Below are positions 1 through 64,000 of a stretch of 64,000 bases of DNA, piece by piece. Source of the DNA: Cellulomonas dongxiuzhuiae (GTDB lineage: Bacteria > Actinomycetota > Actinomycetes > Actinomycetales > Cellulomonadaceae); the NCBI RefSeq assembly GCF_018623035.1, contig NZ_CP076023.1:1364001-1428000 (forward strand). Direction: 5' to 3'. The position numbers and the translations under genes are program-made. The notes under the pieces were generated by a model. That model worked only from the letters and a program-made list of their open reading frames with translations, ran no database searches and was not told where the DNA came from. Numbering within the stretch: position 1 is the first letter of the stretch; the number at the start of each line of letters is the position of its first letter.

Positions 1-757
1 GCTCGTCGAGCAGCGTGCGCCGCCGCACCATCGTGAACGACGCGCTCACCCCGACGTGCTGCAGGTGACCCTCGTCGTTCCACAGCCCCAGCAGCAGCGA
101 GCCGACCACGTCGCCGGACTTGTGCCACCGGAAGCCCGCCACGACGCAGTCGGCCGTGCGCTCGTGCTTGATCTTGAACATCGCGCGCTTGTCCGGCTGG
201 TACGGGGCGGTCAGCGGCTTGGCGACGACCCCGTCGAGGCCGGCGCCCTCGAACTGCGTGAACCAGCGCTGTGCCTCGGTCATGTCGGACGTCGCGCGCG
301 TGACGTGCACCGGTGGCCGGGCGTCGGCGAGGGCCTCGACGAGCAGCGCCCGGCGCTCCGAGAACGGGCGGTGCGTGAGGTCCTCGTCGCCGAGCGCGAG
401 CAGGTCGAACGCGACGAACGACGCGGGTGTCTGCTCCGCCAGGAGCTTCACGCGGCTGGCCGCCGGGTGGATGCGCTGCTGCAGCGCGTCGAAGTCCAGC
501 CGGTCGTCCGAGACGACGACGATCTCGCCGTCGAGCACGCACCGCTCCGGCAGGTTCGCCTTCAGCGACTCGACGAGCTCGGGGAAGTAGCGCGTCATCG
601 GCTTCTCGTTGCGGCTGCCGAGCTCGACGTCGTCGCCGTCGCGGAACACGATCGTGCGGAACCCGTCCCACTTGGGCTCCACGTGGCCGGTGTCGGGGAT
701 CTCCTTGACCGACTTCGCGAGCATCGGCGCGACGGGGGGCATCACGGGCAGGTCCAT
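1..757 (-). CDS. ATP-dependent DNA ligase, N-terminal part (cut by window edge)
   Basis: The visible 252 codons encode the nucleotidyltransferase core of a bacterial ATP-dependent DNA ligase, which seals nicks through a lysyl-AMP intermediate. The nucleophile is Lys29 in EPKWDGFR (motif I), followed by GSRNEK, VLDGEIVV (motif III), FVAFDLLAL, DGVVAKP (motif IV) and FKIKHERTADC (motif V). The ATG at 757 is the first in-frame start and sits about 30 residues before motif I, as in stand-alone ligases of the LigC type. The C-terminal OB-fold lies beyond position 1. No LigD polymerase or nuclease domain is present N-terminally, so LigC-like is favoured over a LigD fusion, but the missing C-terminus prevents certainty. 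Confidence 0.85.
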   Translation of the reverse strand, partial: MDLPVMPPVAPMLAKSVKEIPDTGHVEPKWDGFRTIVFRDGDDVELGSRNEKPMTRYFPELVESLKANLPERCVLDGEIVVVSDDRLDFDALQQRIHPAASRVKLLAEQTPASFVAFDLLALGDEDLTHRPFSERRALLVEALADARPPVHVTRATSDMTEAQRWFTQFEGAGLDGVVAKPLTAPYQPDKRAMFKIKHERTADCVVAGFRWHKSGDVVGSLLLGLWNDEGHLQHVGVSASFTMVRRRTLLDE

Positions 758-1103
758 GGGGCCATCGTGGAGCAGACCACCGACAGGCGCACCGGTTCGG
801 GCGCCCGACGGGCGTCGTGCGATCGCGCGGTAACTCTTTCGAGGTAATTCTCACTTTCGTGGTCATAGACCCGCTACTGTCCCGGATCGAGAGGTTTGCC
901 CCGCGAGTGCAGCGTGGTGCGGATCGCCCTTCCCGGGTCCGCCGAACGGTGTGCTGCGTCGTCGCGCACCGCGCTGTGACCGAGATCTGAGCCCCACTGC
1001 TCACTCGTGCCCGCCGCGATGCCGACGCGTGCGCGGCAGACCGTGTCAGGGGTGACGAGAGCGACCGCCGTGGCAGGGCTGCGGGCGGTCCGAGGGGGTT
1101 CAT
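758..1103. other. Intergenic region between divergent DNA ligase and toxin genes
   Basis: This 346-base gap separates two divergently transcribed genes and so must hold both promoters. A GAGGGGG ribosome-binding site lies just before the toxin GTG at 1104. The stretch around 838-880 is visibly less GC-rich than the flanks, which suits a promoter, but no convincing -35/-10 pair or operator palindrome could be defined. No credible small ORF was found. Confidence 0.5.
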
Positions 1104-4100
1104 GTGGCGCGCGCTCGCATGCGGTCGGTCATCGCCGCCGTGGTGGCGGTAGTCCTCGGTCTCACGCTGGGCGGGCCCGCTGCGGCGGCCACGACCGACG
1201 GAGTCGACCCCCTCGCCGACCGCTCATGGGTCGTGTCCCTGGTGTCCTCGGGGACGCCGTCGGTACGGCGCGCCGCAGAGGCTGCGCTGCTCGGATCCGA
1301 CGCCGACCTGCAGGAGTTCGTGGAGTCGGGCTTCGACGAGGCGCTCGCCGCGGACTACCGGGCGGCGGCACAGGTGCTGGGCAGCACGGACGGACCGGCG
1401 TTGCGATCGGCGGCGACCAAGGCGCTGGCGGGTCCACCGGAGGCGTTGCGGACCTTCGTCGACGGGGGGTTCCGCACCGCTTGGGCAGCCGACGAGGAGC
1501 TGCGCGTGGTGCGGGCCATGGACAGCGCCGGCGCCAAGACGCGAGAGGTTGCCGAGAAGGCGTTGGAGGGGGACGTCGAGGAGTGGTCCCACTTCCTGTC
1601 CTCCGGCCTGGCACAGGCCCGGTTCGTCGACGAGGAGATGGCCGCCACGCGGATGCTCGACGGAGGGGCGAACAACAGTGCTCCTGCGTCCTCGTCGCCG
1701 AGTGCCCTGGGCCTCGCCGCGCAGGCCGCCCTGGACGGGTCCCCGGAGGAGCTGCACGAGTTCCTGACGCACGGCCAGCACGTCGCGCGGGCGCGCGACG
1801 CGGAGATGGCCACGGTCGCGGGACTGACGGAGCAGGCGAAGGTTGCCGGCGAGGCGACCGCGACGCATGCGGCGGACGCGACGTCGGCCTCGGCGCGCGC
1901 GGTCGCGGCAGCCCAGCGCGCCAAGGAAGCGGCGCAGGAGGCACTGGCCCAGACCGAGGCGGCCGGTGGTGCGGCGCAGGGCGCCTCCGCGGCGGCGGGA
2001 CGCGCGGCGGATGCCGCGGCGGCGGCAGAAGGTGCGGCAGCGGAGGCGTCGGCCGCGTCGAGTGCCGCGTTGCGTGCCGCGCAGACGGCCGCCGACGGGG
2101 CGCGTCGGGCCACCGCCGCGGCCTCCTTGACGGCTCGCGCTGCCGCGGCAGCGCAGTCCGCCGCCGCGGCGGCACGTGCCGATGCAGGGAAGGCTGCCGA
2201 GGCGCGCGCCGCGGCACAGGCGGCGCGGGACGCCGCTGCGCAGGCGGCGGTGCTCGACGAGGTGCGTCGGCAGCGTGACGCCGCCTTGGCGCAGGCGCGA
2301 ACGGCGGCGGGTGCGGCGGCCGGCGCCAGCGTGAACGCCGATGCCGCGGCGACGGCGGCGGACACCGCGTCGCGTCAGGCCGGGGTCTCGGCCGCGCAGG
2401 CGAAGCGGACGCGGGCCGCGGCTGCGTCCGCCAAGAACCAGGCGGCGGTCGCCGCCTCCGCGGCGGCCCGCAGCCTGAAGTTCGCCGAGGACGCCGCGGC
2501 TGCCAGCGACGAGGCGTTCTCGTTCGCGTCCCAGGCTGCCCGGTACGCGACGGCCGCGGCGGCTGCCGCTGACGAAGCCGCGGCACAGGCGGGCATCGCT
2601 GGTGCAGCCGCTGCCGAGTCCGCGGCGCACGCGGCCGAGGCGACCAAGGCCTCGGAGCTGGCAGTGGCGGCAGCCGAGCAGGCGGCGAAGGTCGAGCAGC
2701 TCGCGCGGCGAGCGGACTCGGCACGGCTGGAGGAGGCGACCGACCAGGGTATCGCCGCCGCACAGGAGGCCTTGGCCGCGGAGAAGGCGTCGACCGGTGC
2801 GGGCGGGGAGGCCGCCGGATGGGACCGGGAGCTGCGCTGGGACACGGAGGAGGAGGACCGGGTCCCGCCTGCGACGCGCGAGCTGCTGGACGCGGCCGGT
2901 GCCGACGGGGCCTCGGACCGGGTCGTGGTGGACAAGGGGCGCCGCGCGGCGCTGGCCCTGATGAGCACGGGCGGCGAGTGGACGAAGGCCGCCGCCGTGG
3001 AGGCGCTGGCCGGTGACGAGACGGTCCTGAGGTCCTGGCTGGAGACCGGACGGGCGCTTGCCGCCGGCCAGGACAACCGGGCACGGCTCTGGCACCTGGT
3101 CGACACCCTGCCAGACGGGCAGGAACGGACGGCCGCGCGTACGGCGCTCGACGGGGACGACGCCGCGGTGGCCACGTTCCTGCGGACCCGCGCCTACCCC
3201 CGCAAGGCGTTGGACGACCAGGTGGCGTTGGCGCGGATCCTGGAGTCGAACCCCGGACCGGCGCTGTACGAGGCGACGCAGCGCGCACTGGACGGCACGG
3301 CGCACGACGCTCACGAGTTCCTGCGCACCGGGCAGTACGTAGCCCGCACGGCCGACCAAGAGGTCGAGATCGCCCGGGTGATGCAGGCCGGCGGGGCGGA
3401 GGTCAAGGCCGCCGGGCAGGTGGCGCTGGAGGGGCCGGCGTCCTACAAGTCCTACTTCCTCGCCGTCGGGCAATACCAGGCCGCTCAGCGAGACGTGGAG
3501 CAGGCGGCGCACGTCCAGGCGGTGAAGGGCCTGATCGCTCAGGCGCAGCAGTACGCCCAGACCGCGCTGGCCGACGCCGCCCGTGCCCGGCGCGTGGCGG
3601 CGGAGGCCCAGGGTGCGGCCGCGGAGGCCGCGGCCGCCGCGAACCAGGCCGCCGCTGCGGCGTCCAGAGCCGCCGGCTACGCCGACGAGGCTGCCCGGTC
3701 CGCGGCTGCGGCCAAGAGCTCCGCCGATCAGGCCGCCGCGTCGGCGCAGGCCGCCCTGGTGGCGGCCGACACGGCGCACGCTGCGGCGCGCGACGCCGCG
3801 GGATCGGCCACGACGGCCGCTGCCGCCGCGCAGCGGGCAAGCGGCGATGCCGCCGAGGCGCAGTGGGCCAAGCAGGACGCGCGCGCATCGGCCAAGGCGG
3901 CGGGCATGGACGCGGTGGCCGCCGAGGCAGCAGCACAGCAGGCAGTCGTGACCTACTCGAGCCGGCTGGAGGAGTGGCAGCAAGCGAGCCGCAGCTCGGC
4001 ACCCGGTACGGGCAGTGACGGCGCGAGCGCCGCCGTCGACACCCACAGGTACTGGAACTGTCTGACATCAGTCGACACGGCGCTCGGCTCGCCGGACGTC

Positions 4101-5264
4101 TGCATCAACGGCTTCAAGGCGTTCGGTGAGGTGATGCTGAATCCCGCCAAGTGCGCCACGCCGCTGAGTCGGGATTCGTTGGGCTGCTCGATGCTCAGCG
4201 AGTTCAAGCGCTTTGTCGGAGGCAACGCCGATCTCATGTGGGACGTTGCCCAGCTGGCACTGGGGCTGTGCGGTCTCATCCCCGCGGTCGGCGAGGTTTG
4301 CGACGCACTGGATGGCGCCGTTTCCGCAGCGAGGGGCGATTGGGCCGGAGCCGGGCTTTCCCTCCTTGCGATGGCGCCTGGTGTCGGCGTGCTGGCCGGC
4401 TCGGCCAAGGTTGCACGTCTCACGGATCGATTGCGTGAATATGTCGACACCATCCTCGATGGGCTGACCGCCGGACGTCGTGCGAACGTGGATGAGATTC
4501 CGACGGGCCGTGCCTGCCGCACTGCCAGGAGTTTCGGTGCTGAGACCAAGGTGCGACTGGCCGACGGTAGTCACCGGCGGATCAGCGAGATTCGCGTGGG
4601 CGACGAGGTGCTCGCGAGCGATCCTGTTTCTGGTGTGCGCGGTGGGCGAAGGGTCACCCACGTGTGGGTGCATCAGGACGATCTTTATGACCTTGAAGTC
4701 GACGGTGAAGTCGTGGTCACCACCGAGGATCACCCGTTCTGGTCGGTCACGGACCAGAAGTGGGAGGACACGTCTGATCTTCACGAGGGCGAGTTGCTTC
4801 TCGGCGCCGACGGTCGGGAAAGTGTCGTCACGCGTTCGGTCGACTTCGGCTCTCGTCGCGTCGGCACAGCCTTCAATCTGGCTGTCGAGGGTCTTCACAC
4901 CTACCACGTCGGTCTGTTCGCCGTGCTGGTGCACAACTCGGACGGCATCGATCTGTCGGACGCCACCGAGTGGCCGGCCGGCGACTTCCCGGCGGGAGGC
5001 GCCAGGAGTGCGGCCGGCCCGCCCGGGGGAATTCTCTTCCGCGCGAGGAACGGCAGCATAACGAACTACGCCGTCTACGACGAAAACGGGACGATCCTCT
5101 ATCGGGTCGACCTCACGGGCGGCACGCACAGGGGTGTCCCTACGCCGCACGTTCAGGAGTACAGGCACGACGAGCGCCCTGACGGAAAGGTGTTCCCGAA
5201 GCCGACCGGAATCGCGAAGCCCGCCGGTCCCGACGATCTTCCGCAAGGGTGGTGCGAACTGTGA
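1104..5264 (+). CDS. Secreted polymorphic toxin with ALF repeats, coiled coils and Hint domain
   Basis: 1386 residues. A Sec signal peptide (about 1-30, ending near PAAAATTDG) is followed by ALF-type helical repeats (about 50-245), an alanine-rich coiled coil (about 245-600), a second ALF block (about 608-813) and a second coiled coil (about 813-953). Next come a Cys-containing pretoxin segment with hydrophobic helices (about 1046-1106) and a Hint autoprocessing domain (about 1138-1279: TKVRLADG, VGDEVLASDP, TTEDHPFW, HTYHVG, ending LVHNS). The last 108 residues form the toxin module with DLTG..H.GVPTPHVQEY, which resembles polymorphic toxin type 24 from memory only. The Hint family cleaves at the terminal HN/S, here Asn1278-Ser1279, which would free the toxin. 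From about 4070 codon use turns visibly less GC-rich. The GTG has GAGGGGG 5 bases upstream; ATG at 1119 is an alternative start. The overlapping next gene is the expected immunity protein. Confidence 0.85.
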   Translation: MARARMRSVIAAVVAVVLGLTLGGPAAAATTDGVDPLADRSWVVSLVSSGTPSVRRAAEAALLGSDADLQEFVESGFDEALAADYRAAAQVLGSTDGPALRSAATKALAGPPEALRTFVDGGFRTAWAADEELRVVRAMDSAGAKTREVAEKALEGDVEEWSHFLSSGLAQARFVDEEMAATRMLDGGANNSAPASSSPSALGLAAQAALDGSPEELHEFLTHGQHVARARDAEMATVAGLTEQAKVAGEATATHAADATSASARAVAAAQRAKEAAQEALAQTEAAGGAAQGASAAAGRAADAAAAAEGAAAEASAASSAALRAAQTAADGARRATAAASLTARAAAAAQSAAAAARADAGKAAEARAAAQAARDAAAQAAVLDEVRRQRDAALAQARTAAGAAAGASVNADAAATAADTASRQAGVSAAQAKRTRAAAASAKNQAAVAASAAARSLKFAEDAAAASDEAFSFASQAARYATAAAAAADEAAAQAGIAGAAAAESAAHAAEATKASELAVAAAEQAAKVEQLARRADSARLEEATDQGIAAAQEALAAEKASTGAGGEAAGWDRELRWDTEEEDRVPPATRELLDAAGADGASDRVVVDKGRRAALALMSTGGEWTKAAAVEALAGDETVLRSWLETGRALAAGQDNRARLWHLVDTLPDGQERTAARTALDGDDAAVATFLRTRAYPRKALDDQVALARILESNPGPALYEATQRALDGTAHDAHEFLRTGQYVARTADQEVEIARVMQAGGAEVKAAGQVALEGPASYKSYFLAVGQYQAAQRDVEQAAHVQAVKGLIAQAQQYAQTALADAARARRVAAEAQGAAAEAAAAANQAAAAASRAAGYADEAARSAAAAKSSADQAAASAQAALVAADTAHAAARDAAGSATTAAAAAQRASGDAAEAQWAKQDARASAKAAGMDAVAAEAAAQQAVVTYSSRLEEWQQASRSSAPGTGSDGASAAVDTHRYWNCLTSVDTALGSPDVCINGFKAFGEVMLNPAKCATPLSRDSLGCSMLSEFKRFVGGNADLMWDVAQLALGLCGLIPAVGEVCDALDGAVSAARGDWAGAGLSLLAMAPGVGVLAGSAKVARLTDRLREYVDTILDGLTAGRRANVDEIPTGRACRTARSFGAETKVRLADGSHRRISEIRVGDEVLASDPVSGVRGGRRVTHVWVHQDDLYDLEVDGEVVVTTEDHPFWSVTDQKWEDTSDLHEGELLLGADGRESVVTRSVDFGSRRVGTAFNLAVEGLHTYHVGLFAVLVHNSDGIDLSDATEWPAGDFPAGGARSAAGPPGGILFRARNGSITNYAVYDENGTILYRVDLTGGTHRGVPTPHVQEYRHDERPDGKVFPKPTGIAKPAGPDDLPQGWCEL

Positions 5265-5725
5265 CCGCGCATTCCGAGATAGTTCTGACGGACTTCAAGG
5301 AGCTCGATGAATTCCTTGACGACAGAGAACATGACGACCCGAGGACGTTCGTTTCCTACAAAGGGTCGCCAGGGTTGCTTGCTGCGGTGATGAAGTTGTT
5401 GGACCCGCCGCTCGTCGAGCACCGTGGGGCAGTCTTTCTCGGGTTCGCCTTCGATGCTGCGGTGGTGGACGAGTGGTTCCTTCGTCTTGCCGGCGACGTA
5501 GCGGGAGTCGAGCGCATCGTCAACCATCTGCACGTCTGGGAAATTCTTCCGACGAACGCCTTCGACGAGGATGAGGCAAAGCGCCTTGTTGGGCCGATCG
5601 CGCAGTTCTGGCGATCTGCGCTTCAGGCACGATTCCCAGACCGCAGATTCGTCGTCGAGACCGAGTGCGACGCCGATTACGGCCCCGAGGTGACGTTCTA
5701 CACTTCAGCACCCCGCTTGAAGTGA
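5261..5725 (+). CDS. Predicted cognate immunity protein of the upstream toxin
   Basis: A 154-residue acidic cytoplasmic protein without signal peptide or membrane segment. Its GTG at 5261 overlaps the toxin stop as GTGA, and AAGGGTGG lies about 9 bases upstream, so 5261 is preferred over the in-frame GTGs at 5249 and 5252. I do not recognise the family. Immunity is inferred from three things: position directly after a polymorphic toxin, translational coupling, and the same less GC-rich base use as the toxin tip (for example ATTCTTCCGACGAACGCC), as if the two moved together. Known immunity proteins of this class bind and block the toxin inside the producer; nothing in the sequence proves that here. 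Confidence 0.7.
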   Translation: MTAHSEIVLTDFKELDEFLDDREHDDPRTFVSYKGSPGLLAAVMKLLDPPLVEHRGAVFLGFAFDAAVVDEWFLRLAGDVAGVERIVNHLHVWEILPTNAFDEDEAKRLVGPIAQFWRSALQARFPDRRFVVETECDADYGPEVTFYTSAPRLK

Positions 5726-5772
5726 TCCAATGACTCTTGTTCTGTCGAATGAATGATGGAGGGTGTTCCGTT

Positions 5773-6294
5773 ATGAAGCGAGCGCTTGGTTGGACAGGTA
5801 TTTCCCTCCTGGTCGCCGGAGCGGCGGTGGCGGTGCTGAGCGGAGGCCCGGCCGTCGCCGACGCTGAGGTGCAGTCCTCGCTGGTGGAGGACTTCGCGTT
5901 CCCAGGAGCGGACGAGATCCTCGCCGAGCACGGTCTGCGGCTGTACACCGGTGACGGGCACGTGGAGTTCGTACCCGCGGAAGACGAGACGTGCTCCGCC
6001 GGCCTGATCCGTGTGACGGCGTCGCTGCCCGACGAGCCGTACCGGGCGGTGTACTGCTTCAAGACGTCCGGTGCGCGCGGGTTCCTGACGATGGAGGTGC
6101 CCAACACGTTCCTGGTGCGTGCCGCCGCTGTCGCCGTGCAGGCCACGGCCGTGGTGCCCGAGGAGGGCGCGGGGGGTGACCCGGTCCGCGAGGTGTACGA
6201 GGTGCCCGCGAACCGTGCCGTGTCCATCGAGGCCGGATCCGGTGCTGACGCGCCGCCGGCGGTGCTCGTCGAGCTGCGGTTCGGCGACTGGTGA
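5773..6294 (+). CDS. Secreted protein of unknown function
   Basis: 173 residues with a clear Sec signal peptide (MKRALGWTGISLLVAGAAVA, cleavage near AVA-DA at about 29). The mature part is acidic, rich in short beta-prone stretches, with two cysteines (DETCSAG and AVYCFK) that could form a disulfide. The start was set at the ATG with GGAGGG 9 bases before it. I do not recognise the family. It lies between the toxin-immunity pair and three trypsin-fold secreted proteins and shares their orientation. It could be an accessory factor of either group; that is inference from position only. Confidence 0.75.
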   Translation: MKRALGWTGISLLVAGAAVAVLSGGPAVADAEVQSSLVEDFAFPGADEILAEHGLRLYTGDGHVEFVPAEDETCSAGLIRVTASLPDEPYRAVYCFKTSGARGFLTMEVPNTFLVRAAAVAVQATAVVPEEGAGGDPVREVYEVPANRAVSIEAGSGADAPPAVLVELRFGDW

Positions 6295-6384
6295 GCGCTG
6301 CCCTGCAGGCGCTGATCCGTCACGTGGACGGTGGGGCGTGAACCGTCAGAGCACCGCGAAGCACGAAGACAAGGAGACGCCCTC

Positions 6385-8001
6385 ATGAGGCGCCTGATGC
6401 AGGTGGTCGCCCCCGCCCTGGCGGTGACGTGGACGCTGGCCGTGGTCCCGTCCGCCGGCGCCGTCCAGGGCACTGTCCCGACCAGCGCAGCGGCGGCCGC
6501 GACCGTCGCGATCCACATCGCCGGGGACCCCGATGCTGCGCCCGGCCACGTCCGCGAGCGGGCGTGCTCGGGAGCGTTGATCAGCCAGCGGTGGGTGATC
6601 ACCGCGGCGTCGTGCTTCGGGACCGGCTCCGGAGCACCACGGGAGACGAGCTTCCCCGCGTGGGCCACCAGGGCCACCATCGGCCGTGTCGACCTCACGG
6701 GCACCGCCGGGCGCGTCGTGACGATCGACCTGCTCGTGCCGCACCCGGAGCGCGACGTGGTGCTCGCGCGGCTGGCCACGCCTGTGAAGGACGTCGCCCC
6801 CGTCGCGGTCGCGAGCGCGCCTCCCTCCGTCGGCGAGGAGCTGACCGTGACGGGCTACGGCCGGACGAGCGCCGCGCTCGTCCCGAGCTCCGCGCACGCG
6901 ACGGCGTACCGCGTCACTGCTGCGGGTACGACGACGATCGACATCGCAGGTGCCGAGGCCGGTGCGACGATCTGCAAGGGCGACGCCGGTGGGCCTGCTC
7001 TGCGGTCGACGTCCGGGGGCGGGCTCGAGCTGGTCGCGCTCCACCACACCGCGTTCCAGGGCGGGTGCCTCGGTGCCTCGACGACGCGGCAGGAGGCGAC
7101 CGAGACCCGTGTCGACGACCTCCGCGCCTGGATCAGCAGCCACACGCGGCCGCAGGACGTGTGCGGGCAGGCCGCGGCGGTGTCGTCGAGCGGCATCGGC
7201 AACGGTCAGCTCGTCCGCACGCCCGACGGCACGATCTACGTCGTCGCCGGCGGGGCGAAGTACCCGCTGTCGTACGCGCAGTGGTCGGCGATGGGCCTGC
7301 GGGCGTACGCCGACATCTCGGTGGCGGCTGCGGCCGAGCTCGCGGACGTGCCACGTGACGGGACGTTCCTGCGGGACATGGCGACCGGGTCGATCCACGG
7401 GATCACCGGCGGGATGCCCTACGCGCTGGCCTCGCTGGGCCAGTGGCAGGCGCTCGGTTCCCCGGCGTACGTCGACGTGCCCGTCGGGTTCATCAACCGG
7501 GTCGCCGACCTGCCACCCGCCGGTCCCGTGATCCTGCGGGACCCGGCCTCGGGCGCGATCCACCAGGTCGTCGGGTGCTCCCGCTACCAGCTGTCCCTGG
7601 CCGAGTGGCAGGCGCTCGGTTCGCCCGCGTACATCGAGGCGTCGGCCTCCTTGATCGACCGCGTGCCGACCGGGGTCCCGACGCGGCCGGTGATCCTGCG
7701 TGACCGTGCCGACGGCAGCATCGTCCAGGTCGTGGGAGGCGCGAAGCACGGGCTGACGATGACGGAGTGGCAGGCCCTCGGTCTGCCGCCGTACACCGAG
7801 GTCCCGACCGGCCTGCTGGGCCGGATCAGCAAGACGGTGCCGGACGGGCCGGTGCTGCTGCGCGACCCCGTGACTGGGTCCATCCACGAGGTCGCGGGTG
7901 GCGTGAAGCGGGGACTCGACCTCGCGCAGTGGCAGGCGCTCGAGAACCAGGCGTACGTGGACGTCCCGGCCAGGTGGCTGGCGCGGATCCCGAACGCGTG
8001 A
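6385..8001 (+). CDS. Trypsin-fold pseudoprotease 1 with five C-terminal repeats
   Basis: 538 residues: a signal peptide (about 1-26), an S1/chymotrypsin-fold domain (about 27-255) and five repeats of about 54 residues (about 275-538). The fold landmarks are present: CSGAL...WVITAASCF, RDVVLARL, CKGDAGGPAL and a GGCLG loop, with the usual cysteine pairs Cys61/Cys77 and Cys197/Cys228. The catalytic triad is broken: the His position is Ser76 (TAASC instead of TAAHC) and the nucleophile is Ala201 (GDAGGP instead of GDSGGP); Asp124 is kept. Peptidase activity is therefore not expected, and a binding or inhibitory role is more likely. Start ATG at 6385 has AAGGAG 8 bases upstream. Two paralogs with the same substitutions follow. 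Confidence 0.9.
   Translation: MRRLMQVVAPALAVTWTLAVVPSAGAVQGTVPTSAAAAATVAIHIAGDPDAAPGHVRERACSGALISQRWVITAASCFGTGSGAPRETSFPAWATRATIGRVDLTGTAGRVVTIDLLVPHPERDVVLARLATPVKDVAPVAVASAPPSVGEELTVTGYGRTSAALVPSSAHATAYRVTAAGTTTIDIAGAEAGATICKGDAGGPALRSTSGGGLELVALHHTAFQGGCLGASTTRQEATETRVDDLRAWISSHTRPQDVCGQAAAVSSSGIGNGQLVRTPDGTIYVVAGGAKYPLSYAQWSAMGLRAYADISVAAAAELADVPRDGTFLRDMATGSIHGITGGMPYALASLGQWQALGSPAYVDVPVGFINRVADLPPAGPVILRDPASGAIHQVVGCSRYQLSLAEWQALGSPAYIEASASLIDRVPTGVPTRPVILRDRADGSIVQVVGGAKHGLTMTEWQALGLPPYTEVPTGLLGRISKTVPDGPVLLRDPVTGSIHEVAGGVKRGLDLAQWQALENQAYVDVPARWLARIPNA
7207..7998 (+). repeat. Five tandem about 54-residue repeats in pseudoprotease 1
   Basis: Five copies of a unit reading roughly PVILRDPASGSIHQVVGG, then LSxAEWQALGSPAY and VPxGxLxRV, begin near nucleotides 7207, 7366, 7531, 7693 and 7855. 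The pattern (ligand-facing R-D/P-G-S-I, then a Trp-containing helix) resembles small modules seen at the ends of actinobacterial wall-associated proteins, which suggests attachment or ligand binding. Copies differ at about half their positions, so this is an old repeat array, unlike the near-identical array of the next gene. Confidence 0.8.
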
Positions 8002-8098
8002 ACGCGTGGTGACGAGTGCGCGCGCTCGACCGAGGGCTGCGCAGTGACAGATCGACGGTGATGGTGCCGCGAGGCGCCACAGGACGGAGGCAGCTGCT

Positions 8099-9628
8099 GT
8101 GGACAGGTGCATGCGGGTCCGGATCGGCGCGGCGGTCGCCGCGCTCGCGATGACGTTGGCCGGGGCGTCAGTGGCGCACGCCGTGGGTGGCGCCGTGCCG
8201 GAGGGTACGGTCGCGGCTGCGACGGTGAAGCTCGACATCGCGGGTGACCCTGGCACCGCGCCCGGTCAGACGCGTGAGCGGTCCTGCTCCGGTGCGTTGC
8301 TCGGGGCGTCGTGGGTGATCAGCGCCGCGTCGTGCTTCACCGGGCCGCAGGGTGACGCGGTGAGTGCTGGTGCTCCTGCGTGGCCCACCACTGCGACGGT
8401 GGGGCGGGTCGACCTGAACGGGACGGCCGGCCACGTGGTGCGGGTCGACCGGCTGGTGCCGCACGAGGAGCGTGATGTCGTACTGGTACACCTGGCCTCG
8501 CCGGTCACCGGCGTGCCCGCCGTCACCGTGGCCTCGACACCGCCCGCGGTCGGGGACGAGGTCACGGTCAGCGGCTTCGGGCGGACCACCGACCGGGTGG
8601 TGCCGGACACCGCGCACGCTGCGGCGTACACCGTCGGGGCGATCGGGGACGGCACCCTGGACATCCAGGCCGCGCAGGAGGGCGCCACGATCTGCAAGGG
8701 CGACGCTGGTGGACCCGCGCTGCGCGCCACGGCGACGGGTGTGGAGCTGGTCGCGATCCACCACACCGCCTACCAGGGCGGGTGCCTCGGGGCCACGAGC
8801 ACGCGGCAGGACGCCACCGAGACCCGCGTCGACGACGTGCGTCTCTGGATCGCCGGGCACGTCTCGCCCCCGCCGTCGCCGAGCATCCTCGTCAAGCACA
8901 TCTACACCGTGAATGGTGGCCAGGTGCACGAGGCGGCGTCGAACAACGGCTGGAAGAGCCTGAATGCCGGGATCTCGACGTCGGGGGCCGTGGCGGTGAT
9001 GGCGATGGACGGCGTGAAGTACGTGTACACGGTCAACGGTGGTCAGGTGTACGAGGCGGCGTCGAACAACGGCTGGAAGAGCCTGAATACCGGGATCTCG
9101 ACGTCGGGGGCCGTGGCGGTGATGGCGATGGACGGCGTGAAGTACGTGTACACGGTCAACGGTGGCCAGGTGTACGAGGCGGCGTCGAACAACGGCTGGA
9201 AGAGCCTGAACACCGGGATCTCGACGTCGGGGGGTGTCGCGGTGATGGCGATGGACGGCGTGAAGTACGTGTACACGGTCAACGGTGGCCAGGTGTACGA
9301 GGCGGCGTCGAACAACGGCTGGAAGAGCCTGAACACCGGGATCTCGACGTCGGGGGCTGTCGCGGTGATGGCGATGGACGGCGTGAAGCACGTGTACACG
9401 GTCAACGGTGGCCAGGTGCACGAGGCGGCGTCGAACAACGGCTGGAAGAGCCTGAACACCGGGATCTCGACGTCGGGGCCCGTGGCCGTGTTGTCGTCCC
9501 GTGGCGTCAAGTACGTCTACACGGTCAACGGAGGACAGGTGCACGAGGCGGCGTCGAACAACGGCTGGAAGAACATCAGCTCGCTGGTCGCGACGTCCGG
9601 GCCGCTGGCCGTCCTTGGTCTGCAGTAG
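8099..9628 (+). CDS. Trypsin-fold pseudoprotease 2 with six-blade repeat domain
   Basis: 509 residues: a signal peptide (cleavage near AHA-VGG at about 28), an S1-fold domain (about 29-258), a short Pro linker (PPPSPS) and six 41-residue repeats to the C-terminus. As in its neighbours, catalytic His is replaced by Ser78 (SAASC) and catalytic Ser by Ala203 (GDAGGP), with Asp126 kept, so it is a predicted pseudoenzyme. GTG at 8099 has GGAGG 8 bases upstream; ATG at 8111 would be too far from that site. The 3' part of its S1 domain is almost identical in DNA to the next gene (8742-8842 against 10437-10537), pointing to recent duplication or gene conversion. Confidence 0.9.
   Translation: MDRCMRVRIGAAVAALAMTLAGASVAHAVGGAVPEGTVAAATVKLDIAGDPGTAPGQTRERSCSGALLGASWVISAASCFTGPQGDAVSAGAPAWPTTATVGRVDLNGTAGHVVRVDRLVPHEERDVVLVHLASPVTGVPAVTVASTPPAVGDEVTVSGFGRTTDRVVPDTAHAAAYTVGAIGDGTLDIQAAQEGATICKGDAGGPALRATATGVELVAIHHTAYQGGCLGATSTRQDATETRVDDVRLWIAGHVSPPPSPSILVKHIYTVNGGQVHEAASNNGWKSLNAGISTSGAVAVMAMDGVKYVYTVNGGQVYEAASNNGWKSLNTGISTSGAVAVMAMDGVKYVYTVNGGQVYEAASNNGWKSLNTGISTSGGVAVMAMDGVKYVYTVNGGQVYEAASNNGWKSLNTGISTSGAVAVMAMDGVKHVYTVNGGQVHEAASNNGWKSLNTGISTSGPVAVLSSRGVKYVYTVNGGQVHEAASNNGWKNISSLVATSGPLAVLGLQ
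8894..9625 (+). repeat. Six near-identical 123-bp tandem repeats (six-bladed propeller candidate)
   Basis: Units start at 8894, 9017, 9140, 9263, 9386 and 9509; each encodes 41 residues built on YTVNGGQVHEAASNNGW, KSLNTGISTSG and VAVMAMDGVK. Copies 1-5 differ by a handful of bases; copy 6 is diverged and ends the protein two residues short. Six short beta-rich units with conserved GG and NNGW turns fit one blade each of a tectonin/tachylectin-like beta-propeller lectin, which is inference. DNA identity this high allows copy-number change by slippage or recombination. Confidence 0.9.
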
Positions 9629-9789
9629 GTCGAGCGGCCGGCGTCTCGAACAGGCGTCGGGACCGCTGGAAGGCGCGGGTCGCACGGCGCGCGCTTCGAG
9701 TGTGCCGAGATCCCCGCATGAGTGATGGGTCGAGATGCACGTGAGCGTGTCGGACGAGGCAGCGGGTCGGGACAGGGAGAACGGTGCAC

Positions 9790-11208
9790 ATGCGCAAGTC
9801 ATGGACGGCGCGAGTCGCAGCGGTCGCCGCCGTGGCGGCGCTGGCGGGTGCGGGAGTGCCGGTCGCTCACGCGGTCGAAGGCATCCTCCCGACGGGTGCG
9901 GCGGCTGCGGTGACAGTGAAGCTGGACATCGCGGGTGACCCCGCTGCGGTACCGGCGCCCGGCAAGCCGCGCGAGAAGTCGTGCTCGGGTGCTCTGCTGA
10001 GCGCGTCGTGGGTCATCAGTGCGGCGTCGTGCTTCGCCGAGACCCCGGGTGCGGCGGTGAGCGCGGGTGCTCCGAAGTGGGTGACGACTGCGACGGTCGG
10101 GCGGGCGGATCTCACCGGCACGTCCGGCCACGTGGTGCAGGTGGACCGGTTGGTACCGCACCCGGATCGGGACGTGGTGCTGGTGCACCTGGCTGCGCCG
10201 GTGCGTGACGTGGCCGCGGCGAAGGTGGCGAGCGCGGCCCCGCAGGTCGGTGAGGAGCTGGCGGTCGCCGGGTTCGGGCGTACGGCGGACCGGGTCGTTC
10301 CTGACACGGCGCACGTGGCGACGTTCACGGTGGGTTCGGTCGCCGTCGGGACGATCGACATCGAGGCGGATCAGGCCGGTGCCACGATCTGCAAGGGCGA
10401 TGCGGGCGGGCCGGCTCTGCGCACGACGTCGACGGGTGTGGAGCTGGTCGCGATCCACCACACCGCCTACCAGGGCGGGTGCCTCGGTGCCACGAGCACA
10501 CGCCAGGACGCCACCGAGACCCGCGTCGACGACCTGCGGGACTGGGTCGACCGGTCGACGGCACCCAAGCCCGGACAGGCGGAGTTCAACGACGCGTACG
10601 TGGCGTCCGTGTACCGCCACGTCCTGGGCAGGGAGGCAGGCGCCTCGGAGATCGCCGTGTGGACGTCCGCCATCGGGAGCGGGGCGTCGCTCCAGATGGT
10701 CGCGGAGGGGGTCACCGGCTCGGCGGAGTGGCGCAACCGATTCGTCGACGAGCAGTACCGCCTGCTGCTCGGCCGTCCGGCGGACGCGGCGGGGCTCGCC
10801 ACCTGGGGCGGGGTTCTCGACCAGGGCAAGGGCACGTTCGCGGTCACCCAGGGCATCGTCGGCTCGGCCGAGTACTTCGCGCGCGCCGGATCGGACGACG
10901 CAGGCCTGGTCAAGGCGCTCTACCGGGACCTCCTGGGGCGCGAAGCGGGTGCAGGCGAGGTCAGCGCCTGGTCGGCGACCGTCGCGACCTACGGGCGCGA
11001 CGCTCTGCTCAGCGGGATCGTGAACTCCCCGGAGCATCAGAACCGCGTCGTCGACCAGCGCTACCGGCAGATGCTGGGCCGCCCTGTCGACCCTGCAGGT
11101 CTCACCACCTCGGTCGACGCACTGTCGCGCGGCGGCACGGTCCAGCAGCTCCTGGCCCGGTTGGCCGGCAGCGGCGAGTACACGGACGGACGGGTCAGGG
11201 CGCTGTGA
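9790..11208 (+). CDS. Trypsin-fold pseudoprotease 3 with DUF4214 repeats
   Basis: 472 residues: a signal peptide (cleavage near AHA-VEG), an S1-fold domain (about 29-258) and a helical C-terminal region (about 265-472). The latter has DUF4214-type repeats such as VYRHVLGREAG, YRLLLGRPADAAGL, LYRDLLGREAG and YRQMLGRPVDPAGL. The catalytic positions carry Ser80 (SAASC) and Ala205 (GDAGGP), Asp128 is retained, so proteolysis is not expected. ATG at 9790 lies about 10 bases after AGGGAG; GTG at 9784 is a less well-spaced alternative. DUF4214 occurs in secreted or surface proteins of many bacteria without a settled function. This is the third member of the tandem family, and each member has a different C-terminal display module. 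Confidence 0.9.
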   Translation: MRKSWTARVAAVAAVAALAGAGVPVAHAVEGILPTGAAAAVTVKLDIAGDPAAVPAPGKPREKSCSGALLSASWVISAASCFAETPGAAVSAGAPKWVTTATVGRADLTGTSGHVVQVDRLVPHPDRDVVLVHLAAPVRDVAAAKVASAAPQVGEELAVAGFGRTADRVVPDTAHVATFTVGSVAVGTIDIEADQAGATICKGDAGGPALRTTSTGVELVAIHHTAYQGGCLGATSTRQDATETRVDDLRDWVDRSTAPKPGQAEFNDAYVASVYRHVLGREAGASEIAVWTSAIGSGASLQMVAEGVTGSAEWRNRFVDEQYRLLLGRPADAAGLATWGGVLDQGKGTFAVTQGIVGSAEYFARAGSDDAGLVKALYRDLLGREAGAGEVSAWSATVATYGRDALLSGIVNSPEHQNRVVDQRYRQMLGRPVDPAGLTTSVDALSRGGTVQQLLARLAGSGEYTDGRVRAL

Positions 11209-11555
11209 GCGGTCAACCGTCGGACGTCGGTCCCGGCGGTTCGGTCGGACGCGGCATGCGGCGTCCGTCGAGGCGAGCGGCGGTGGCGGTGACCACCGCG
11301 TGGTGGCGCGCGCGGCCACAGCCGTCAAGGACATGGCTCCGGTGGCGATCGGCGAGGGGGGCGGTGCCGCTCCAGTTCTCGACGACGCCAGACCCGTGCG
11401 CGCCGACCGGTCGGCGGCCTGCTCCGGCCGCTGTGCGATGCCACCGCCAGGCACTCAGGTTCCGCCAAGGCCGGTTTCAGCACCCACCAACCTGCCCGAG
11501 GTCTCCTGGGAGGCAGGAGGCGCCCGACGGGACGCCGATGGGAAGGAGCAGCGCC
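11209..11555. other. Gap after the pseudoprotease cluster
   Basis: Apart from the possible S1 fragment near 11260-11375 nothing coding is supported in these 347 bases. The reading frame continuing from upstream here is arginine/proline-rich and typical of a shadow frame. The end of the gap holds the ribosome-binding site AAGGAG (11543-11548) of the next gene. Confidence 0.5.
11260..11375 (+). pseudogene. Possible remnant of a fourth pseudoprotease copy
   Basis: In the gap after pseudoprotease 3, a start-like MRRPSRRAAVAV (from ATG 11257) is followed, in another frame, by VVARAATAVKDMAPVAI at about 11300-11350. The latter matches VVLARLATPVKDVAPVAV of pseudoprotease 1 (residues 125-142). Everything else of an S1 domain is missing. 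This looks like a signal-peptide start joined to an internal fragment by deletion. The match is short and found by eye, so confidence is low. Confidence 0.35.
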
Positions 11556-12104
11556 ATGGAGGACAAGAGCGCGACCCGTTCCACGGGTGAGCAGCACATG
11601 CAGCCGCCGGTCGAGGGAACCGCGCAGCCGCAGGCCACGACGCCCGCCGCACCGCCCGCGGAGCAGGCGGCCTTCACCGAGCCCGCGCCGACCACGGGCA
11701 GGCGCCGCAGCATGAGCACGGCGGCGACGGCAGCGATCGCGGCGGGTGCCCTGGTGGGTGGACTGGTGGTCGGGGGCGGTGCCGTGGCGCTGGCCCAGCG
11801 CGGTGACGACGGCCCGGGGGATGCCGGCGGCACGTACCAGCAGGGTCCGCGGGACGACTTCGGGGGTCGTCAGGACGAGGGCCGCGGCGGCCACCAGCAC
11901 GGCGGCGATGACCACGGCCGCCCCGGCGAGCCGCGCGACTGGCCGGGCGAGTCGCAGGACGGCTCGGGTGACCGGTCGCAGGACGGCTCGGGTGACCTGT
12001 CGCAGGACCAGGACGGCGGCACGCCCCGCGAGCGGGCCGAGCGCTCGGACGAGACCCCGACCCCGGGGCCCTCGACCCTGCCGGGCGCGTTCGACGACCT
12101 CTGA
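11556..12104 (+). CDS. Small single-pass membrane protein with acidic Gln/Asp/Gly-rich tail
   Basis: 182 residues. The first 60 are Pro/Gln/Thr-rich and probably disordered, then comes RRRSMSTAATAAIAAGALVG leading into one hydrophobic helix (about 52-74). A hydrophilic tail follows, with repeated SQDGSGD units and many His, Asp and Gly residues. No catalytic motif or known family was recognised. The start was set at ATG 11556, 7 bases after AAGGAG; ATG 11538 is in frame but precedes that site. It sits between the pseudoprotease cluster and ssrA on the same strand. Orientation is probably N-in, with the charged tail outside. Confidence 0.75.
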   Translation: MEDKSATRSTGEQHMQPPVEGTAQPQATTPAAPPAEQAAFTEPAPTTGRRRSMSTAATAAIAAGALVGGLVVGGGAVALAQRGDDGPGDAGGTYQQGPRDDFGGRQDEGRGGHQHGGDDHGRPGEPRDWPGESQDGSGDRSQDGSGDLSQDQDGGTPRERAERSDETPTPGPSTLPGAFDDL

Positions 12105-12120
12105 GCGTCGCGGACGGGGT

Positions 12121-12156
12121 GCACCGGGTCCGGACCACGCGGTGCGGACCCGGTGC
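12121..12156 (+). terminator. Hairpin after the small membrane protein
   Basis: A perfect 12-bp stem (GCACCGGGTCCG, 12121-12132, with its complement at 12145-12156) and a 12-base loop lie 16 bases after the stop at 12104. There is no U-tract, as is common in high-GC actinobacteria. It would separate this gene from ssrA. Confidence 0.6.
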
Positions 12157-12255
12157 GGGAATGCCCGCGACTCCCGAGGGTGTTGTGACGTACGCTGGTC
12201 CATGCCTGCCGCCCCGCCAGGGCGGACAGACGGCTTGACAAGTGCATACACCCAT

Positions 12256-12619
12256 GGGGGTGATCGGTTTCGACGGTGATCGTCGAGCCAGGTGAAGCGG
12301 GTCGAGGATGCACGGTTATCTCGTAAACGCTCCGTGCAACTTATAGGTGCCGATTCCAATCGCACCGACTTCGCCCTCGCCGCCTGAGCGAGCCTCGAAG
12401 TCCGTCGGCCTAGACATGCTCTCGGTCTAGTTCCCGGCGTCATCTAGAGAGCCACTGCTGTCCGTCCTCGTCGGTGGGGCGGGCGGGACTCTCAGCCGAC
12501 TGGGCCCGTCCACGTCTTGTCCGCGTGATCGTGGGGGCCGAGAAAATCTACAGCGGTCTGCACCCGGAGAAGCCCTGGTTCAATGTCATCGGACGCGGGT
12601 TCGATTCCCGCCACCTCCA
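12256..12619 (+). ncRNA. ssrA: tmRNA (ssrA)
   Basis: Transfer-messenger RNA that, with SmpB, rescues stalled ribosomes and tags the nascent chain for proteolysis. The 5' end GGGGGTGATCGGTTTCGACG is the family hallmark. GGGGGTG (12256-12262) pairs with CACCTCC (12612-12618, one G-U), and a T-arm GGGTTCGATTCCC precedes it. The mRNA-like part encodes ADSNRTDFALAA, from GCC 12349 to TGA 12385-12387, close to other actinobacterial tags ending ALAA. CCA is not encoded, so it must be added later. Mature length is about 364 nt before CCA. No smpB lies within the window, although smpB is usually near ssrA in this group. The TTGACA at 12235-12240 is too close to the mature 5' end to be its -35 box. Confidence 0.97.
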
Positions 12620-12664
12620 CGTCGAGGTCTTCGTAGAACGCGAAGGCACTCTTCGTAGCTTGTG

Positions 12665-12697
12665 CTGAGGCCCGTCCCGTCCTGGGGCGGGCCTCAG
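12665..12697 (+). terminator. Terminator of ssrA
   Basis: A 13-bp stem with one G-U pair (CTGAGGCCCGTCC, 12665-12677, with 12685-12697) and a 7-base loop begins 46 bases after the tmRNA 3' end. It is followed by a short T-containing stretch. This fits a factor-independent terminator for ssrA. Confidence 0.75.
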
Positions 12698-12760
12698 TGC
12701 TGTCCATGGCATGCGTGTCGGTGACCCCCGCTAGCCTCCGGCGAGTGCCGTCGGAGGGCC

Positions 12761-13360
12761 GTGTGGCATGCCCGGCAACCGGGAGCTTGCTTCGTTGATC
12801 TTGCTTGCCGGTATGGCTCGGTCTGGCGCATCGTGGTCCTCGGTACCGATGGGAGCGGTCGTGACTACTACGGGCTCCGCCAGGAGGTCTCACCAACCGC
12901 CGACGCTGCAGCCCACCTGGCCGCTTCGGGGCCGAAGCGGCGAGCGGGCGAACACCTGCGGCTGGCCTGGTCCAAGCTCTACGGCCTGCACCCAGATCCG
13001 AGCGGAGCCTACTGGCACGCCGTAAAGGCGATCGAAGCCGCGGGCAAAGGCACGCTCGCTCCAGATGACGACGACGCGACTCTCGGGAAGCTGATGAACA
13101 ACCTCCGTACTGGACGCTCGAAGTTCCGCGTCCGCCTCGACGGCGACGAGCACAACGACTCACGCGACACGATCCACCACCTGATGGGAATGGTGTGGCG
13201 CAGCGAGTTCGACCGTCACGGCACCGATGATCCGGAGGTCCCCCTCGGCGTGGGTGGTGCAGACGCGGAAGCGGCGACCTTCGCAGCCGTCACCTTGGTC
13301 CACTACTTCCAAGCAGGCCACATTTCCCGGTCCGATGCCGCGGAGGCCGCTCGCGACTGA
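12761..13360 (+). CDS. HEPN-like accessory protein, probable 5' frameshift
   Basis: The open frame gives about 199 residues. The well-formed part starts near CRYGSVWRIVV and includes RDYYGLRQE, a helix pair around LHPDPSGAYWHAVKAIEAAG, LGKLMNNLR and SRDTIHHLMG. The latter contains an R-x4-H pattern (Arg135/His140) like the catalytic motif of HEPN RNases. The start is doubtful: the GTG at 12761 lies only 2 bases from the GGAGGG site, while ATG 12768 has ideal 9-base spacing but opens another frame (MPGNRELASLI). A +/-1 change near 12800 would join MPGNRELASLI to the DLACRYGS frame. It lies directly behind ssrA, a known integration hot spot, and its codon use is less GC-biased than its neighbours. 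HEPN assignment is inference. Confidence 0.55.
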   Translation: MWHARQPGACFVDLACRYGSVWRIVVLGTDGSGRDYYGLRQEVSPTADAAAHLAASGPKRRAGEHLRLAWSKLYGLHPDPSGAYWHAVKAIEAAGKGTLAPDDDDATLGKLMNNLRTGRSKFRVRLDGDEHNDSRDTIHHLMGMVWRSEFDRHGTDDPEVPLGVGGADAEAATFAAVTLVHYFQAGHISRSDAAEAARD

Positions 13361-13872
13361 CCCTTGGTCCGGCGGGACTGCTGCACGGAGAGGGGACACG
13401 TGACCTCTGGTGCCGGGAGGCGCCGCTGGAAGGATGTGCACCGAGGCACTCGACCCGTCGCAGCGAGGCGGAGAAGGTCGACTGCCGAGATCGTGCCCGT
13501 CAACCCGCCACGACCCACCCCGCCGGCGCCGACCACGGCGTCCGGCGGGACGGGACAGGGCGAGGACACCCGTGCACGTCACGGACGTGCGGGGCCGGCG
13601 GCGCGGGCCGGTGACGCCATATGCGCCCGCTTCGTCATCCGTCCCCGGCATGTCCACGTGATCGCCCCCGGCGGGATCGAGGAGCTGCTCCCGGTCGACC
13701 GGCACCGTGCCACAGGCTCAGAGGACTGAGCGACTCGCTCCTCGTCGATCCCGTCGAGCCCCTGTGACCGGTGGGATGTCCCTCGCCGTGCGCACCGGGG
13801 TGACGGCTGTCGTCCGCCGGTCGGCTAGGTTCGCCCGGTGCCGACACACCACGCGCGCGGACGTTCCCGCCG
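13361..13872. other. 512-base gap with no supported gene
   Basis: Open frames exist on both strands (for example 13364-13729 plus), but they are low-complexity Arg/Pro/Gly-rich, lack a ribosome-binding site and show no recognisable motif. The stretch separates the HEPN-like accessory gene from the backbone flavoprotein, and could be the worn edge of an insertion. No direct repeat of the ssrA 3' end was seen in it. Confidence 0.5.
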
Positions 13873-15120
13873 ATGAGCACCGCGACCGTCGTCGGCGGCG
13901 GGCCGGCGGGGCTCATCGCCGCCGAGGTGCTGGCACGTACCGGCGTGGACGTCACGGTGCACGACCGCATGCCGTCGGTGGGACGCAAGTTCCTGCTGGC
14001 CGGCCACGGCGGTCTGAACATCACGCACACCGAGGGGCGGGACGCGTTCGCCGAGCGGTACGGCGAGTCGGCGCCCCGGCTGCGGCCGATGCTCGACGTG
14101 TTCGGCCCGGAGGACCTGCGCACATGGTGCGCAGGGCTGGGGGAGCCGACGGTCGTCGGGACGAGCGGGCGGGTCTTTCCACGCTCGTTCCGGGCGACAC
14201 CCCTCATGCGCGCGTGGCTCGCACGCCTGACCGACCTCGGGGTGCGGATCGAGAAGCGGCAGCGGTGGGACGGATGGTCCAGCGACGGTGCGTCGCTGTT
14301 CACCGGCGCTGATGGCACGACTGTCGAGGTCGGTGGTGATGTGACGGTGTTCGCCCTCGGTGGCGCGTCTTGGCCGCGGCTGGGCGCCGACGGCGGCTGG
14401 GCCGGGCCGTTCATGGACCGCGGGATCGCGGTCACGCCGCTGCGAGCGGCCAACGTCGGCGTCCGGGTGGGATGGACGAATGTGCTCGCGCAGCGGTTCG
14501 CCGGCACGCCGCTGAAGAACGTCGCGCTCACCGTCCGCGGGCGCCCGGCACGGGGCCGCGGGGACGCGATGCTCACCCGCACCGGCCTTGAGGGCGGCCC
14601 GGTCTACGCCATCGGCGCCGCGATCCGCGAGGCGCTCGACACGGACGGTCGCTGCGTCGTCGAGATCGACCTGCGGCCGGACCTGACCGTCGCCCAGCTC
14701 GACGAACGGCTCGGGCGCCGCCGCCCCAAGGACTCGGGCTCGTCCTGGCTGCGCCGCACGGTCGGACTGGACCCTGCCGCGATCGGGCTGCTGCGCGAGG
14801 CCGACGCGGGCACCCTGCCGTCTTCCGGGATGGCGGAGCGGATCAAGGCCGTGCCGGTCGTGGTGACGGCCACCATGCCGATCGAGAAGGCGATCTCGAC
14901 CGCGGGCGGCATCGCGTGGTCGCAGGTCGACGAGGCGCTGATGCTGCGCGCCCTGCCGGGCACGTTCGTCGCCGGGGAGATGCTCGACTGGGAAGCGCCG
15001 ACCGGCGGCTACCTGCTGCAGGCGTCGTTCAGCACGGGTGTCGTCGCGGCCCGGGGTGCGCTGGCGCGACTCGGGACGGCGCCGTCGGGACACGGACTCG
15101 GCGGCCCCGCGCACGTCTGA
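13873..15120 (+). CDS. HI0933/YhiN-like FAD-dependent flavoprotein
   Basis: 415 residues with an N-terminal dinucleotide-binding fold, VVGGGPAGLIAAEVLA (residues 6-21), then RKFLLAGHGGLNITH, GRVFPRSFRATPLM, FALGGASWPRLGADGGW and a C-terminal FAD motif ending GTFVAGEMLDWEAPTGGY and LLQASFSTG. This pattern belongs to the HI0933-like family of NAD(P)/FAD-dependent oxidoreductases (the TIGR03862-type branch), whose substrate is unknown. Length is typical. It appears to be a single-gene unit in the cytoplasm. The function beyond flavin binding should not be guessed. Confidence 0.85.
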   Translation: MSTATVVGGGPAGLIAAEVLARTGVDVTVHDRMPSVGRKFLLAGHGGLNITHTEGRDAFAERYGESAPRLRPMLDVFGPEDLRTWCAGLGEPTVVGTSGRVFPRSFRATPLMRAWLARLTDLGVRIEKRQRWDGWSSDGASLFTGADGTTVEVGGDVTVFALGGASWPRLGADGGWAGPFMDRGIAVTPLRAANVGVRVGWTNVLAQRFAGTPLKNVALTVRGRPARGRGDAMLTRTGLEGGPVYAIGAAIREALDTDGRCVVEIDLRPDLTVAQLDERLGRRRPKDSGSSWLRRTVGLDPAAIGLLREADAGTLPSSGMAERIKAVPVVVTATMPIEKAISTAGGIAWSQVDEALMLRALPGTFVAGEMLDWEAPTGGYLLQASFSTGVVAARGALARLGTAPSGHGLGGPAHV

Positions 15121-15346
15121 CGGCGGGCGGCGCCGTCAGGCCGACAGCCCCGGGCGGCGTCGGTCTCCGGGGTGAGCCCGGGCGTCGCCCGTATCCGGCT
15201 CGAACGGCCGCCCACGGCGGTCTACGACATCGTGTACTCCCGGCGCACGTCGACCGCGTCGTGGACCTGCGGTACCTGCATGTGCTAGGCCGCCCGGCGA
15301 CCACCCCGGAGGTGACGGCGTCGCAGGCGTGCGGTGCGCCCGGGCC

Positions 15347-16327
15347 TCAGCGGCTCGCCGTCGCGTCCCACGCGAACGACGCGAGCCAGTGCGTCGCCAC
15401 GAAGTCCTCGTTCTCCAGCGCGGCGAGCCCCGCGGCGAGCAGGCGGTCCCCGGCGTCGCGCAGCGTCGGGTCGTCGAGCGCGTGCGCGAGCCGGAAGAGT
15501 GCCCCTGCGCGCGAGAGGTTCAGGCCGTCGAGGTGCACGGCGTGCCCGTCGGTCGGGTCGACGACGCGCGCGGGTGACACCAGGTCGTCCGGCCGGGGGA
15601 GGAACCCCGCGAACCAGGGCCGCAGCTCCTCGGCCGGCAGCACGCGCGCCATGAGGTCCGCCTCGGCGAGGCCGGGGGACAGGAAGTCGTGGCCGCTGCG
15701 CTCCCAGCGCGCGGGCCAGTCCAGCTCCCTTCCGAACAACCGGCGCGCGTGCGAGCGCAGGGCATCGGCCGACGCGGTGCGGCCCAGGTCGTCGGCGGAC
15801 GTGAGCAGCAGCGCGAGCCCGAACGCGGTGTTGCTGTGGACGCCGTGCCGGACCGGGTGCTCCACGCGGGCGAGCCACGGGTCGGCGAGGTCGAGCACGG
15901 TGTCCGCGAGCGGCGCGGTCGCGTCCGCCCAGCGTGCCGCGTCCTGGTCCCCGGCATCGGCCGCGGCCCGGCACGAGGCCGCGAGACGCGCCGCCCAGCC
16001 CCACCCGTAGGGCCGCTCGAACGCAGGGTGTGCCCTCAGGTACGCGACCTCGCCCGCGATCCTGCCGGCCGTGAGGTTCGCGTCGACGCGTGCACGCAGC
16101 GTCGCGTCCTCGTGCCCCGCGCGCAGCACCTCGACACCCAGCCAGTGCATGTGCACGCAGGAGTGCCAGTCGAAGGACGTGTGGAACGCGGGGTACAGGT
16201 CGGCGGGCGCGCGCACGTCGTCCGGGCCTGTCGCCAGGTGCACCAGGTGGTACGGCCACGGTGTCGCGAGATTGGTCGTGACGATGCTCGCGTAGCGGGC
16301 GAGGGACGGCCCAGGCGTGTCGGTCAC
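15347..16327 (-). CDS. DUF2891 family protein
   Basis: 326 residues, predicted soluble and mostly helical. Family marks include YHLVHLATGPDD, HTSFDWHSCVHMHWLG, HPAFERPYGWGWAARL, HGVHSNTAFGLALLL, HDFLSPGLAEADLMARVL and HLDGLNLSRAGALFRLA, ending VATHWLASFAWDA. These match DUF2891, a family with conserved His/Trp/Asp residues suggestive of an (alpha/alpha) barrel enzyme; no reaction is established. The GTG at 16327 has GGAGG 8 bases upstream. It follows the response regulator by 38 bases and probably is the last gene of the CPBP-kinase-regulator operon. Confidence 0.85.
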   Translation of the reverse strand: MTDTPGPSLARYASIVTTNLATPWPYHLVHLATGPDDVRAPADLYPAFHTSFDWHSCVHMHWLGVEVLRAGHEDATLRARVDANLTAGRIAGEVAYLRAHPAFERPYGWGWAARLAASCRAAADAGDQDAARWADATAPLADTVLDLADPWLARVEHPVRHGVHSNTAFGLALLLTSADDLGRTASADALRSHARRLFGRELDWPARWERSGHDFLSPGLAEADLMARVLPAEELRPWFAGFLPRPDDLVSPARVVDPTDGHAVHLDGLNLSRAGALFRLAHALDDPTLRDAGDRLLAAGLAALENEDFVATHWLASFAWDATASR

Positions 16328-16365
16328 CCTCCCAGCCTCCCGCACGCACGGGCTGTCGGAGTCCC

Positions 16366-17016
16366 TCAGCCCACGAGCCCCGTCCGGTACGCCCACACCA
16401 CGGCCTGCACGCGGTCGCGCAGGTCCAGCTTGGTGAGGATGCGTGACACGTACGTCTTCACGGTCTCGGGGCTGAGCACGAGGGCGCGGGCGATCTCGGC
16501 GTTCGACAGGCCGTCGGCGACGAGCCGCAGCACGTCGAGCTCGCGTGGGGTCAGCGGGGAGCCGTCGGCGGCGGGCGGTGGGGCGACCCGGCTGGCGTAC
16601 CGGCCGACGAGGCGGCGCGTGACCTCCGGCGCGAGCAGCGCGTCGCCCGCGGCGACCGTACGGATGCCGTCGAGCAGGCGGGCCGGGGGAGCGTCCTTCA
16701 GCAGGAAGCCGCTCGCGCCGGCGCGCAGCGCCTCGTAGACGTACGCGTCGAGGTCGAACGTCGTGACCACGAGCACCTTCACCGGGTCCGGGACGCCTGA
16801 CCCGGCCAGGAGGCGGGTCGCCTCGATGCCGTCGAGGACCGGCATCCGCACGTCCATGACGACGACGTCCGGGCGCAGCCGCGCGGCCAGCTCGACGGCG
16901 GCGCGCCCGTCGCCGCACTCGCCGACGACCTCGAGGTCGGTCTGGGCGTCGATGATCGTCACGAAACCGGTCCGGATGAGCACCTGGTCGTCGCACACCA
17001 GGACGCGGACGGTCAC
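16366..17016 (-). CDS. NarL/LuxR-type response regulator
   Basis: 216 residues. The receiver domain (1-120) has Asp9/Asp10, phosphoacceptor Asp55 (VVMDVRMP), a Thr switch in VVTTFD and Lys in FLLKDAPP. The C-terminal LuxR helix-turn-helix (about 150-210) includes LTPRELDVLRLVADGLSN, ALVLSPETVKTYVSRIL and KLDLRDRVQAV. The GTG start overlaps the kinase stop as GTGA, so the two are translationally coupled and form one two-component system. Target genes are unknown, but the co-transcribed CPBP protease and DUF2891 genes are likely candidates. Confidence 0.93.
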   Translation of the reverse strand: MTVRVLVCDDQVLIRTGFVTIIDAQTDLEVVGECGDGRAAVELAARLRPDVVVMDVRMPVLDGIEATRLLAGSGVPDPVKVLVVTTFDLDAYVYEALRAGASGFLLKDAPPARLLDGIRTVAAGDALLAPEVTRRLVGRYASRVAPPPAADGSPLTPRELDVLRLVADGLSNAEIARALVLSPETVKTYVSRILTKLDLRDRVQAVVWAYRTGLVG

Positions 17017-18155
17017 GACCGGCCGCCCAGCGGGATGCGGGCCCGCACGTCGAAGCCGTCCGGCCGCGGCTCGGCGCGCAGCTCGCCGCCGAGCGCCCCC
17101 ACCCGCTCCCGCAGGCCCGCCAGGCCGCGTCCGCCGCCCTGGGCCATCGGTGCCGTGCGTGACCCCTGCGTGCTGACGTGCACCCTGATCTCCTCGTGGT
17201 CGTGCCGGACGTGGACGGTCGTCGCGCTGCCGCGCGCGTGCTTGAGCGCGTTGGTGAGGGCCTCCTGGACCACCCGGTACGCGGCCAGCTCGGCGCCGCT
17301 CGGCGTCGGGGAGGGGACGCCCTCCTCGACGTACTCGACGGGCTGGCCGGCCTGCCGCGTCCGTTCCACCAGCTCGAGCACGTCACCGACCGCAGGTGCG
17401 AGGAGCTCGGGGCCGTGCCCGGGGTCGAGCACCTCGAGCAGGTTCCGCAGGTCGGCGACGGCCCGGCGGCCGGTGTCGGCCACGGCGGTCAGGGTGCGGT
17501 CGAGCGCGTCGGGGTCAGCCACCCGGTACCGGGCGGCCTCGGTCTGGACCACCATCGCCGTGACGTGGTGTGTCACGACGTCGTGGAGCTCGCGCGCGAG
17601 CCGCGTGCGCTCGGCCACGCGGGTGCGCTCGGCGACCGCCCGCCGCTGCTCGGCCTCCGCCGCGCGGGTGCGCCGCAGCCAGGCACCGGCGCCCCAGGCG
17701 AGGGCGAGGAGCAGGAAGAACGTGAGATAGCCCGAGACGGGTTCCGACCCGCCGAGCCGGTGCAGCGCGACCGTCAGCGCGACGTACGCCACCGCCGTGG
17801 CGGCCGCGGTGGCGCGGCGGTGCCGTTCGACGTGCCCCCCCGCGCTGACCAGCGCGACCACCAGAGCCGTGCCTGCGAACGTGTGGTACCCGAGCACCTG
17901 GTCGAGCGCGAACCCGAGCGAGACGACCGCCAGGCACGCGGCCGGCCACCGGCGGCGGACCGCCAGCGGCAGGCACTGCAGGAGGACGGGGACGATCGCC
18001 CCCGCGTCGAGCGGCCGGTCCGGGAGCCCGCCGAGCTGCGTGCCCTGGGCCTGCAGCGCCGGGACGAACGTCGCCCCGGCGAGCAGCAGTCCCAGCGGCA
18101 GGTCACGCAGGGTGACGGGAAGCCCTCGCCACACGTGCAGCAGGCGCTCGGTCAC
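17013..18155 (-). CDS. DesK/NarX-type sensor histidine kinase
   Basis: 380 residues. Several membrane helices occupy about 18-160 without a sizeable extracellular loop, so the signal is probably sensed in the membrane. The HisKA_3 domain carries RELHDVVTHHVTAMVVQ with phosphoacceptor His191. The ATPase domain has an N-box (VQEALTNALKHARG) and a GGGRGLAGLRERV G2-like motif; the usual D-x-G of the G1 box reads as a STQGS-type variant, which is seen in this kinase class but is worth noting. The GTG start overlaps the CPBP gene stop as GTGA and its own stop overlaps the regulator start. Confidence 0.9.
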   Translation of the reverse strand: MTERLLHVWRGLPVTLRDLPLGLLLAGATFVPALQAQGTQLGGLPDRPLDAGAIVPVLLQCLPLAVRRRWPAACLAVVSLGFALDQVLGYHTFAGTALVVALVSAGGHVERHRRATAAATAVAYVALTVALHRLGGSEPVSGYLTFFLLLALAWGAGAWLRRTRAAEAEQRRAVAERTRVAERTRLARELHDVVTHHVTAMVVQTEAARYRVADPDALDRTLTAVADTGRRAVADLRNLLEVLDPGHGPELLAPAVGDVLELVERTRQAGQPVEYVEEGVPSPTPSGAELAAYRVVQEALTNALKHARGSATTVHVRHDHEEIRVHVSTQGSRTAPMAQGGGRGLAGLRERVGALGGELRAEPRPDGFDVRARIPLGGRS

Positions 18156-19015
18156 GACGACAACGTAGTGGGCGCGGCCTGGTCCGTCGTGACCCGGTCC
18201 GCCGTGCGCCGGTCCGCCCGGCGCGGCAGCGGCACGATGTGCCCCCGCCGGTGGGCGACTCTCATGAGGACGATCGTGAGGACGAGGCCGGCGGTGACCG
18301 CGACGATGCTCGCCTCGGGCCCGAAGGCGCCACCGGACAGCAGCGTCGGGCCCGACGTCACGCCGTCCAGCAGGCCGGTGGCCGTGTCGTTCCCGCTCAC
18401 CTCGGTGCCGAAGATGCCCGCGGCCGCGAAGTTCCAGCCCATGTGCAGGCCGATCGGCAGCCACAGCGACCGCGTGGCGACGTACGCGGCCCCCAGCATG
18501 AGGCCGGCCTCGATCGTGATCGCGGTGGCGCCCCAGGCCGTCGCCGCCGGGTTGGTCAGGTGCACGGCACCGAACAGCACGGAGGTCACGGCCAGCGCGC
18601 CCCACGTACCGGTGCGCGACTCGAGGTGCCGGAGCAGGACGCCGCGGAACACGACCTCCTCCGTCGCCGACGCGGCGGCCGCCAGGCCCAGGAGAGCGAG
18701 CGCCGTCGTCACGGAGCCCCATCCCTCGACGCGGTACGCGCCCAGCGCGGCGATGATCCCGATGACGGCGACGAACAGCAGCATTCCGCCGGCCGTCCCT
18801 CGCACGAGCGGGCGGATCGCGCCGGTGAGGGGGAGGTCGACAGGGGAACGACGCTCGGTGCGGCGCACGACCCAGGCGTAGGTGCCCAGCGCGAGCGCCG
18901 CGGCGGCCAGGCCGAGGACGAGCTGCAGCGTCCACTGGTCCGCCACGGCCGTGGCCAGGGTGCCGCCGATCGCCCACGCCGCGACGACGGCGAGGAGTTG
19001 TCCGAGAAAGCGCAT
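18152..19015 (-). CDS. CPBP family intramembrane glutamic endopeptidase
   Basis: 287 residues with about eight membrane helices. The Abi/CPBP motifs are intact: EEVVFRG (Glu119-Glu120...Arg124), FGAVHLTNP and HMGWN. These form the active site of CAAX-type intramembrane proteases, used in bacteria for bacteriocin self-immunity, maturation or membrane signalling. It is the first gene of an operon with a two-component system whose kinase has a membrane sensor, so it may act on that signal; this is inference. ATG at 19015 is the first in-frame start. A truncated, rearranged second copy lies just upstream at 19340-19813. Confidence 0.9.
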   Translation of the reverse strand: MRFLGQLLAVVAAWAIGGTLATAVADQWTLQLVLGLAAAALALGTYAWVVRRTERRSPVDLPLTGAIRPLVRGTAGGMLLFVAVIGIIAALGAYRVEGWGSVTTALALLGLAAAASATEEVVFRGVLLRHLESRTGTWGALAVTSVLFGAVHLTNPAATAWGATAITIEAGLMLGAAYVATRSLWLPIGLHMGWNFAAAGIFGTEVSGNDTATGLLDGVTSGPTLLSGGAFGPEASIVAVTAGLVLTIVLMRVAHRRGHIVPLPRRADRRTADRVTTDQAAPTTLSS

Positions 19016-19339
19016 GACAGGTCCTTTCGGTGGTGCACGACCCCGTCGGCCGCGCTACGTCGACGCTAGGGACCGGGCGGGACGGGCGGGTCACCGCCGG
19101 GTGGACACCTCCGGGTCCCCCGCACGGGGGACGACGAGACCGTGCCTGACGCGGTGCCACCTCGGCGACGTGCCCGAGAATCACGGGTGCTGCATCTGTG
19201 CTTCCAGGGTGCGAGCCGTGCCGGACCTTCGTAGATGCACGGGTTGGCCTGCAGAAACACAATCCACGAAAACCCCACGTCAGACGGCCGTCGTCCCCTC
19301 GCGGGACGGCGGCCTTCGTCGTGCTCCCCGGTCCCGGGG
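19016..19339. other. Promoter region of the CPBP operon and spacer to the pseudogene
   Basis: The first part (19016-19140) must hold the operon promoter. It contains CGACGCTAGGGA (19060-19073 area) and a GGACACCTCCGGGTC...CGGGGGAC stretch, both recurring in altered form upstream of the pseudogene (near 19860-19935). The second half has no supported gene and ends with the hairpin at 19286-19314. Confidence 0.55.
19286..19314. terminator. Hairpin between CPBP operon and pseudogene
   Basis: A 12-bp stem with one G-U pair (GGCCGTCGTCCC at 19286-19297 with 19303-19314), loop CTCGC, followed by TTCGTCGT. It has the form of a factor-independent terminator and lies just downstream (minus-strand sense) of the pseudogene at 19340-19813, in the place expected for the terminator of the lost second operon copy. 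Confidence 0.6.
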
Positions 19340-19813
19340 TCACGTGCTCACGAGCCCCGTCCGGTACGCCCGCACCACGGCCTGCACCCTGTCGCGCAGG
19401 TCGAGCTTGGGTGAGGATCCGCGAGGCGTACGTCTTGACCGTCTCGTGGCTGATGACGAGCGCGGCGACGATCTCGGCGTTGGACAGGCCGTCGGCGAGG
19501 GTGACCGTCAGGGATCCGGCTCCCGCGACGCGGTTCCCGCCGGCGAGCGCGATGACCCCGATGACCGTTCCGAACATCACGAGCCCGATCACCAGGCCAC
19601 GTCCCAGCGATCGGCCGGCGCCGGCCAGCGCGACCTCGACGGGTGCACGCTGCTCGGTCCGCCCGCACCACCCACGCGTACGCCGCGAGCGCGAGCGCCG
19701 CCACCACCGCCCGACGACCAGGGACAGCCACCAGCTGTCCAGCACCGCCATGACGGCCGGGTGCCGACGAGCGACACCACCACCACGACCAGGAGCTGCT
19801 TCACCAGGCGCAC
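19340..19813 (-). pseudogene. Collapsed second copy of the CPBP-kinase-regulator operon
   Basis: The start encodes MRLVKQLLVVVVVSL, the counterpart of MRFLGQLLAVVAAW in the intact CPBP protein. After frame breaks, the segment TEQRAPVEVALAGAG... to VAGAGSLTVTLA parallels CPBP residues 53-107 (TERRSPVDLPLTGA). It then runs directly into DGLSNAEIVAALVISHETVK, the LuxR helix-turn-helix of the response regulator. One extra G in AGCTTGGGTGAGG then shifts the frame before the KLDLRDRVQAV equivalent, and the end TGLVST matches TGLVG. So the distal CPBP part, the whole kinase and the receiver domain are missing. It is a fusion scar, not a functional protein. Confidence 0.85.
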
Positions 19814-19986
19814 GACACGTCACTCCGGAGGTTCCCGCGGCTTGTTGGCCGCACGACCTCGACGCTAGGGAGCGTCGGGGGGGCCGGCGGCTCCCCGCAT
19901 CGTGGACAGCTCCAGGTCGCTCGCGCGGGGGACAGGCTCGACGGGTCGGCGCCCCGTCGAGGGACGACGGTCTTCGTCGTGCCGTC

Positions 19987-20925
19987 TCAGGCGGCGCGCG
20001 AGCCGAACACGTGCAGGTCGAGCTCGGCGCTGAGCGCCTCGCAGGCGATGCGACCGCGGACGCTGGTGCCCTGCTCGTCGAGCGGAGGGCTGACCACCGC
20101 GCCACCCAGGACGCCCGGTGCGGCCAGGACGATCCCTCCGGACACGCTCGACTTCGCGGGGACGCCCACGCTGCGCATCCACCGCCCGGAGCCGTCGTAG
20201 ACGCCGCAGGTGGCCATCACCGACACGACGTCGCGCGCCACGTCGGTTGGGACGACGCGTTCCCCGGAGACGGGGTTGACGCCGCCGCACGCGAGGGTGG
20301 CACCCATGACGGCGAGCGCCCGCGCGTCGACGAGCACCGCGCAGGCCCGTGCGTAGACCGCGACGGTGTCGTCCGCGCCGACGCTCAGGGTCCCCTCGGA
20401 GCGCATGAGGTGGGCCAGCGCGTGGTTGCGGTCACCCAGGAGGTGCTCGCTGTGGGCGACGTCGTCGTCGACGTCGAGCTGCCGGCCGGCGAAGGCGGAC
20501 AGGCCGCGCAGGATGCGTGCGTCACGCGCGGCCACGTCATCGCCGTCGACGAGCGCGCCGGTGAGCAGCGCCCCGGCGTTGACCATGGGGTTCGGCGGCC
20601 GGCCCGTCCCGGTCTCCAGCTTGACCGCGTCGAAGGCCTCACCGGTCGGCTCGATGCCGATGAGGTCGAGCGCGTCGCCGCCCGTGTCGAGCAGCGCGAG
20701 CGCGAAGAGGAACGGCTTGACGGCCGACTGCACGCTGAACGGCACGTCCGCCTGCGCGCTGTGTCGTACGGTGCCGTCCGTCAGCACGAGCGCCAGCCCG
20801 CACAGGTCGGGGTCCGCGGAGGCGAGCTGGGGGATGCTGTCGTCCACGGCGCCGCCGTGCTCCGCGAGCACGCGTTCCCGCAGGTCGTCGAGGTCGTAGG
20901 AGCGGGCGTCGACGGAGCGGGTCAT
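19987..20925 (-). CDS. glsA: Glutaminase A
   Basis: 312 residues, the usual length of the beta-lactamase-fold glutaminases that hydrolyse L-glutamine to glutamate and ammonia. The active-site Ser-x-x-Lys lies in FSVQSAVKPF (about 63-72). Further family marks are GTGRPPNPMVNAGAL, HSEHLLGDRNHALAHLMRSE, YARACAVLVDARALAVMGATLA, ACGGVNP, and MATCGVYDGSGRW followed by VPAKSSVSGGI. ATG at 20925 is the first start after the gap. It seems to be monocistronic and cytoplasmic. The gene order gives no further hint about regulation. Confidence 0.95.
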   Translation of the reverse strand: MTRSVDARSYDLDDLRERVLAEHGGAVDDSIPQLASADPDLCGLALVLTDGTVRHSAQADVPFSVQSAVKPFLFALALLDTGGDALDLIGIEPTGEAFDAVKLETGTGRPPNPMVNAGALLTGALVDGDDVAARDARILRGLSAFAGRQLDVDDDVAHSEHLLGDRNHALAHLMRSEGTLSVGADDTVAVYARACAVLVDARALAVMGATLACGGVNPVSGERVVPTDVARDVVSVMATCGVYDGSGRWMRSVGVPAKSSVSGGIVLAAPGVLGGAVVSPPLDEQGTSVRGRIACEALSAELDLHVFGSRAA

Positions 20926-20973
20926 GCGCCCATGCTGGCAGGACGCGCGTCCGTCGGCCCGCGGAGGTGAGGC

Positions 20974-21576
20974 TCAGAGCCGCGCGAGCCACGCGTGCCC
21001 CGGGTCGGTCAGCCGGAGCGCCTCGCGCAGCCACGCACGGCGCTCCGGAGAGAGATGACCGGCGACGGCGTCGAGGTCCTGCTCGTCCTTCGGGCGAGGA
21101 CCGTGGCTCTTGTGGAGCAGCTGGATCTCGGGCGCCAGCACGGGCACGCCGGCCGAGGACGGGGGAGCGGTGATCGTCGCGATCGGGCGCCGGACGCGCG
21201 GGTCCCGTCGGTAGACCCACTGGTCGTCGACAGCGTCGAGCACCATGAGCTGCAGCGACCAGGCCTCGCTTCCGCGCGGGCGGCACCAGACGTCGTGCAC
21301 CGCCGACGGCAGCTCCTCACCTGGCTCCCAGTCGCGCAGCGTCCCGGGCGGGTCGGCCGCCATCAGGGTCCACCCGTCGAGATGCCGCTGGACCGTCGGC
21401 AGGTCCTCGCGCAGCACGACGACGTCGGTGTCCGCGTGCGGGCGGGTCTGCCGGCCGAGGTACAGGTCGAGCGCCCACCCCCCGGCGATCCACCAGCGGC
21501 AGCCCACGTCGGCGAGCAGCGCGGCGACCTCCGTCGGGTCGAGCGGGTCCCACGCACGGGTCTCCTCGAGGCCCAC
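20974..21576 (-). CDS. ANT(2'')-like nucleotidyltransferase family protein
   Basis: 200 residues. The N-terminal core reads WWIAGGWALDLYLGRQTRPHADTDVVVLR (about 28-56): a GG...D-x-D nucleotidyltransferase signature as in aminoglycoside 2''-adenylyltransferase-like proteins. The rest has VHDVWCRPRGSEAWSLQLM, PVLAPEIQLLHKSH and PKDEQDLDAV, also found in that family. Chromosomal members in soil actinobacteria often lack a proven antibiotic substrate, so resistance should not be assumed. It follows the methyltransferase gene by 3 bases (stop at 21580, start at 21576), so the two are co-transcribed. Confidence 0.8.
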   Translation of the reverse strand: MGLEETRAWDPLDPTEVAALLADVGCRWWIAGGWALDLYLGRQTRPHADTDVVVLREDLPTVQRHLDGWTLMAADPPGTLRDWEPGEELPSAVHDVWCRPRGSEAWSLQLMVLDAVDDQWVYRRDPRVRRPIATITAPPSSAGVPVLAPEIQLLHKSHGPRPKDEQDLDAVAGHLSPERRAWLREALRLTDPGHAWLARL

Positions 21577-21579
21577 GCG

Positions 21580-22191
21580 TCAGGCCCGCGAGTGCGCGGG
21601 TGCCGACGCCCTGAGGCGGTACACCGAGACGTGCGAGCCGGAGTCGGCGGTGAACGGCGCTCCTGCCCAGTCGGCGTGCCGTCTCTCGAGCCCGAGGTAG
21701 CCCGGCTCGTCGCGCCACACGGTCGCGGTCGCGCCGGGGGGCAGCGAGCGCAGCTCGGGCACCCACAGCTCGATGACGAATCGTCCCCCCGGGACCAGGT
21801 GACGGGCGGCGTTGCGGAAGCACGCGACCTGCTCGTCCTGCGTCAGCAGGTTCGAGATCGTGTTGAAGACGAGGTAGACGAGCGTGAACTCGCCCGGCGC
21901 CCGGGTCTCGGCCATGTCGCCCATGACGACCGGGATCGTCGCATCGTCCACCTTGGTGCGCAGCCGCGCGACCATGGGTGCCGACAGCTCGACTCCGGTC
22001 ACGGGCACACCGCTGCGGGCCAGCGGCACGGCGACCCGGCCGGTGCCGATCGCGAGCTCGAGCGTTGCCCCGCCGGCCGCCAGCTCGGCCAGCCGCTGCA
22101 CGGTGGGTTGCAGAACCTCGGGGGAGAACATCCCCACGCCGGGTGTGTCGTACGCGCTGGCGGCGGCCTCGCCCCACAGGTCCTTTGTCAC
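21580..22191 (-). CDS. Class I SAM-dependent methyltransferase
   Basis: 203 residues. The Rossmann motif I is LELAIGTGRVAVPLA (about 46-60), followed by VTGVELSAPMVARLR (motif post-I), TIPVVMGDMAE and LVYLVFNTISNLLTQDEQ, with LVPGGRFVIELWVPEL as the usual motif III. This is a small soluble SAM methyltransferase of the Methyltransf_25/11 kind; substrate unknown. GTG at 22191 has GGAGGA about 11 bases upstream. It precedes the nucleotidyltransferase by 3 bases, hinting at a shared small-molecule task, which is inference only. Confidence 0.85.
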   Translation of the reverse strand: MTKDLWGEAAASAYDTPGVGMFSPEVLQPTVQRLAELAAGGATLELAIGTGRVAVPLARSGVPVTGVELSAPMVARLRTKVDDATIPVVMGDMAETRAPGEFTLVYLVFNTISNLLTQDEQVACFRNAARHLVPGGRFVIELWVPELRSLPPGATATVWRDEPGYLGLERRHADWAGAPFTADSGSHVSVYRLRASAPAHSRA

Positions 22192-22400
22192 GAGGCCACG
22201 GTCCTCCGACCGGGAGGGTCGATCCACCTGTTTGCGCGCGGGGTGTGCGGCTGACGGCAGTCGGGTTCGGTCCTGTTCATGCGGCGGGGACTGCCGGGCG
22301 CTTCCACCGGGGTCACGATGGCCCTTCCGGCCCGGCCACGGGCTGAGACGCCGGTTCACGGGCGGCGCTCGGGTGGCATCGCAGTGAGGCCGAGCGCCGG

Positions 22401-23756
22401 TCAGTGCTTCTCGTCGTCCTGCGACGACACTGCCGTCGAGACCAACGCAGCCGCGGTGTCGGGTTGCTCGGCGATGATCTCGGCGATCTCCACGTCCGTG
22501 CGCAAGCGTGGGGGAGCCGCGGACCACGCCTTGATCTGCTGAACCACGTCGCCGTAGAAGGCGTCGACGGCATCGAGGACGGAGTCGATGAAGGAACCGC
22601 GCCCCCGGCTGCGCTTCGTCCCCATCGGCTGGGACAGCGAGACCTGGAACGACCTGATCTCACGCGCCGTGTCCCCGGTGATCGACGCGGGGGTCTCACG
22701 AACGGTCCGGAGGAGCTCCGTCGGCCCCGCACCGCGCTGGTGGGCGATCCTCGACTCGACCCGCACCGTCTCGGGCGCACCCTTCAGCTGCCGCACGAGC
22801 CAGTTGACGCGGGTGGTCGGACGGCCCTCGCGTGGAGCCTCGACCTCGACGGAGCACGTCACGACGCCGGCACGCAGATCGACGTCCACGATCACGTCGC
22901 CCACCGTGGCCGGGATGCGGATCGCCCCGGAGAGCGTCCCCGATCCGGCCAAGGTGGCCACGAGCGCCTGTGTGCGCAGAGCGGGGTCGGCGAGCTCTTT
23001 GCGGGACAGGACTGGGGTCACCTCGGTGCCGAGCTGGCGCCCGAGGCTCAGGCTCGCGTAGCGGAGCAGGGCGTCGAACCGATTGGCTACCTCGTCGACG
23101 CCCTTGTCGCTGCTTCGCAGGGTGCCGTTGCGCACGGCGTCCCGGACCGGAACCCACGACGCGCCCATGTCCTCGAACTCCAGCGCACCCGAGCGAGGAT
23201 GCTCGAGGTAACGGATCAGCTCGCCCAGGATCCACGCCTGGTCGGGGTCGGCGACACCGCGGAACTCCTTCTGGAGTACGGCTGTCGCGAGAACCTGGGT
23301 CCACGACAAATGGTGGAGGGCTACGCGTTTGGTCTTTCTTCTGTCGACCTTGGTGGGGTGCTGCCCGGCCACCGGCGGAATCTCGTTCGAGATCGTCAGA
23401 AGCGCATCGAATCCTTGCTCGCGGGCCACGTCCAGATAGTTCTCCAGCTGCGTGGTCACCAGCTCGTTCTGGCCGGTCTTTACTTCTACCAGAGCAGTCC
23501 AGACCCGGCTTCCCCGGGTGACCTGGATCAACCCGTCGGGGATGACCGTCTGTTCCCCGAGCTTGAACGGGACCTCGATGTACGTCTGCACGGTTCCGGC
23601 GTGCGCACCGAACTGGTGCGTCAGGGCTCTGCCGAACTCCTTGACCGCGCTCAGCACCGCCAGGAGGGCAGAGGTGGCGCGTCGTTCCTGTTCCTCGGCA
23701 CCGTTGATCCCGGATGTCGGGATCAGGCGTGCTTCGTGCCAGCTTTCCTGCGCCAT
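22401..23756 (-). CDS. PD-(D/E)XK nuclease-like protein, accessory
   Basis: 451 residues. The N-terminal 120 residues have a complete PD-(D/E)XK core: IPDGLIQV (Asp74), TALVEVKTG (Glu91-Val-Lys93) and a following QLENY (Gln103-x3-Tyr107) as in RecB/Cas4-type nucleases. The C-terminal 300 residues show no motif I know; they are mixed alpha/beta with a basic stretch near TKRSRGRGSF. ATG at 23756 has GGAG 6 bases upstream; ATG 23810 would add 18 residues without better support. Codon use is less GC-extreme than in neighbours (runs such as TTTGGTCTTTCTTCTGTC on the opposite strand), suggesting acquisition. Stand-alone proteins of this type are often defence or stress linked, but no partner gene adjoins. 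Confidence 0.75.
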   Translation of the reverse strand: MAQESWHEARLIPTSGINGAEEQERRATSALLAVLSAVKEFGRALTHQFGAHAGTVQTYIEVPFKLGEQTVIPDGLIQVTRGSRVWTALVEVKTGQNELVTTQLENYLDVAREQGFDALLTISNEIPPVAGQHPTKVDRRKTKRVALHHLSWTQVLATAVLQKEFRGVADPDQAWILGELIRYLEHPRSGALEFEDMGASWVPVRDAVRNGTLRSSDKGVDEVANRFDALLRYASLSLGRQLGTEVTPVLSRKELADPALRTQALVATLAGSGTLSGAIRIPATVGDVIVDVDLRAGVVTCSVEVEAPREGRPTTRVNWLVRQLKGAPETVRVESRIAHQRGAGPTELLRTVRETPASITGDTAREIRSFQVSLSQPMGTKRSRGRGSFIDSVLDAVDAFYGDVVQQIKAWSAAPPRLRTDVEIAEIIAEQPDTAAALVSTAVSSQDDEKH

Positions 23757-24074
23757 GTCCAGCTCCAGATGTCGTCGGAATCGACATCCTGCACCGTTCG
23801 TCTCTCGCACCAGCGCATCGCCGCTCCGACTTCACCCGCGTGGCGCCACTTGAGAACGCCCGCGGGCTTGTGTGTGCGGTGACGCGCGGCGATGACGGGA
23901 ACGCGGTGAAACGCTTCGCTGCGCCGACCTCTCTTGTGTCCGGACGTCGACCGTCGGCACGATGACGGTCGCTCCCCGCCGCCGACGACGTCGTCGCTCA
24001 CGAGGAGTTGTGAACGATCACAGGCCCCTCGCGGGCCGTCCATCCCGGTGCGTTCGACCCCTCGCGGAGGATCG
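23757..24074. other. Regulatory region upstream of the GH43 enzyme
   Basis: 318 bases between the divergent nuclease-like gene and the GH43 gene. No ORF is supported. It holds two motifs, GGTGAAACGCTT (23905-23916) and GTTGTGAACGATCACAG (24007-24023), that recur upstream of the pectate lyase at 52443-52472. Confidence 0.7.
23905..24023 (+). promoter_or_regulatory. Shared operator motifs, copy 1 (GH43 promoter)
   Basis: GGTGAAACGCTT (23905-23916) contains the GAAACGNTT core typical of LacI-family operators. GTTGTGAACGATCACAG (24007-24023) is a near-palindrome (TGTGAAC/GATCACA) ending 51 bases before the GH43 start. Both appear again, the second with all 17 bases identical, before the pectate lyase. 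The identity of the regulators is inference. Confidence 0.65.
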
Positions 24075-26183
24075 ATGTCAACCACGTCCAGCTCTACGCG
24101 CCCTCATGCCAGGCGGCTGCTCGCCACGGCGACGGCGCTCGCCACCGCGGCGTCCGTCGGCATGGTGGCCGTCGCCCACGCCCCCGCCGCAGCGGCCGCC
24201 ACCGTCGACACCGGGACGTCGTACGTCCTGGTCAACCGCAACAGCGGCAAGGCCCTCGACGTCTACAACTTCGCCACGGCCGACGGCGCGCGCCTCACGC
24301 AGTGGACACGCGGGACCAACGCCAACCAGCAGTGGCGGTTCCTCGACTCCGGCGGCGGGTACTACCGCGTCCGGTCGCAGCACTCCGGCAAGGTGCTCGA
24401 CGTGAGCGGCTGGTCCACGGCCGACGGCGGCCGCGTCGTCCAGTGGTCCGACACCAACGGGGCGAACCAGCAGTGGCGCCTGCAGGATGCGGCGGACGGC
24501 TACGTGTCGCTCATCAGCCGTCACTCCGGCAAGGCGCTGGAGGTGCAGAACGCGTCGCGGGACGACAACGCCGAGATCGTCCAGTACAACCCGTGGGGAG
24601 GAACCAACCAGCAGTGGCAGCTCGTGCCCGTAGGGAGCCCCGTGACGCCGACGCCCACACCCACCACCACGACGCCGCCGGTCACCGGTACGTTCACCAA
24701 CCCGGTCGTCTGGCAGGACTTCGCCGACGGCGACATCATCCGCGTCGGTGACGCGTACTACTACTCCGCCTCGACGATGCACTACTCGCCGGGTGCGCCG
24801 ATCCTGCGCTCGTACGACCTCGTGAACTGGGAGTACGCCGGTCACTCGGTGCCGCGACTCGACTTCGACGACGCGAAGTACGACCTGGTCGGCGGCCACC
24901 GCTACGTCAAGGGCATCTGGGCGTCGACGCTGAACTACCGGCCCAGCGACCGGACGTACTACTGGTACGGCTGCACGGAGTTCAACCGCACCTACGTCTA
25001 CACGGCGTCGTCGGTCGACGGCACGTGGACCAAGAAGGCGCGGATCAACAGCTGCTACTACGACGCCGGCCTGCTGATCGACGACGACGACACGATGTAC
25101 CTCGCCTACGGCAACGGCACGATCAGCGTCGCGCAGCTCAACGCCGACGGCACGCAGCAGGTCCGGGCGCAGCAGGTGTACCAGACTCCGTCGAGCATCG
25201 GGACGCTCGAGGGTGCGCGGTTCTACAAGAAGGACGGGTACTACTACATCTGGCTCACGCGCCCCGCCAACGGCCAGTACGTGCTGCGCTCCCGCTCCCC
25301 GTTCGGCCCGTACGAGCAGCGTCAGGTGCTGCTCGACCTGCCGGGCCCGATCAGCGGCGGTGGCGTCCCGCACCAGGGCGGCATCGTCCAGACGCAGAAC
25401 GGCGACTGGTGGTACATGGCGTTCACCGACGCGTACCCCGGGGGGCGGATGCCGACGCTCGCGCCGCTCACCTGGAACGACGGCTGGCCCAGCGTGCAGA
25501 CCGTCAACGGCCGGTGGGGCACCACCTACCCGCGGCCGGCGATCAGCACGACGCGCACGGTGCAGCCCATGACGGGCCGGGACACGTTCACCGGGACCCG
25601 GCTGGGCCCGCGGTGGGAGTGGAACCACAACCCCGACACGAGCCGCTTCTCGGTCGGCGACGGCCTGCGCCTGCAGACGGCGACCGTCACCAACGACCTC
25701 TACGCCGCCCGCAACACCCTCACGCACCGCATCCAGGGGCCGTCGTCCACCGCGACGATCGAGCTCGACTACTCCGCCATGGCCAACGGCGACCGGGCGG
25801 GCCTGGCGATGCTGCGGCAGTCGTCCGCGTGGATCGGGGTGGTCAAGGCCGGCAACGGCACCACGCGGGTCGTCATGACGGACGGCCTGGCGATGGACTC
25901 GTCCTGGTCGACCACGAGCACCGGCAGCGAACGTGCCGGCGCGGACGTCAGCGGGGGCAGGATCTGGCTGCGGACGTCGGCTGACATCCGCCCCGGGTCG
26001 GGCCGGCAGGCCACGTTCTCCTACAGCACCGACGGCACGACGTTCCGGACCCTGGGGCCGGCGTTCACCCTCAACAACGACTGGCAGTTCTTCATGGGCT
26101 ACCGGTTCGGCATCTTCAACCACGCGACGACGTCCCTGGGTGGTGCCGTGACGGTCCGCAGCTTCGACCTCACGACGCCCTGA
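24075..26183 (+). CDS. Secreted GH43 glycosidase with N-terminal CBM13 (ricin) module
   Basis: 702 residues: a signal peptide (about 1-41), a ricin-type beta-trefoil CBM13 with three QxW-type repeats (ANQQWRF, ANQQWRL, TNQQWQL; about 45-192) and a Thr/Pro linker. A five-bladed GH43 catalytic domain (about 208-500) follows, then a C-terminal beta-sandwich of the GH43-associated kind. The expected acidic residues are visible: Asp in FADGDIIRVGD, Asp in YYDAGLLIDDD and Glu in GTLEGARF. GH43 enzymes act on xylan or arabinan side chains; the exact specificity is open. The ATG at 24075 has GGAGG 4 bases upstream. It shares the CBM13 type and upstream motifs with the pectate lyase at 51069-52367. 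Confidence 0.92.
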   Translation: MSTTSSSTRPHARRLLATATALATAASVGMVAVAHAPAAAAATVDTGTSYVLVNRNSGKALDVYNFATADGARLTQWTRGTNANQQWRFLDSGGGYYRVRSQHSGKVLDVSGWSTADGGRVVQWSDTNGANQQWRLQDAADGYVSLISRHSGKALEVQNASRDDNAEIVQYNPWGGTNQQWQLVPVGSPVTPTPTPTTTTPPVTGTFTNPVVWQDFADGDIIRVGDAYYYSASTMHYSPGAPILRSYDLVNWEYAGHSVPRLDFDDAKYDLVGGHRYVKGIWASTLNYRPSDRTYYWYGCTEFNRTYVYTASSVDGTWTKKARINSCYYDAGLLIDDDDTMYLAYGNGTISVAQLNADGTQQVRAQQVYQTPSSIGTLEGARFYKKDGYYYIWLTRPANGQYVLRSRSPFGPYEQRQVLLDLPGPISGGGVPHQGGIVQTQNGDWWYMAFTDAYPGGRMPTLAPLTWNDGWPSVQTVNGRWGTTYPRPAISTTRTVQPMTGRDTFTGTRLGPRWEWNHNPDTSRFSVGDGLRLQTATVTNDLYAARNTLTHRIQGPSSTATIELDYSAMANGDRAGLAMLRQSSAWIGVVKAGNGTTRVVMTDGLAMDSSWSTTSTGSERAGADVSGGRIWLRTSADIRPGSGRQATFSYSTDGTTFRTLGPAFTLNNDWQFFMGYRFGIFNHATTSLGGAVTVRSFDLTTP

Positions 26184-26204
26184 CCTCCTGACGCACCACC
26201 GACG

Positions 26205-26244
26205 CGTCGCCGTCGGGTCCCGGGCCGGGGACCCGACGGCGACG
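26205..26244 (+). terminator. Strong hairpin after the GH43 gene
   Basis: A perfect 16-bp stem (CGTCGCCGTCGGGTCC at 26205-26220 with 26229-26244) and an 8-base loop, 22 bases after the stop. No U-tract. It lies between convergent genes and can serve both strands. Confidence 0.75.
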
Positions 26245-26291
26245 GACCGGCCGCGCCACGACCGGGCCTCCGGGAGCGACGCGGGACGGGT

Positions 26292-26768
26292 CTACTTCCT
26301 GACGCCGCGCGATCCGGTGACCGCTCTCACCCGCTGAGAGCGCCACGCGCGCCACGCGCCCGTGGACCACAGCGCCCAGAGCACCAGCGCACCCTGGAAC
26401 GGCAGCCGAGCGAGGCGCTTGGCGTCCGTGTCGAGCCCGAAGCCGTCGTTGCCCTCGACGTACTGCGCCACGTTGCCGGGGAAGACAGCGACGAAGAAGG
26501 CCGCGGCCGCGGCGCCCACCCACGGCCGGTAGCGCGCCGGCGCGGCGACCAGCGCGGCACCGAGAGCGATCTCGACGACGCCCGAGCCCACGACGACCAG
26601 GTCGGTGTCGACCGGCACCCACGACGGCACCTGCGCCTGGAACTCCTCGCGCGCGAACGTCAGGTGGCTCGTTCCGGCGAAGGCGAGGAACCCGCCGAGC
26701 GCCACGCGCCCGATCGTCCGCGCGAGCCCGTCGCGGGGTCGGTCCGTCCGGCTGCGGTCAGTACCCAC
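26292..26768 (-). CDS. DoxX-like membrane protein
   Basis: 158 residues with four hydrophobic helices: about 19-36, 58-78, 83-100 and 122-140. GGFLAFAGTSHLTFAREEF and VVGSGVVEIALGAALV resemble the DoxX/DoxD-like family of small quinone-linked or thiol-stress membrane proteins. The C-terminus is short and basic. It lies 69 bases downstream of the SDR gene on the same strand and may be co-transcribed with it. Function is not established for this branch. Confidence 0.75.
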   Translation of the reverse strand: MGTDRSRTDRPRDGLARTIGRVALGGFLAFAGTSHLTFAREEFQAQVPSWVPVDTDLVVVGSGVVEIALGAALVAAPARYRPWVGAAAAAFFVAVFPGNVAQYVEGNDGFGLDTDAKRLARLPFQGALVLWALWSTGAWRAWRSQRVRAVTGSRGVRK

Positions 26769-26837
26769 GGCGTCCTCCTCGGCTGGGGCGTCCCCCGAGG
26801 CTAGGTCCGGGTCGTTCCGCGCGCGCGGGCGGGCCGG

Positions 26838-27638
26838 TCAGCGGGCCAGGAACCCGCCGTCGACCGCGATGACGTTGCCGGTGACGTACCGGGCCTCGTC
26901 GGAGAACAGCCAGGCGACCGCGTCCGCGACCTCACCGGTCGTCCCGGCGCGCCCCATGGGCAGCAGCGTGTCCCACGCGTCGGCGCCCGGCGGTGCCATG
27001 CCCGGACCTGCGAACATGCCGGTGTCGACCGGACCGGACGCCACGCCGTTGACGCGGATGCTCTGGTCGGCCAGCTCGACCGCGGCGCACCGCGTGAGCG
27101 CCAGCGCGGCCGCCTTCGACGCGGCGTACGGTGCGACACCGCGGAACACGGTGCGCACGGAGTGCACCGAGAGGTTGTTGACGATGGACCCGCCGCCGGA
27201 GACCGTCATGTGGCGGACCTCCGCGCGCATGCACAACCACAGCGCGCGGGTGTTGACGGCGAACGCACGGTCGAAGTCCTCGACGCGGGCGTCGGCGACC
27301 GTGCCGGGACCGGTCACGCCGGCGTTGTTGAAGGCGTGGTCGAGGCGTCCCCAGACCGCGGCCGCCTCGTCGACGGCGGACTCGAGCGCGTCGTCGTCGC
27401 ACAGGTCCGCCGTGACGAGCGCGGCCTGGCCGCCCGACGCGCGGATGCGCTCGACCACGCCGGCGCCGCGCTCGGCGTCCCGACCGAGCACGACGACCCG
27501 CAGGCCGCGCCACGCGAGCTCGAGGGCCGTCGCCGCGCCGATGCCGGACGTCGCCCCGGTCACGAGGGCGACGCGACGCGCGTCGTCGTCCCTGCCCGCG
27601 CGGGCACGCGTCGGCGAGGGTGCGGTGGTGCGGTCCAT
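26838..27638 (-). CDS. Short-chain dehydrogenase/reductase
   Basis: 266 residues, a classical SDR. It has cofactor motif TGATSGIGAATALEL (about 28-42), NNAGV, catalytic Ser-Tyr-Lys as NNLSVHSV...VAPYAASKAAAL, and the typical end ARYVTGNVIAVDGGFLA. Arg in VVLGRDAERG after beta-strand 2 suggests NADP(H). The substrate cannot be told. ATG at 27638 was chosen because it starts about 22 residues before the nucleotide-binding strand; the frame is open further upstream without a good site. It is divergent from rlmC and upstream of the DoxX-like gene. Confidence 0.9.
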   Translation of the reverse strand: MDRTTAPSPTRARAGRDDDARRVALVTGATSGIGAATALELAWRGLRVVVLGRDAERGAGVVERIRASGGQAALVTADLCDDDALESAVDEAAAVWGRLDHAFNNAGVTGPGTVADARVEDFDRAFAVNTRALWLCMRAEVRHMTVSGGGSIVNNLSVHSVRTVFRGVAPYAASKAAALALTRCAAVELADQSIRVNGVASGPVDTGMFAGPGMAPPGADAWDTLLPMGRAGTTGEVADAVAWLFSDEARYVTGNVIAVDGGFLAR

Positions 27639-27877
27639 CGGTGGTTCCCCCTGGTGCTGTCGAAAGGGAGGGCGAGCAGGCCGGCCCCGGTGACAGTGCC
27701 CTGCGGGAGCGCTCCCAGCGGACGCGAGACTAAGGGATCGCGAACGGCACCCACAACCCGGTACGTGTGGTTCTGAGACGGTTGTCCAGTCCTCAACCAC
27801 CGGGTCAGGTGCGGTCGGGACGACGACGGCCAGGCGTGGGCCCGCGAGCGGCTGAGAGCGCCACGTACCCTGGTCAG

Positions 27878-29002
27878 GTGCGCTGCGGTTACTTCGACGC
27901 GGGCGTGTGCCGCTCGTGCACGCTCCTGGCGGTGCCGTACCCGGAGCAGGTCGACGCGCAGCAGCGCCACGTGCGCACCGTGCTCGGCGACCCCGTCGGC
28001 GTCACGTGGCTGCCGACCGTCACGAGCGCCGAGGCGGGCTTCCGCAACAAGGCGAAGATGGTCGTCGCGGGCACCGTCGACGCCCCCACGCTCGGCATCC
28101 TCGACGGTCACGGCCACGGCGTGGACCTGCAGGGCTGCCCGCTGTACCCGCCGGCCCTGACGGCGGCCCTCGCGCCGCTCGCCGCCTTCGTCTCCGAGGC
28201 GCGGCTGGTCCCGTACGACGTGCCGACGCGCACCGGTGAGCTCAAGCACCTGCTCGTGACGGCCTCGCCCGACGGCGACCTCATGGTCCGGTTCGTGCTG
28301 CGCAGCACCGAGGCGCTCGCGCGCGTGCGCAAGCACCTGCCGTCCCTGCGGGCCGCCCTGCCGCACCTCGTCGTCGCGTCGGTCAACGTGCAGCCGGTGC
28401 ACGCGGCGGTGCTCGAGGGGGAGCGCGAGATCCTCCTCACCGAGCGCGAGACGCTGCGGATGCGCGTCAACGGGCTCGACCTGCACCTGCGACCGCGCAG
28501 CTTCTTCCAGACCAACACCGAGGTCGCAGCTGCGCTCTACCGGCAGGCCGTCGCCTGGGCCGACGAGGCGCAGGTGACCTCCGCGTGGGACCTGTACTGC
28601 GGGGTCGGCGGGTTCGCGCTGCACCTCGCGCGGGCGGGGCGGCGGGTCGTCGGTGTGGAGACGAGCGCCGAGGCGGTCGCGAGCGCCGAGGTGACCGCGC
28701 GCGACGCCGGCCTGCCGGGCACACGGTTCCTCGCGGGCGACGCCACGGCGTTCGCGCTCGCTGCCCACGACGTGCCCGACCTCGTGGTGGTGAACCCGCC
28801 GCGGCGCGGGCTGGGCGAGCCGCTGAGCCGCTGGCTCGAGGCCAGCGGGGTCCCACGCGTCCTGTACTCGTCGTGCCACGCGGGCTCGCTGGCGCGGGAC
28901 CTCGCGCACATGCCGTCGCTGCGCCCGGTGCGTGCCCAGGTCCTCGACATGTTCCCGCACACGCTCCACCACGAGGTCCTCACGCTCCTCGAACGCACCT
29001 GA
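27878..29002 (+). CDS. rlmC: 23S rRNA (uracil-C5)-methyltransferase RlmC
   Basis: 374 residues, matching RlmC-type enzymes that methylate U747 of 23S rRNA. The iron-sulfur cysteines CGYFDAGVCRSC and QGCPLY are present, then the TrmA/RlmD-like SAM domain: FFQTNTEVAAALY, WDLYCGVGGFALHLA, VVVNPPRRGLG and nucleophile YSSCHAGSLARDL, ending LDMFPHTLHHEVLTLLER. The GTG start at 27878 places the first Cys at residue 3, as in the family; upstream in-frame codons add an unconserved tail. RlmCD-type dual specificity is possible in Gram-positives, but the short length and N-terminal cluster favour RlmC. Confidence 0.92.
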   Translation: MRCGYFDAGVCRSCTLLAVPYPEQVDAQQRHVRTVLGDPVGVTWLPTVTSAEAGFRNKAKMVVAGTVDAPTLGILDGHGHGVDLQGCPLYPPALTAALAPLAAFVSEARLVPYDVPTRTGELKHLLVTASPDGDLMVRFVLRSTEALARVRKHLPSLRAALPHLVVASVNVQPVHAAVLEGEREILLTERETLRMRVNGLDLHLRPRSFFQTNTEVAAALYRQAVAWADEAQVTSAWDLYCGVGGFALHLARAGRRVVGVETSAEAVASAEVTARDAGLPGTRFLAGDATAFALAAHDVPDLVVVNPPRRGLGEPLSRWLEASGVPRVLYSSCHAGSLARDLAHMPSLRPVRAQVLDMFPHTLHHEVLTLLERT

Positions 29003-29044
29003 CCCCCTCCGCCGCTCGGCGTTGGCGGCGACGGGGGGAGCGGG

Positions 29045-30079
29045 TCAGGCGAGGGCTTCGGCGAGGAGGCGCAGGGTCTGCTCGCGGGCCGGTGCGCGGT
29101 CCGCCGGGGTGCCGCGCGTCGCGCCGGCGACCGGCTGCACCATGATCTCGTCGGTGCCCAGGCGTCGGGCCAGCTCGCGGACCTGCTCGGCCGCCTGCGC
29201 CGGGTCGCCGATGATCCACGACGAGGTCAGGGCTCTGAGGGCGTCGTCCGCGGACGCGGGCAGGGGAGCCGCCTCGGCGTCCTCGACCAGCTCCTGCGGC
29301 TCGAGCGTCGTGCCCGAGCGCAGCCGCCACATCGTGCGCACCTGCGGCAGGGCCAGGCGGTGCGCCTCCTGCGCGGTCGGTGCCACGGCGACGTTCGCCA
29401 CGGCGATCGTGCGCGGCTCGGCGAGCGTCTCGGACGGCACGAACGTCTCGCGGTACAGCGCGACGGCCTCGTCGGTGCCGCGTCCCGCGAAGTGGTGGGC
29501 GAAGACGTACGGCAGGCCGAGCCGCCCGGCGAGCTGTGCGGAGTACGACGACGACCCGAGCAGCCACAGCTGAGGTGCGGACACGGCGCGCGGCGTCGCG
29601 CGCAGCGGGTACGTCGACGACCCGACGCGTACCTGCACGCCGTCGGGCCGCACGAGCGCGGCCAGCGCGGCGACGTCGGCGTCGAACGTGTCCACACCGT
29701 CACCCGTCGACCCGCGCCGCAGCAGGTGGCTCGTCACCGGGTCCGACCCGGGCGCGCGCCCGATGCCGACGTCGACGCGCCCGGGGAACGCGGCCTCCAG
29801 CAGGGCGACCTGCTCCGCGACGACCAGCGGCGAGTGGTTCGGCAGCATCACGCCGCCGGACCCCACGCGCACGCGCGACGTCGCAGCGGCGACGAGCGAC
29901 ATCAGGAGCGGGGCGTTGGTGGCCGCGACGGCCGGCATGTTGTGGTGCTCGGCGACCCAGTAGCGGCGTGCGCCGACCTCGTCGGCGACGCGGGCCAGCG
30001 CGAGCGTGGCGGCGAGGGCGTCGGCCGTGGTCTGGTCGGAGCGGACGGGCACGAGGTCGAGCACGGAGATGGCGGTCAC
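29045..30079 (-). CDS. Luciferase-like (LLM class) flavin-dependent oxidoreductase
   Basis: 344 residues of the LLM superfamily MsnO8-like group. Marks include SVLDLVPVRSDQT at the N-terminus, RYWVAEHHNMPAVAATNAP, VRVGSGGVMLPNHSPLVVAEQ, FPGRVDVGIGRAPGSDP, LWLLGSSSYSAQLAGRLGLPY and HHFAGRGTDEAVALYRETF. Such enzymes use FMNH2 to oxidise varied substrates; the natural substrate is unknown. GTG at 30079 is set 2 residues before the conserved first strand. It is divergent from the hydrolase at 30146 across a 66-base gap. Confidence 0.9.
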   Translation of the reverse strand: MTAISVLDLVPVRSDQTTADALAATLALARVADEVGARRYWVAEHHNMPAVAATNAPLLMSLVAAATSRVRVGSGGVMLPNHSPLVVAEQVALLEAAFPGRVDVGIGRAPGSDPVTSHLLRRGSTGDGVDTFDADVAALAALVRPDGVQVRVGSSTYPLRATPRAVSAPQLWLLGSSSYSAQLAGRLGLPYVFAHHFAGRGTDEAVALYRETFVPSETLAEPRTIAVANVAVAPTAQEAHRLALPQVRTMWRLRSGTTLEPQELVEDAEAAPLPASADDALRALTSSWIIGDPAQAAEQVRELARRLGTDEIMVQPVAGATRGTPADRAPAREQTLRLLAEALA

Positions 30080-30145
30080 CTCAGGCCCAACCCGCCCGGC
30101 GCGAGCCCCATTCCGGGTCCGGCGGGTGGGCCTAGGGTCGGTCAC

Positions 30146-30922
30146 GTGAACCACGACACACGGCGCTTCCCCGCACCGGGCGGGCAGGTGGGGCCGTTGT
30201 GGGTCGTCACGCGCGGCTCGGGGCCCCCGCTGGTCCTGCTGCACGGCAACGGCGAGGACCACCACGTCTTCGACGGGATGGTGCCGGCGCTGGGCGCCGG
30301 GCGCACGCTCATCGGCATCGACTCGCGCGCCCACGGACGCAGCCCGCGCGGTGACGGCCCGCTACGCATCGCCACGATGGCCGACGACGTCGCGCACGTG
30401 CTCGACCTGCTGGACCTGCCGAGCGTCGACGTGCTCGGCTTCTCCGACGGCGGCAACGTCGCGCTCGAGCTCGCGGTACGTCACCCCGGGCGGATCCGTC
30501 GTCTCGTCGTCGTCGGGGCCAACCTGTTCCCGGCGGGCATGAGCAGGACGATGCGCGCGGTGGGACGCGTCGGCCACGGCCTGCTGTCGGCGCTCGCGCG
30601 CGTCGTGCCTCGGCTGCGCGTGCCCGCCGAGCGGTTCGCGCTGATGGTCCACGACCCGTGCCTCGACCCCGCCGACCTCGCGCGCGTGGACATCCCGACG
30701 CTGGTCGTGGCGGGCGAGCGGGACGTCGTGCGGCCGGAGCACACGCGGCTGATCGGCGCGTCGATCCCCGGTGCGCGCACCGCTGTGCTGGCCGGTGTGG
30801 GCCACATGATCCCCGTGCAGGCGCCCGACCGGCTGAGCGCGCTCGTCACCGCCTTCCTGGCGGAGGGGCCGTCCCATGAGGCGTCCGCGGGGACCGCCGG
30901 AACAACTCGCGCGAATCCGTGA
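30146..30922 (+). CDS. Alpha/beta hydrolase
   Basis: 258 residues with a full alpha/beta hydrolase core: oxyanion motif LLHGNGEDHHVF, DSRAHGRSPRG, nucleophile elbow GFSDGGNVALEL (Ser in G-x-S-x-G-like form), acid in AGERDVVRPEHT and His in GVGHMIPVQAPDRL. Soluble, no signal peptide. Specificity is open. GTG at 30146 is the nearest start to the conserved fold. It precedes the small membrane protein at 30966 by 43 bases on the same strand. Confidence 0.88.
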   Translation: MNHDTRRFPAPGGQVGPLWVVTRGSGPPLVLLHGNGEDHHVFDGMVPALGAGRTLIGIDSRAHGRSPRGDGPLRIATMADDVAHVLDLLDLPSVDVLGFSDGGNVALELAVRHPGRIRRLVVVGANLFPAGMSRTMRAVGRVGHGLLSALARVVPRLRVPAERFALMVHDPCLDPADLARVDIPTLVVAGERDVVRPEHTRLIGASIPGARTAVLAGVGHMIPVQAPDRLSALVTAFLAEGPSHEASAGTAGTTRANP

Positions 30923-30965
30923 GAACGGGGCACAGGCCGCTCCCAGGAACGCTACTGTGCGCGCC

Positions 30966-31400
30966 ATGTCCACACTCTTCGCGGTCCCGATCACCGACGC
31001 CGAGGCCGCCGCGGCCGCCGGCGGCATGGCGATCCTCTTCCTCATCTTCGGCGTCGTCGGCTACGTCATCTCGTCCCTCGGCCTCATGGGTGTCTTCACC
31101 AAGGCCGGCAAGCCCGCGTGGGCGGCCTTCGTGCCGATCTACAACCTCATCGTCCTGCTCGAGGTCGTCGGTCGCCCCGTGTGGTGGCTCGTCCTCTTCC
31201 TCGTCCCCGGCGTCAACATCGTCGCCCTGATCATCGTGATGAACGACCTGTCGAAGTCCTTCGGGCACGAGGCAGGCTTCACCGTCGGGCTCGTCCTGCT
31301 CACGGTGGTGTTCCTGTGGATCCTGTGGCTCGGCTCGAGCACGTACCGCGGCCCGGCCGCGGCCACGACCGCCGCACCGACGACCGCGTACGCCGCCTGA
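30966..31400 (+). CDS. DUF5684-like small membrane protein
   Basis: 144 residues with four hydrophobic helices. The sequence AGKPAWAAFVPIYNLIVLLEVVGRP followed by WWLVLFLVPGVNIVALI and LSKSFGHEAGFTVGL is characteristic of DUF5684 (often annotated with signal peptidase I-like proteins, though no catalytic residues are present). The C-terminus is Ala/Thr-rich. A strong terminator-like hairpin follows 15 bases after the stop. Role unknown. Confidence 0.8.
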   Translation: MSTLFAVPITDAEAAAAAGGMAILFLIFGVVGYVISSLGLMGVFTKAGKPAWAAFVPIYNLIVLLEVVGRPVWWLVLFLVPGVNIVALIIVMNDLSKSFGHEAGFTVGLVLLTVVFLWILWLGSSTYRGPAAATTAAPTTAYAA

Positions 31401-31414
31401 CCTCCTCGTCCTCC

Positions 31415-31448
31415 ACGGCCCGGTCGCCCTCGCGGGCGGCCGGGCCGT
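31415..31448. terminator. Bidirectional terminator hairpin
   Basis: A 15-bp stem with one G-U pair (31415-31429 with 31434-31448), loop TCGC, followed by CGTGCG rather than a U-run. It lies between the convergent DUF5684-like and NYN genes. Confidence 0.75.
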
Positions 31449-31464
31449 CGTGCGTCCGGGGTCG

Positions 31465-32910
31465 TCAGCCCGTGACGAGGCCGCCGCCCACCCAGGCGCG
31501 GATCGCGGCCGCGTCGCCGTTCGTCAGCTCCATGCGGGCGCCGCGGCACAGGCCGATGACGTTGTCCGCCCAGCTGCGCGCGACGTCCTCCGGCGTCGGC
31601 TTCGCGTCGAGCGACAGGCCCGTGTACAGCACGCCGGAGATGACGAAGTTGATGGTCGAGCGGCCCACCTTCGCGCCGGACTGCTGGCACGCCTCGTGCA
31701 CGCGACGGGACGTCGCGACCCGGTCGAACGGGTGTGCGGCGACGTCCGCCGCGAGCGTCTGGAGCACCACCCGGTACTGCGCCTGGCTCAGCCCGGGCGT
31801 GTCGGTCACGGCGATGACCTGGCGCTGCAGCTGGTTGGGCGCCGTGTCGGCCACCGCACCCGGCAGGTCGGCCTCGCCGAAGCGCTGCGGGTCCCACACG
31901 TGACCCGGCGGGCGCGTCGAGACGTCGAGGTCCGGCAGGGCCCGCGACAGCCACGCGGTGAAGCCGCCCGTGCCGGCCCACTGCGACGCGGCGAGGGTCG
32001 GGTCGGCCGTCTGTGCGACCTGTGCCGCGGCGCCCAGCGGCAGGGGGGCGTCGGCGGTGCGCACCGCACGCCGCACGGCACGCCGGGCACGCGCCTCGGC
32101 CTCGTCGACGATCCGCTCGGTGACGCGCACCTTGGTCGTGCGGGGGGCGGCCGGCGCCGCCTCCTCCGCGGGGACCGCGGCAGGGAGCTCGGGGGCGACC
32201 TCGGCGACGGCCGGGACCGCTGCGGTCACGCCGCGCGTCGCGCGGCGCGAGCGGCCCGTGCGCGTCGTCGTGGGTGCGGCCTCGGGCGGCGCTGCCGCGG
32301 CCACCGGCTCGACGACGACGGTCTCGGTCTCGACCGCCACCGGCTCGGGCACGGGGTCGGCCACGAACGTCGAGGCGGTCTGCGTCACGAGGTCCGCGAG
32401 CGCGTCCGCGCCGATGACCGTGTCGGCGACCGACCGGTACGCGGAGGCGGCCGGCGAGGCCGTGATGATGGTCACCCGGCGGTCGTCCGCGCGGCACCGC
32501 TGCGCGAGGGGCGTGAAGTCGGCGTCGGCGGAGACGATGACGAACTCGTCGTAGTGCGTGGTCGCCGCGAGCGCGTCGACGGCGTCGAGGACGAGGTTGA
32601 TGTCGGCGCTGGACTTGCCCTGCTGCGTGAGCGAGGGGCAGTCGACGACCTTGAAGCCGGCGCGGGTGAAGTTGGGGCGGAAGCGCGAGTACACCGAGGG
32701 GTTGAGGTAGCACGCGCGCACCAGGAACCGGCGGGTGAGGTCGCCGTCGACGTCGGACCCCTGGCCGAGCTCGGAGAGCCAGTGGGCGGGGTCGGTCGCG
32801 AACGCCTCCGCGGCCTGCGGGTCGAGCCGCGCCAGGCCGATGTAGACGTTGTCGAAGTCGACGAACAGCGCAGAACGCAGCCGGCGGGTGTGCTCGGGAG
32901 TGATGGTCAC
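31465..32910 (-). CDS. NYN-domain (PIN-like) putative RNase
   Basis: 481 residues. The N-terminal NYN/LabA-type domain (about 12-165) has SALFVDFDNVYIGLA, KSSADINLVLDAVDAL and FVIVSADADFTPLAQRCR, supplying the acidic residues of a PIN-like metal-dependent nuclease. A Pro/Ala/Thr-rich linker (about 175-260) leads to a basic helix (EARARRAVRRAVRTA) and a C-terminal helical domain (about 330-475) that may be OST-HTH-like. Such proteins are thought to act in RNA turnover. GTG at 32910 begins 13 residues before the first strand. It is divergent from the ThrE-like gene. Confidence 0.85.
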   Translation of the reverse strand: MTITPEHTRRLRSALFVDFDNVYIGLARLDPQAAEAFATDPAHWLSELGQGSDVDGDLTRRFLVRACYLNPSVYSRFRPNFTRAGFKVVDCPSLTQQGKSSADINLVLDAVDALAATTHYDEFVIVSADADFTPLAQRCRADDRRVTIITASPAASAYRSVADTVIGADALADLVTQTASTFVADPVPEPVAVETETVVVEPVAAAAPPEAAPTTTRTGRSRRATRGVTAAVPAVAEVAPELPAAVPAEEAAPAAPRTTKVRVTERIVDEAEARARRAVRRAVRTADAPLPLGAAAQVAQTADPTLAASQWAGTGGFTAWLSRALPDLDVSTRPPGHVWDPQRFGEADLPGAVADTAPNQLQRQVIAVTDTPGLSQAQYRVVLQTLAADVAAHPFDRVATSRRVHEACQQSGAKVGRSTINFVISGVLYTGLSLDAKPTPEDVARSWADNVIGLCRGARMELTNGDAAAIRAWVGGGLVTG

Positions 32911-33056
32911 ACCCCCATCCTGCCGTGCCCGCGCACCCTGGGGTGGGTAGCCTGCCCAGCGAGGGCCGTCGGAGCCGCGCGGTCGCAGGAGCGTCGAGGG
33001 GGTGCGGTGGGCGTGCACGACGTGCTGCGGGGTCCGCGGGTCGGCGGGGGCGCGCG

Positions 33057-34916
33057 GTGACGCTGTCCGCGACGGCCCTCCCCACGACGTTCCCGACGAC
33101 GGCGTCGGTGACGGAGATGGACGGGCTCGGGACGCCGCGGGCCGGGACGCCGGACCCGACCGAGCCCGCGACGACGACCCGGCCCGACGTGACGGACGCG
33201 CCGACCGAGGACGCCACGCCCGCGCCGGCACCGCCGCCCGTCGTCCCGGCGAGCCCGGATCCCCAGGTCCCGGTGCCCACGGTCGAGCCCACGCCCGGGG
33301 TCGGGACCCTCGCGCCCACGGCGACCCCGACCTCGGCCCTCACCCCGACGCCCACGACGGGGGCGGTCATGCCCAGCTGGACGACCCGCCCGGCGGTCGT
33401 CGAGTCGTCGTTGCCCTGGGGCATGGTCGCGGTGGCGGCGCTGGTGCTCGTGCTCGCGGCGGTCGGGCTCGCGTGGGGCTGGCGCCGGTCCGGCCGGTCG
33501 TCCGCCGCGACCGCCGACGCCGCGGCACCCACCACGGCCGCGACCACGGTGGCTGCGGGTGACGACGCGCCGACCCTCGTGCTGCCACCGGCGGATGACG
33601 CCGAGACGACGGCCGAGCTGCCGGTCGTCGCGCCCGACGACGCGCAGCCCGCCGGGGTCGACGCGCTGACCGCCCGCGCCGACGCCACCGTGCTGTTCCT
33701 CGCGCGGCTGGGCGAGGCCATGATCGACACGGGCTCCCCGATCGTGCAGGTCAACTCCACGCTCGAGCGCGTGGCGGCGGTCAACGGGCTGCCCGACGCC
33801 GCCGTCGTGACCTTCCCCACGGCGATGATCGTCTCGGTGCCGCAGCACGACACCGTGCAGACGGCCGTGAGCACGGCCGGTGGCCGGACGCTGCGCCTCG
33901 ACCAGATCGCCGACGTCCTCGACCTCGCGCACGCGGCGTCCAAGGGTGACGTGCGACCGCGTGAGGGGATGGCCGCGCTGGCCTCGATCGTGCTGTCCGA
34001 GCCGGCGGTGTCGGTGGCTCGTCGTGCCGCGGGGTACGTCGCGGTCGCCGCGGGGCTGTCGCTGGTCCTCGGGGGCGGGTGGCTCGACACCCTGGTCGCG
34101 GCCGTGCTCGGGGGTGTCGTCGCCGCGGTGACGACGGCGACGCGGCGGGTGCCGGCGGTGTACCAGGGCCTGCTCGTGGCGCTGTGCGCGTTCGTCGTCG
34201 CCGTGCCCGTGCTGCTGCTGGTCCGCACGGGCTGGCCCGTCGGGCTGCTGGCACCCCTTGCTGCGCCGCTCGTGACGTTCCTGCCCGGTGCGCTGCTGAC
34301 CACCGGCGTCATCGACCTCGCGACCCGCCAGATGATCGCCGGGTCCTCGCGGCTCGCGGCGGGCATCCTGCAGCTCGTGCTGCTCGCGCTCGGGATCACG
34401 TCCGCGGCCGGCCTCGTCGGGGTGCCACCAACGGACGTGGGGACGGCGAGCACGGGTCAGCCGCTGGGGTGGGCCGGCCCCTGGATCGGCGTGCTGGTGT
34501 ACGCCGTCGGGGTGGTGCTGCACTACGCGGCGCACCGCGCGGCGCTGCCGTGGATCACGCTCGTGCTCGTCGTCGCGTACGCCGGCCAGGTCATCGGTGG
34601 CTTCCTGTTCGGCGCCGTCGTGTCGTCGTTCATCGGTGCGCTCGTGATGACGCCCGTGGCGATGCTCGCGGCGGCACGCCGGGGCGGACCGCCGTTCCTG
34701 GTGACGTTCCTGCCCGGGTTCTGGGTGCTGGTCCCCGGGGCGCTCGGCCTGGTCGGGGTCACGTCCGCGCTGGGACGCTCGCCCGACCAGGCGCTGACGA
34801 CCATCGTGACGACGGGTGTCTCGATGGTCGCCATCAGCCTCGGCGTGCTGGCCGGGCTCGCGCTGGGCGGCGGCGTCCAGCGCAGGGTCGCGCCGGACGC
34901 GCCGCTGATCGTGTGA
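33057..34916 (+). CDS. Threonine/serine exporter (ThrE) family protein with long N-terminal extension
   Basis: 619 residues. The ThrE core comprises a cytoplasmic domain (about 205-320: ATVLFLARLGEAMIDTGSPI, VQVNSTLERVAAVNG, FPTAMIVSV) and about ten membrane helices (about 325-615) with FLPGALLTTGVIDLATRQMIAG and GGPPFLVTFLPGFWVLVPGA. Unusually, it begins with about 110 Pro/Thr/Asp-rich residues and an extra transmembrane helix (about 122-143) not needed in ThrE. The GTG at 33057 is the best-supported start, but ATG 33118 is possible. Transport of Thr/Ser or small peptides is the family role. Confidence 0.85.
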   Translation: MTLSATALPTTFPTTASVTEMDGLGTPRAGTPDPTEPATTTRPDVTDAPTEDATPAPAPPPVVPASPDPQVPVPTVEPTPGVGTLAPTATPTSALTPTPTTGAVMPSWTTRPAVVESSLPWGMVAVAALVLVLAAVGLAWGWRRSGRSSAATADAAAPTTAATTVAAGDDAPTLVLPPADDAETTAELPVVAPDDAQPAGVDALTARADATVLFLARLGEAMIDTGSPIVQVNSTLERVAAVNGLPDAAVVTFPTAMIVSVPQHDTVQTAVSTAGGRTLRLDQIADVLDLAHAASKGDVRPREGMAALASIVLSEPAVSVARRAAGYVAVAAGLSLVLGGGWLDTLVAAVLGGVVAAVTTATRRVPAVYQGLLVALCAFVVAVPVLLLVRTGWPVGLLAPLAAPLVTFLPGALLTTGVIDLATRQMIAGSSRLAAGILQLVLLALGITSAAGLVGVPPTDVGTASTGQPLGWAGPWIGVLVYAVGVVLHYAAHRAALPWITLVLVVAYAGQVIGGFLFGAVVSSFIGALVMTPVAMLAAARRGGPPFLVTFLPGFWVLVPGALGLVGVTSALGRSPDQALTTIVTTGVSMVAISLGVLAGLALGGGVQRRVAPDAPLIV

Positions 34917-34925
34917 GCCGACGGC

Positions 34926-35804
34926 TCAGGACGACACGTCGGCCGTCGTGAACCGGGCCCACGCGAGCGCCCCGAACACCACGACCCAGCCGGCCTGCAC
35001 GGCGAGCCCCTGCGCGAGCACGTCCGCCGACGGCACGACGCGCAGCATCTCCGCGAAGTCGAACCAGTGGTGCGTGAGCAGCACCGGGTGGATCACGGCC
35101 ACCTGCGGCAGCTGGTCGAGCACGCTCGAGACGACGGCCACGACGACGGTCGCGGCCATGGCGCCGACGGGCACCTCGGTGAGCGTCGAGAAGAACAGCC
35201 CGACGGCGACCAGGCCCGTCATCGACAGCCCCACGTAGGCGACGACGCCGGCGACGCGCAGCACGCCGTCGGCGAGCGGCACCGTCGTCCCGGACAGCAG
35301 CGTGAGGTCGCCGACGCCGAACAGCGCGGCGCCGACCGCGAGCCCGACGACGGCGATGCCCAGGACGGCCACGGCGGCGAAGACGAGCGCGCCCAGGGCC
35401 TTGACCGCCAGCAGCCGTCCCCGGCCCACGGGCACGACCAGCAGGTAGCGCAGCGTGCCGGTCGACGCCTCGCCCGCGATCGCGTCACCCGACGCGATCC
35501 CGATGGTCAGCGGCAGCAGGAACGGCGTGCACAGGAACAGCGACGCGACCACGAGGAACAGGCCGTTGCCGGTCACCCGGGCGACGAACGGGGGACCCTG
35601 CCCCGCGAGGCCTGCGTCCTGCGCGAGGAACAGCACGAGTCCGAGCAGCACCGGGACCAGCGCCAGGCCCACGAGCAGCACGAGGTTGCGGCGCCGGCCC
35701 AGCACGAGGGCCAGCTCCGAGCGCACGAGCCGGCCCGTCGCGCCACGGTGGCGGACGGGGTCCGCGACCCGCGCGTCCGCCGGTGCGGTGTCAACGGGTG
35801 ACAT
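34926..35804 (-). CDS. ABC-2 type transporter permease
   Basis: 292 residues with six membrane helices. GQGPPFVARVTGNGLFLVV, TPFLLPLTIGIASGDAIAGE and STGTLRYLLVVPVGRGRLL are typical of ABC-2 permeases that pair with NatA-like ATPases. The ATG at 35804 overlaps the end of the ATPase gene by 14 bases, so the two are co-translated. Substrate unknown. The C-terminal stop lies within a small palindrome shared with the convergent ThrE-like gene. Confidence 0.9.
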   Translation of the reverse strand: MSPVDTAPADARVADPVRHRGATGRLVRSELALVLGRRRNLVLLVGLALVPVLLGLVLFLAQDAGLAGQGPPFVARVTGNGLFLVVASLFLCTPFLLPLTIGIASGDAIAGEASTGTLRYLLVVPVGRGRLLAVKALGALVFAAVAVLGIAVVGLAVGAALFGVGDLTLLSGTTVPLADGVLRVAGVVAYVGLSMTGLVAVGLFFSTLTEVPVGAMAATVVVAVVSSVLDQLPQVAVIHPVLLTHHWFDFAEMLRVVPSADVLAQGLAVQAGWVVVFGALAWARFTTADVSS

Positions 35805-36849
35805 CGAAGCCCTCCCCGGTCAGCTCGACGAAGACCTGCTCGAGCGACGGTCGTCGCACGTCGAACGCGAGGATGCCGGCACCGGCGCGCACGAGGGCGC
35901 CCGCGACGTCCTGCGGCGCCGGCAGGTCGCCGTCCGCGCCCGTGTCGTCGGCCAGCGCGGCCGAGACCGTCACGCTGCCGTCCGCGGCGGGACGCTCGGC
36001 CGTCGCGTCCGCCAGGCCCAGGCGGCGCAGCTCCGCGAGCGCCGTCGCCGCGTCGGCCTGCGGCGTGCGCACCATGACGCGCGACCCCCGCCGGGCCGTC
36101 AGGTGGTCGCGCGTGCCCTGCAGCAGCAGCCGGCCGCCGCCCATGATGCCGATGTGCGTGCACACCTGCTCGATCTCCGCCAGCAGGTGCGAGGACACCA
36201 GCACGGTGGTGCCGGCGTCGGCGAGCTCGCGCACCAGGTGCCGGACCTCGCGCGTGCCCTGCGGGTCCAGCCCGTTGGTCGGCTCGTCGAGCACGAGCAG
36301 GTCGCGCGGTCGCAGCAGCGCCGCCGCGAGCCCGAGCCGCTGCTTCATGCCCAGCGAGTACTGCCGGTAGCGCTTGTCGGCCGCGGCACCGAGGCCCACG
36401 CGCTCGAGCGCGGCGTCGGCCCGGGTGCGGGTGGTCCGCGGGTCGGCCGACGCGTCGACCGCGTCGAGCCGCGCGAGGTTCGCCCGCCCGGACAGGTACG
36501 GCTGGAACGCGGGGCCCTCGACGAGCGCGCCCACGCGCGGCAGCACGCGGGCCGCGGCCTGCGGCATGGGGGCGCCCAGCAGGTGCACCTGACCGGCGGT
36601 CGGCGCGACGAGGCCCAGCAGCATGCGGATCGTCGTCGTCTTGCCCGAGCCGTTGGGTCCCAGGAACCCGTACACGGCGCCGCGGGGCACCAGCAGGTCG
36701 ATGCCGTCGACCGCGACCTGGCCCGTGCGGAAGCGCTTGGTCAGGCCCCGGGTGCGGATCGCGTCGTCGCTCACCGCACCAGCGTGCGCCTCGCGGGGTG
36801 CCGGTGCGGGGGCGGCCGCCGTGGCGGTCGCCCCCGGCGCCGTCGTCAC
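35791..36849 (-). CDS. ABC transporter ATP-binding protein
   Basis: 352 residues. Walker A GPNGSGKTTT (about 66-75), signature YSLGMKQRLGLAAAL, Walker B LLVLDEPTNGLDP and switch His in VLVSSHLLAEIEQ are all intact. The first 27 residues (Ala/Pro-rich) precede the fold, and the C-terminal 100 residues form the DUF-like extension common in NatA-type exporters. ATG at 36849 overlaps the stop of the LolA-like gene as ATGA; the permease start overlaps its end. So LolA-like protein, ATPase and permease are one operon. Confidence 0.93.
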   Translation of the reverse strand: MTTAPGATATAAAPAPAPREAHAGAVSDDAIRTRGLTKRFRTGQVAVDGIDLLVPRGAVYGFLGPNGSGKTTTIRMLLGLVAPTAGQVHLLGAPMPQAAARVLPRVGALVEGPAFQPYLSGRANLARLDAVDASADPRTTRTRADAALERVGLGAAADKRYRQYSLGMKQRLGLAAALLRPRDLLVLDEPTNGLDPQGTREVRHLVRELADAGTTVLVSSHLLAEIEQVCTHIGIMGGGRLLLQGTRDHLTARRGSRVMVRTPQADAATALAELRRLGLADATAERPAADGSVTVSAALADDTGADGDLPAPQDVAGALVRAGAGILAFDVRRPSLEQVFVELTGEGFDVTR

Positions 36850-38108
36850 GCCCCGGCCGCCGCGCGCAGCGCGTCCACCGGGACGGCGCCGACGAGCACC
36901 CGGCCGTCATCCAGCACGAGCACCGACAGCAGCGTCGAGGACAGGGCGCGCCCGCCCTCGACGGGCGCCGTGAGCTGCTCGTAGAGCGCGGCGGTGTCCA
37001 GGTCGACGGGTGGCCCGTCGCCCTCGGGCGCGAACTCCTCGTACAGCTCCTGCGCGCCCTGCGACCCGAACTCCTTGTCCAGCCCCGACATGCCGGACAC
37101 GGCGGCGGGGTCGCCCGCGACCAGGGCGGCGACGTCCACGTCGGTCAGCTCGACGATCGTGTCCCAGCCGGTGCCGGTGACGGCGACGCCCTCGGGCAGC
37201 GGCGCGTCGGCCGGGTCGGTGGGCAGGTCCGTCGGCAGGTCCGTGGGTGCGGTCTTCGCGAGCGTCGCGTCGTCGGGCAGCGGCACGACGACCTCGCGCA
37301 CGCTCGCACCCGGGGGTGCCGAGAACGTCAGGACGGCCGCGTCGGGCGCCGCGAACGTCACGTCGGTGAAGCCCAGCTCGAGCGCGGGCGTCGCAGCGTC
37401 GTCGCTGCTCCACACCTGGACGCGCAGCGGCGTCCACGTCTCGGCGTCGACGGCCACGACGATGCGTCCGACGAGCGTCGTGGTGCTGCGCGGGGTCACG
37501 ACCACCTGGTAGGCGTCCCGCCCGGCGACCGTCGTGGCCGCGTCGACCCCGACCGTCGCGTCCTGCTGCGCGCGCTCGAGCGCGTCGCGTCCCAGCTGCT
37601 CAGGCGTCGGCAGGTCCGCGGGCGGTGTCGCGGTCGCCGCGAGCTCCTGCGCACGTGCCGCGTCCTGGGGCGACAGCGCGTAGTGCACGACCTCGTCGTC
37701 GGACGACGAGTACGTCCAGGCCTGCGTGCCGTCGGCGACGACCGAGTACTCCGACGCCGTGCCCAGCAGCGAGACCCGCGAGCGCTGCTCGCCGTCGGTC
37801 CACGCCCGCAGCGTCGTCGACCCGCCGAGCAGGCTGATCGGGTCGGCGCCGGTCACCTGCGTCATCGACAGGTCCGGCAGCCCGAGGCGCGCGGTGTGCA
37901 CGACGGTGCCCGACAGCGCCTGCGGCTCGGCCTCGAGCACGCGGGTCACGAGCTCCTCGGCGGTGACCGGCGGCAGCCCGGCCGTGTCGGCCGACGCGAG
38001 CAGCGGCGGGGCCGCGAACGCCGCGGCGACCGCCACGACGGCCACGGCGGGGACGGCCCAGGCGGTGCGGGTCCGCGACCTGGCGGGGGAGACGGGGGTG
38101 GTGTCCAT
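36846..38108 (-). CDS. Secreted LolA-like/MucB-like sensor or lipoprotein-binding protein
   Basis: 420 residues with an N-terminal membrane anchor or signal peptide (about 14-41: WAVPAVAVVAVAAAFAA). The body resembles LolA/RseB-like beta-sheet proteins of Actinobacteria: VTAEELVTRVLEAEP, STTLRAWTDGEQRSRVSLLG, DGTQAWTYSSSDDEVVHY, AYQVVVTPR and ETWTPLRVQVWSSD. A Thr/Asp/Pro-rich insert (LPTDLPTDPADAPLP) sits in the middle of the C-terminal half. It may sense or hand over lipophilic ligands to the co-transcribed ABC pair; that is inference. ATG at 38108 begins divergently from the response regulator at 38203. Confidence 0.8.
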   Translation of the reverse strand: MDTTPVSPARSRTRTAWAVPAVAVVAVAAAFAAPPLLASADTAGLPPVTAEELVTRVLEAEPQALSGTVVHTARLGLPDLSMTQVTGADPISLLGGSTTLRAWTDGEQRSRVSLLGTASEYSVVADGTQAWTYSSSDDEVVHYALSPQDAARAQELAATATPPADLPTPEQLGRDALERAQQDATVGVDAATTVAGRDAYQVVVTPRSTTTLVGRIVVAVDAETWTPLRVQVWSSDDAATPALELGFTDVTFAAPDAAVLTFSAPPGASVREVVVPLPDDATLAKTAPTDLPTDLPTDPADAPLPEGVAVTGTGWDTIVELTDVDVAALVAGDPAAVSGMSGLDKEFGSQGAQELYEEFAPEGDGPPVDLDTAALYEQLTAPVEGGRALSSTLLSVLVLDDGRVLVGAVPVDALRAAAGA

Positions 38109-38202
38109 GGCTCCACCGTGCACCCCCGGGGCTGAGCGGACCCTGAGAGGGGGTCGCGGGAGCCGGGCCGTCGGGGCGGGCGCCGGGTGGGATGCTGCCG
38201 GG

Positions 38203-38859
38203 GTGCGCGTGCTCGTGGTCGACGACGAGGTCGGGCTGGTCCGCGCCCTGCGCCGCGGCCTGACCGCCGAGGGCTTCGCCGTCGACGCCGCGCCCGACGG
38301 TGACACCGGCCTCGCGATGGCTCTCGACGGCGAGTACGACGTGCTCGTCGTCGACGTGATGCTGCCGCGCCGCAACGGGTACGACGTCGTCGCGGCGCTG
38401 CGCGCGCAGGACGTGTGGACCCCGGTGCTCATGCTGTCCGCCAAGGACGGCGAGCACGACGTCGCCGACGGGCTCGACGTGGGCGCCGACGACTACCTCA
38501 CCAAGCCGTTCTCGTTCGTCGTCCTGGTCGCGCGCCTGCGTGCCCTCGTGCGGCGGCCGGTCGCGCCGCGGCCCGCCACGCTGCGCGCCGGGGAGATCAC
38601 GCTGGACCCCTCGTCCCGCGAGGTGACGCGCGACGGGCAGGTCGTGACCCTGACGGTCCGCGAGACCGCGCTGCTGGAGTACCTGCTGCGGCACGCGGGG
38701 CGGGTCGTCGGCAAGATCGAGCTGCTCGACCACGTCTTCGACACCGGCGGCGAGGACGCCAACGTCGTCGAGGTGTACGTCGGGTACCTGCGCCGCAAGC
38801 TCGGGCGCGACGCCGTCGTCACCGTGCGGGGGGCGGGGTACCGCGTGGGGACCGCGTGA
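38203..38859 (+). CDS. OmpR/PhoB-type response regulator
   Basis: 218 residues: a receiver domain (1-115) with phosphoacceptor Asp51 (VLVVDVMLPRRNG), Ser in VLMLSAKD and Lys in DDYLTKPFSF, and a C-terminal winged helix (about 125-215: LTVRETALLEYLLRHAGRVV, ANVVEVYVGYLRRKLG, VRGAGYRVG). GTG start. The kinase gene overlaps its stop as GTGA. The promoter region (38109-38202) is shared with the divergent LolA-like/ABC operon, which is the most likely regulatory target. Confidence 0.95.
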   Translation: MRVLVVDDEVGLVRALRRGLTAEGFAVDAAPDGDTGLAMALDGEYDVLVVDVMLPRRNGYDVVAALRAQDVWTPVLMLSAKDGEHDVADGLDVGADDYLTKPFSFVVLVARLRALVRRPVAPRPATLRAGEITLDPSSREVTRDGQVVTLTVRETALLEYLLRHAGRVVGKIELLDHVFDTGGEDANVVEVYVGYLRRKLGRDAVVTVRGAGYRVGTA

Positions 38860-40256
38860 GCGGCGTCGCGCCGGTGCCGGGCCGCCGTCCGTGGCGCCGG
38901 CTGTCGCTGCGGGCGCGCCTCACGCTCGTCGCGACGCTCGCGGTCGCCGTCGTCCTCGTCGCCGGCGCCCTGGCGCTCACGGCGACGCTGGGCACCGCCC
39001 GCACCGCCGCGCTCGACGACGTCGTGCGCGAGCGCTCGGCGACCCTGGCCGCGCTCGTCGCCGACGACCGCGTGCCCGACGCCCTGCCGGTCTCCCAGCC
39101 GGGGGAGGTGGCACAGCTGCTCGACCGTGACGGCGGCGTCCTCGCCACCTCGACCACCGCGTCGCGCACGCTGCCGGTCGTCGACGCCGCGACCCTCGCG
39201 GGTTGGCGGGAGCGCGCGGCCGACGACGTGCTCGTCGTGGGCACCGACGCGAGCGCGTACGACGAGGTCGCGCGGGCCGCCGTGCGCGCCGTCACCTGGC
39301 GCGGCCTGCCCGCGACCCTCGTGACGACCGTGCCGGCGACCGACGTCGAGGGCGTGCTGGGCGCGCTGCGCGTCGCGCTGCTGCTGGTCGTGCCCGTGCT
39401 GGTCGCCGGCTTCGCCGTGGTGCTGTGGACCGTGCTGGGGCGTGCACTGGCGCCGGTCGAGCACCTGCGGGCGGCGGCCGACCGGGTCGCGCTCACCGGC
39501 GGGCCGGGGTCGCTGCCGGTGCCGGCCGCCGACGACGAGCTCGGCGCACTGGCACGCACGCTCAACGCGATGCTGGACCGCCTCGAGGTCGCCGCCGCAC
39601 GGCAGCGGACCTTCGTCGCCGACGCGGCGCACGAGCTGCGCTCACCGGTCGCCGCCGCCCGCGCCGCGGTCGAGGTCGCGGCCGCGCACCCCGAGGCGTA
39701 CCCCGTGGCGGACCTCGTGGCGGACCTCGCACCCCAGGTGGCCCGCATGCAGACGCTCGTCGACGACCTCCTGGTCCTCGCGCGCGTCGGGTCGTCCGGA
39801 GCGGCCCCCGGCCCCGTGGACCTCGCGGCGGTCGTGGACGACGCCCTCGCCTCGGTGGCCCCCGACGCCGCCGCGCGGGGCGTGCGCGTGCTCGTCTCCG
39901 GGGCTGCGACCGCCGCAGGCACGCCCGAGGCGGCGCGCCGGGTCGTGCGCAACCTCGTCGCGAACGCCGTGCGGCACGCCGTCGGCCGCGTCGACGTGCG
40001 CGTCGAGCGGGTCCCGGGCGGCGGGCGCGTGCGCGTCGTCGTCGACGACGACGGGCACGGGGTCGCCCCGGAGGACCGCGAACGCGTCTTCGCGCGGTTC
40101 GTGCGGCTCGACGAGGCCCGCGAGCGCGACGCCGGCGGCACGGGCCTGGGGCTCGCGATCGCGCGCGAGATGGCCCGGGAGCTCGGCGGGGACGTGCGGC
40201 TCGAGGAGGCACCCGGCGGCGGGACACGGGCCGTGCTGGAGCTGCCGGCGGGCTGA
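38856..40256 (+). CDS. EnvZ/OmpR-type sensor histidine kinase
   Basis: 466 residues. Two membrane helices (about 22-47 and 170-195) flank a periplasm-equivalent sensor segment of about 120 residues. A HAMP region (RALAPVEHLRAAADRVA) follows, then HisKA with His259 in FVADAAHELRSPVAAA, N-box RRVVRNLVANAVRHA, G1 VVVDDDGHGV, F-box VFARFVRLDEAR and G2 GTGLGLAIAREMA. All catalytic boxes are intact. The GTG overlaps the regulator stop, so the pair is coupled. The signal is unknown. Confidence 0.95.
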   Translation: MSGVAPVPGRRPWRRLSLRARLTLVATLAVAVVLVAGALALTATLGTARTAALDDVVRERSATLAALVADDRVPDALPVSQPGEVAQLLDRDGGVLATSTTASRTLPVVDAATLAGWRERAADDVLVVGTDASAYDEVARAAVRAVTWRGLPATLVTTVPATDVEGVLGALRVALLLVVPVLVAGFAVVLWTVLGRALAPVEHLRAAADRVALTGGPGSLPVPAADDELGALARTLNAMLDRLEVAAARQRTFVADAAHELRSPVAAARAAVEVAAAHPEAYPVADLVADLAPQVARMQTLVDDLLVLARVGSSGAAPGPVDLAAVVDDALASVAPDAAARGVRVLVSGAATAAGTPEAARRVVRNLVANAVRHAVGRVDVRVERVPGGGRVRVVVDDDGHGVAPEDRERVFARFVRLDEARERDAGGTGLGLAIAREMARELGGDVRLEEAPGGGTRAVLELPAG

Positions 40257-40377
40257 CACCCGGTGCGGTCGGCGGCGTGCGACCTGCGCCGGCGCCACCG
40301 CCCCCCCGCGCGGCCCGGGGGAAGCCGTGCGACGATCCGGGGGCGCGTCCCGACGGGGGACCCGCGACGGGAGGGTC

Positions 40378-41172
40378 ATGCCGCTGACGGTCCGAGGTCT
40401 GGGCGCACCCGACGCCGCCGACGTCCACGAGCACCGGATCGACGGTCTGGTGCTGCGGGCGCGGACCCTGCGGCACAGCACCGCCGCACCGCCCGACGAC
40501 GCCCGTGCGGACACCGTTCTCGTGCACGGGCTGGGGTCGTCGTCCGCCACGTTCGCGCCGCTCGCCCGTCATCTCATGCGCGCCGGGACGGTGCACCTGC
40601 TCGACCTGCCCGGGTTCGCGCGTCTGCCGCGCCCGCGCCACCGCCTCGAGGTCGAGGAGCTCGCGTCGGTCGTCGTGGGCTGGATCGAGCGGGCGGGGCT
40701 CGAGCGGCCGGTGCTGGTCGGGCACTCCATGGGCGCGCAGGTCGTCACCGAGATGGCGGCAGCCGCGCCGGAGAGCGCGTCGGGCGTGGTGCTCCTGGGT
40801 CCGACGACCGACCTCGAGGGACGGTCGGCCGCGCGACAGATGCTGCGGCTCGCGCGCAGCACCGCTCACGAGTCGAACGCGGCTCGCGCCGTGCTGATGC
40901 GGGCCTACGCCGAGTGCGGGCCGCGCTGGTACCTGTCCGAGCTGCGGGCGATGCTGGGCCACCGGGTCGAGGAGCGGGTGGGCGACGTCCGCGCGCCCGT
41001 GCTCGTCGTCCGCGGCGATCACGACCGGGTCGCCCCCGCGCGATGGACGGCGCTGCTCGCGGACACGGCACCGCACGGTCGTGCGGCCACGGTCCCGGGT
41101 GCCGGGCACGCGGTGATGTACGACCGGGCGCGCGAGGTGGCCGACCTCGTCCTGGAGCACGCGGTGCCATGA
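40378..41172 (+). CDS. Alpha/beta hydrolase
   Basis: 264 residues with VHGLGSSSATFAPLA (oxyanion loop), DLPGFARLP, nucleophile elbow VGHSMGAQVVTEMA, acid VRGDHDRVAPARW and His in PGAGHAVMYDR. It is a soluble esterase-like enzyme of unknown substrate. ATG at 40378 follows a GGGAGGG site. Its stop overlaps the ATG of the next hydrolase as ATGA, so the two probably act in one pathway. Confidence 0.9.
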   Translation: MPLTVRGLGAPDAADVHEHRIDGLVLRARTLRHSTAAPPDDARADTVLVHGLGSSSATFAPLARHLMRAGTVHLLDLPGFARLPRPRHRLEVEELASVVVGWIERAGLERPVLVGHSMGAQVVTEMAAAAPESASGVVLLGPTTDLEGRSAARQMLRLARSTAHESNAARAVLMRAYAECGPRWYLSELRAMLGHRVEERVGDVRAPVLVVRGDHDRVAPARWTALLADTAPHGRAATVPGAGHAVMYDRAREVADLVLEHAVP

Positions 41173-41936
41173 GCACGGCCGGGCAGGGACCCGCCGGGCC
41201 CCTGCGGACCGCGGGACGGGTCGTGGGCGCCGCCCGCCGCCGGATGCAGCAGGGTGCGGCCTGGGCGCGGGACTACGTGTGGATCGTCGCCGCGCAGGCC
41301 CGGGCCACGCTGCGCCCCCCGCCCGCCGACGCGCTCGTGTCGGGGGACCGGACCCCCGTCGTCCTGCTGCCCGGGATCTACGAGACGTGGCCCGTGATGC
41401 ACGCGCTGGCGCGCGCCCTGCACGCGGCCGGGCACCCGGTGCACGTGGTCCCGGCGCTGGGGCTGAACCGTCTCGGGCTCGAGGAGTCGGCGCGCCTCGT
41501 CGCCGCGCGCCTGGCGGAGCTCGGGCCGGACCCCGTCGTCCTGGTCGCGCACTCCAAGGGCGGGCTCATCGGCAAGCTCGTGCTCGCCGACCCGGTCGTC
41601 GGCCCGCACGTCGCGGGGCTCGTCGCCGTCAACACGCCGTTCGCCGGGTCCGTGTACGCGCGGTGGTTCCCGGCCCGGCCCGTGCGTGCCCTGTCGCCGC
41701 TCGACCCGCACGTGCTCGCGCTCGCGCACGACGTCGCCACGCACGCGCGCATCTGGTCGGTCTACGCGCGCTTCGACCCGCACGTCCCCGGGGGCAGCGA
41801 GCTGCCCGGCGCGGTCAACGTCCGGCTGCCGCTCGACGGCCACTTCCGGCCGCTCGACGACCCACGGCTGCACGCGGTCGTCGTCGACGCGGTCGGACGG
41901 CTCACCGCACCGGGTCAGGGGCGCGCGGGCTCCTGA
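41169..41936 (+). CDS. Lipase-like alpha/beta hydrolase
   Basis: 255 residues. The fold resembles the LipA/EstA-type triacylglycerol-lipase branch: VVLLPGIYETWPVMHALARAL, LGLNRLGLEESARLV, nucleophile elbow VAHSKGGLIGKLVL, GLVAVNTPFAGSVYARWF, acid region RFDPHVPGGSELPGA and His in LPLDGHFRPL. A basic amphipathic N-terminus (about 1-40, including ARDYVWIVAAQARATL) could touch the membrane, with no signal peptide. ATG overlaps the previous stop. The stop codon lies inside a 17-bp perfect hairpin. Confidence 0.85.
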   Translation: MSTAGQGPAGPLRTAGRVVGAARRRMQQGAAWARDYVWIVAAQARATLRPPPADALVSGDRTPVVLLPGIYETWPVMHALARALHAAGHPVHVVPALGLNRLGLEESARLVAARLAELGPDPVVLVAHSKGGLIGKLVLADPVVGPHVAGLVAVNTPFAGSVYARWFPARPVRALSPLDPHVLALAHDVATHARIWSVYARFDPHVPGGSELPGAVNVRLPLDGHFRPLDDPRLHAVVVDAVGRLTAPGQGRAGS

Positions 41937-41948
41937 CCCGGTGCGGTG
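41903..41948. terminator. Perfect 17-bp hairpin between convergent hydrolase and MFS genes
   Basis: CACCGCACCGGGTCAGG (41903-41919) is exactly complementary to 41932-41948, with a 12-base loop. The hydrolase TGA (41934-41936) is inside the right arm, and the MFS stop lies 8 bases beyond. A stem of this quality between two convergent stops acts most simply as a bidirectional terminator. Confidence 0.85.
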
Positions 41949-41955
41949 GCGTCCG

Positions 41956-43500
41956 TCAGTGGTGCGCGGGGGCTGCCGACCCTGCCGGGGCGGCGCCGAC
42001 GGCGAACGCCGCCGCGATCGCCGGGAGCGTGAGGACGGCACCGACCAGGAAGGCCGCGTGCACGCCCCCGGCCGTCGCCGTGACCTCGGTCGCGCCGTCG
42101 GCGGCCAGGCGCGCCGCGGTGGCCGACAGCACCGTGACGAAGACGGCGGTCCCCGCCGCGCCGGCGACCTGCTGCACCGTCCCGATGACGGCCGACCCGT
42201 GCGAGTACCGCTCCGGGTCCACGGACCCCAGGGCGGAGGTGAACAGCGGCGTGAAGACGAGGGCCAGGCCGGCGGACATGGTCAGGTGCGCGCCGACCAG
42301 CAGCCACGACGAGCTGCCGGCACCGAGCAGCAGCGCCATGGCCCACGTGGCCGTGCTCACGAGCACGGTGCCCGGCACGAGCAGCGGCCGCGGCCCGACG
42401 CGGTCGTACGCGCGTCCGACCGCGGGGGCCAGGAGCCCCATGAGCAGGCCGCCGGGCAGCAGCATCAGGCCCGTGCGCAGCGTGTCGACGCCCAGGACGT
42501 CCTGCGCGTAGATCGGCAGCATGATGATGACGCCGAACAGGGCCATCATCATCACGGCCATGAGCGCGACGCCGACCGCGAACGTGCGCGAGCGGAACGT
42601 GCGCAGGTCCAGCAGCGCGTCGTCGGTGCGCTGCAGCCGGATCTGCCGGGCGACGAAGAGCGCCAGGCCGACGGCCCCGGCGACCAGGGCACCGAGCGTG
42701 ACCGGCTGGACGCCGCCGTTGACGGCCTCGCCGATGCGTGACATCCCGAGCACGAGCCCGCCGAACGCGACCGCGGACAGCAGGACCGACACGATGTCGA
42801 CCCGCGCGCGGCGCGCCTCGGTGACGTCCGGCAGGCGCAGCGCGCCGAGCACGAGCGCTCCCAGCGCCACGGGCAGGACCAGGCCGAACATCCACCGCCA
42901 GTCGAGGACGGACAGGATCAGCCCCGAGATCGTCGGGCCGAGCGCCGGGGCGACGGAGATGACGATCGAGATGTTGCCCATCGTGCGCCCGCGCGAGGCG
43001 GGCGGGGTCACGGTCATGACGGTCGTCATGAGCAGCGGCAGCATCACGGCGGTGCCGGTGGCCTGCACGACGCGGCCGGCGAGCAGCATCTCGAAGCCGG
43101 GCGACAGCGCGCAGACGAGCGTGCCGACCGAGAACAGGCCCATCGCCGTGAGGAAGGCGCCGCGCGTGGTCGTGCGCTGCAGGAAGAAGCCCGTGACCGG
43201 GATGACGACGGCCATGGTCAGCAGGAACGCCGTGGTCAGCCACTGCGCGGTGCTCGCCGTGATCGACAGGTCGTCCATGAGCCGCGGCAGCGCGACGCCC
43301 ATGATCGTCTCGTTGAGGATGACGACGAACGTCGAGACGAGCAGCAGCGTGACGGCGAGGCGGTCCCGCGGGTTCATGGTCGCCGGCGTGCCCGGGGCGT
43401 CGTCGACGCCCGGTCCCGTGACGGTGCTGGTCGGCGCGGTGTGGTCGTCCACGTGGTGGCCTGTCGCGTTGGGGCCCCGGGAGAGGGGCGCTGAGGGCAT
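41956..43500 (-). CDS. DHA2 family MFS drug/multidrug transporter
   Basis: 514 residues with 14 predicted membrane helices. The family marks are LNETIMGVALPRLMDDL (motif D1-like), WLTTAFLLTMAVVIPVTGFF, GRVVQATGTAVMLPLL, APALGPTISGLILSVLDWRWMF (motif C) and PGGLLMGLLAPAVGRAYDRVG. This is the EmrB/QacA-type proton-driven exporter group. The first 40 residues are hydrophilic; ATG 43377 (MNPRDRLAV) is a plausible shorter start, since neither has a good ribosome-binding site. Confidence 0.9.
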   Translation of the reverse strand: MPSAPLSRGPNATGHHVDDHTAPTSTVTGPGVDDAPGTPATMNPRDRLAVTLLLVSTFVVILNETIMGVALPRLMDDLSITASTAQWLTTAFLLTMAVVIPVTGFFLQRTTTRGAFLTAMGLFSVGTLVCALSPGFEMLLAGRVVQATGTAVMLPLLMTTVMTVTPPASRGRTMGNISIVISVAPALGPTISGLILSVLDWRWMFGLVLPVALGALVLGALRLPDVTEARRARVDIVSVLLSAVAFGGLVLGMSRIGEAVNGGVQPVTLGALVAGAVGLALFVARQIRLQRTDDALLDLRTFRSRTFAVGVALMAVMMMALFGVIIMLPIYAQDVLGVDTLRTGLMLLPGGLLMGLLAPAVGRAYDRVGPRPLLVPGTVLVSTATWAMALLLGAGSSSWLLVGAHLTMSAGLALVFTPLFTSALGSVDPERYSHGSAVIGTVQQVAGAAGTAVFVTVLSATAARLAADGATEVTATAGGVHAAFLVGAVLTLPAIAAAFAVGAAPAGSAAPAHH

Positions 43501-43659
43501 GGCCCGCAGGCCGGTGGGGTGGCGCGGCCGGCGCGCGTGCTCCGGACACGTCTGAGATGGCAACCACCGGCGCGTCGACGTCATTCCGTCCGCACGTACC
43601 GACCGCGCGGGGCGCGTGAACTCACCGCCCGCCGGCGCGCCCGTCCGGTCCGGCGCGGG

Positions 43660-43715
43660 GACGGGCGGTCGCCGGACGGGCGGGTCCCCGGACGGGCGGG
43701 TCGCCGGACGGGAGG
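43660..43715. repeat. Short 16-bp tandem repeat between mtnN and the MFS gene
   Basis: About 3.5 copies of GACGGGCGGGTCGCCG start at 43660, 43675, 43691 and 43707; the first lacks one G and the second has CC for GC. It ends about 10 bases from the mtnN stop and lies about 160 bases upstream of the MFS start. No ORF in the 224-base gap is supported. Confidence 0.75.
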
Positions 43716-43724
43716 TGCGTGCGC

Positions 43725-44465
43725 TCAGACCGGCGCGAGGACCGCGTCGAGCAGGCCGAGGACCACCGTCGCGGAGCGTTCCGCGGCGTCGTCCACGTGG
43801 GCGTCGAAGTCCACGCCCGCGATCGGGCCGCAGAGGTCGGAGATGCCGCGGACCGACAGGAACGGCACCCCGGCCAGGTGCGCGGTGTGCGCGAGCGCCG
43901 CCGACTCCATGTCGCACGCGAGCGCCTCGGGGAACGCCGCGCGCAGCGCGAGGACCCGCTCCGCGTCGACGAAGACGTCGCTCGACAGGATCATGCCGCT
44001 GTGCACGGTCAGCCCGCCGGTGTCGACGCCCGCCGCCGCGGCCACCAGGGCGGGGTCCGCGTCGAACCGCTCGGGCATGCCCGGCACCTGCCCGAGCGCG
44101 TAGCCGAAGACCCGAGCGTCGGCCGCCCCGTGGACGGTCGTCGCACCGACGACCACGTCGCCGACCCGCACGTCGAGCCCCATGCCGCCGGCCGAGCCGG
44201 CGCTCAGCACGACCCGCGGGCTCGAGCCGTGCAGCGCGAGCGTCGCGGCCGAGGCCGCGTTGACCAGGCCGATGCCGCAGGTCACGAGCAGGACGCGGGA
44301 CCCGCCCAGCTCGAGGACGCGGCGTCGCGCACCGGCGACCTCGATCTCGTTCCCGACCGCCGACGAGCGGTCGAGGAAGGGCGACGCCTCGACGCCCATC
44401 GCCGTGACGACCACGGCGTCCACCCGGGCACCGGGTGCGGCGGACAGCTCCCGGGCGCTCGTCAC
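43725..44465 (-). CDS. mtnN: 5'-methylthioadenosine/S-adenosylhomocysteine nucleosidase-like protein
   Basis: 246 residues. The nucleoside phosphorylase-like fold shows [60 protein letters not shown], Glu in [14 protein letters not shown] and catalytic Asp in [11 protein letters not shown], as expected for Pfs/MtnN. It cleaves SAH to adenine and S-ribosylhomocysteine, the LuxS substrate. The GTG start overlaps the luxS stop as GTGA, so the two enzymes of the activated methyl cycle are translationally coupled. Sequence divergence from enteric MtnN leaves open a futalosine hydrolase-like role, but the luxS coupling argues for SAH. Confidence 0.85.
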
Positions 44466-44914
44466 GCGGTCACCGAGCTCCACTCGTCGCGGGCGGCGAG
44501 GAACGTGCGAGCGACGTCCTGCGCACCGGCGAGCGTGTGGTGGGCGCCCCAGCCGCACTGCACCTCGTTGGCGGCGGGCACCTCGCTCGCCCCGAGGATG
44601 TCGGTGAGGGTGGCGGCCACGAGGTCCGCGACGTCCTGCGACGTCCAGCGGCCCTCGAGCATGAGGTAGAAGCCCGTCTGGCAGCCCATCGGGGAGAAGT
44701 CGAGCACGCGGTCCGAGTGGTTGCGCGAGTGCTCGGCGAACAGGTGCTCCAGGGAGTGCACGGCGTCCATCTCGAGGTGCGCGACGTTCGGCTGGGTGAA
44801 GCGGACGTCGAACTTCGACAGGACGTCCCCGTGCGGGAGCTCCTTGAGGTCCGCGAGCCGGATGTACGGCGCCACGACGGTGCGGTGGTCGAGGTTGAAC
44901 GACTCGACGTTCAT
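44462..44914 (-). CDS. luxS: S-ribosylhomocysteine lyase LuxS
   Basis: 150 residues from ATG 44914 ([10 protein letters not shown], the usual family start). The zinc site [10 protein letters not shown] and Cys in [12 protein letters not shown] are intact, and [11 protein letters not shown] follows near the end. LuxS splits S-ribosylhomocysteine into homocysteine and DPD, the precursor of AI-2. Earlier starts (ATG 44947, GTG 44956) add a segment with low-GC codons such as ACT, GGT and ACA, which reads more like leader than coding. The downstream mtnN-like gene overlaps by 4 bases. Confidence 0.95.
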
Positions 44915-44994
44915 GCGAGGTGTGTCCACGTCACCAGTGTGCGGCATCGCGTGCACGGTTCGCCGGTGCGTCCGCCCGGTGGAGAGGCGCCCCG

Positions 44995-45888
44995 TCAGCG
45001 CGCGCGCAGCTCGACGAGCACCCGCGGGAGCTCCGGCAGCAGCTCGCGCGCCAGGTACCCGTGCGGGCCCACCGCGGCCGCGAGGCGGTCACCCGCGACC
45101 CCGTGCACCTCGACGCCGAAGCACGCGGCCTGCGCCGGGTCGGCGCCGCGCGCGAGGAGCCCGCCGACGGCACCCGCCAGGACGTCGCCGCTGCCCGAGG
45201 TGCCCAGGCCGGAGTAGCCGGTCGACGAGCGCCAGCGCCGCCCGTGCGGCTCGGCGACGACCCCGGCGCACGCGACGACCATGCCGTACGCGTCGGCGAT
45301 GCGGGCAGCCACGGGGACCTCGGCGTCGTCGCGGCCCTCGTCCGTCGTGTCCGCGTCCTCGCCGAGCAGCCGGCCCGCCTCGGTCGTGTTGGGCGTGAGC
45401 ACCGCGCGTCCGGCCAGCGCCCGGCGGACGTCGTCGGCGTCACGCAGCACGCCCAGCGCGAACGCGTCGAGGACGAACGGGGTCGTGGCCGGTGCGCCCG
45501 CGACCGCGGCCCGCAGCAGCGCCAGCGTCCCGTCCGGCTCGTCCAGGCCCGGGCCGACGACGACGACGTCCGCGCGCTCGAGCTCACCCGCCAGGGCGTC
45601 GCCGGGGCCGGTGACCGAACCCGTCGGTCCCTCGTCGAGCGCGACGACACCGGCCTCGGGCACAGCCACCGCGAGCGGCACGGCGACGGACGCGGCGACC
45701 CCGAGCGAGAGCCGCCCCGCGCCGACCCGCAGCGCCGCGAGGCCCGCGAGCGCCACCGCCCCCGGCGTCCCGCGGGCGCCACCGAGCACGAGGACGCCGC
45801 CGCGCGCGTCCTTGCCGCCCGTCGGCTCCGGCAACGGGTGCTCGCGCAGCAGCGCGGGGCTCAGGACGGGATCAGCCACCGGTGTCAC
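44995..45888 (-). CDS. nnrD: ADP-dependent NAD(P)H-hydrate dehydratase
   Basis: 297 residues, the stand-alone NnrD/YjeF C-terminal type of ribokinase-like fold. Marks are [59 protein letters not shown] and the catalytic [20 protein letters not shown]. It repairs NAD(P)HX using ADP. The partner epimerase domain (NnrE) is absent here, so it must be encoded elsewhere. The GTG start lies inside the end of the phosphatase gene (17-base overlap), giving a coupled operon. Confidence 0.93.
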
Positions 45889-46618
45889 CGGTCCCCTCGT
45901 GCTCGGTGACGGGTGCGTCGAGCGCCGCGAGGTGCTCCACGTCGTCGAACAGCACGAGCCGCCACGCGTCGGCGGCGCGGTCGACGCGCGTGAACGACGC
46001 GTTACGGACGCTGCGTTCGCGCACGACGGTCATGAGCTGGTCCTCGGTGAGCTCCTCGAGCGCGTAGCGCAGCAGCATCACGACGGCGTCGTGCACGACG
46101 ACGAGGACGCGCCTGCCCTCGTCGCGGGGGGCGAGGTCACCCAGCGCGGCACGCAGCCGCAGGGCGACGTCGGCCCAGGACTCGCCGCCCGGCGGGCGGT
46201 GGTACATCTTGCCGAGGTGGCGGCGGCGTTCGGCCTCCTCGGGGTGTCGGTCCTGCACGCCGCGCCAGGTCAGCCGGTCGAGGATGCCGAGCTCGCGGTC
46301 GCGCAGGCGCTCGTCGATGCGCACCGGCAGGTCGAGCCCGGCGGTCTCCAGCGCGATCCGGGCGGTCTCGAGCGTCCGCAGGTAGGGCGAGCACCAGACG
46401 ACGTCGGGCTGCTCGTGCGGCGGCATGGCGGCGAGCCGGACCCCGAGCGCGCGGGCCTGCGCGCGGCCCCGGTCCGACAGCGGGGTGTCGGCGTCCCGCG
46501 TCTCGACGTCCACGACCAGCGCACCCGCCCGGTCGGCGCGGGTCGCGGCGAGGTTCCCCACGCTCTCGCCGTGGCGCACGAGCACGAGGCTCGTCGGGGT
46601 GGCAGCGGGGGTCGTCAC
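45872..46618 (-). CDS. Histidine phosphatase superfamily protein
   Basis: 248 residues with the RHG motif LVLVRHGESVGNL (His13-like), Arg in WCSPYLRTLETARIAL, Glu in RDRELGILDRLTWRG and the second His in VLVVVHDAVVMLL. This is the phosphoglycerate mutase-like branch; its small-molecule substrate is unknown. GTG at 46618 overlaps the small membrane gene stop as GTGA. It is the middle gene between that protein and nnrD. Confidence 0.9.
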   Translation of the reverse strand: MTTPAATPTSLVLVRHGESVGNLAATRADRAGALVVDVETRDADTPLSDRGRAQARALGVRLAAMPPHEQPDVVWCSPYLRTLETARIALETAGLDLPVRIDERLRDRELGILDRLTWRGVQDRHPEEAERRRHLGKMYHRPPGGESWADVALRLRAALGDLAPRDEGRRVLVVVHDAVVMLLRYALEELTEDQLMTVVRERSVRNASFTRVDRAADAWRLVLFDDVEHLAALDAPVTEHEGTGDTGG

Positions 46619-46854
46619 CGGCGGTCGCGGTCCTCGAGCGCCGGCAGGATCGTCGTGGGGATCGCGAAGGCCAGCGCGAACGCGAGGATGCCGGCCGTGA
46701 CGAGCGCGGCCCCGGCGAACCCGTCGGAGTCGAAGCCCACGGTCATCAGCGCGAACGACCCGACGAAGAGCAGCAGGCACAGGAGCCCGGTGGCAGCGCG
46801 CGACGGAGCCTCGGGTGCGGCGTCGGTCGTGGGCGCGGTGTCGTCGTGGGCCAT
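46615..46854 (-). CDS. Small two-helix membrane protein
   Basis: 79 residues. Hydrophilic N-terminus (1-20), then two helices around GLLCLLLFVGSFALMTVGF and GFAGAALVTAGILAFALAFAI. ATG 46854 has an excellent GGAGGA site 3-8 bases upstream. The stop overlaps the phosphatase start. No family was recognised; it leads the phosphatase-nnrD operon. Confidence 0.8.
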   Translation of the reverse strand: MAHDDTAPTTDAAPEAPSRAATGLLCLLLFVGSFALMTVGFDSDGFAGAALVTAGILAFALAFAIPTTILPALEDRDRR

Positions 46855-46957
46855 GGCTCCTCCTGGATCGGGACGGCGGTCGGGCCCAGTATCGCCGGGA
46901 CGCGCGGGAGGGGCACGTCCGTCCACGACGGCGCGCCGGGCGGCGCGGGGGCGGGCG

Positions 46958-47881
46958 TCACCGCAGGGGCAGCGCGCGGCGCCCCCGGGGGCCGTACGCG
47001 GGCATGCGGCCCAGGTGCGCGGTCGCCAGCAGCACCAGCACGCGCTGCCGCTGCCCCTGCCAGGGTGCGAGCAGGCGCAGCATGCCCGCGTCGTCCGCGC
47101 GGCGACCTGTCAGCGCCCAGCCCACGAGGTGCGGCAGGTGCGCGTCGCCGACCTGCACGGCGTCGGGGTCGCCCAGCGCGCGCGACGTCACCTCGGCGGC
47201 CGTCCACGGGCCGATGCCGGGCACGGTGCGCAGGCGCCGCGCGAGCTCGGCGGGCGTCAGGTCCGCGCGGAACGCGTGCGCGACGGCCGCGGCACGCCGC
47301 ACGGTGTCGGACCGCTGCGCGTCGACGCCCGCGGTGCGCCACTCCCACACCGGCAGCGCTCCCCAGACGCGTGGCGGCGGGGCGGCGCGCAGGCCGGCCG
47401 GCGCGGGCCCGGGCGCGGGGGTGCCGTGGCGCGCGACGAGCCGCCGCCACGAGGCGTGCGCGTCGACCCCGACGACGCGCTGCTCCAGGACCGCCGTCAC
47501 GACGGCCGACCACACGTCGCCGCTGCGGGCGAGGCGCAGCCCCACGTGCGTGCGGTGCGCGCGGGCCACGACCGGGTGCAGGTGGGCCGCGAACCCCGTC
47601 GCGTCGTCCAGCAGGCCGAGCAGGCCCGGGGCGTCGGCCAGGACGGCCTCGGCGCCCGGACCCCAGGCGTCGGCGCGCACGCCACCCGGCACCGCGCGCA
47701 GCCGCAGCGTCGCGACGTCGTCCCCGCGCCGGGTCGCGTGCCACGCACCGTCGGGCGCCCAGCGCCACGTGGGATCGCCCGCGCCGCGCCGCAGCCGCCC
47801 GGTCGTGCCGCGCACGTCCAGGACGTCGGGGCACGCGACGACGACGTGCGCGTCACCGGTCGCCGCGCTCTCGGTGGTCAC
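46958..47881 (-). CDS. AlkA-like DNA-3-methyladenine glycosylase (HhH-GPD)
   Basis: 307 residues. The C-terminal half holds the helix-hairpin-helix LRTVPGIGPWTAAEVTSRAL followed by VQVGDAHLPHLVGWAL, in which Asp lies at the usual GPD catalytic position. WSAVVTAVLEQRVVGVDAHASW matches the substrate-side helix of HhH-GPD enzymes. The N-terminal about 100 residues are beta-rich as in AlkA. It excises alkylated bases in base-excision repair. GTG at 47881 is the first start giving the full N-terminal sheet. Confidence 0.87.
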   Translation of the reverse strand: MTTESAATGDAHVVVACPDVLDVRGTTGRLRRGAGDPTWRWAPDGAWHATRRGDDVATLRLRAVPGGVRADAWGPGAEAVLADAPGLLGLLDDATGFAAHLHPVVARAHRTHVGLRLARSGDVWSAVVTAVLEQRVVGVDAHASWRRLVARHGTPAPGPAPAGLRAAPPPRVWGALPVWEWRTAGVDAQRSDTVRRAAAVAHAFRADLTPAELARRLRTVPGIGPWTAAEVTSRALGDPDAVQVGDAHLPHLVGWALTGRRADDAGMLRLLAPWQGQRQRVLVLLATAHLGRMPAYGPRGRRALPLR

Positions 47882-48095
47882 GCCCACCAGGATGCACCCG
47901 CGCGTGCACCGTCCCGGACCCGTCGGCGCCGACGGGTCACGTCCTGCGCCCGTCGTGGGCGCGCGGTCGCCCGGACCGTCGTCAGGGCCGGTCGTCGCGG
48001 ACCGCGCCGCCGCCGACACCGCGACGTCGGACGCCCCGGGAGCGCTCGGCGTGCCGGAGGTGGGGGACGTGAGGGACGTGCGGCACACTCGGCCG

Positions 48096-48437
48096 ATGGA
48101 CGTGCGACTGGCGGTCGGTGGACGCCTCGACGTGCGCACCGACGGGGCCGTGCTGCGGGTCGCGCTCGTCGGTGCGATCGACCTGGTGGTCCGGGAACGT
48201 GACGCGCCCGCGCTGTGGACGGCCCTCGACGGTCCGGCCGTGCGCGCCGTGGAGGTGGACGCGTCCGAGGTGACCTTCCTCGACTCGACGGGCCTGTCCG
48301 TCCTGGTGCGGCTCGCGCGGGACGCTGCCGAGCGCGGGCTGCCGCTGCGGATGGTCGCGGTCAGCCCGCGGCTCGCCGACCTGCTGGAGCAGACCGGCGT
48401 CGCGGACTGGATGGCCGGGCTCGCCGGCGCACGCTGA
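48096..48437 (+). CDS. STAS-domain anti-sigma factor antagonist
   Basis: 113 residues forming a single STAS domain: VLRVALVGAIDLVVRERD, VRAVEVDASEVTFLDSTGL with the phosphorylatable Ser of LDSTGLSVLV, and LRMVAVSPRLADLLEQTGV. Such proteins bind an anti-sigma kinase (RsbW/SpoIIAB type) and are switched off by phosphorylation of that Ser. No kinase or sigma factor is adjacent, so its partner is elsewhere. ATG at 48096 is the only well-placed start. Confidence 0.9.
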   Translation: MDVRLAVGGRLDVRTDGAVLRVALVGAIDLVVRERDAPALWTALDGPAVRAVEVDASEVTFLDSTGLSVLVRLARDAAERGLPLRMVAVSPRLADLLEQTGVADWMAGLAGAR

Positions 48438-48464
48438 CGCGCCGTCCGCCCCGCCGTCGGGTGC

Positions 48465-48839
48465 TCAGTGCCCGCGGAGCCGCTCGATGGCGCGCCGGTC
48501 CCGCTTGGTCGGGCGGCCCGCGCCGCGGTCCCGGTGCGCGGCGAGCGCGACCTGGTCGCGCGGCGGCGGCACGGGGGAGCGGTCGAGGTAGGACGCCTGC
48601 GCGACCTCGGCGGACACGCGCTTGACCAGGAGACGCTGCACGACCACGAGCCGCTCACGAGGGCCGCCGCGCACCTGCACCTCGTCGCCCGGCACGACCT
48701 GCGTGGCCGGCTTGGCGCGCTCGCCGTTGACGCGCACGTGGCCCGCGCGGCACGCGGCGCCCGCTGCGGACCGCGTGGGGAACAGGCGGACGGCCCACGT
48801 CCACGCGTCGACGCGGACGCGTCCCTGCGGCTCGGCCAC
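48465..48839 (-). CDS. S4-domain RNA-binding protein (Hsp15-like)
   Basis: 124 residues. An N-terminal S4 domain (about 8-65) has VDAWTWAVRLFPTRSAA, CRAGHVRVNGERAKPA and VVPGDEVQVRGG. The C-terminal tail is basic (RDRGAGRPTKRDRRAIERL). This is the Hsp15/HslR-like family, which binds stalled 50S-peptidyl-tRNA or structured RNA. The GTG at 48839 starts about 8 residues before the domain. Convergent with the STAS gene. Confidence 0.88.
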   Translation of the reverse strand: MAEPQGRVRVDAWTWAVRLFPTRSAAGAACRAGHVRVNGERAKPATQVVPGDEVQVRGGPRERLVVVQRLLVKRVSAEVAQASYLDRSPVPPPRDQVALAAHRDRGAGRPTKRDRRAIERLRGH

Positions 48840-48943
48840 CGCGCCACCTCCTCGTCGGTGCCCCGGGGGGCCACCGAGGTCAGCCTGCCACGCCGCCGGA
48901 CCGGGCCGGACGCCCGGCCGGTCGGCGGCGCGGCTGACGGTGC

Positions 48944-50626
48944 TCAGTCCCGCAGCTCCAGGTACCGCTCGATGAGACCGCGGGTCGACGGGTCCTGCGT
49001 CGCGAGCGCCGCGGCGTCACCCTGCACGGCAGGCGCGATCTCCGTCGCGAGCTTCTTGCCCAGCTCGACGCCCCACTGGTCGAACGAGTCGATGCCCCAC
49101 ACGACGCCCTGCGCGAACGTGATGTGCTCGTACAGCGCGATGAGCTGGCCGACGACGGCCGGCGTGAGCGCGGGCGCCAGGATCGACGTGGTGGGGCGGT
49201 TCCCCGGGAACACGCGGGCCGGCACGACCGCCTCCGCGGTGCCCTCGGCGCGCACCTCGTCGGCCGTCTTGCCGAACGCGAGCGCCTTGGTCTGCGCGAA
49301 GAAGTTGGCGAGGAACAGCGCGTGCACGTCGATGCCGCCGTCGCGCAGCGGGTACGCGGGGTTCGCCACGGCGATGAAGTCGGCCGGGATCAGGCGCGTG
49401 CCCTGGTGGATGAGCTGGTAGAACGCGTGCTGCCCGTTCGTCCCCGGCTCGCCCCAGAAGACCTCACCCGTCTGCGTGGTCACGGGCGTGCCGTCCCAGT
49501 GCACGGACTTGCCGTTCGACTCCATGGTCAGCTGCTGCAGGTACGCGGGGAAGCGGTGCAGCTGCTGCGCGTACGGCAGGACCGCGTGCGTGTGCGCGTC
49601 CAGGAAGTTGACGTACCAGACGTTGAGCAGGCCCATGAGGAAGGGCACGTTCTGCGCGACCGGCGTGGTGCGCGTGTGCTCGTCGACCGCGTGGAAGCCC
49701 GCGAGCAGGTCGCCGAACGCGTCGGGCCCGATCGCGATGGCCAGCGACGTGCCGATGGCCGAGTCGACCGAGTAGCGCCCGCCGACCCAGTCCCAGAACC
49801 CGAAGGCGTTGTCAGGGTCGATGCCGAAGTCGGCGACCTTGTCCAGGGCCGTCGAGACGGCGACGAAGTGCTTGGCGACGGCCTCGCGGCGCGCGTCGTC
49901 GGAGTCCTCCAGGTGCCCGCCGGCCGTGAGGGAGTCCCAGAGCCACTGCCGTGCGAGGCGCGCGTTGGTGAGCGTCTCGAGGGTCGTGAAGGTCTTCGAG
50001 GCGACGATGAACAGCGTCGTCGTCGGGTCGAGGTCGGCCGTCTTCTGCGCGAGGTCGGTGGGGTCGATGTTGGAGACGAACCGCACCTCCAGGTCGTCGG
50101 CCACGTACGGCTCGAGCGCCTCGTACACCATGACGGGGCCGAGGTCGGAGCCGCCGATCCCGATGTTGACGACCGTGCGGACCGGCTCGCCCGTGACGCC
50201 CGTCCACTCGCCGGAGCGGACCTGCTCGGCGAACGCGAAGACCTCGCCCAGCACGGCCTGCACGTCGTCGTCCACGTGCTGACCGTCGACGACCAGCGGC
50301 GGCTCGGCCTCCGCGGGGCGGCGCAGCGCGGTGTGGAGCACGGCGCGGTCCTCGGTGACGTTGATGTGCTCGCCGGCCAGCATCGCGTCGAACCGGTCGG
50401 TGAGGTGGACCTCGTCGGCCAGGCGTGCCAGCAGCGCGAGGGTCTCGTCGGTGACGAGGTTCTTCGACAGGTCGACCGTGAGGTCGGCGAGCTGCAGGGT
50501 CAGCCGCTGCGCGCGGTCGGGGTCCTCGGCGAACCAGCCGCGCAGGTCGGGGCGCAGCGCGCTCGCGTGCTCGGAGAGGGCCTGCCAGGCGCTCGTGGTC
50601 GTCGGGTCGATGGGCGGCGTCGGCAC
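48944..50626 (-). CDS. pgi: Glucose-6-phosphate isomerase
   Basis: 560 residues, the long bacterial form. Signature motifs include [56 protein letters not shown], active-site Glu in [28 protein letters not shown] with the catalytic His (HQGT), and Lys in [11 protein letters not shown]. It interconverts glucose-6-phosphate and fructose-6-phosphate. GTG at 50626 has GGGAGA 6 bases upstream. Confidence 0.97.
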
Positions 50627-50731
50627 GTGGGTCTCCCTGGGGTCTCCGGCGGGTCTCCTGCCCACCGTAGGGCCGCCGGGGGGATGCCCGCACGGGACGT
50701 CCGTCGCCCGGGCCGGACTAGCGTGTGCGCC

Positions 50732-51064
50732 ATGCCCCGACCTGCTGCTCTGCCCGTCGCTCCCGTGGCCGCCGTCGGCCTGGTCCTGGCGTTCGCGCTG
50801 GCGCAGGGCACCGGCGTGCGGTGGCTGGGCGGCGTGGTCCTGCTCGTCACCGCCGCGGTGTGCCTCGCGCTCGCCGTGCCGCGCGTCGGGTGGTGGCGTC
50901 CGCTCGCCGTGATGGTCGTGGGGCTCGTCGCGTTCGTGGCGTCCCACGCCCTGGCGGACGTGCTGGGGGCGTGGCCGGCCGTGCTCGCGGCCGCGGCCGT
51001 GCTCGGTGCGACGGGCTGGTGGCTCGTCGACCGGTCACGGCCGCGGGTCGGTGCGGACCGCTGA
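50732..51064 (+). CDS. Small multi-helix membrane protein
   Basis: 110 residues with about four hydrophobic helices ([67 protein letters not shown]) and a short charged end. No family recognised. It is a single-gene unit. The stop overlaps a CTGACGCGTCAG palindrome that also contains the stop of the convergent pectate lyase gene. Confidence 0.75.
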
Positions 51065-51068
51065 CGCG

Positions 51069-52367
51069 TCAGCGGTAGGTGATGCTCGACGTGCTGTAGC
51101 CGCAGGCGCTGCTCGGCCCGGACCCGACCTTGGTCGGCTCGCCGGACGTGACGCCCCGGTACTCCTCGCAGATGACGATCTTGCGCGACGCGTCGTTGAG
51201 GATCGTCACGCCCGAGATCGTCGCGCGGTCCCCGAGGTTCGGGTTGATGCCGACGAGCGACTTGCCCGGGGCCGTGACCTGGACGTTCGAGATCTGCACC
51301 GTGCGGGCGTGCTGCGTGGAGCAGTTGCCGCACGAGCGGTAGAGCTTGCCGAAGTCGGAGACCTGGAAGTTCCGGATGACGAACGTGCCCGGGCCGTTGT
51401 GCTGGAACACCTTGTCGCTCGCGTAGCGCGCGCCGCCGCCGTCGACCGTCATGGTCTGCGAGGCCGACGTGCCCTTGAAGGTCGCGGCGTCCTCGCCGAC
51501 GTCCTCCCACCACACGTTCTGGACCGTGCAGGTGCCGCGGCAGTGGATGCCGTCGGCGGCGCCCGTGCCGAGGATGACGTTCTTGATGGTCGCGCCGTCG
51601 GCGAGCTCGAACACGGGCGGCTGGCCCTCGTCCTGGCCGCCCGAGGACAGGCCGTAGTACCGCACGAGACCGCCGTCGAACGTCCCGCTGACCTTGATGG
51701 TCGCGGACACCTTCTGCTGGCCGGTGGCCGACGGCCACGACACGTTGCCGGACGGCGGGGGAGTCGTGGGTGACGTCGTGGGCGACGTCGTGGGCGTGGT
51801 GCCGCCGCCGGAGCCGACCTTCACGAGCTGCCACTGCTGGTTGTACTGGTTGTTGTCGGTGAGCTGGGTGACCGTCGCACCGTCGGCGGTCGAGCGGTCC
51901 GTGACGGTCACGGCCTTGCCCGAGTGCCGGTTGACCAGGCGGACGTAGGCGCCGCTCGCCGAGTCGCCGAGCTTGAACTGCTGGTTGGTGGCGTTGAGGT
52001 CGCTGAACTGGCGGAACTCGCCGCGGTCGGCCGTGGACCAGTTCCACAGGTCTAGCACCTTGCCGGAGTGCCGGGACTTCAGCCGGTAGTAGCCGGACCC
52101 GGAGTCGACGAACTGCCACTGCTGCCAGGCGCCGTCGTTGCGCGGCCACTGCTGGATGACGGCACCGTCCGCGGTGGAGGTGCCCGCGACATCCATGACC
52201 TTGCCGCTCTGGCGGTTGACCAGGACGTACCAGGCGGTGGTGTCGACGCTCGCGGCGGCGGCGCCGGCGGCCGTGGCCAGGCCGAGCGCACCGCCGAGCA
52301 CGAGCGCGAGGGCGGCGGCGAGCGCGACGCGGGCGGGGCGTCGGGCTGCCGGTGGGCTGGGGTGCAT
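51069..52367 (-). CDS. Secreted PL3 pectate lyase with N-terminal CBM13 (ricin) module
   Basis: 432 residues: a signal peptide (about 1-40), a CBM13 beta-trefoil with three QxW repeats (WQQWQF, TNQQFKL, YNQQWQL; about 44-182), a Thr/Ser/Pro linker (TTPTTSPTTSPTTPPPSG) and a PL3 beta-helix (about 210-432). PL3 marks are FELADGATIKNVILG, ADGIHCRGTCTVQNVWWEDV, EDAATFKG, FQVSDFGKLYRSCGNC and IVICEEYRG. PL3 enzymes cleave polygalacturonate by beta-elimination with calcium. The CBM13 is closely similar to that of the GH43 enzyme at 24075. Operator-like motifs lie 76-105 bases upstream. Confidence 0.93.
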   Translation of the reverse strand: MHPSPPAARRPARVALAAALALVLGGALGLATAAGAAAASVDTTAWYVLVNRQSGKVMDVAGTSTADGAVIQQWPRNDGAWQQWQFVDSGSGYYRLKSRHSGKVLDLWNWSTADRGEFRQFSDLNATNQQFKLGDSASGAYVRLVNRHSGKAVTVTDRSTADGATVTQLTDNNQYNQQWQLVKVGSGGGTTPTTSPTTSPTTPPPSGNVSWPSATGQQKVSATIKVSGTFDGGLVRYYGLSSGGQDEGQPPVFELADGATIKNVILGTGAADGIHCRGTCTVQNVWWEDVGEDAATFKGTSASQTMTVDGGGARYASDKVFQHNGPGTFVIRNFQVSDFGKLYRSCGNCSTQHARTVQISNVQVTAPGKSLVGINPNLGDRATISGVTILNDASRKIVICEEYRGVTSGEPTKVGSGPSSACGYSTSSITYR

Positions 52368-52442
52368 GTCTGCCTCTCGTCGGTGAGCGCGTGCGCGTCA
52401 CCCAACCACGACCGGACATTCCCGGTGAAGCCCCCGTGCGGG

Positions 52443-52472
52443 GGTGAAACGGTTTGTTGTGAACGATCACAG
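52443..52472. promoter_or_regulatory. Shared operator motifs, copy 2 (pectate lyase / PfkB intergenic)
   Basis: GGTGAAACGGTT (52443-52454) and GTTGTGAACGATCACAG (52456-52472) lie in tandem, separated by one base. The second matches the GH43 promoter motif at all 17 positions; the first differs by one base. They are in the divergent region between the pectate lyase and PfkB genes. A CCCCCGTGCGGGGG hairpin adjoins on the pectate-lyase side. Confidence 0.65.
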
Positions 52473-52517
52473 CGCGCGGTCGCCCGGGGGAGCGCGGCGC
52501 CCTGCGAGGATGCGTGC

Positions 52518-53465
52518 ATGCCGGCACCGCTCGTCTGCTGCGGCCTGACGACCCTCGACGTCACGCAGACGCTCGACCGCGTGCCGGCCCCCGACGAGAA
52601 GGTCGTCGCGGACGGTCTGGACGTCACGTTCGGCGGTCCCGCCGCCAACGCGGCCGCCGTGGCCGTGGGGCTCGGGGTGCCCACCACGCTCGTCACGGTC
52701 CTGGGTGCCGGGCCCCTGGCCGACGTGGCGCGCGCCGGCCTGGCCGCTGCCGGCGTCCGGGTCGTCGACCTGGCACCGCATGCCGCCGACGTCCTGCCCG
52801 TCTCGACCGTGCTCGTGACGCGGGCCACGGGGGAGCGCGCCGTGGTGTCCGTCAACGGCGCGCGCACGTCGCGGCTGCCGGCGCCCGCGCCCGACGTCGT
52901 GCAGGGCGCGGGTGCGCTGCTCGTCGACGGGCACCACCCCGACGCGGCCCTCGTGCTCGCGCGCGCCGCGCGTGCGGCCGGGGTCCCCGTCCTGCTCGAC
53001 GGCGGCAGCTGGAAGCCGTCCACCCCCGAGCTGCTGGCGACGGTCGACCTGGCCGTCCTGTCGGCCGACTTCCGGCTGCCGAGCGCGCTCGCGGGCGTCG
53101 GGGTCGCGCAACACGCGGTCGACGCGCTGCTCGACGCGGTCGCGGCGCTCGGCCCGTCGTTCGTGGCGCGCAGCGCGGGCGCCGGTGCCGTGCGCGTGCG
53201 ACGCGTCGCCGCGGACGGTCGGCCGGTGCGCTCGGCGCTGCGTCCCGCCGCGGTCCCCGCGGGCCGCGTCGTCGACACCCTGGGTGCGGGGGACGTGCTG
53301 CACGGTGCGATGGCGGCGGCGCTGGCGCGGGGCGACGACGCGCTCGACGCGCTCGCCGACGGCGTGCGGTGGGCGACCGTCTCGGTGCAGCACGCCGGTG
53401 CCCGTGGGTGGCTCGCTGCGACGGGTCCCGGCGCCCGGCTCCCGGAGTCCGAGCCGCGCGGCTGA
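52518..53465 (+). CDS. PfkB family carbohydrate kinase
   Basis: 315 residues with the ribokinase fold: FGGPAANAAAVAVGLG near the N-terminus, VLVTRATGERAVVSVNGART, LLDGGSWKPSTPELL, and the PfkB signature DTLGAGDVLHGAMAAAL with catalytic Asp. The sugar is unknown; the divergent pectate lyase and the nearby sugar-uptake operon suggest a catabolic substrate such as 2-keto-3-deoxygluconate, but this is inference. ATG at 52518 is the first start. Confidence 0.88.
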   Translation: MPAPLVCCGLTTLDVTQTLDRVPAPDEKVVADGLDVTFGGPAANAAAVAVGLGVPTTLVTVLGAGPLADVARAGLAAAGVRVVDLAPHAADVLPVSTVLVTRATGERAVVSVNGARTSRLPAPAPDVVQGAGALLVDGHHPDAALVLARAARAAGVPVLLDGGSWKPSTPELLATVDLAVLSADFRLPSALAGVGVAQHAVDALLDAVAALGPSFVARSAGAGAVRVRRVAADGRPVRSALRPAAVPAGRVVDTLGAGDVLHGAMAAALARGDDALDALADGVRWATVSVQHAGARGWLAATGPGARLPESEPRG

Positions 53466-53567
53466 GCCGTACCCGGCGCCCGGGCAGCGCCCTACGGGTG
53501 CGCCCGAGGCGGCTGCGTCACGCGCGGATGACACGTCGCGCACGGTCGTGTGAACCCGCGGTCACGA

Positions 53568-53583
53568 TGTGATCACGGTCACT
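53568..53583 (+). promoter_or_regulatory. CRP-like site upstream of the ROK regulator
   Basis: TGTGATCACGGTCACT matches the CRP/GlxR consensus TGTGA-N6-TCACA at 9 of 10 defined positions and lies 44 bases before the ROK regulator start. Control by carbon state through a CRP-family protein is a reasonable inference. Confidence 0.55.
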
Positions 53584-53602
53584 CCCGGCCATTGACGCTG
53601 AT

Positions 53603-53625
53603 TTGTAAGGAAGGTCTACTAACAA
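53603..53625 (+). promoter_or_regulatory. Inverted repeat overlapping the ROK regulator leader
   Basis: TTGTAAG (53603-53609) and CTAACAA (53619-53625) form an inverted repeat with one mismatch around an AAGGAAGG stretch, which may also be the ribosome-binding site. The place, directly before the GTG at 53628, fits autoregulation by the ROK protein. Confidence 0.5.
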
Positions 53626-53627
53626 AC

Positions 53628-54803
53628 GTGTCCACATTGCCCCACCCGCTCGCCGCCCGCACCGCGGGTCCCGTCCGGCGCGCGCTGCGACCGACCACCA
53701 AGGTGCTCCCCGAGCACGCCCGCGCGCACAACCGGTCGCTGGTCCTGGGCCACCTGTTCCACGAGGGGCCGTCGTCCCGCGCCGACATCGCGCGCAGCAC
53801 GGGGCTCACCCGCGTGACCGTCTCGGACCTCGTGGCCGCGCTGCTCGCCGAGGATCTCGTCGCCGAGCTGGGGGTCCGCGCCGAGAGCAGGGTGGGCAAG
53901 CCCGCGACCCTCGTCGGCCTGCGCTCGTCCGACCACCACGTCGTCGTGGTCGACCTCGCCGACGACGTGACCGTCCACGGCGCCGTCATGACCCTCGACG
54001 GCGAGGTCGTCACGCGTCAGCACGTCCCCGGCGCCGGTGCCACCGGCAGCGCGGCGGTCGCGCTCGTCGAGGACCTCTGCCGCCGGCTCGTCGCGGCGGC
54101 GACCCGGCCCGTCGTCGGCGTCGGCATCTCCTCGCCCGGTGTCATCGACGCCGCGGGTCGCGTCCTCGAGGCGCCGAACCGGGGCTGGTACGACGTGCCG
54201 CTCGCGGCGCGGCTGTCGGCCGCGCTCGGCACCCCCGTGCACGTCGCGAACGACGCCAACACGCGCGCCCTGGGGGAGTACACCTACGGCGGCGCCGCGG
54301 CCGACGCGATGGTCGTCACCGTCGGCCAGGGGGTCGGCGCCGGGATGCTCGTCGACGGGTCGCTCGTGCGCGGCCGCGGCCACGCCGCGGGGGAGATCGG
54401 GCACGTCACCGTCGTCGACGCGCAGACCGTCGGCGAGACCCCCCGGCCGTGCGCGTGCGGACGCACCGGCTGCCTCGAGACCGTGCTCAGCGCGCCCGCG
54501 CTGCGACGCCGCACGGAGCTCGCCCCCGAGGACCCCGACGCGGCGCTCGCGTCGGTCGGACGGATGCTGGGGCGCGCCCTGGCACCCGTCGTCAGCGCGC
54601 TCAATCTCGCCGAGGTCCTGCTCTCCGGCCCGCCGGAGCTGCTCGACGGACCCCTGCGGGAGGCCGCGACCACCACCCTCCGCGAGCGGACGATGCCCGT
54701 GATCGGGCAGGACCTGCGGGTGCGGATGGCGGCTCTCGACGAGGACGCGGCGCTCGCAGGCGCCGCCGTGCTCGTCCTGTCCGGGCAGCTCGGGATCACG
54801 TGA
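53628..54803 (+). CDS. ROK family transcriptional regulator
   Basis: 391 residues. The N-terminal winged helix (about 35-85) has SRADIARSTGLTRVTVSDLV; the ROK domain has VGVGISSPGVIDAAGRVLE, HVANDANTRALGEYTYGG, GVGAGMLVDGSLVRG, GEIGHVTV and the zinc motif CACGRTGCLE. Repressors of this class are released by an intracellular sugar. It is the first gene of a locus with a CUT1 binding protein, permeases, a ROK kinase and NagB, so an amino-sugar or its phosphate is the probable effector. Confidence 0.9.
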   Translation: MSTLPHPLAARTAGPVRRALRPTTKVLPEHARAHNRSLVLGHLFHEGPSSRADIARSTGLTRVTVSDLVAALLAEDLVAELGVRAESRVGKPATLVGLRSSDHHVVVVDLADDVTVHGAVMTLDGEVVTRQHVPGAGATGSAAVALVEDLCRRLVAAATRPVVGVGISSPGVIDAAGRVLEAPNRGWYDVPLAARLSAALGTPVHVANDANTRALGEYTYGGAAADAMVVTVGQGVGAGMLVDGSLVRGRGHAAGEIGHVTVVDAQTVGETPRPCACGRTGCLETVLSAPALRRRTELAPEDPDAALASVGRMLGRALAPVVSALNLAEVLLSGPPELLDGPLREAATTTLRERTMPVIGQDLRVRMAALDEDAALAGAAVLVLSGQLGIT

Positions 54804-54841
54804 CGGTCCCGAGCGACCGGGGCCGGCTCGCCGTCACGTGA
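54796..54841. promoter_or_regulatory. 11-bp inverted repeat between regulator and binding-protein genes
   Basis: TCACGTGACGG (54796-54806) is exactly repeated in inverse at 54831-54841, with a 24-base GC-rich centre. The left arm includes the end of the ROK regulator gene. It may be a regulator site (CACGTG cores) or a terminator-like hairpin that separates repressor from transport transcription. Confidence 0.5.
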
Positions 54842-54932
54842 CGACCGCGAGCCGACCTTCCAGCAGGTCGGCAGCACCACCCACCGGCGACGTCGTGGCG
54901 ACGATCGCCTCGCACACGGGAGGACCACCCAC

Positions 54933-56210
54933 GTGAAGATCCTACGTTTCGGCGCCGTCGCACTGACGTCAGCGCTCGCGCTCACCGCGTGCTCCAGCGG
55001 CGGCGGCACCGGCTCCGACGGGGCGTCCGGCGACACGGAGGGCGCCGAGATCCGCGTCTGGCTCGTCGGCACCGACACCCCTGACGTGGCACGCGAGTAC
55101 CTGACGTCGACCTTCGAGGAGGAGAACCCCGGCTCGACGCTCACGATCGAGGAGCAGTCGTGGACGGGCCTCGTCGACAAGCTCACCACCGCGCTGTCGT
55201 CCTCCGACTCGCCCGACGTCGTCGAGGTCGGCAACACGCAGGCCGCGACGTTCACGTCGGCCGGGTACTTCGCGCCCCTCGACGACATCGCCGAGGACCT
55301 GGGCGGGGACGACCTGCTGCCCGGGTTCGTCAAGGCCGGCACCTGGGAGGACACGCTCTACGCCGCCCCCTACTACGCGGGCTCGCGCATCGTGTTCTAC
55401 AGCGGGCAGGTCCTCGGGAGCACACCCGTGCCCACGACCCTCGCGGAGTACGTCCAGACCGCCACGTCCCTGCGGACGGCCGACCGGTCCGGCCTGTGGT
55501 TCCCCGGGCAGGACTGGTACAACGCCCTGCCCTTCGTCTGGGAGAACGGCGGCTTCATCGCGGAGCCCGACGACGACGGCACGTGGGAGGCGGGGTTCTC
55601 CTCCCCGGGCGGCATCAAGGGGCTCCAGCAGGTGCAGGACCTCATGGTCAACGCGTCCAACGCGCCCAAGGACGGTGACGAGGCCGAGCTGCAGGTGCCG
55701 TTCTGCGCCGGGCAGACGACGTTCCTGTCCGCACCGAACTGGATCCGCTGGTCCATCCAGGCCCCGGCCGACGCCGAGGCACCCGGATGCCCCGACACCT
55801 TCGGCGCCGACCTGCACGCCTTCCCCCTGCCCGGGGCCACCGCGGGGCAGACCGCCAAGGTCTTCGCCGGCGGGTCGAACGTCGCCGTCGCGACGAAGTC
55901 GGCGAACGTCGACCTCGCCAAGAAGGCCCTGACCATCCTGCTCTCGGAGGAGTACCAGACGATCCTCGCCGAGAACTCGATGATCCCGGCGCGCAAGTCG
56001 CTCGCGTCGGCACTGCCGCAGGACGAGTTCACGCAGGCGTCCGCCGCCGCGGCGGCCAACGCCGAGCTCACGCCGGCGACGCCGAAGTGGGGTGACGTCG
56101 AGGCGCAGAAGGTCATCCAGGACGCGCTCGTCCAGATCGCGCAGGGCGGCGACGTCCCGACGATCGCCGCGGAGCTCGACACCCAGATCGAGTCCATCCT
56201 CAACGGCTGA
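54933..56210 (+). CDS. CUT1-type extracellular sugar-binding lipoprotein
   Basis: 425 residues. The lipobox is LTAC (Cys20) with MKILRFGAVALTSALA before it. The mature body shows the bacterial family 1 binding-protein pattern: IRVWLVGTDTPDVAREYL, DVVEVGNTQAATFTSAGYF, LYAAPYYAGSRIVFYSGQV, TLAEYVQTATSL and VFAGGSNVAVATKSANVDLA. It delivers a sugar to the two permeases that follow. Gene company (ROK kinase, NagB) suggests GlcNAc, chitobiose or a related amino sugar (NgcE-like); not proven. Confidence 0.9.
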   Translation: MKILRFGAVALTSALALTACSSGGGTGSDGASGDTEGAEIRVWLVGTDTPDVAREYLTSTFEEENPGSTLTIEEQSWTGLVDKLTTALSSSDSPDVVEVGNTQAATFTSAGYFAPLDDIAEDLGGDDLLPGFVKAGTWEDTLYAAPYYAGSRIVFYSGQVLGSTPVPTTLAEYVQTATSLRTADRSGLWFPGQDWYNALPFVWENGGFIAEPDDDGTWEAGFSSPGGIKGLQQVQDLMVNASNAPKDGDEAELQVPFCAGQTTFLSAPNWIRWSIQAPADAEAPGCPDTFGADLHAFPLPGATAGQTAKVFAGGSNVAVATKSANVDLAKKALTILLSEEYQTILAENSMIPARKSLASALPQDEFTQASAAAAANAELTPATPKWGDVEAQKVIQDALVQIAQGGDVPTIAAELDTQIESILNG

Positions 56211-56220
56211 CCCGGCAGGT

Positions 56221-56253
56221 CCGGTCGGGCCCGCGCGACGCGGGCCCGACCGG
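56221..56253 (+). promoter_or_regulatory. Perfect 15-bp hairpin between binding-protein and permease genes
   Basis: CCGGTCGGGCCCGCG (56221-56235) with its exact complement at 56239-56253 and a CGA loop, 11 bases after the binding-protein stop and 22 bases before the permease ATG. Hairpins in this place usually stabilise the upstream mRNA end or attenuate transcription, so that more binding protein than permease is made. Confidence 0.75.
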
Positions 56254-56274
56254 CCGTCGACGGAGGGACACCCC

Positions 56275-57231
56275 ATGAGCTCCACCACGCTCCCGGCGGC
56301 CCCGCCGGACGCCGCCCCGGTGCCGCGCGCCACGCGCGTGATCACCCCGGCCCGCCTCCTGCCGTGGCTGATGCTGGCGCCGAGCCTCGCCGTGCTCGTC
56401 GTCATCACGGGCTACCCGCTCGTGCGCATGCTGTGGCTGTCGGTCCACGAGTACGAGCGCGCCCAGCTGCTCGGGGTGCCCGCGCCGTTCGTCGGCCTGG
56501 ACAACTACGTCGCGACGCTGACCGACGAGCGCTTCTGGGCGGTGACGGCCCGCAGCTTCGTGTTCATGCTCGTGTGCGTCGCCGTCACGATCACTGCCGG
56601 CACGCTCGTCGCGCTCCTGCTCATGCGGCTCGGCCCGGTCATGCGGCTCGTCCTGTCGATCGGCATGCTGCTGGCCTGGGCGATGCCCCCGCTCGCGGCG
56701 ATGCTGGTGTGGGGCTGGATCTTCGACACCCAGTACGGCGTCGTCAACCACGTCCTGACGTCGCTGACGGGCGACGACTGGATGGGCCACTCGTGGCTCA
56801 TCTCGCCGCTGTCGTTCTTCGCCGTCGCGGCGCTCGTCATCGTGTGGGGCGCCATCCCGTTCGTGGCGTTCACGCTGTACGCCGGCTTCACGCAGATCCC
56901 CGGGGAGGTGCTCGAGGCCGCGCAGCTCGACGGCGCGAGCGCGCGGCAGCGGTTCGCGAGCGTGCAGGTCCCGTACGTGCGGACCATCTACGTCGTCGTC
57001 ATCGTGCTCTCGATGATCTGGGACCTGAAGGTCTTCACGCAGATCTTCGTGCTGCAGGGCATCGGCGGCGTCAAGGCCCGGACCAGCACTCTGGGCGTCT
57101 ACATCTACGAGATGGGCATGGCGCAGGGGCACTACGGCGCCGCCAGCGCCATCGCCGTCATCTTCACGATCATCATGCTCGCGATCTCCGCGTACTACGT
57201 CCGCGCGACGATCAGGGAGGAGCAGCTGTGA
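56275..57231 (+). CDS. CUT1-type sugar ABC transporter permease (MalF-like)
   Basis: 318 residues with six membrane helices. The ATPase-contacting EAA loop is EVLEAAQLDGASARQRF followed by VQVPYVRTIY. LPWLMLAPSLAVLVVITGY and FVGLDNYVATLTDERFW are typical of the MalF-like partner. ATG at 56275 follows GGAGGG. Its stop overlaps the next permease start as GTGA. No ATPase gene lies in the locus; in actinobacteria such systems often share a remote MsiK-type ATPase. Confidence 0.93.
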   Translation: MSSTTLPAAPPDAAPVPRATRVITPARLLPWLMLAPSLAVLVVITGYPLVRMLWLSVHEYERAQLLGVPAPFVGLDNYVATLTDERFWAVTARSFVFMLVCVAVTITAGTLVALLLMRLGPVMRLVLSIGMLLAWAMPPLAAMLVWGWIFDTQYGVVNHVLTSLTGDDWMGHSWLISPLSFFAVAALVIVWGAIPFVAFTLYAGFTQIPGEVLEAAQLDGASARQRFASVQVPYVRTIYVVVIVLSMIWDLKVFTQIFVLQGIGGVKARTSTLGVYIYEMGMAQGHYGAASAIAVIFTIIMLAISAYYVRATIREEQL

Positions 57232-58154
57232 GCCTCGCACCCGTCGGCGCCGTGCCCGCGGCCGTCGCACCGGTCCCCGCGCCACGTCCGGCCGTCGGTG
57301 CCCGCCGCCGTCCCGCGCGCCGCACGGCGGCGTCCGTCGGCTGGGGCGTCGTCGCGGCGCTGCTCGCCGCCGCGTTCGCCTTCCCCGTCTACTGGATGCT
57401 CAACACGTCGCTGCTGCCCACCAACCTCATCTCGGGCCCCGAGCTGCACCTGTGGCCGGACCGGCTCACGCTGCGCAACTACGACACCGCGATCTTCCAC
57501 CAGGAGCGCTCGCCGTTCCTCCCCGCGCTCGGCACCTCGCTGCAGGTCACGTTCCTCGTGCTCGTCGCCTCGATGGTCCTGGCGTTCGCGGCGTCCCTGG
57601 CCGTCACGCGCTTCCGGTTCCGCGGCCGCAAGGCGTTCGTGCTCTCGATCCTGGTCGTCCAGATGGTGCCGGGCGAGGCGATGATGATCTCGGTGTTCCA
57701 GCTCGTCGACGCCTGGCAGCTGCTCAACACCGTGCTCGCCCTGGGTGTCGTCTACCTCGCGGGCGTCCTGCCGTTCACCGTCTGGACGCTGCGCGGGTTC
57801 GTCGACGGGGTCCCCGTCGAGCTCGAGGAGGCCGCGATGATCGACGGCTGCTCGCGGCCCCGCGCGTTCTGGAAGGTGACGTTCCCGCTGCTGGCACCCG
57901 GGCTCGTGGCGACCGGCGTGTTCGCCTTCCTGCAGGCGTGGAACGAGTTCATGATGGCGCTGATCATCATGACCCGGCCCGAGTCCATGACGCTGCCCGT
58001 GTGGCTGCGCACGTTCCAGCAGGCCACCAAGGCGACGGACTGGGGGGCGCTCATGGCGGGCTCCGTGCTGGTCGCCGTCCCCGTCGTCGTGTTCTTCCTC
58101 GTGGTGCAGGGGCGCATGACCGGCGGCCTGGTGTCCGGGGCGGTCAAGGGCTGA
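57228..58154 (+). CDS. CUT1-type sugar ABC transporter permease (MalG-like)
   Basis: 308 residues with six membrane helices and a Pro/Arg-rich N-terminus (about 1-35). FPVYWMLNTSLLPTNLI and the EAA loop ELEEAAMIDGCSRPRAFW followed by VTFPLLAPGLV identify the MalG-like half. GTG overlaps the MalF-like stop, and the ROK kinase starts 3 bases after its own stop, so transport and phosphorylation genes form one transcript. Confidence 0.93.
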   Translation: MSLAPVGAVPAAVAPVPAPRPAVGARRRPARRTAASVGWGVVAALLAAAFAFPVYWMLNTSLLPTNLISGPELHLWPDRLTLRNYDTAIFHQERSPFLPALGTSLQVTFLVLVASMVLAFAASLAVTRFRFRGRKAFVLSILVVQMVPGEAMMISVFQLVDAWQLLNTVLALGVVYLAGVLPFTVWTLRGFVDGVPVELEEAAMIDGCSRPRAFWKVTFPLLAPGLVATGVFAFLQAWNEFMMALIIMTRPESMTLPVWLRTFQQATKATDWGALMAGSVLVAVPVVVFFLVVQGRMTGGLVSGAVKG

Positions 58155-58157
58155 GCC

Positions 58158-59153
58158 ATGGACGCCACGATCCCGGGGGGGAGGCCGGCCGTGCCCGCTG
58201 CGCACCTCGACCCGCGCGCACCCGGATGGGGCGTGGGCGTCGACATCGGCGGCACCAAGGTGCTCGCGGTCCTGCTCGACCCTGCGGGACGGGTGGTCGG
58301 GAAGCACCGCGTCGCGACGCGACCCGGCCACGTCGGTCTCGTCGACGCGGTGACGACGTCGGTGCGGGCGCTCACCACCGCGCACGACGTGCCGGCTGCG
58401 GCGCTCGCGGGCGTCGGCATCGGCGTGCCCGGCGTCGTCGACCCCGTGTCGGGGACCGTCGAGCACGCCGTCAACGTCGGCGTGGACCGCCCGTTCGCGA
58501 TGGCCGACGCGGTCGCGGACGCCCTCGGCGCGCGCGTGCGGGTGCGGGTGGAGAACGACCTCAACGTCGCGGTGCTGGGCGCCGCGCACACCCTCGGCCC
58601 GGCGGGGGAGCGCCGGGACCTGGCGTTCCTCGCGCTCGGGACCGGGGTCGCCGCCGGTCTCCTGCTCGACGGCACGCTGCGGCGCGGCGCGCACCGGGCC
58701 GCCGGTGAGGTCGGCCACCTGACGCTCGTGCCCGACGGCCTGCCCTGCGGGTGCGGGCAGCGCGGGTGCCTCGAGCAGTACGCGTCGGGCAGTGCTCTCG
58801 ACGCCGCGTGGCCGTCGCCCGACGGGCGGCCGGCACCGCTGGTCCTGTTCGAGGCCGCAGCCGCGGGGGACCCGCGCGCCGTCGCCGTGCGCGACCGGTT
58901 CGTGTGGGCCGTCGCCGGCGCCGTGCGGATCCTGGTCCTCACGTGCGACGTCGACGCCGTCGTCGTCGGAGGGGGGGTGAGCGGCGTGGGGGAACCGCTG
59001 CTGCGCGCGGTGCGCGCCGAGCTGGCGCGCGCGACCGCGGCGTCGGCGTTCCTCGGGTCGCTGCGACTCGCCGAGCGTGTTCACCTGGCACCGCAGCACG
59101 TCCCGGTGGGTGCCGTGGGCGCCGCGCTGGTCGGACGAGGGGAGATCGGCTGA
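58158..59153 (+). CDS. ROK family sugar kinase
   Basis: 331 residues. It lacks a DNA-binding domain and shows an intact kinase pattern: WGVGVDIGGTKVLAVLL (phosphate loop), GVGIGVPGVVDPVSG, catalytic Asp in VENDLNVAVLG, LGTGVAAGLLLDG, GEVGHLTLV and zinc motif CGCGQRGCLEQY. It phosphorylates an incoming sugar such as glucose, GlcNAc or glucosamine; the following nagB favours an amino sugar. Its TGA overlaps the nagB ATG by one base (TGATG). Confidence 0.92.
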   Translation: MDATIPGGRPAVPAAHLDPRAPGWGVGVDIGGTKVLAVLLDPAGRVVGKHRVATRPGHVGLVDAVTTSVRALTTAHDVPAAALAGVGIGVPGVVDPVSGTVEHAVNVGVDRPFAMADAVADALGARVRVRVENDLNVAVLGAAHTLGPAGERRDLAFLALGTGVAAGLLLDGTLRRGAHRAAGEVGHLTLVPDGLPCGCGQRGCLEQYASGSALDAAWPSPDGRPAPLVLFEAAAAGDPRAVAVRDRFVWAVAGAVRILVLTCDVDAVVVGGGVSGVGEPLLRAVRAELARATAASAFLGSLRLAERVHLAPQHVPVGAVGAALVGRGEIG

Positions 59154-59935
59154 TGGAGGTCGTCATCGCAGCACCGGACGAGCTGGCGCGGCTGGCCGCG
59201 GACGCGGTCGAGCGGCTGCTCGTCGCGCGGCCCGACGCCGTGCTCGGCCTCGCCACGGGCTCCAGCCCGCAGCTCGTCTACGACGAGCTCGCACGCCGGC
59301 ACGCCGAGCGCGGGCTGTCCTTCGCCGGCGCGCGGGCGTTCCTGCTCGACGAGTACGTGGGCCTGCCGGCGGACCACCCGCAGCGGTACCGCAACGTCAT
59401 CGGCGCCGATCTCGTCTCGCGCGTCGACCTGCCGCCCGGTGCGGTGCACGGACCGGACGGTCTCGCGGTCGACCTGGAGGCGGCGTGCGCGGCCTACGAG
59501 GCGGCCATCGCGCGCGCGGGCGGCGTCGACCTGCAGCTGCTGGGCATCGGCACGGACGGCCACGTCGCGTTCAACGAGCCCGGCTCGTCGCTCGCGTCGC
59601 GCACCCGCATCAAGACGCTGACGCGCCAGACGCGGCAGGACAACGCCCGGTTCTTCGGCGACGACGCCGACGCGGTGCCCCGGCGCTGCCTCACGCAGGG
59701 CCTCGGGACGATCTCTGCCGCGCGGCACCTCGTGCTGCTGGCGACGGGGGTGGGCAAGGCGCAGGCCGTCCGGCAGCTCGTCGAGGGGCCCGTGAGCGCC
59801 CGCTGGCCTGCGACCGTGCTGCAGCTGCACCCGCACGTCACCGTGCTCGTGGACGAGCAGGCGGCGAGCCTGCTCGAGCTCGCCGACCACTACCGCGAGA
59901 CGTACGCGGACAAGCCCCCGTGGCAGGGCCTCTGA
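59153..59935 (+). CDS. nagB: Glucosamine-6-phosphate deaminase
   Basis: 260 residues. Characteristic motifs are VLGLATGSSPQLVYDELA, FLLDEYVGLPADHPQRYRN, VDLQLLGIGTDGHVAFNEPG (with the catalytic His of the ring-opening step), SRTRIKTLTRQTRQDNARFF and LTQGLGTISAARHLVLLATG. It converts glucosamine-6-phosphate to fructose-6-phosphate and ammonia, feeding glycolysis. It is the last gene of the uptake operon. nagA is not in the window, so GlcNAc use would need a deacetylase encoded elsewhere. Confidence 0.95.
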   Translation: MEVVIAAPDELARLAADAVERLLVARPDAVLGLATGSSPQLVYDELARRHAERGLSFAGARAFLLDEYVGLPADHPQRYRNVIGADLVSRVDLPPGAVHGPDGLAVDLEAACAAYEAAIARAGGVDLQLLGIGTDGHVAFNEPGSSLASRTRIKTLTRQTRQDNARFFGDDADAVPRRCLTQGLGTISAARHLVLLATGVGKAQAVRQLVEGPVSARWPATVLQLHPHVTVLVDEQAASLLELADHYRETYADKPPWQGL

Positions 59936-59974
59936 CGCCCTGGGCCCACCGGCGCGCTGCCGGCCGTCCCGGCG

Positions 59975-60337
59975 TCAGCCGAGCAGGGCGCCGCGGACGA
60001 GGTCGAGGGCCTCGTCCGTGGTCAGGCCGGCCGCACGGGCGGCGCGCACGTACGCCGCCGCGGCGTGGCGCGCCGTGACGTGCGCCGGTGCGGCGTCGTC
60101 GGCGACGACCGTCCCGCTGCGTCGCCGCGTGACGACGACGCCCGCGAGCTCGAGCTCGCGGAACGCCCGGGCCACGGTGCCGGGCGCGACGCCGAGGTCG
60201 GTGGCGAGCGCGCGGATGGTCGGCAGGCGGTCGCCGGGGCGCAGCCGGCCGGCTGCGACGTGCGCGACCACCTGCGTGCGGACCTGCTCGTAGACCGGCA
60301 CGCGGGAGGTGAGGTCGACCTCGACGTGCACGCTCAC
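59975..60337 (-). CDS. YtrA-subfamily GntR transcriptional regulator
   Basis: 120 residues: a winged helix of the GntR type (VPVYEQVRTQVVAHVAAGRL, LPTIRALATDLGVAPGTVAR, FRELELAGVVVTRRRSGTVV) and only a short C-terminal helix pair, as in the YtrA subfamily, which usually controls adjacent membrane or ABC proteins. GTG at 60337 overlaps the stop of the upstream membrane-protein gene as GTGA. A GTATCGATAC palindrome near the operon start is the likely operator. Confidence 0.92.
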   Translation of the reverse strand: MSVHVEVDLTSRVPVYEQVRTQVVAHVAAGRLRPGDRLPTIRALATDLGVAPGTVARAFRELELAGVVVTRRRSGTVVADDAAPAHVTARHAAAAYVRAARAAGLTTDEALDLVRGALLG

Positions 60338-61281
60338 GCCGGCACCACGGTCGGTGCGGCCGGTGCCGTCGCGCGGGACGCGCGCGCGAGGGCCACGCCC
60401 GTGATGGCGAGCGTCGCGACGAGGACCACCGGCGCGGCGACCAGGCCCGCGACGCCGAACGCCTGCGCGAGGGGGTCGGTCGACGTGGTCCACCCCTCGC
60501 CGACGTCGTAGCCGGAGGTGGCCGCGTTGCGCAGGGCGTTGCCGGTGACCAGGAGCACGCCCGCGAGCGTGCCGCCGACGACGAGCTGCACCGCCGCGAG
60601 GACGCGTCGCGCGCCGGCACGTCGCAGCCGGGTGTCGTCGGCGGTCGATACCTGCGCGACGGCGGGGCGGGAGGCGACGAGGTGCAGCGTGACGTAGGTC
60701 GCCACGAGCAGCACGAGGACCGCCGCGGCGATCGGGAGGCCGTACGCCGCACCGGGGTACGGGCCCGCACCGGAGGTCGAGTGCGCGTCCGGGCGCACCG
60801 TCACCGAGCGCCCGTCGGGGGCGGCGCTGAGCGCCGTCGCGAGCAGGACGGCCAGCAGCACGCCCGACCACACCAGGACGGTCCCGGCCAGCGCGCGCGG
60901 GGCGACGTCGCGGACGTCGCGGCGCGCGAGCGAGGCGCGCCGGACCGCCCCGGCAGGACGCGGCCACGTCCGCTCGCCGACGGCCGCGACGAGCAGCGCG
61001 ACGAGGCCCGCGAGAGCCGGTGCGCCACCGAGCAGGACCCCCTGGTCGGGCCCGAAGGGGATCGTCCGCGGCAGCGTCACGGCGACCAGCACGAGCGCCG
61101 CCCAGGACAGTCCCGCGACGAGCGCGGCGTGGCGACGGGCGCGTGCGTACGCGTCGGGCGACGTCTCGACCTCCGGGCCGCTGCCGGCCCCCGGGGGCGT
61201 GCGGGCCGTGACGACGGTCGCGACGATGGCCGCCAGCGCCACGAGGGGCAGCAGGACGAGGGGGAGGAGGAGCAGTCGCAC
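60334..61281 (-). CDS. Multi-pass membrane protein co-transcribed with GntR regulator
   Basis: 315 residues with about seven hydrophobic helices, starting LLLLPLVLLPLVALAAIVAT and ending ASRATAPAAPTVVPA. It has DUF1648-like traits (LPRTIPFGPDQGVLLGG near helix 3), but I cannot assign a family firmly. The regulator gene overlaps its stop, so it is probably controlled through the operator-like palindrome at 61308-61317. GTG at 61281 is the first codon before the leading hydrophobic helix. Confidence 0.75.
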   Translation of the reverse strand: MRLLLLPLVLLPLVALAAIVATVVTARTPPGAGSGPEVETSPDAYARARRHAALVAGLSWAALVLVAVTLPRTIPFGPDQGVLLGGAPALAGLVALLVAAVGERTWPRPAGAVRRASLARRDVRDVAPRALAGTVLVWSGVLLAVLLATALSAAPDGRSVTVRPDAHSTSGAGPYPGAAYGLPIAAAVLVLLVATYVTLHLVASRPAVAQVSTADDTRLRRAGARRVLAAVQLVVGGTLAGVLLVTGNALRNAATSGYDVGEGWTTSTDPLAQAFGVAGLVAAPVVLVATLAITGVALARASRATAPAAPTVVPA

Positions 61282-61307
61282 GTCGGGTCTCCGATCCGAT
61301 GGGCAAT

Positions 61308-61317
61308 GTATCGATAC
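61308..61317. promoter_or_regulatory. GTATCGATAC operator candidate
   Basis: A perfect 10-bp palindrome within the distinctly AT-richer stretch 61303-61332, 27 bases upstream of the membrane-protein GTG and between two divergent genes. GntR/YtrA-type regulators bind such palindromes near their own promoters. Confidence 0.6.
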
Positions 61318-61415
61318 TTTGACACATCTATCGCCGCGGAGGAAGCCCGTGACCGTGGGGCGCGACACGACCGCCCGCCACCAGGACGTCGGACCCGCGA
61401 CGTACGATGTTCGCC

Positions 61416-61799
61416 ATGAGTGAGCCGACCCCGCCGACAGGACCCGACGACCCGTTCGGCCCGCAGGGCGGCACCTCGCTCCTCGAGCGCACCGAGACCG
61501 ACGAGCAGGTCGAGCCGGGCGACCACGAGCGCTTCGCGCACTACGTGCGCAAGGAGAAGATCATGGAGTCCGCGATGACCGGCAAGCCGGTCATCGCCCT
61601 GTGCGGCAAGGTCTGGGTGCCCGGGCGGGACCCGAACAAGTTCCCCGTGTGCCCGGTGTGCAAGGAGGTCTACGACGGCCTGCGCGAGCCGCAGGACGGT
61701 GACGGCGGCTCCGGCGGTGGCGGAGGAGGCGGTCGCGGGTTCTTCGGCTTCGGACGGGGCAAGGGCTCCGGCTCCGGGTCCGGCGCGGGCGGCGCGTGA
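61416..61799 (+). CDS. DUF3039 family protein
   Basis: 127 residues. The conserved core HERFAHYVRKEKIMESAMTG with KPVIALCGKVWVPGRDP and FPVCPVCKEVYDGL contains three cysteines (LCGK, CPVC) likely to bind zinc. The C-terminus is a Gly/Ser-rich tail (about 95-127). This is DUF3039, widespread in Actinobacteria and of unknown function. Its stop overlaps the helicase start as GTGA, an arrangement that suggests joint action with it. Confidence 0.9.
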   Translation: MSEPTPPTGPDDPFGPQGGTSLLERTETDEQVEPGDHERFAHYVRKEKIMESAMTGKPVIALCGKVWVPGRDPNKFPVCPVCKEVYDGLREPQDGDGGSGGGGGGGRGFFGFGRGKGSGSGSGAGGA

Positions 61800-63601
61800 G
61801 CGCGGCCCGTCGGTCCGTCGCCTCCCTCAACACCCCCCAGCACCCCTCGACGTCGGCAGCGCAGCAGCTGCCGCCGGCGTTCCCCGCGCGTGCGCCGTGG
61901 GGAGCCGCGGGGAGTCTGCGGGCGTGGCAGGCGCAGGCCATCGACCTCTACCGCGAGCGCTCGCCGCGCGACTTCCTCGCCGTCGCGACGCCCGGCGCCG
62001 GCAAGACGACCTTCGCACTGCGCATCGCGACCGAGCTCCTGGAGTCGCGCGCGGTGCGCCGCGTCACCGTCGTGGCCCCCACCGAGCACCTGAAGAAGCA
62101 GTGGGCGGACGCCGCGGCGCGCGTGGGCATCCGGCTCGACCCCCGCTTCTCCAACGCCCAGGGACGGCACGGGGCGGGCTACGACGGCGTCGCCGTCACC
62201 TACGCGCAGGTCGCCAGCAAGCCCGCGCTCCACGCGGCCCGCACGACCGCCGAGCGCACGCTCGTCATCCTCGACGAGGTGCACCACGGCGGCGACGCGC
62301 TGTCCTGGGGTGACGCGGTCCGCGAGGCGTTCGAGGGCGCGACGCGCCGCCTCGCCCTGACGGGCACGCCGTTCCGCTCCGACACCGCCCCGATCCCGTT
62401 CGTCACCTATGCGCCGGACGCGCACGGGATCCGTCGCTCGCTCGCCGACTTCACCTACGCGTACGGCGACGCGCTGCGCGACCACGTCGTGCGGCCCGTC
62501 ATCTTCCTGTCGTACTCCGGGTCCATGCGGTGGCGCACCAAGGCAGGGGACGAGATCTCCGCACGCCTGGGCGAGCCGCTGACCAAGGACATGACGTCGC
62601 AGGCGTGGCGCACCGCGCTCGACCCCAACGGCGAGTGGATCCCCTCGGTGCTCGCGGCAGCGGACCGGCGGCTGACGGAGGTCCGCCGCACGGTCCCCGA
62701 CGCGGGCGCCATGATCATCGCGACCGACCAGACCGACGCCCGCGCGTACGCGGGGCACCTGGCGCGCCTCACGGGGCAGTCGCCCGTCGTCGTGCTGTCC
62801 GACGACGACGGCGCGAGCGACCGGATCGAGGAGTTCGCCGAGGGTGACGCCCGGTGGCTCGTCGCGGTGCGCATGGTGTCGGAGGGCGTGGACGTGCCCC
62901 GGCTGGCCGTGGGCGTGTACGCGACCAGCACCGCCACACCCCTGTTCTTCGCGCAGGCCGTCGGACGGTTCGTGCGCGCGCGTCGACGCGGCGAGACGGC
63001 GTCCGTCTTCCTGCCCAGCGTCCCGCAGCTGCTCGAGCTGGCGGCCACCCTGGAGATCGAGCGCGACCACGCCCTCGACCGGCCGACGAACGGCTCCGAG
63101 GACCCCGAGGCCGACCTCCTGGCGCTCGCCGAGCGTGCGGAGAAGAGCGCGGACGCCGTCGGTTCGGACGGTGTCGCGGGGACCTTCGAGGCGCTCGAGG
63201 CGCAGGCGTCGTTCGACCGCGTCCTGTTCGACGGCGGCGAGTTCGGCACCGGCGCGGAGGTCGGCTCGGACGAGGAGCTCGACTTCCTCGGGCTGCCCGG
63301 GCTGCTCGACGCGGACCAGGTGACGACGCTCCTGCGGCAGCGGCAGGCGGACCAGCAGGGGGCCCGGCGGGCCCGGGGGCAGGCCGAGCCCGACGTGATG
63401 GACCACCGCAAGCAGGCCGAGCTCCGCAAGGAGCTGGCCCAGCTGGTGGGCGCGTGGGCGCGGCGCAGCAGTCAGCCGCACGCGACCGTCCACGCCGAGC
63501 TGCGCCGGCGGTGCGGCGGGCCCGAGGTCGCGGTGGCCGCGCCGGACCAGCTCGCGGCCCGGATCGCGATGCTGCGCGGTTGGTTCGTCGGCAAGCGCTG
63601 A
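61796..63601 (+). CDS. DEAD/DEAH-type superfamily 2 helicase
   Basis: 601 residues. The helicase motifs are Q-like SLRAWQAQAIDLY, Walker A VATPGAGKTTFAL (motif I), VVAPTEHLKKQW (Ia), LDEVHHGGDALSW (II, DEVH), LTGTPFRS (III), AMIIATDQTDARAY, VRMVSEGVDVPRLAVGVYAT (V) and QAVGRFVRARRRGE (VI). The C-terminal 180 residues are charged and partly coiled. It belongs to the SSL2/RAD25-like (COG1061) group; its substrate is not known. GTG overlaps the DUF3039 stop. Confidence 0.92.
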   Translation: MSAARRSVASLNTPQHPSTSAAQQLPPAFPARAPWGAAGSLRAWQAQAIDLYRERSPRDFLAVATPGAGKTTFALRIATELLESRAVRRVTVVAPTEHLKKQWADAAARVGIRLDPRFSNAQGRHGAGYDGVAVTYAQVASKPALHAARTTAERTLVILDEVHHGGDALSWGDAVREAFEGATRRLALTGTPFRSDTAPIPFVTYAPDAHGIRRSLADFTYAYGDALRDHVVRPVIFLSYSGSMRWRTKAGDEISARLGEPLTKDMTSQAWRTALDPNGEWIPSVLAAADRRLTEVRRTVPDAGAMIIATDQTDARAYAGHLARLTGQSPVVVLSDDDGASDRIEEFAEGDARWLVAVRMVSEGVDVPRLAVGVYATSTATPLFFAQAVGRFVRARRRGETASVFLPSVPQLLELAATLEIERDHALDRPTNGSEDPEADLLALAERAEKSADAVGSDGVAGTFEALEAQASFDRVLFDGGEFGTGAEVGSDEELDFLGLPGLLDADQVTTLLRQRQADQQGARRARGQAEPDVMDHRKQAELRKELAQLVGAWARRSSQPHATVHAELRRRCGGPEVAVAAPDQLAARIAMLRGWFVGKR

Positions 63602-63857
63602 CCTCCCGGAGGCTCCACGCGGGCGCCGCCGTCTCAGCATGCGGACGATGAGAATCGCATGAAATCGCAGGGCAGCGCACTGGACACGTGACCACATACC
63701 AGTGCTGGACGGTCGCGCAAGTCGACCGTTCAGCGTGCCGAACCGGGCCGGGACTGCCAGGCTCATCCCCGACACAAACCCGGTCCGGGTACCCCCGGGC
63801 CGAACCCGGAGCCTGGCGGCCCACGTGCCGCCGGCGTTCGCACGAAAGAGGTGTTAC

Positions 63858-64000
63858 ATGCCGTCCTGGCTCATCCTCATCCTTGTCGGTGTCGTCCTCG
63901 TCATCCTTGGCGTCGCGACCAACATCGGCCAGTTCCTCATCTGGATCGGCGTCATCGTGCTGGTCGTCAGCCTCATCCTCGGCCTGGTGGGCCGCGGTCG
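63858..64000 (+). CDS. Small hydrophobic membrane protein, cut by window edge
   Basis: The 47 visible codons read MPSWLILILVGVVLVILGVA, TNIGQFLIWIGVIVLVVSL, then ILGLVGRGR: two membrane helices joined by a short turn. GAGGTG lies just upstream of ATG 63858. Small two-helix proteins of this sort are common in actinobacteria and of unknown role. The reading frame continues past position 64000. The preceding 256 bases hold no gene and must contain its promoter. Confidence 0.75.
   Translation, partial: MPSWLILILVGVVLVILGVATNIGQFLIWIGVIVLVVSLILGLVGRG

Follow-up and report, generated by a model that had tools for sequence, protein, structure and literature searches.

Gene organization of the locus

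The window (the whole stretch of 64,000 nucleotides that was analysed) originates from the soil actinobacterium Cellulomonas dongxiuzhuiae. Three consecutive ORFs for UmbA-like proteins lie on its + strand. They are preceded by genes for an UmbC-like toxin and an UmbB-like adaptor, the latter being the second ORF after the toxin gene, and in phmmer searches this gene row matched all three chains (A, B and C) of 8w20, the solved particle of Streptomyces coelicolor. The following features were assigned:

1104..5264, +, UmbC-like toxin; eight ALF stretches, PT-HINT and Ntox24 by Pfam; phmmer 8w20 chain A E=9.3e-103
1230..1787, +, ALF repeats 1-4; PF03752 matches in own genome
2940..3482, +, ALF repeats 5-8; PF03752 matches in own genome
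4551..4940, +, pretoxin HINT domain (PT-HINT); PF07591 E=2.1e-13
5016..5201, +, Ntox24, C-terminal toxin domain; PF15529 E=8e-12
5249..5725, +, candidate immunity protein (UmbD position), solely by its position directly after the toxin
5773..6294, +, UmbB-like adaptor; ATG start, TTG 5737 alternative; phmmer 8w20 chain B E=7.4e-11
5881..5892, +, L-V-E-D motif, putative counterpart of UmbB A-V-E-D by alignment (motif from PMC11062931)
6385..8001, +, UmbA-like protein 1; phmmer 8w20 chain C E=1.9e-39
6463..7152, +, inactive trypsin handle 1, by sequence comparison
6610-6612, 6862-6864 and 6985-6987, +, key codons of handle 1 for Ser57, Arg of GxGRT and Ala195, respectively
7153..7998, +, tip M1, five ~54-residue repeats
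8099..9628, +, UmbA-like protein 2; GTG 8099 or ATG 8111; phmmer 9oee E=2.8e-39, 8w20 chain C E=7.6e-38
8183..8869, +, inactive trypsin handle 2
8733..8790, +, 58-base identical run, copy in protein 2 close to where handle and tip join
8870..9625, +, tip M2, six 41-residue TVNGG repeats
9784..11208, +, UmbA-like protein 3; GTG 9784 or ATG 9790; handle 73% identical to handle 2; Pfam Trypsin
9874..10566, +, inactive trypsin handle 3
10430..10487, +, 58-base identical run, partner copy in protein 3
10567..11205, +, tip M3, DUF4214; PF13946 E=4.4e-27

The interval 6385..11208, with which an earlier note on this DNA was concerned, omits the remainder of the unit (1104-6294). The polymorphic toxin that the note placed beside it is indeed there, in the form of the UmbC-like protein with Ntox24. 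An Ala-rich stretch of this protein is presumed, by similarity, to form a coiled coil. Read from the alignment, position 4 of ALF2 is Ala; this position is reported to be critical in UmbC1, and the residue, which bears on how many spokes the ring may carry, was counted against the explanation favoured below. The candidate immunity protein matched no Pfam or NCBIfam family. In the UmbB-like adaptor, LVED aligns to VED of the solved UmbB (8w20). V-E is invariant across 18 aligned UmbB, taken from the 20 motif-bearing ORFs among 22 UmbB-matching ORFs; the remaining two of the 20 are UmbA-UmbB fusions, which read LVERF. ORFs on the - strand over the locus resemble the shadow frames that accompany GC-rich genes.

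Trypsin-like handles with an incomplete catalytic triad

All three handles contain AASC and GDAGGP, with Ser57, Asp102 and Ala195 throughout, and retain the cysteines C42, C58, C191 and C220 (chymotrypsin numbering), as the earlier note had described. The S1 triad His57/Asp102/Ser195 is incomplete in every copy, and replacement of positions 57 and 195 rules out an active protease. Pfam Trypsin was matched by all three proteins (E 8.4e-18 to 6.7e-17), and pairwise identity among the handles is 63-73%. When a profile of the three handles was searched against the 3.98 Mb genome, just these three places were returned (E<=0.01), thus the handle pattern goes beyond chance.

In relatives, 67 domains of the inactive type have Ser (62), Thr (3) or Ala (2) at position 57 and Ala (45), Thr (18), Ser (3) or Gly (1) at position 195. 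Loss of His57 is fixed across them (67/67) and Ala195 is not (45/67), which qualifies the proposal of fixed His and Ser changes. Furthermore, GYGRT or GFGRT is present in all three window handles. The Arg of GxGRT was found in 67/67 His57-less and 0/5 His57-bearing domains, the active-type set consisting of five proteins from other genomes (Fisher p 7e-8, with related sequences treated as independent). Together with His57 loss it separates UmbA-type from active-type in 72/72 domains and offers a one-residue diagnostic. Active S1A trypsins share the fold, Asp102 and the cysteine pairs with the window handles, but keep the His57 and Ser195 that are replaced here. By sequence alignment, the window Arg probably corresponds to Arg156/166 of PMC11062931, in which the inactive trypsin fold of UmbA was described to grip UmbB. 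The three dead trypsin-like proteins are very likely the cell-targeting spokes (UmbA) of an antibacterial umbrella toxin.

C-terminal tips and their relatives

The three tips are mutually unrelated modules, in agreement with the earlier reading of a different C-terminal module per copy. M1 consists of five ~54-residue W-x-A-L-G repeats and M2 of six 41-residue TVNGG repeats, both counted by eye (Tandem Repeats Finder copy numbers 1.8 and 5.4, respectively); to the eye, M2 appears propeller-like. M3 comprises three DUF4214 stretches (Pfam). Outside the handle, protein 1 matched no Pfam family, and the Pfam search of the three window tips returned no lectin family. Pfam DCX or BNR matches to the M2 repeats were taken as artefacts of the near-identical repeat. 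Against the PDB, the M1 profile had zero matches at E<=1 and the M2 profile two insignificant matches only; for the DUF4214 tip, all 16 matches at E<=5 were phycobilisome linker or core-membrane proteins (best 1.6e-8).

Based on Pfam-recognised domains, relatives of every tip type are carried by peptidoglycan hydrolases: those of M1 and M2 are fused to Peptidase_M23 (L110, L120) and those of DUF4214 to Amidase_2 (L116, L117). The tails of these hydrolases are related to the window tips, but a catalytic wall-cutting domain stands where UmbA has its handle. Potentially, although we propose this only tentatively and at somewhat less than even chance, UmbA tips derive from the tails with which peptidoglycan hydrolases bind the wall; recombination would have recruited them while the pseudo-trypsin grip in front stayed fixed, with DUF4214 as an all-helical, non-lectin receptor-binding domain. 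If true, umbrella toxins would reach beyond sugar-binding beta folds, and DUF4214 would be a cell-wall-targeting module. Common tips predict that the same wall polymers are bound by UmbA tips and hydrolase tails, a lead in the search for what DUF4214 and the unnamed M1 and M2 repeats recognise.

Selection on handles and probable exchange of tips

The earlier note had proposed a selected non-catalytic role, with dN/dS as a check. NG86 dN/dS was 0.27-0.36 among the three window copies and 0.08-0.37 across 14 pairs. These values are well below 1, which indicates purifying selection on the handles, supports the proposed role and rules out decay.

Handle trees are at odds with tip type, indicating exchange of tips, and the suggested diversification by swapping of C-terminal modules thereby gains support. 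The handle tree drew on 29/42 handles, and AU tests on groups picked after viewing it rejected a single clade for the M2 handles (p 9.7e-5) and the M3 handles (p 3.6e-5), a result that by itself fits tip exchange and handle conversion alike. The proteins might be UmbA with unexchanged tips, in which handles of the same locus are alike through homogenising gene conversion. Proteins 2 and 3 do have two stretches in common without a mismatch, of 58 and 30 bases, and the WAWDP and WYLND tips need one change apiece on the handle tree, thus part of the tip repertoire is vertically inherited. However, M2 tips are 77-78% identical between species, whereas their handles reach 63-65%, and a hybrid tip (L049) with a DUF4214 start followed by two M2 blades indicates tip rearrangement. 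Gene conversion with unexchanged tips is in our view rather unlikely, at about one chance in a few. We favour exchange of tips, for which we infer recombination as the route.

Occurrence in related genomes

The UmbA profile matched 16/221 and the UmbB profile 16/220 family genomes, and 14 genomes have both (hypergeometric p 3e-18, with related sequences treated as independent). Counting against the model below, UmbA occurs without an UmbB match in two of its 16 genomes, G045 (at a contig start) and G099 (with Ala57 and Gly195), and UmbB without UmbA in G080 (with a stop) and G071 (fragments). Among 20 fetched UmbA-holding stretches, UmbB was found in 17/20 and UmbC in 16/20; the neighbourhoods of three UmbA-holding genomes end at contig ends (L054, L056-L058). 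This coincidence speaks against a secreted decoy or protease-inhibitor system, in which dead proteases would bind either the substrates of foreign proteases or their inhibitors, next to a toxin placed there by chance. Purifying selection on dead S1 folds would suit such a system too, but the UmbB Glu and the UmbA Arg are conserved and the nearest solved relatives are particle subunits, which makes it very improbable. From the earlier proposal of a binding or inhibitor system, the binding function is retained, as the pseudo-trypsin would by homology be the grip for UmbB; an inhibitor or separate binding system gives way to proteins that are probably subunits, belonging to the toxin particle whose genes lie at 1104-6294. 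That the proteins are secreted FusH-like esterases is hardly credible: NF000157 hits each of the three proteins (E between 1.3e-37 and 3.1e-44) and a PDB chain bears the name 'Secreted esterase', but the scores are 130-152 bits against a curated cut-off of 999 bits, the match to proteins 2 and 3 stops within the handle and that to protein 1 covers just 21 of the 282 tip residues, and the trypsin fold is the sole hydrolase family matched by Pfam in the three window proteins. An anti-phage system was rejected, as none of five proteins scanned had a PADLOC match.

A model for a probable Cellulomonas particle

We consider it highly probable that all three are UmbA and, with the pseudo-trypsin as their grip, form part of an umbrella particle that is secreted and antibacterial. 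In this model, UmbC would form a ring of ALF repeats and a stalk bearing HINT and Ntox24, and UmbB would dock onto the ALF repeats. The extended N-terminus of UmbB (LVED) would reach into every pseudo-trypsin at the substrate cleft, and the Glu of UmbB may pair there with the invariant Arg of GxGRT; because the cleft has lost His57, the peptide would be held uncut. The three protruding tips would bind envelope ligands on target cells, so that one toxin could be aimed in three ways, and recombination close to the conserved handle end may move tips from one handle to another. Assembly, the Glu-Arg contact, absent activity and target binding are published for the Streptomyces coelicolor particle (PMC11062931); for the Cellulomonas locus, we infer assembly, secretion, tip ligands and target cells by analogy.

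Umb1 of S. coelicolor (PDB 8w20/8w22; PMC11062931) likewise has UmbA, UmbB and UmbC homologues in a single gene row, eight ALF repeats with HINT, a candidate immunity gene after the toxin, an incomplete handle triad, the UmbB Glu, the UmbA Arg and divergent tips. UmbA of Streptomycetaceae also combine a conserved inactive trypsin handle with C-terminal modules that vary, with 41 tip families in 12 fold superfamilies (10 folds in section 13) (PMC13274773). DUF4214 is not named in the printed list of 41 families or in the main texts of PMC11062931 and PMC13274773, and the supplementary tables may list it earlier. Since PMC11062931 and PMC13274773 already describe the umbrella system and UmbA family, the incomplete triad, inactivity and the variability of tips, the novelty is lower; new here are mainly the DUF4214 tip, the hydrolase-fused relatives of all tip types and the handle trees discordant with tips. 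A seemingly orphan family of dead proteases would thus be what aims a toxin particle of a known kind, in an actinobacterium other than Streptomyces. Compared with Umb1, the Cellulomonas locus differs in host genus, in the Ntox24 toxin domain and in the DUF4214 tip, and it holds three UmbA with none elsewhere in the genome, whereas S. coelicolor has one per locus and three orphans.

The locus

By eye, each of the three consecutive plus-strand genes codes for a signal peptide followed by a trypsin-fold domain (the handle) and a C-terminal module (the tip). The earlier note described three pseudoproteases with differing C-terminal modules, and correctly so: AASC and GDAGGP are present in all three handles, and Asp102 (chymotrypsin numbering) and the cysteines are retained. 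In the PDB, proteins 1 and 2 match best to 8w20 chain C and 9oee (E 1.9e-39 to 2.9e-36), which are not proteases and are both named 'Secreted esterase' in the PDB. We take 8w20 to be the Umb1 particle of S. coelicolor. Its chain set agrees with the Umb1 particle in the available part of PMC11062931.

Features of the locus (window coordinates)
1104-5264, UmbC-like gene (toxin subunit): matches 8w20 chain A, E=9.3e-103; 8 ALF stretches, PT-HINT, Ntox24
between the UmbC-like and UmbB-like genes, candidate umbD: 158-residue ORF in the immunity-gene place
5737-6294, UmbB-like gene (adaptor): matches 8w20 chain B, E=7.4e-11
6385-8001 (+), UmbA-like protein 1 (spoke): tip M1, five ~54-residue repeats
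8099-9628 (+), UmbA-like protein 2: tip M2, six 41-residue TVNGG repeats
9784-11208 (+), UmbA-like protein 3: tip M3, DUF4214

Because the upstream genes match the remaining 8w20 chains and the 158-residue ORF, which matched no known family, occupies the immunity-gene place, the composition umbC, candidate umbD, umbB and three umbA is, on sequence grounds, that of an umb locus, and the three-protein interval flagged at the start is its final third. A secreted binding or inhibitor system beside a polymorphic toxin, as originally proposed, was partly right in outline; the system itself is the already known umbrella toxin locus. What is new here is the tip combination, the link to wall hydrolases and the evidence for tip exchange.

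The nearest relative of the window UmbC lies in another genus (L053:9924-14240; 71% over 1384 residues, toxin domain included). It is adjoined by an UmbA with a different tip, and no match to the candidate immunity protein was found within the fetched 18 kb. Outside the window, ALF repeats (three Pfam matches) also occur in another 394-residue frame of the window's own genome (L014, G000:C1:3880127-3880528, minus strand), which has a signal peptide by eye, a tail resembling a sortase-type anchor (LAATG, then a hydrophobic stretch and RRRR) and neither coiled coil nor toxin; it looks like a small surface ALF protein.

Handle conservation

According to the available part of PMC11062931, the UmbA trypsin domain has an incomplete triad and no activity was seen, its cleft holds the extended N-terminus of UmbB through the Glu of A-V-E-D and an Arg, and the variable tips sit at spoke ends on the ALF ring. 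The window UmbB has L-V-E-D, and the GxGRT Arg is present in all three window UmbA. From 81 handle sequences of relatives and the window, seven were removed, four as duplicates and three as repeat copies of the window, and residues were tallied on the 72 handles with both columns readable. The GxGRT Arg and Asp102 were each found in 67/67 handles lacking His57, and the Arg in 0/5 handles with His57 and Ser195.

The window handles are 63-73% identical, and their tips are mutually unrelated (20-25% over partial alignments). A handle profile search of the genome (E<=0.01) found no fourth copy. The dN/dS comparison suggested earlier gave 0.27-0.36 among the three (dS 0.67-0.87) and 0.08-0.37 in 11 more pairs (NG86).

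Probable tip exchange between handles

A handle tree was built on 29 of 42 handles. Window and L049 handles (L049 is a stretch from genome G038) form a single group (support 98/98) carrying five tip kinds. Holding the four M2 handles together was rejected (AU p 9.7e-5), as was holding together the window and L049 DUF4214 handles (3.6e-5); rejection was weaker for M1 and WYYPH handles (0.03 and 0.02). WAWDP and WYLND tips agree with the tree, therefore not all tips move. Across species, M2 tips are 77-78% identical, whereas their handles are 63-65% identical. One L049 tip is a hybrid that opens with the initial portion of DUF4214 and continues into two M2 blades.

Handles 2 and 3 become more alike in DNA sequence at the tip-side end, where identity climbs to 92-95%, including a 58-base identical run. 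This rise fits recombination near the handle-tip junction; gene conversion of the handles would fit it too.

In L049:12965-16181, an M1-tipped UmbA terminates prematurely beside an ISL3-family transposase gene (PF01610, E=1.7e-58); the final M1 repeat of this UmbA is found on the far side of that gene.

DUF4214 was matched by 3/42 tips at E<=0.001 (window, L049 and L067); the L065 tip falls below this cut-off. Among 42 genomes searched, it stands in frame after an UmbA handle only in the window genome and G038, and genomes of group g139, probably Streptomyces, gave no match. In the PDB, DUF4214 is related to phycobilisome linkers, which are helical. DUF4214 does not appear in the available main text of PMC11062931 or PMC13274773, supplements aside, and a literature search found no publication treating it together with UmbA.

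Tip relatives on wall hydrolases

All eight non-UmbA places where tip relatives turned up, in searches of the family with M1 or M2 and of the 42 UmbA-profile-positive genomes with DUF4214, were examined. In four of them Pfam recognises a peptidoglycan hydrolase: Peptidase_M23 alongside M1 (L110) or M2 (L120), and Amidase_2 alongside DUF4214 (L116, L117). None was recognised by Pfam in L115, L118, L119 or L121; L119 and L121 have by eye DCSGxVS, as in NlpC/P60 (L119 PDB match insignificant, E=0.35). In genome G189, an UmbA tip and an amidase tail share 55% identity over 151 residues; the window DUF4214 tip is only 24-27% identical to the L116 and L117 amidase tails, yet significantly matched (E 3e-16 and 9e-8). 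Since relatives of the tips sit on peptidoglycan hydrolases, it is fair to infer that UmbA tips bind cell walls. Species-specific surface polymers are recognised by UmbA tips (PMC13274773, available part).

Co-occurrence and spread

Within the family, the UmbA profile matches 16/221 genomes and the UmbB profile 16/220, with 14 genomes common to both. UmbA occurs without UmbB in G045 (at a contig start) and G099 (domain with Ala57 and Gly195), and UmbB without UmbA in G080 (internal stop) and G071 (fragments). Among 20 fetched UmbA-bearing stretches, 17 have UmbB and 16 UmbC; L050 has UmbA and UmbB, with UmbC absent within 19 kb. The UmbA at L060:7456-9342 (Ala57, Gly195), with neither UmbB nor UmbC within 19 kb, may be an orphan that is diverging further from the rest of the family.

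The wider profile A2 (E<=1e-20) has matches in 5/396 genomes of the order and 24/394 of the class; 2 of the 5 and 3 of the 24 are His57-bearing active-type proteins, and these tallies therefore slightly overstate UmbA. UmbA-UmbB fusions, a form known from PMC11062931 (available part), occur in L061, L062 and L068, with V-E-R-F replacing V-E-D-F in two of the three.
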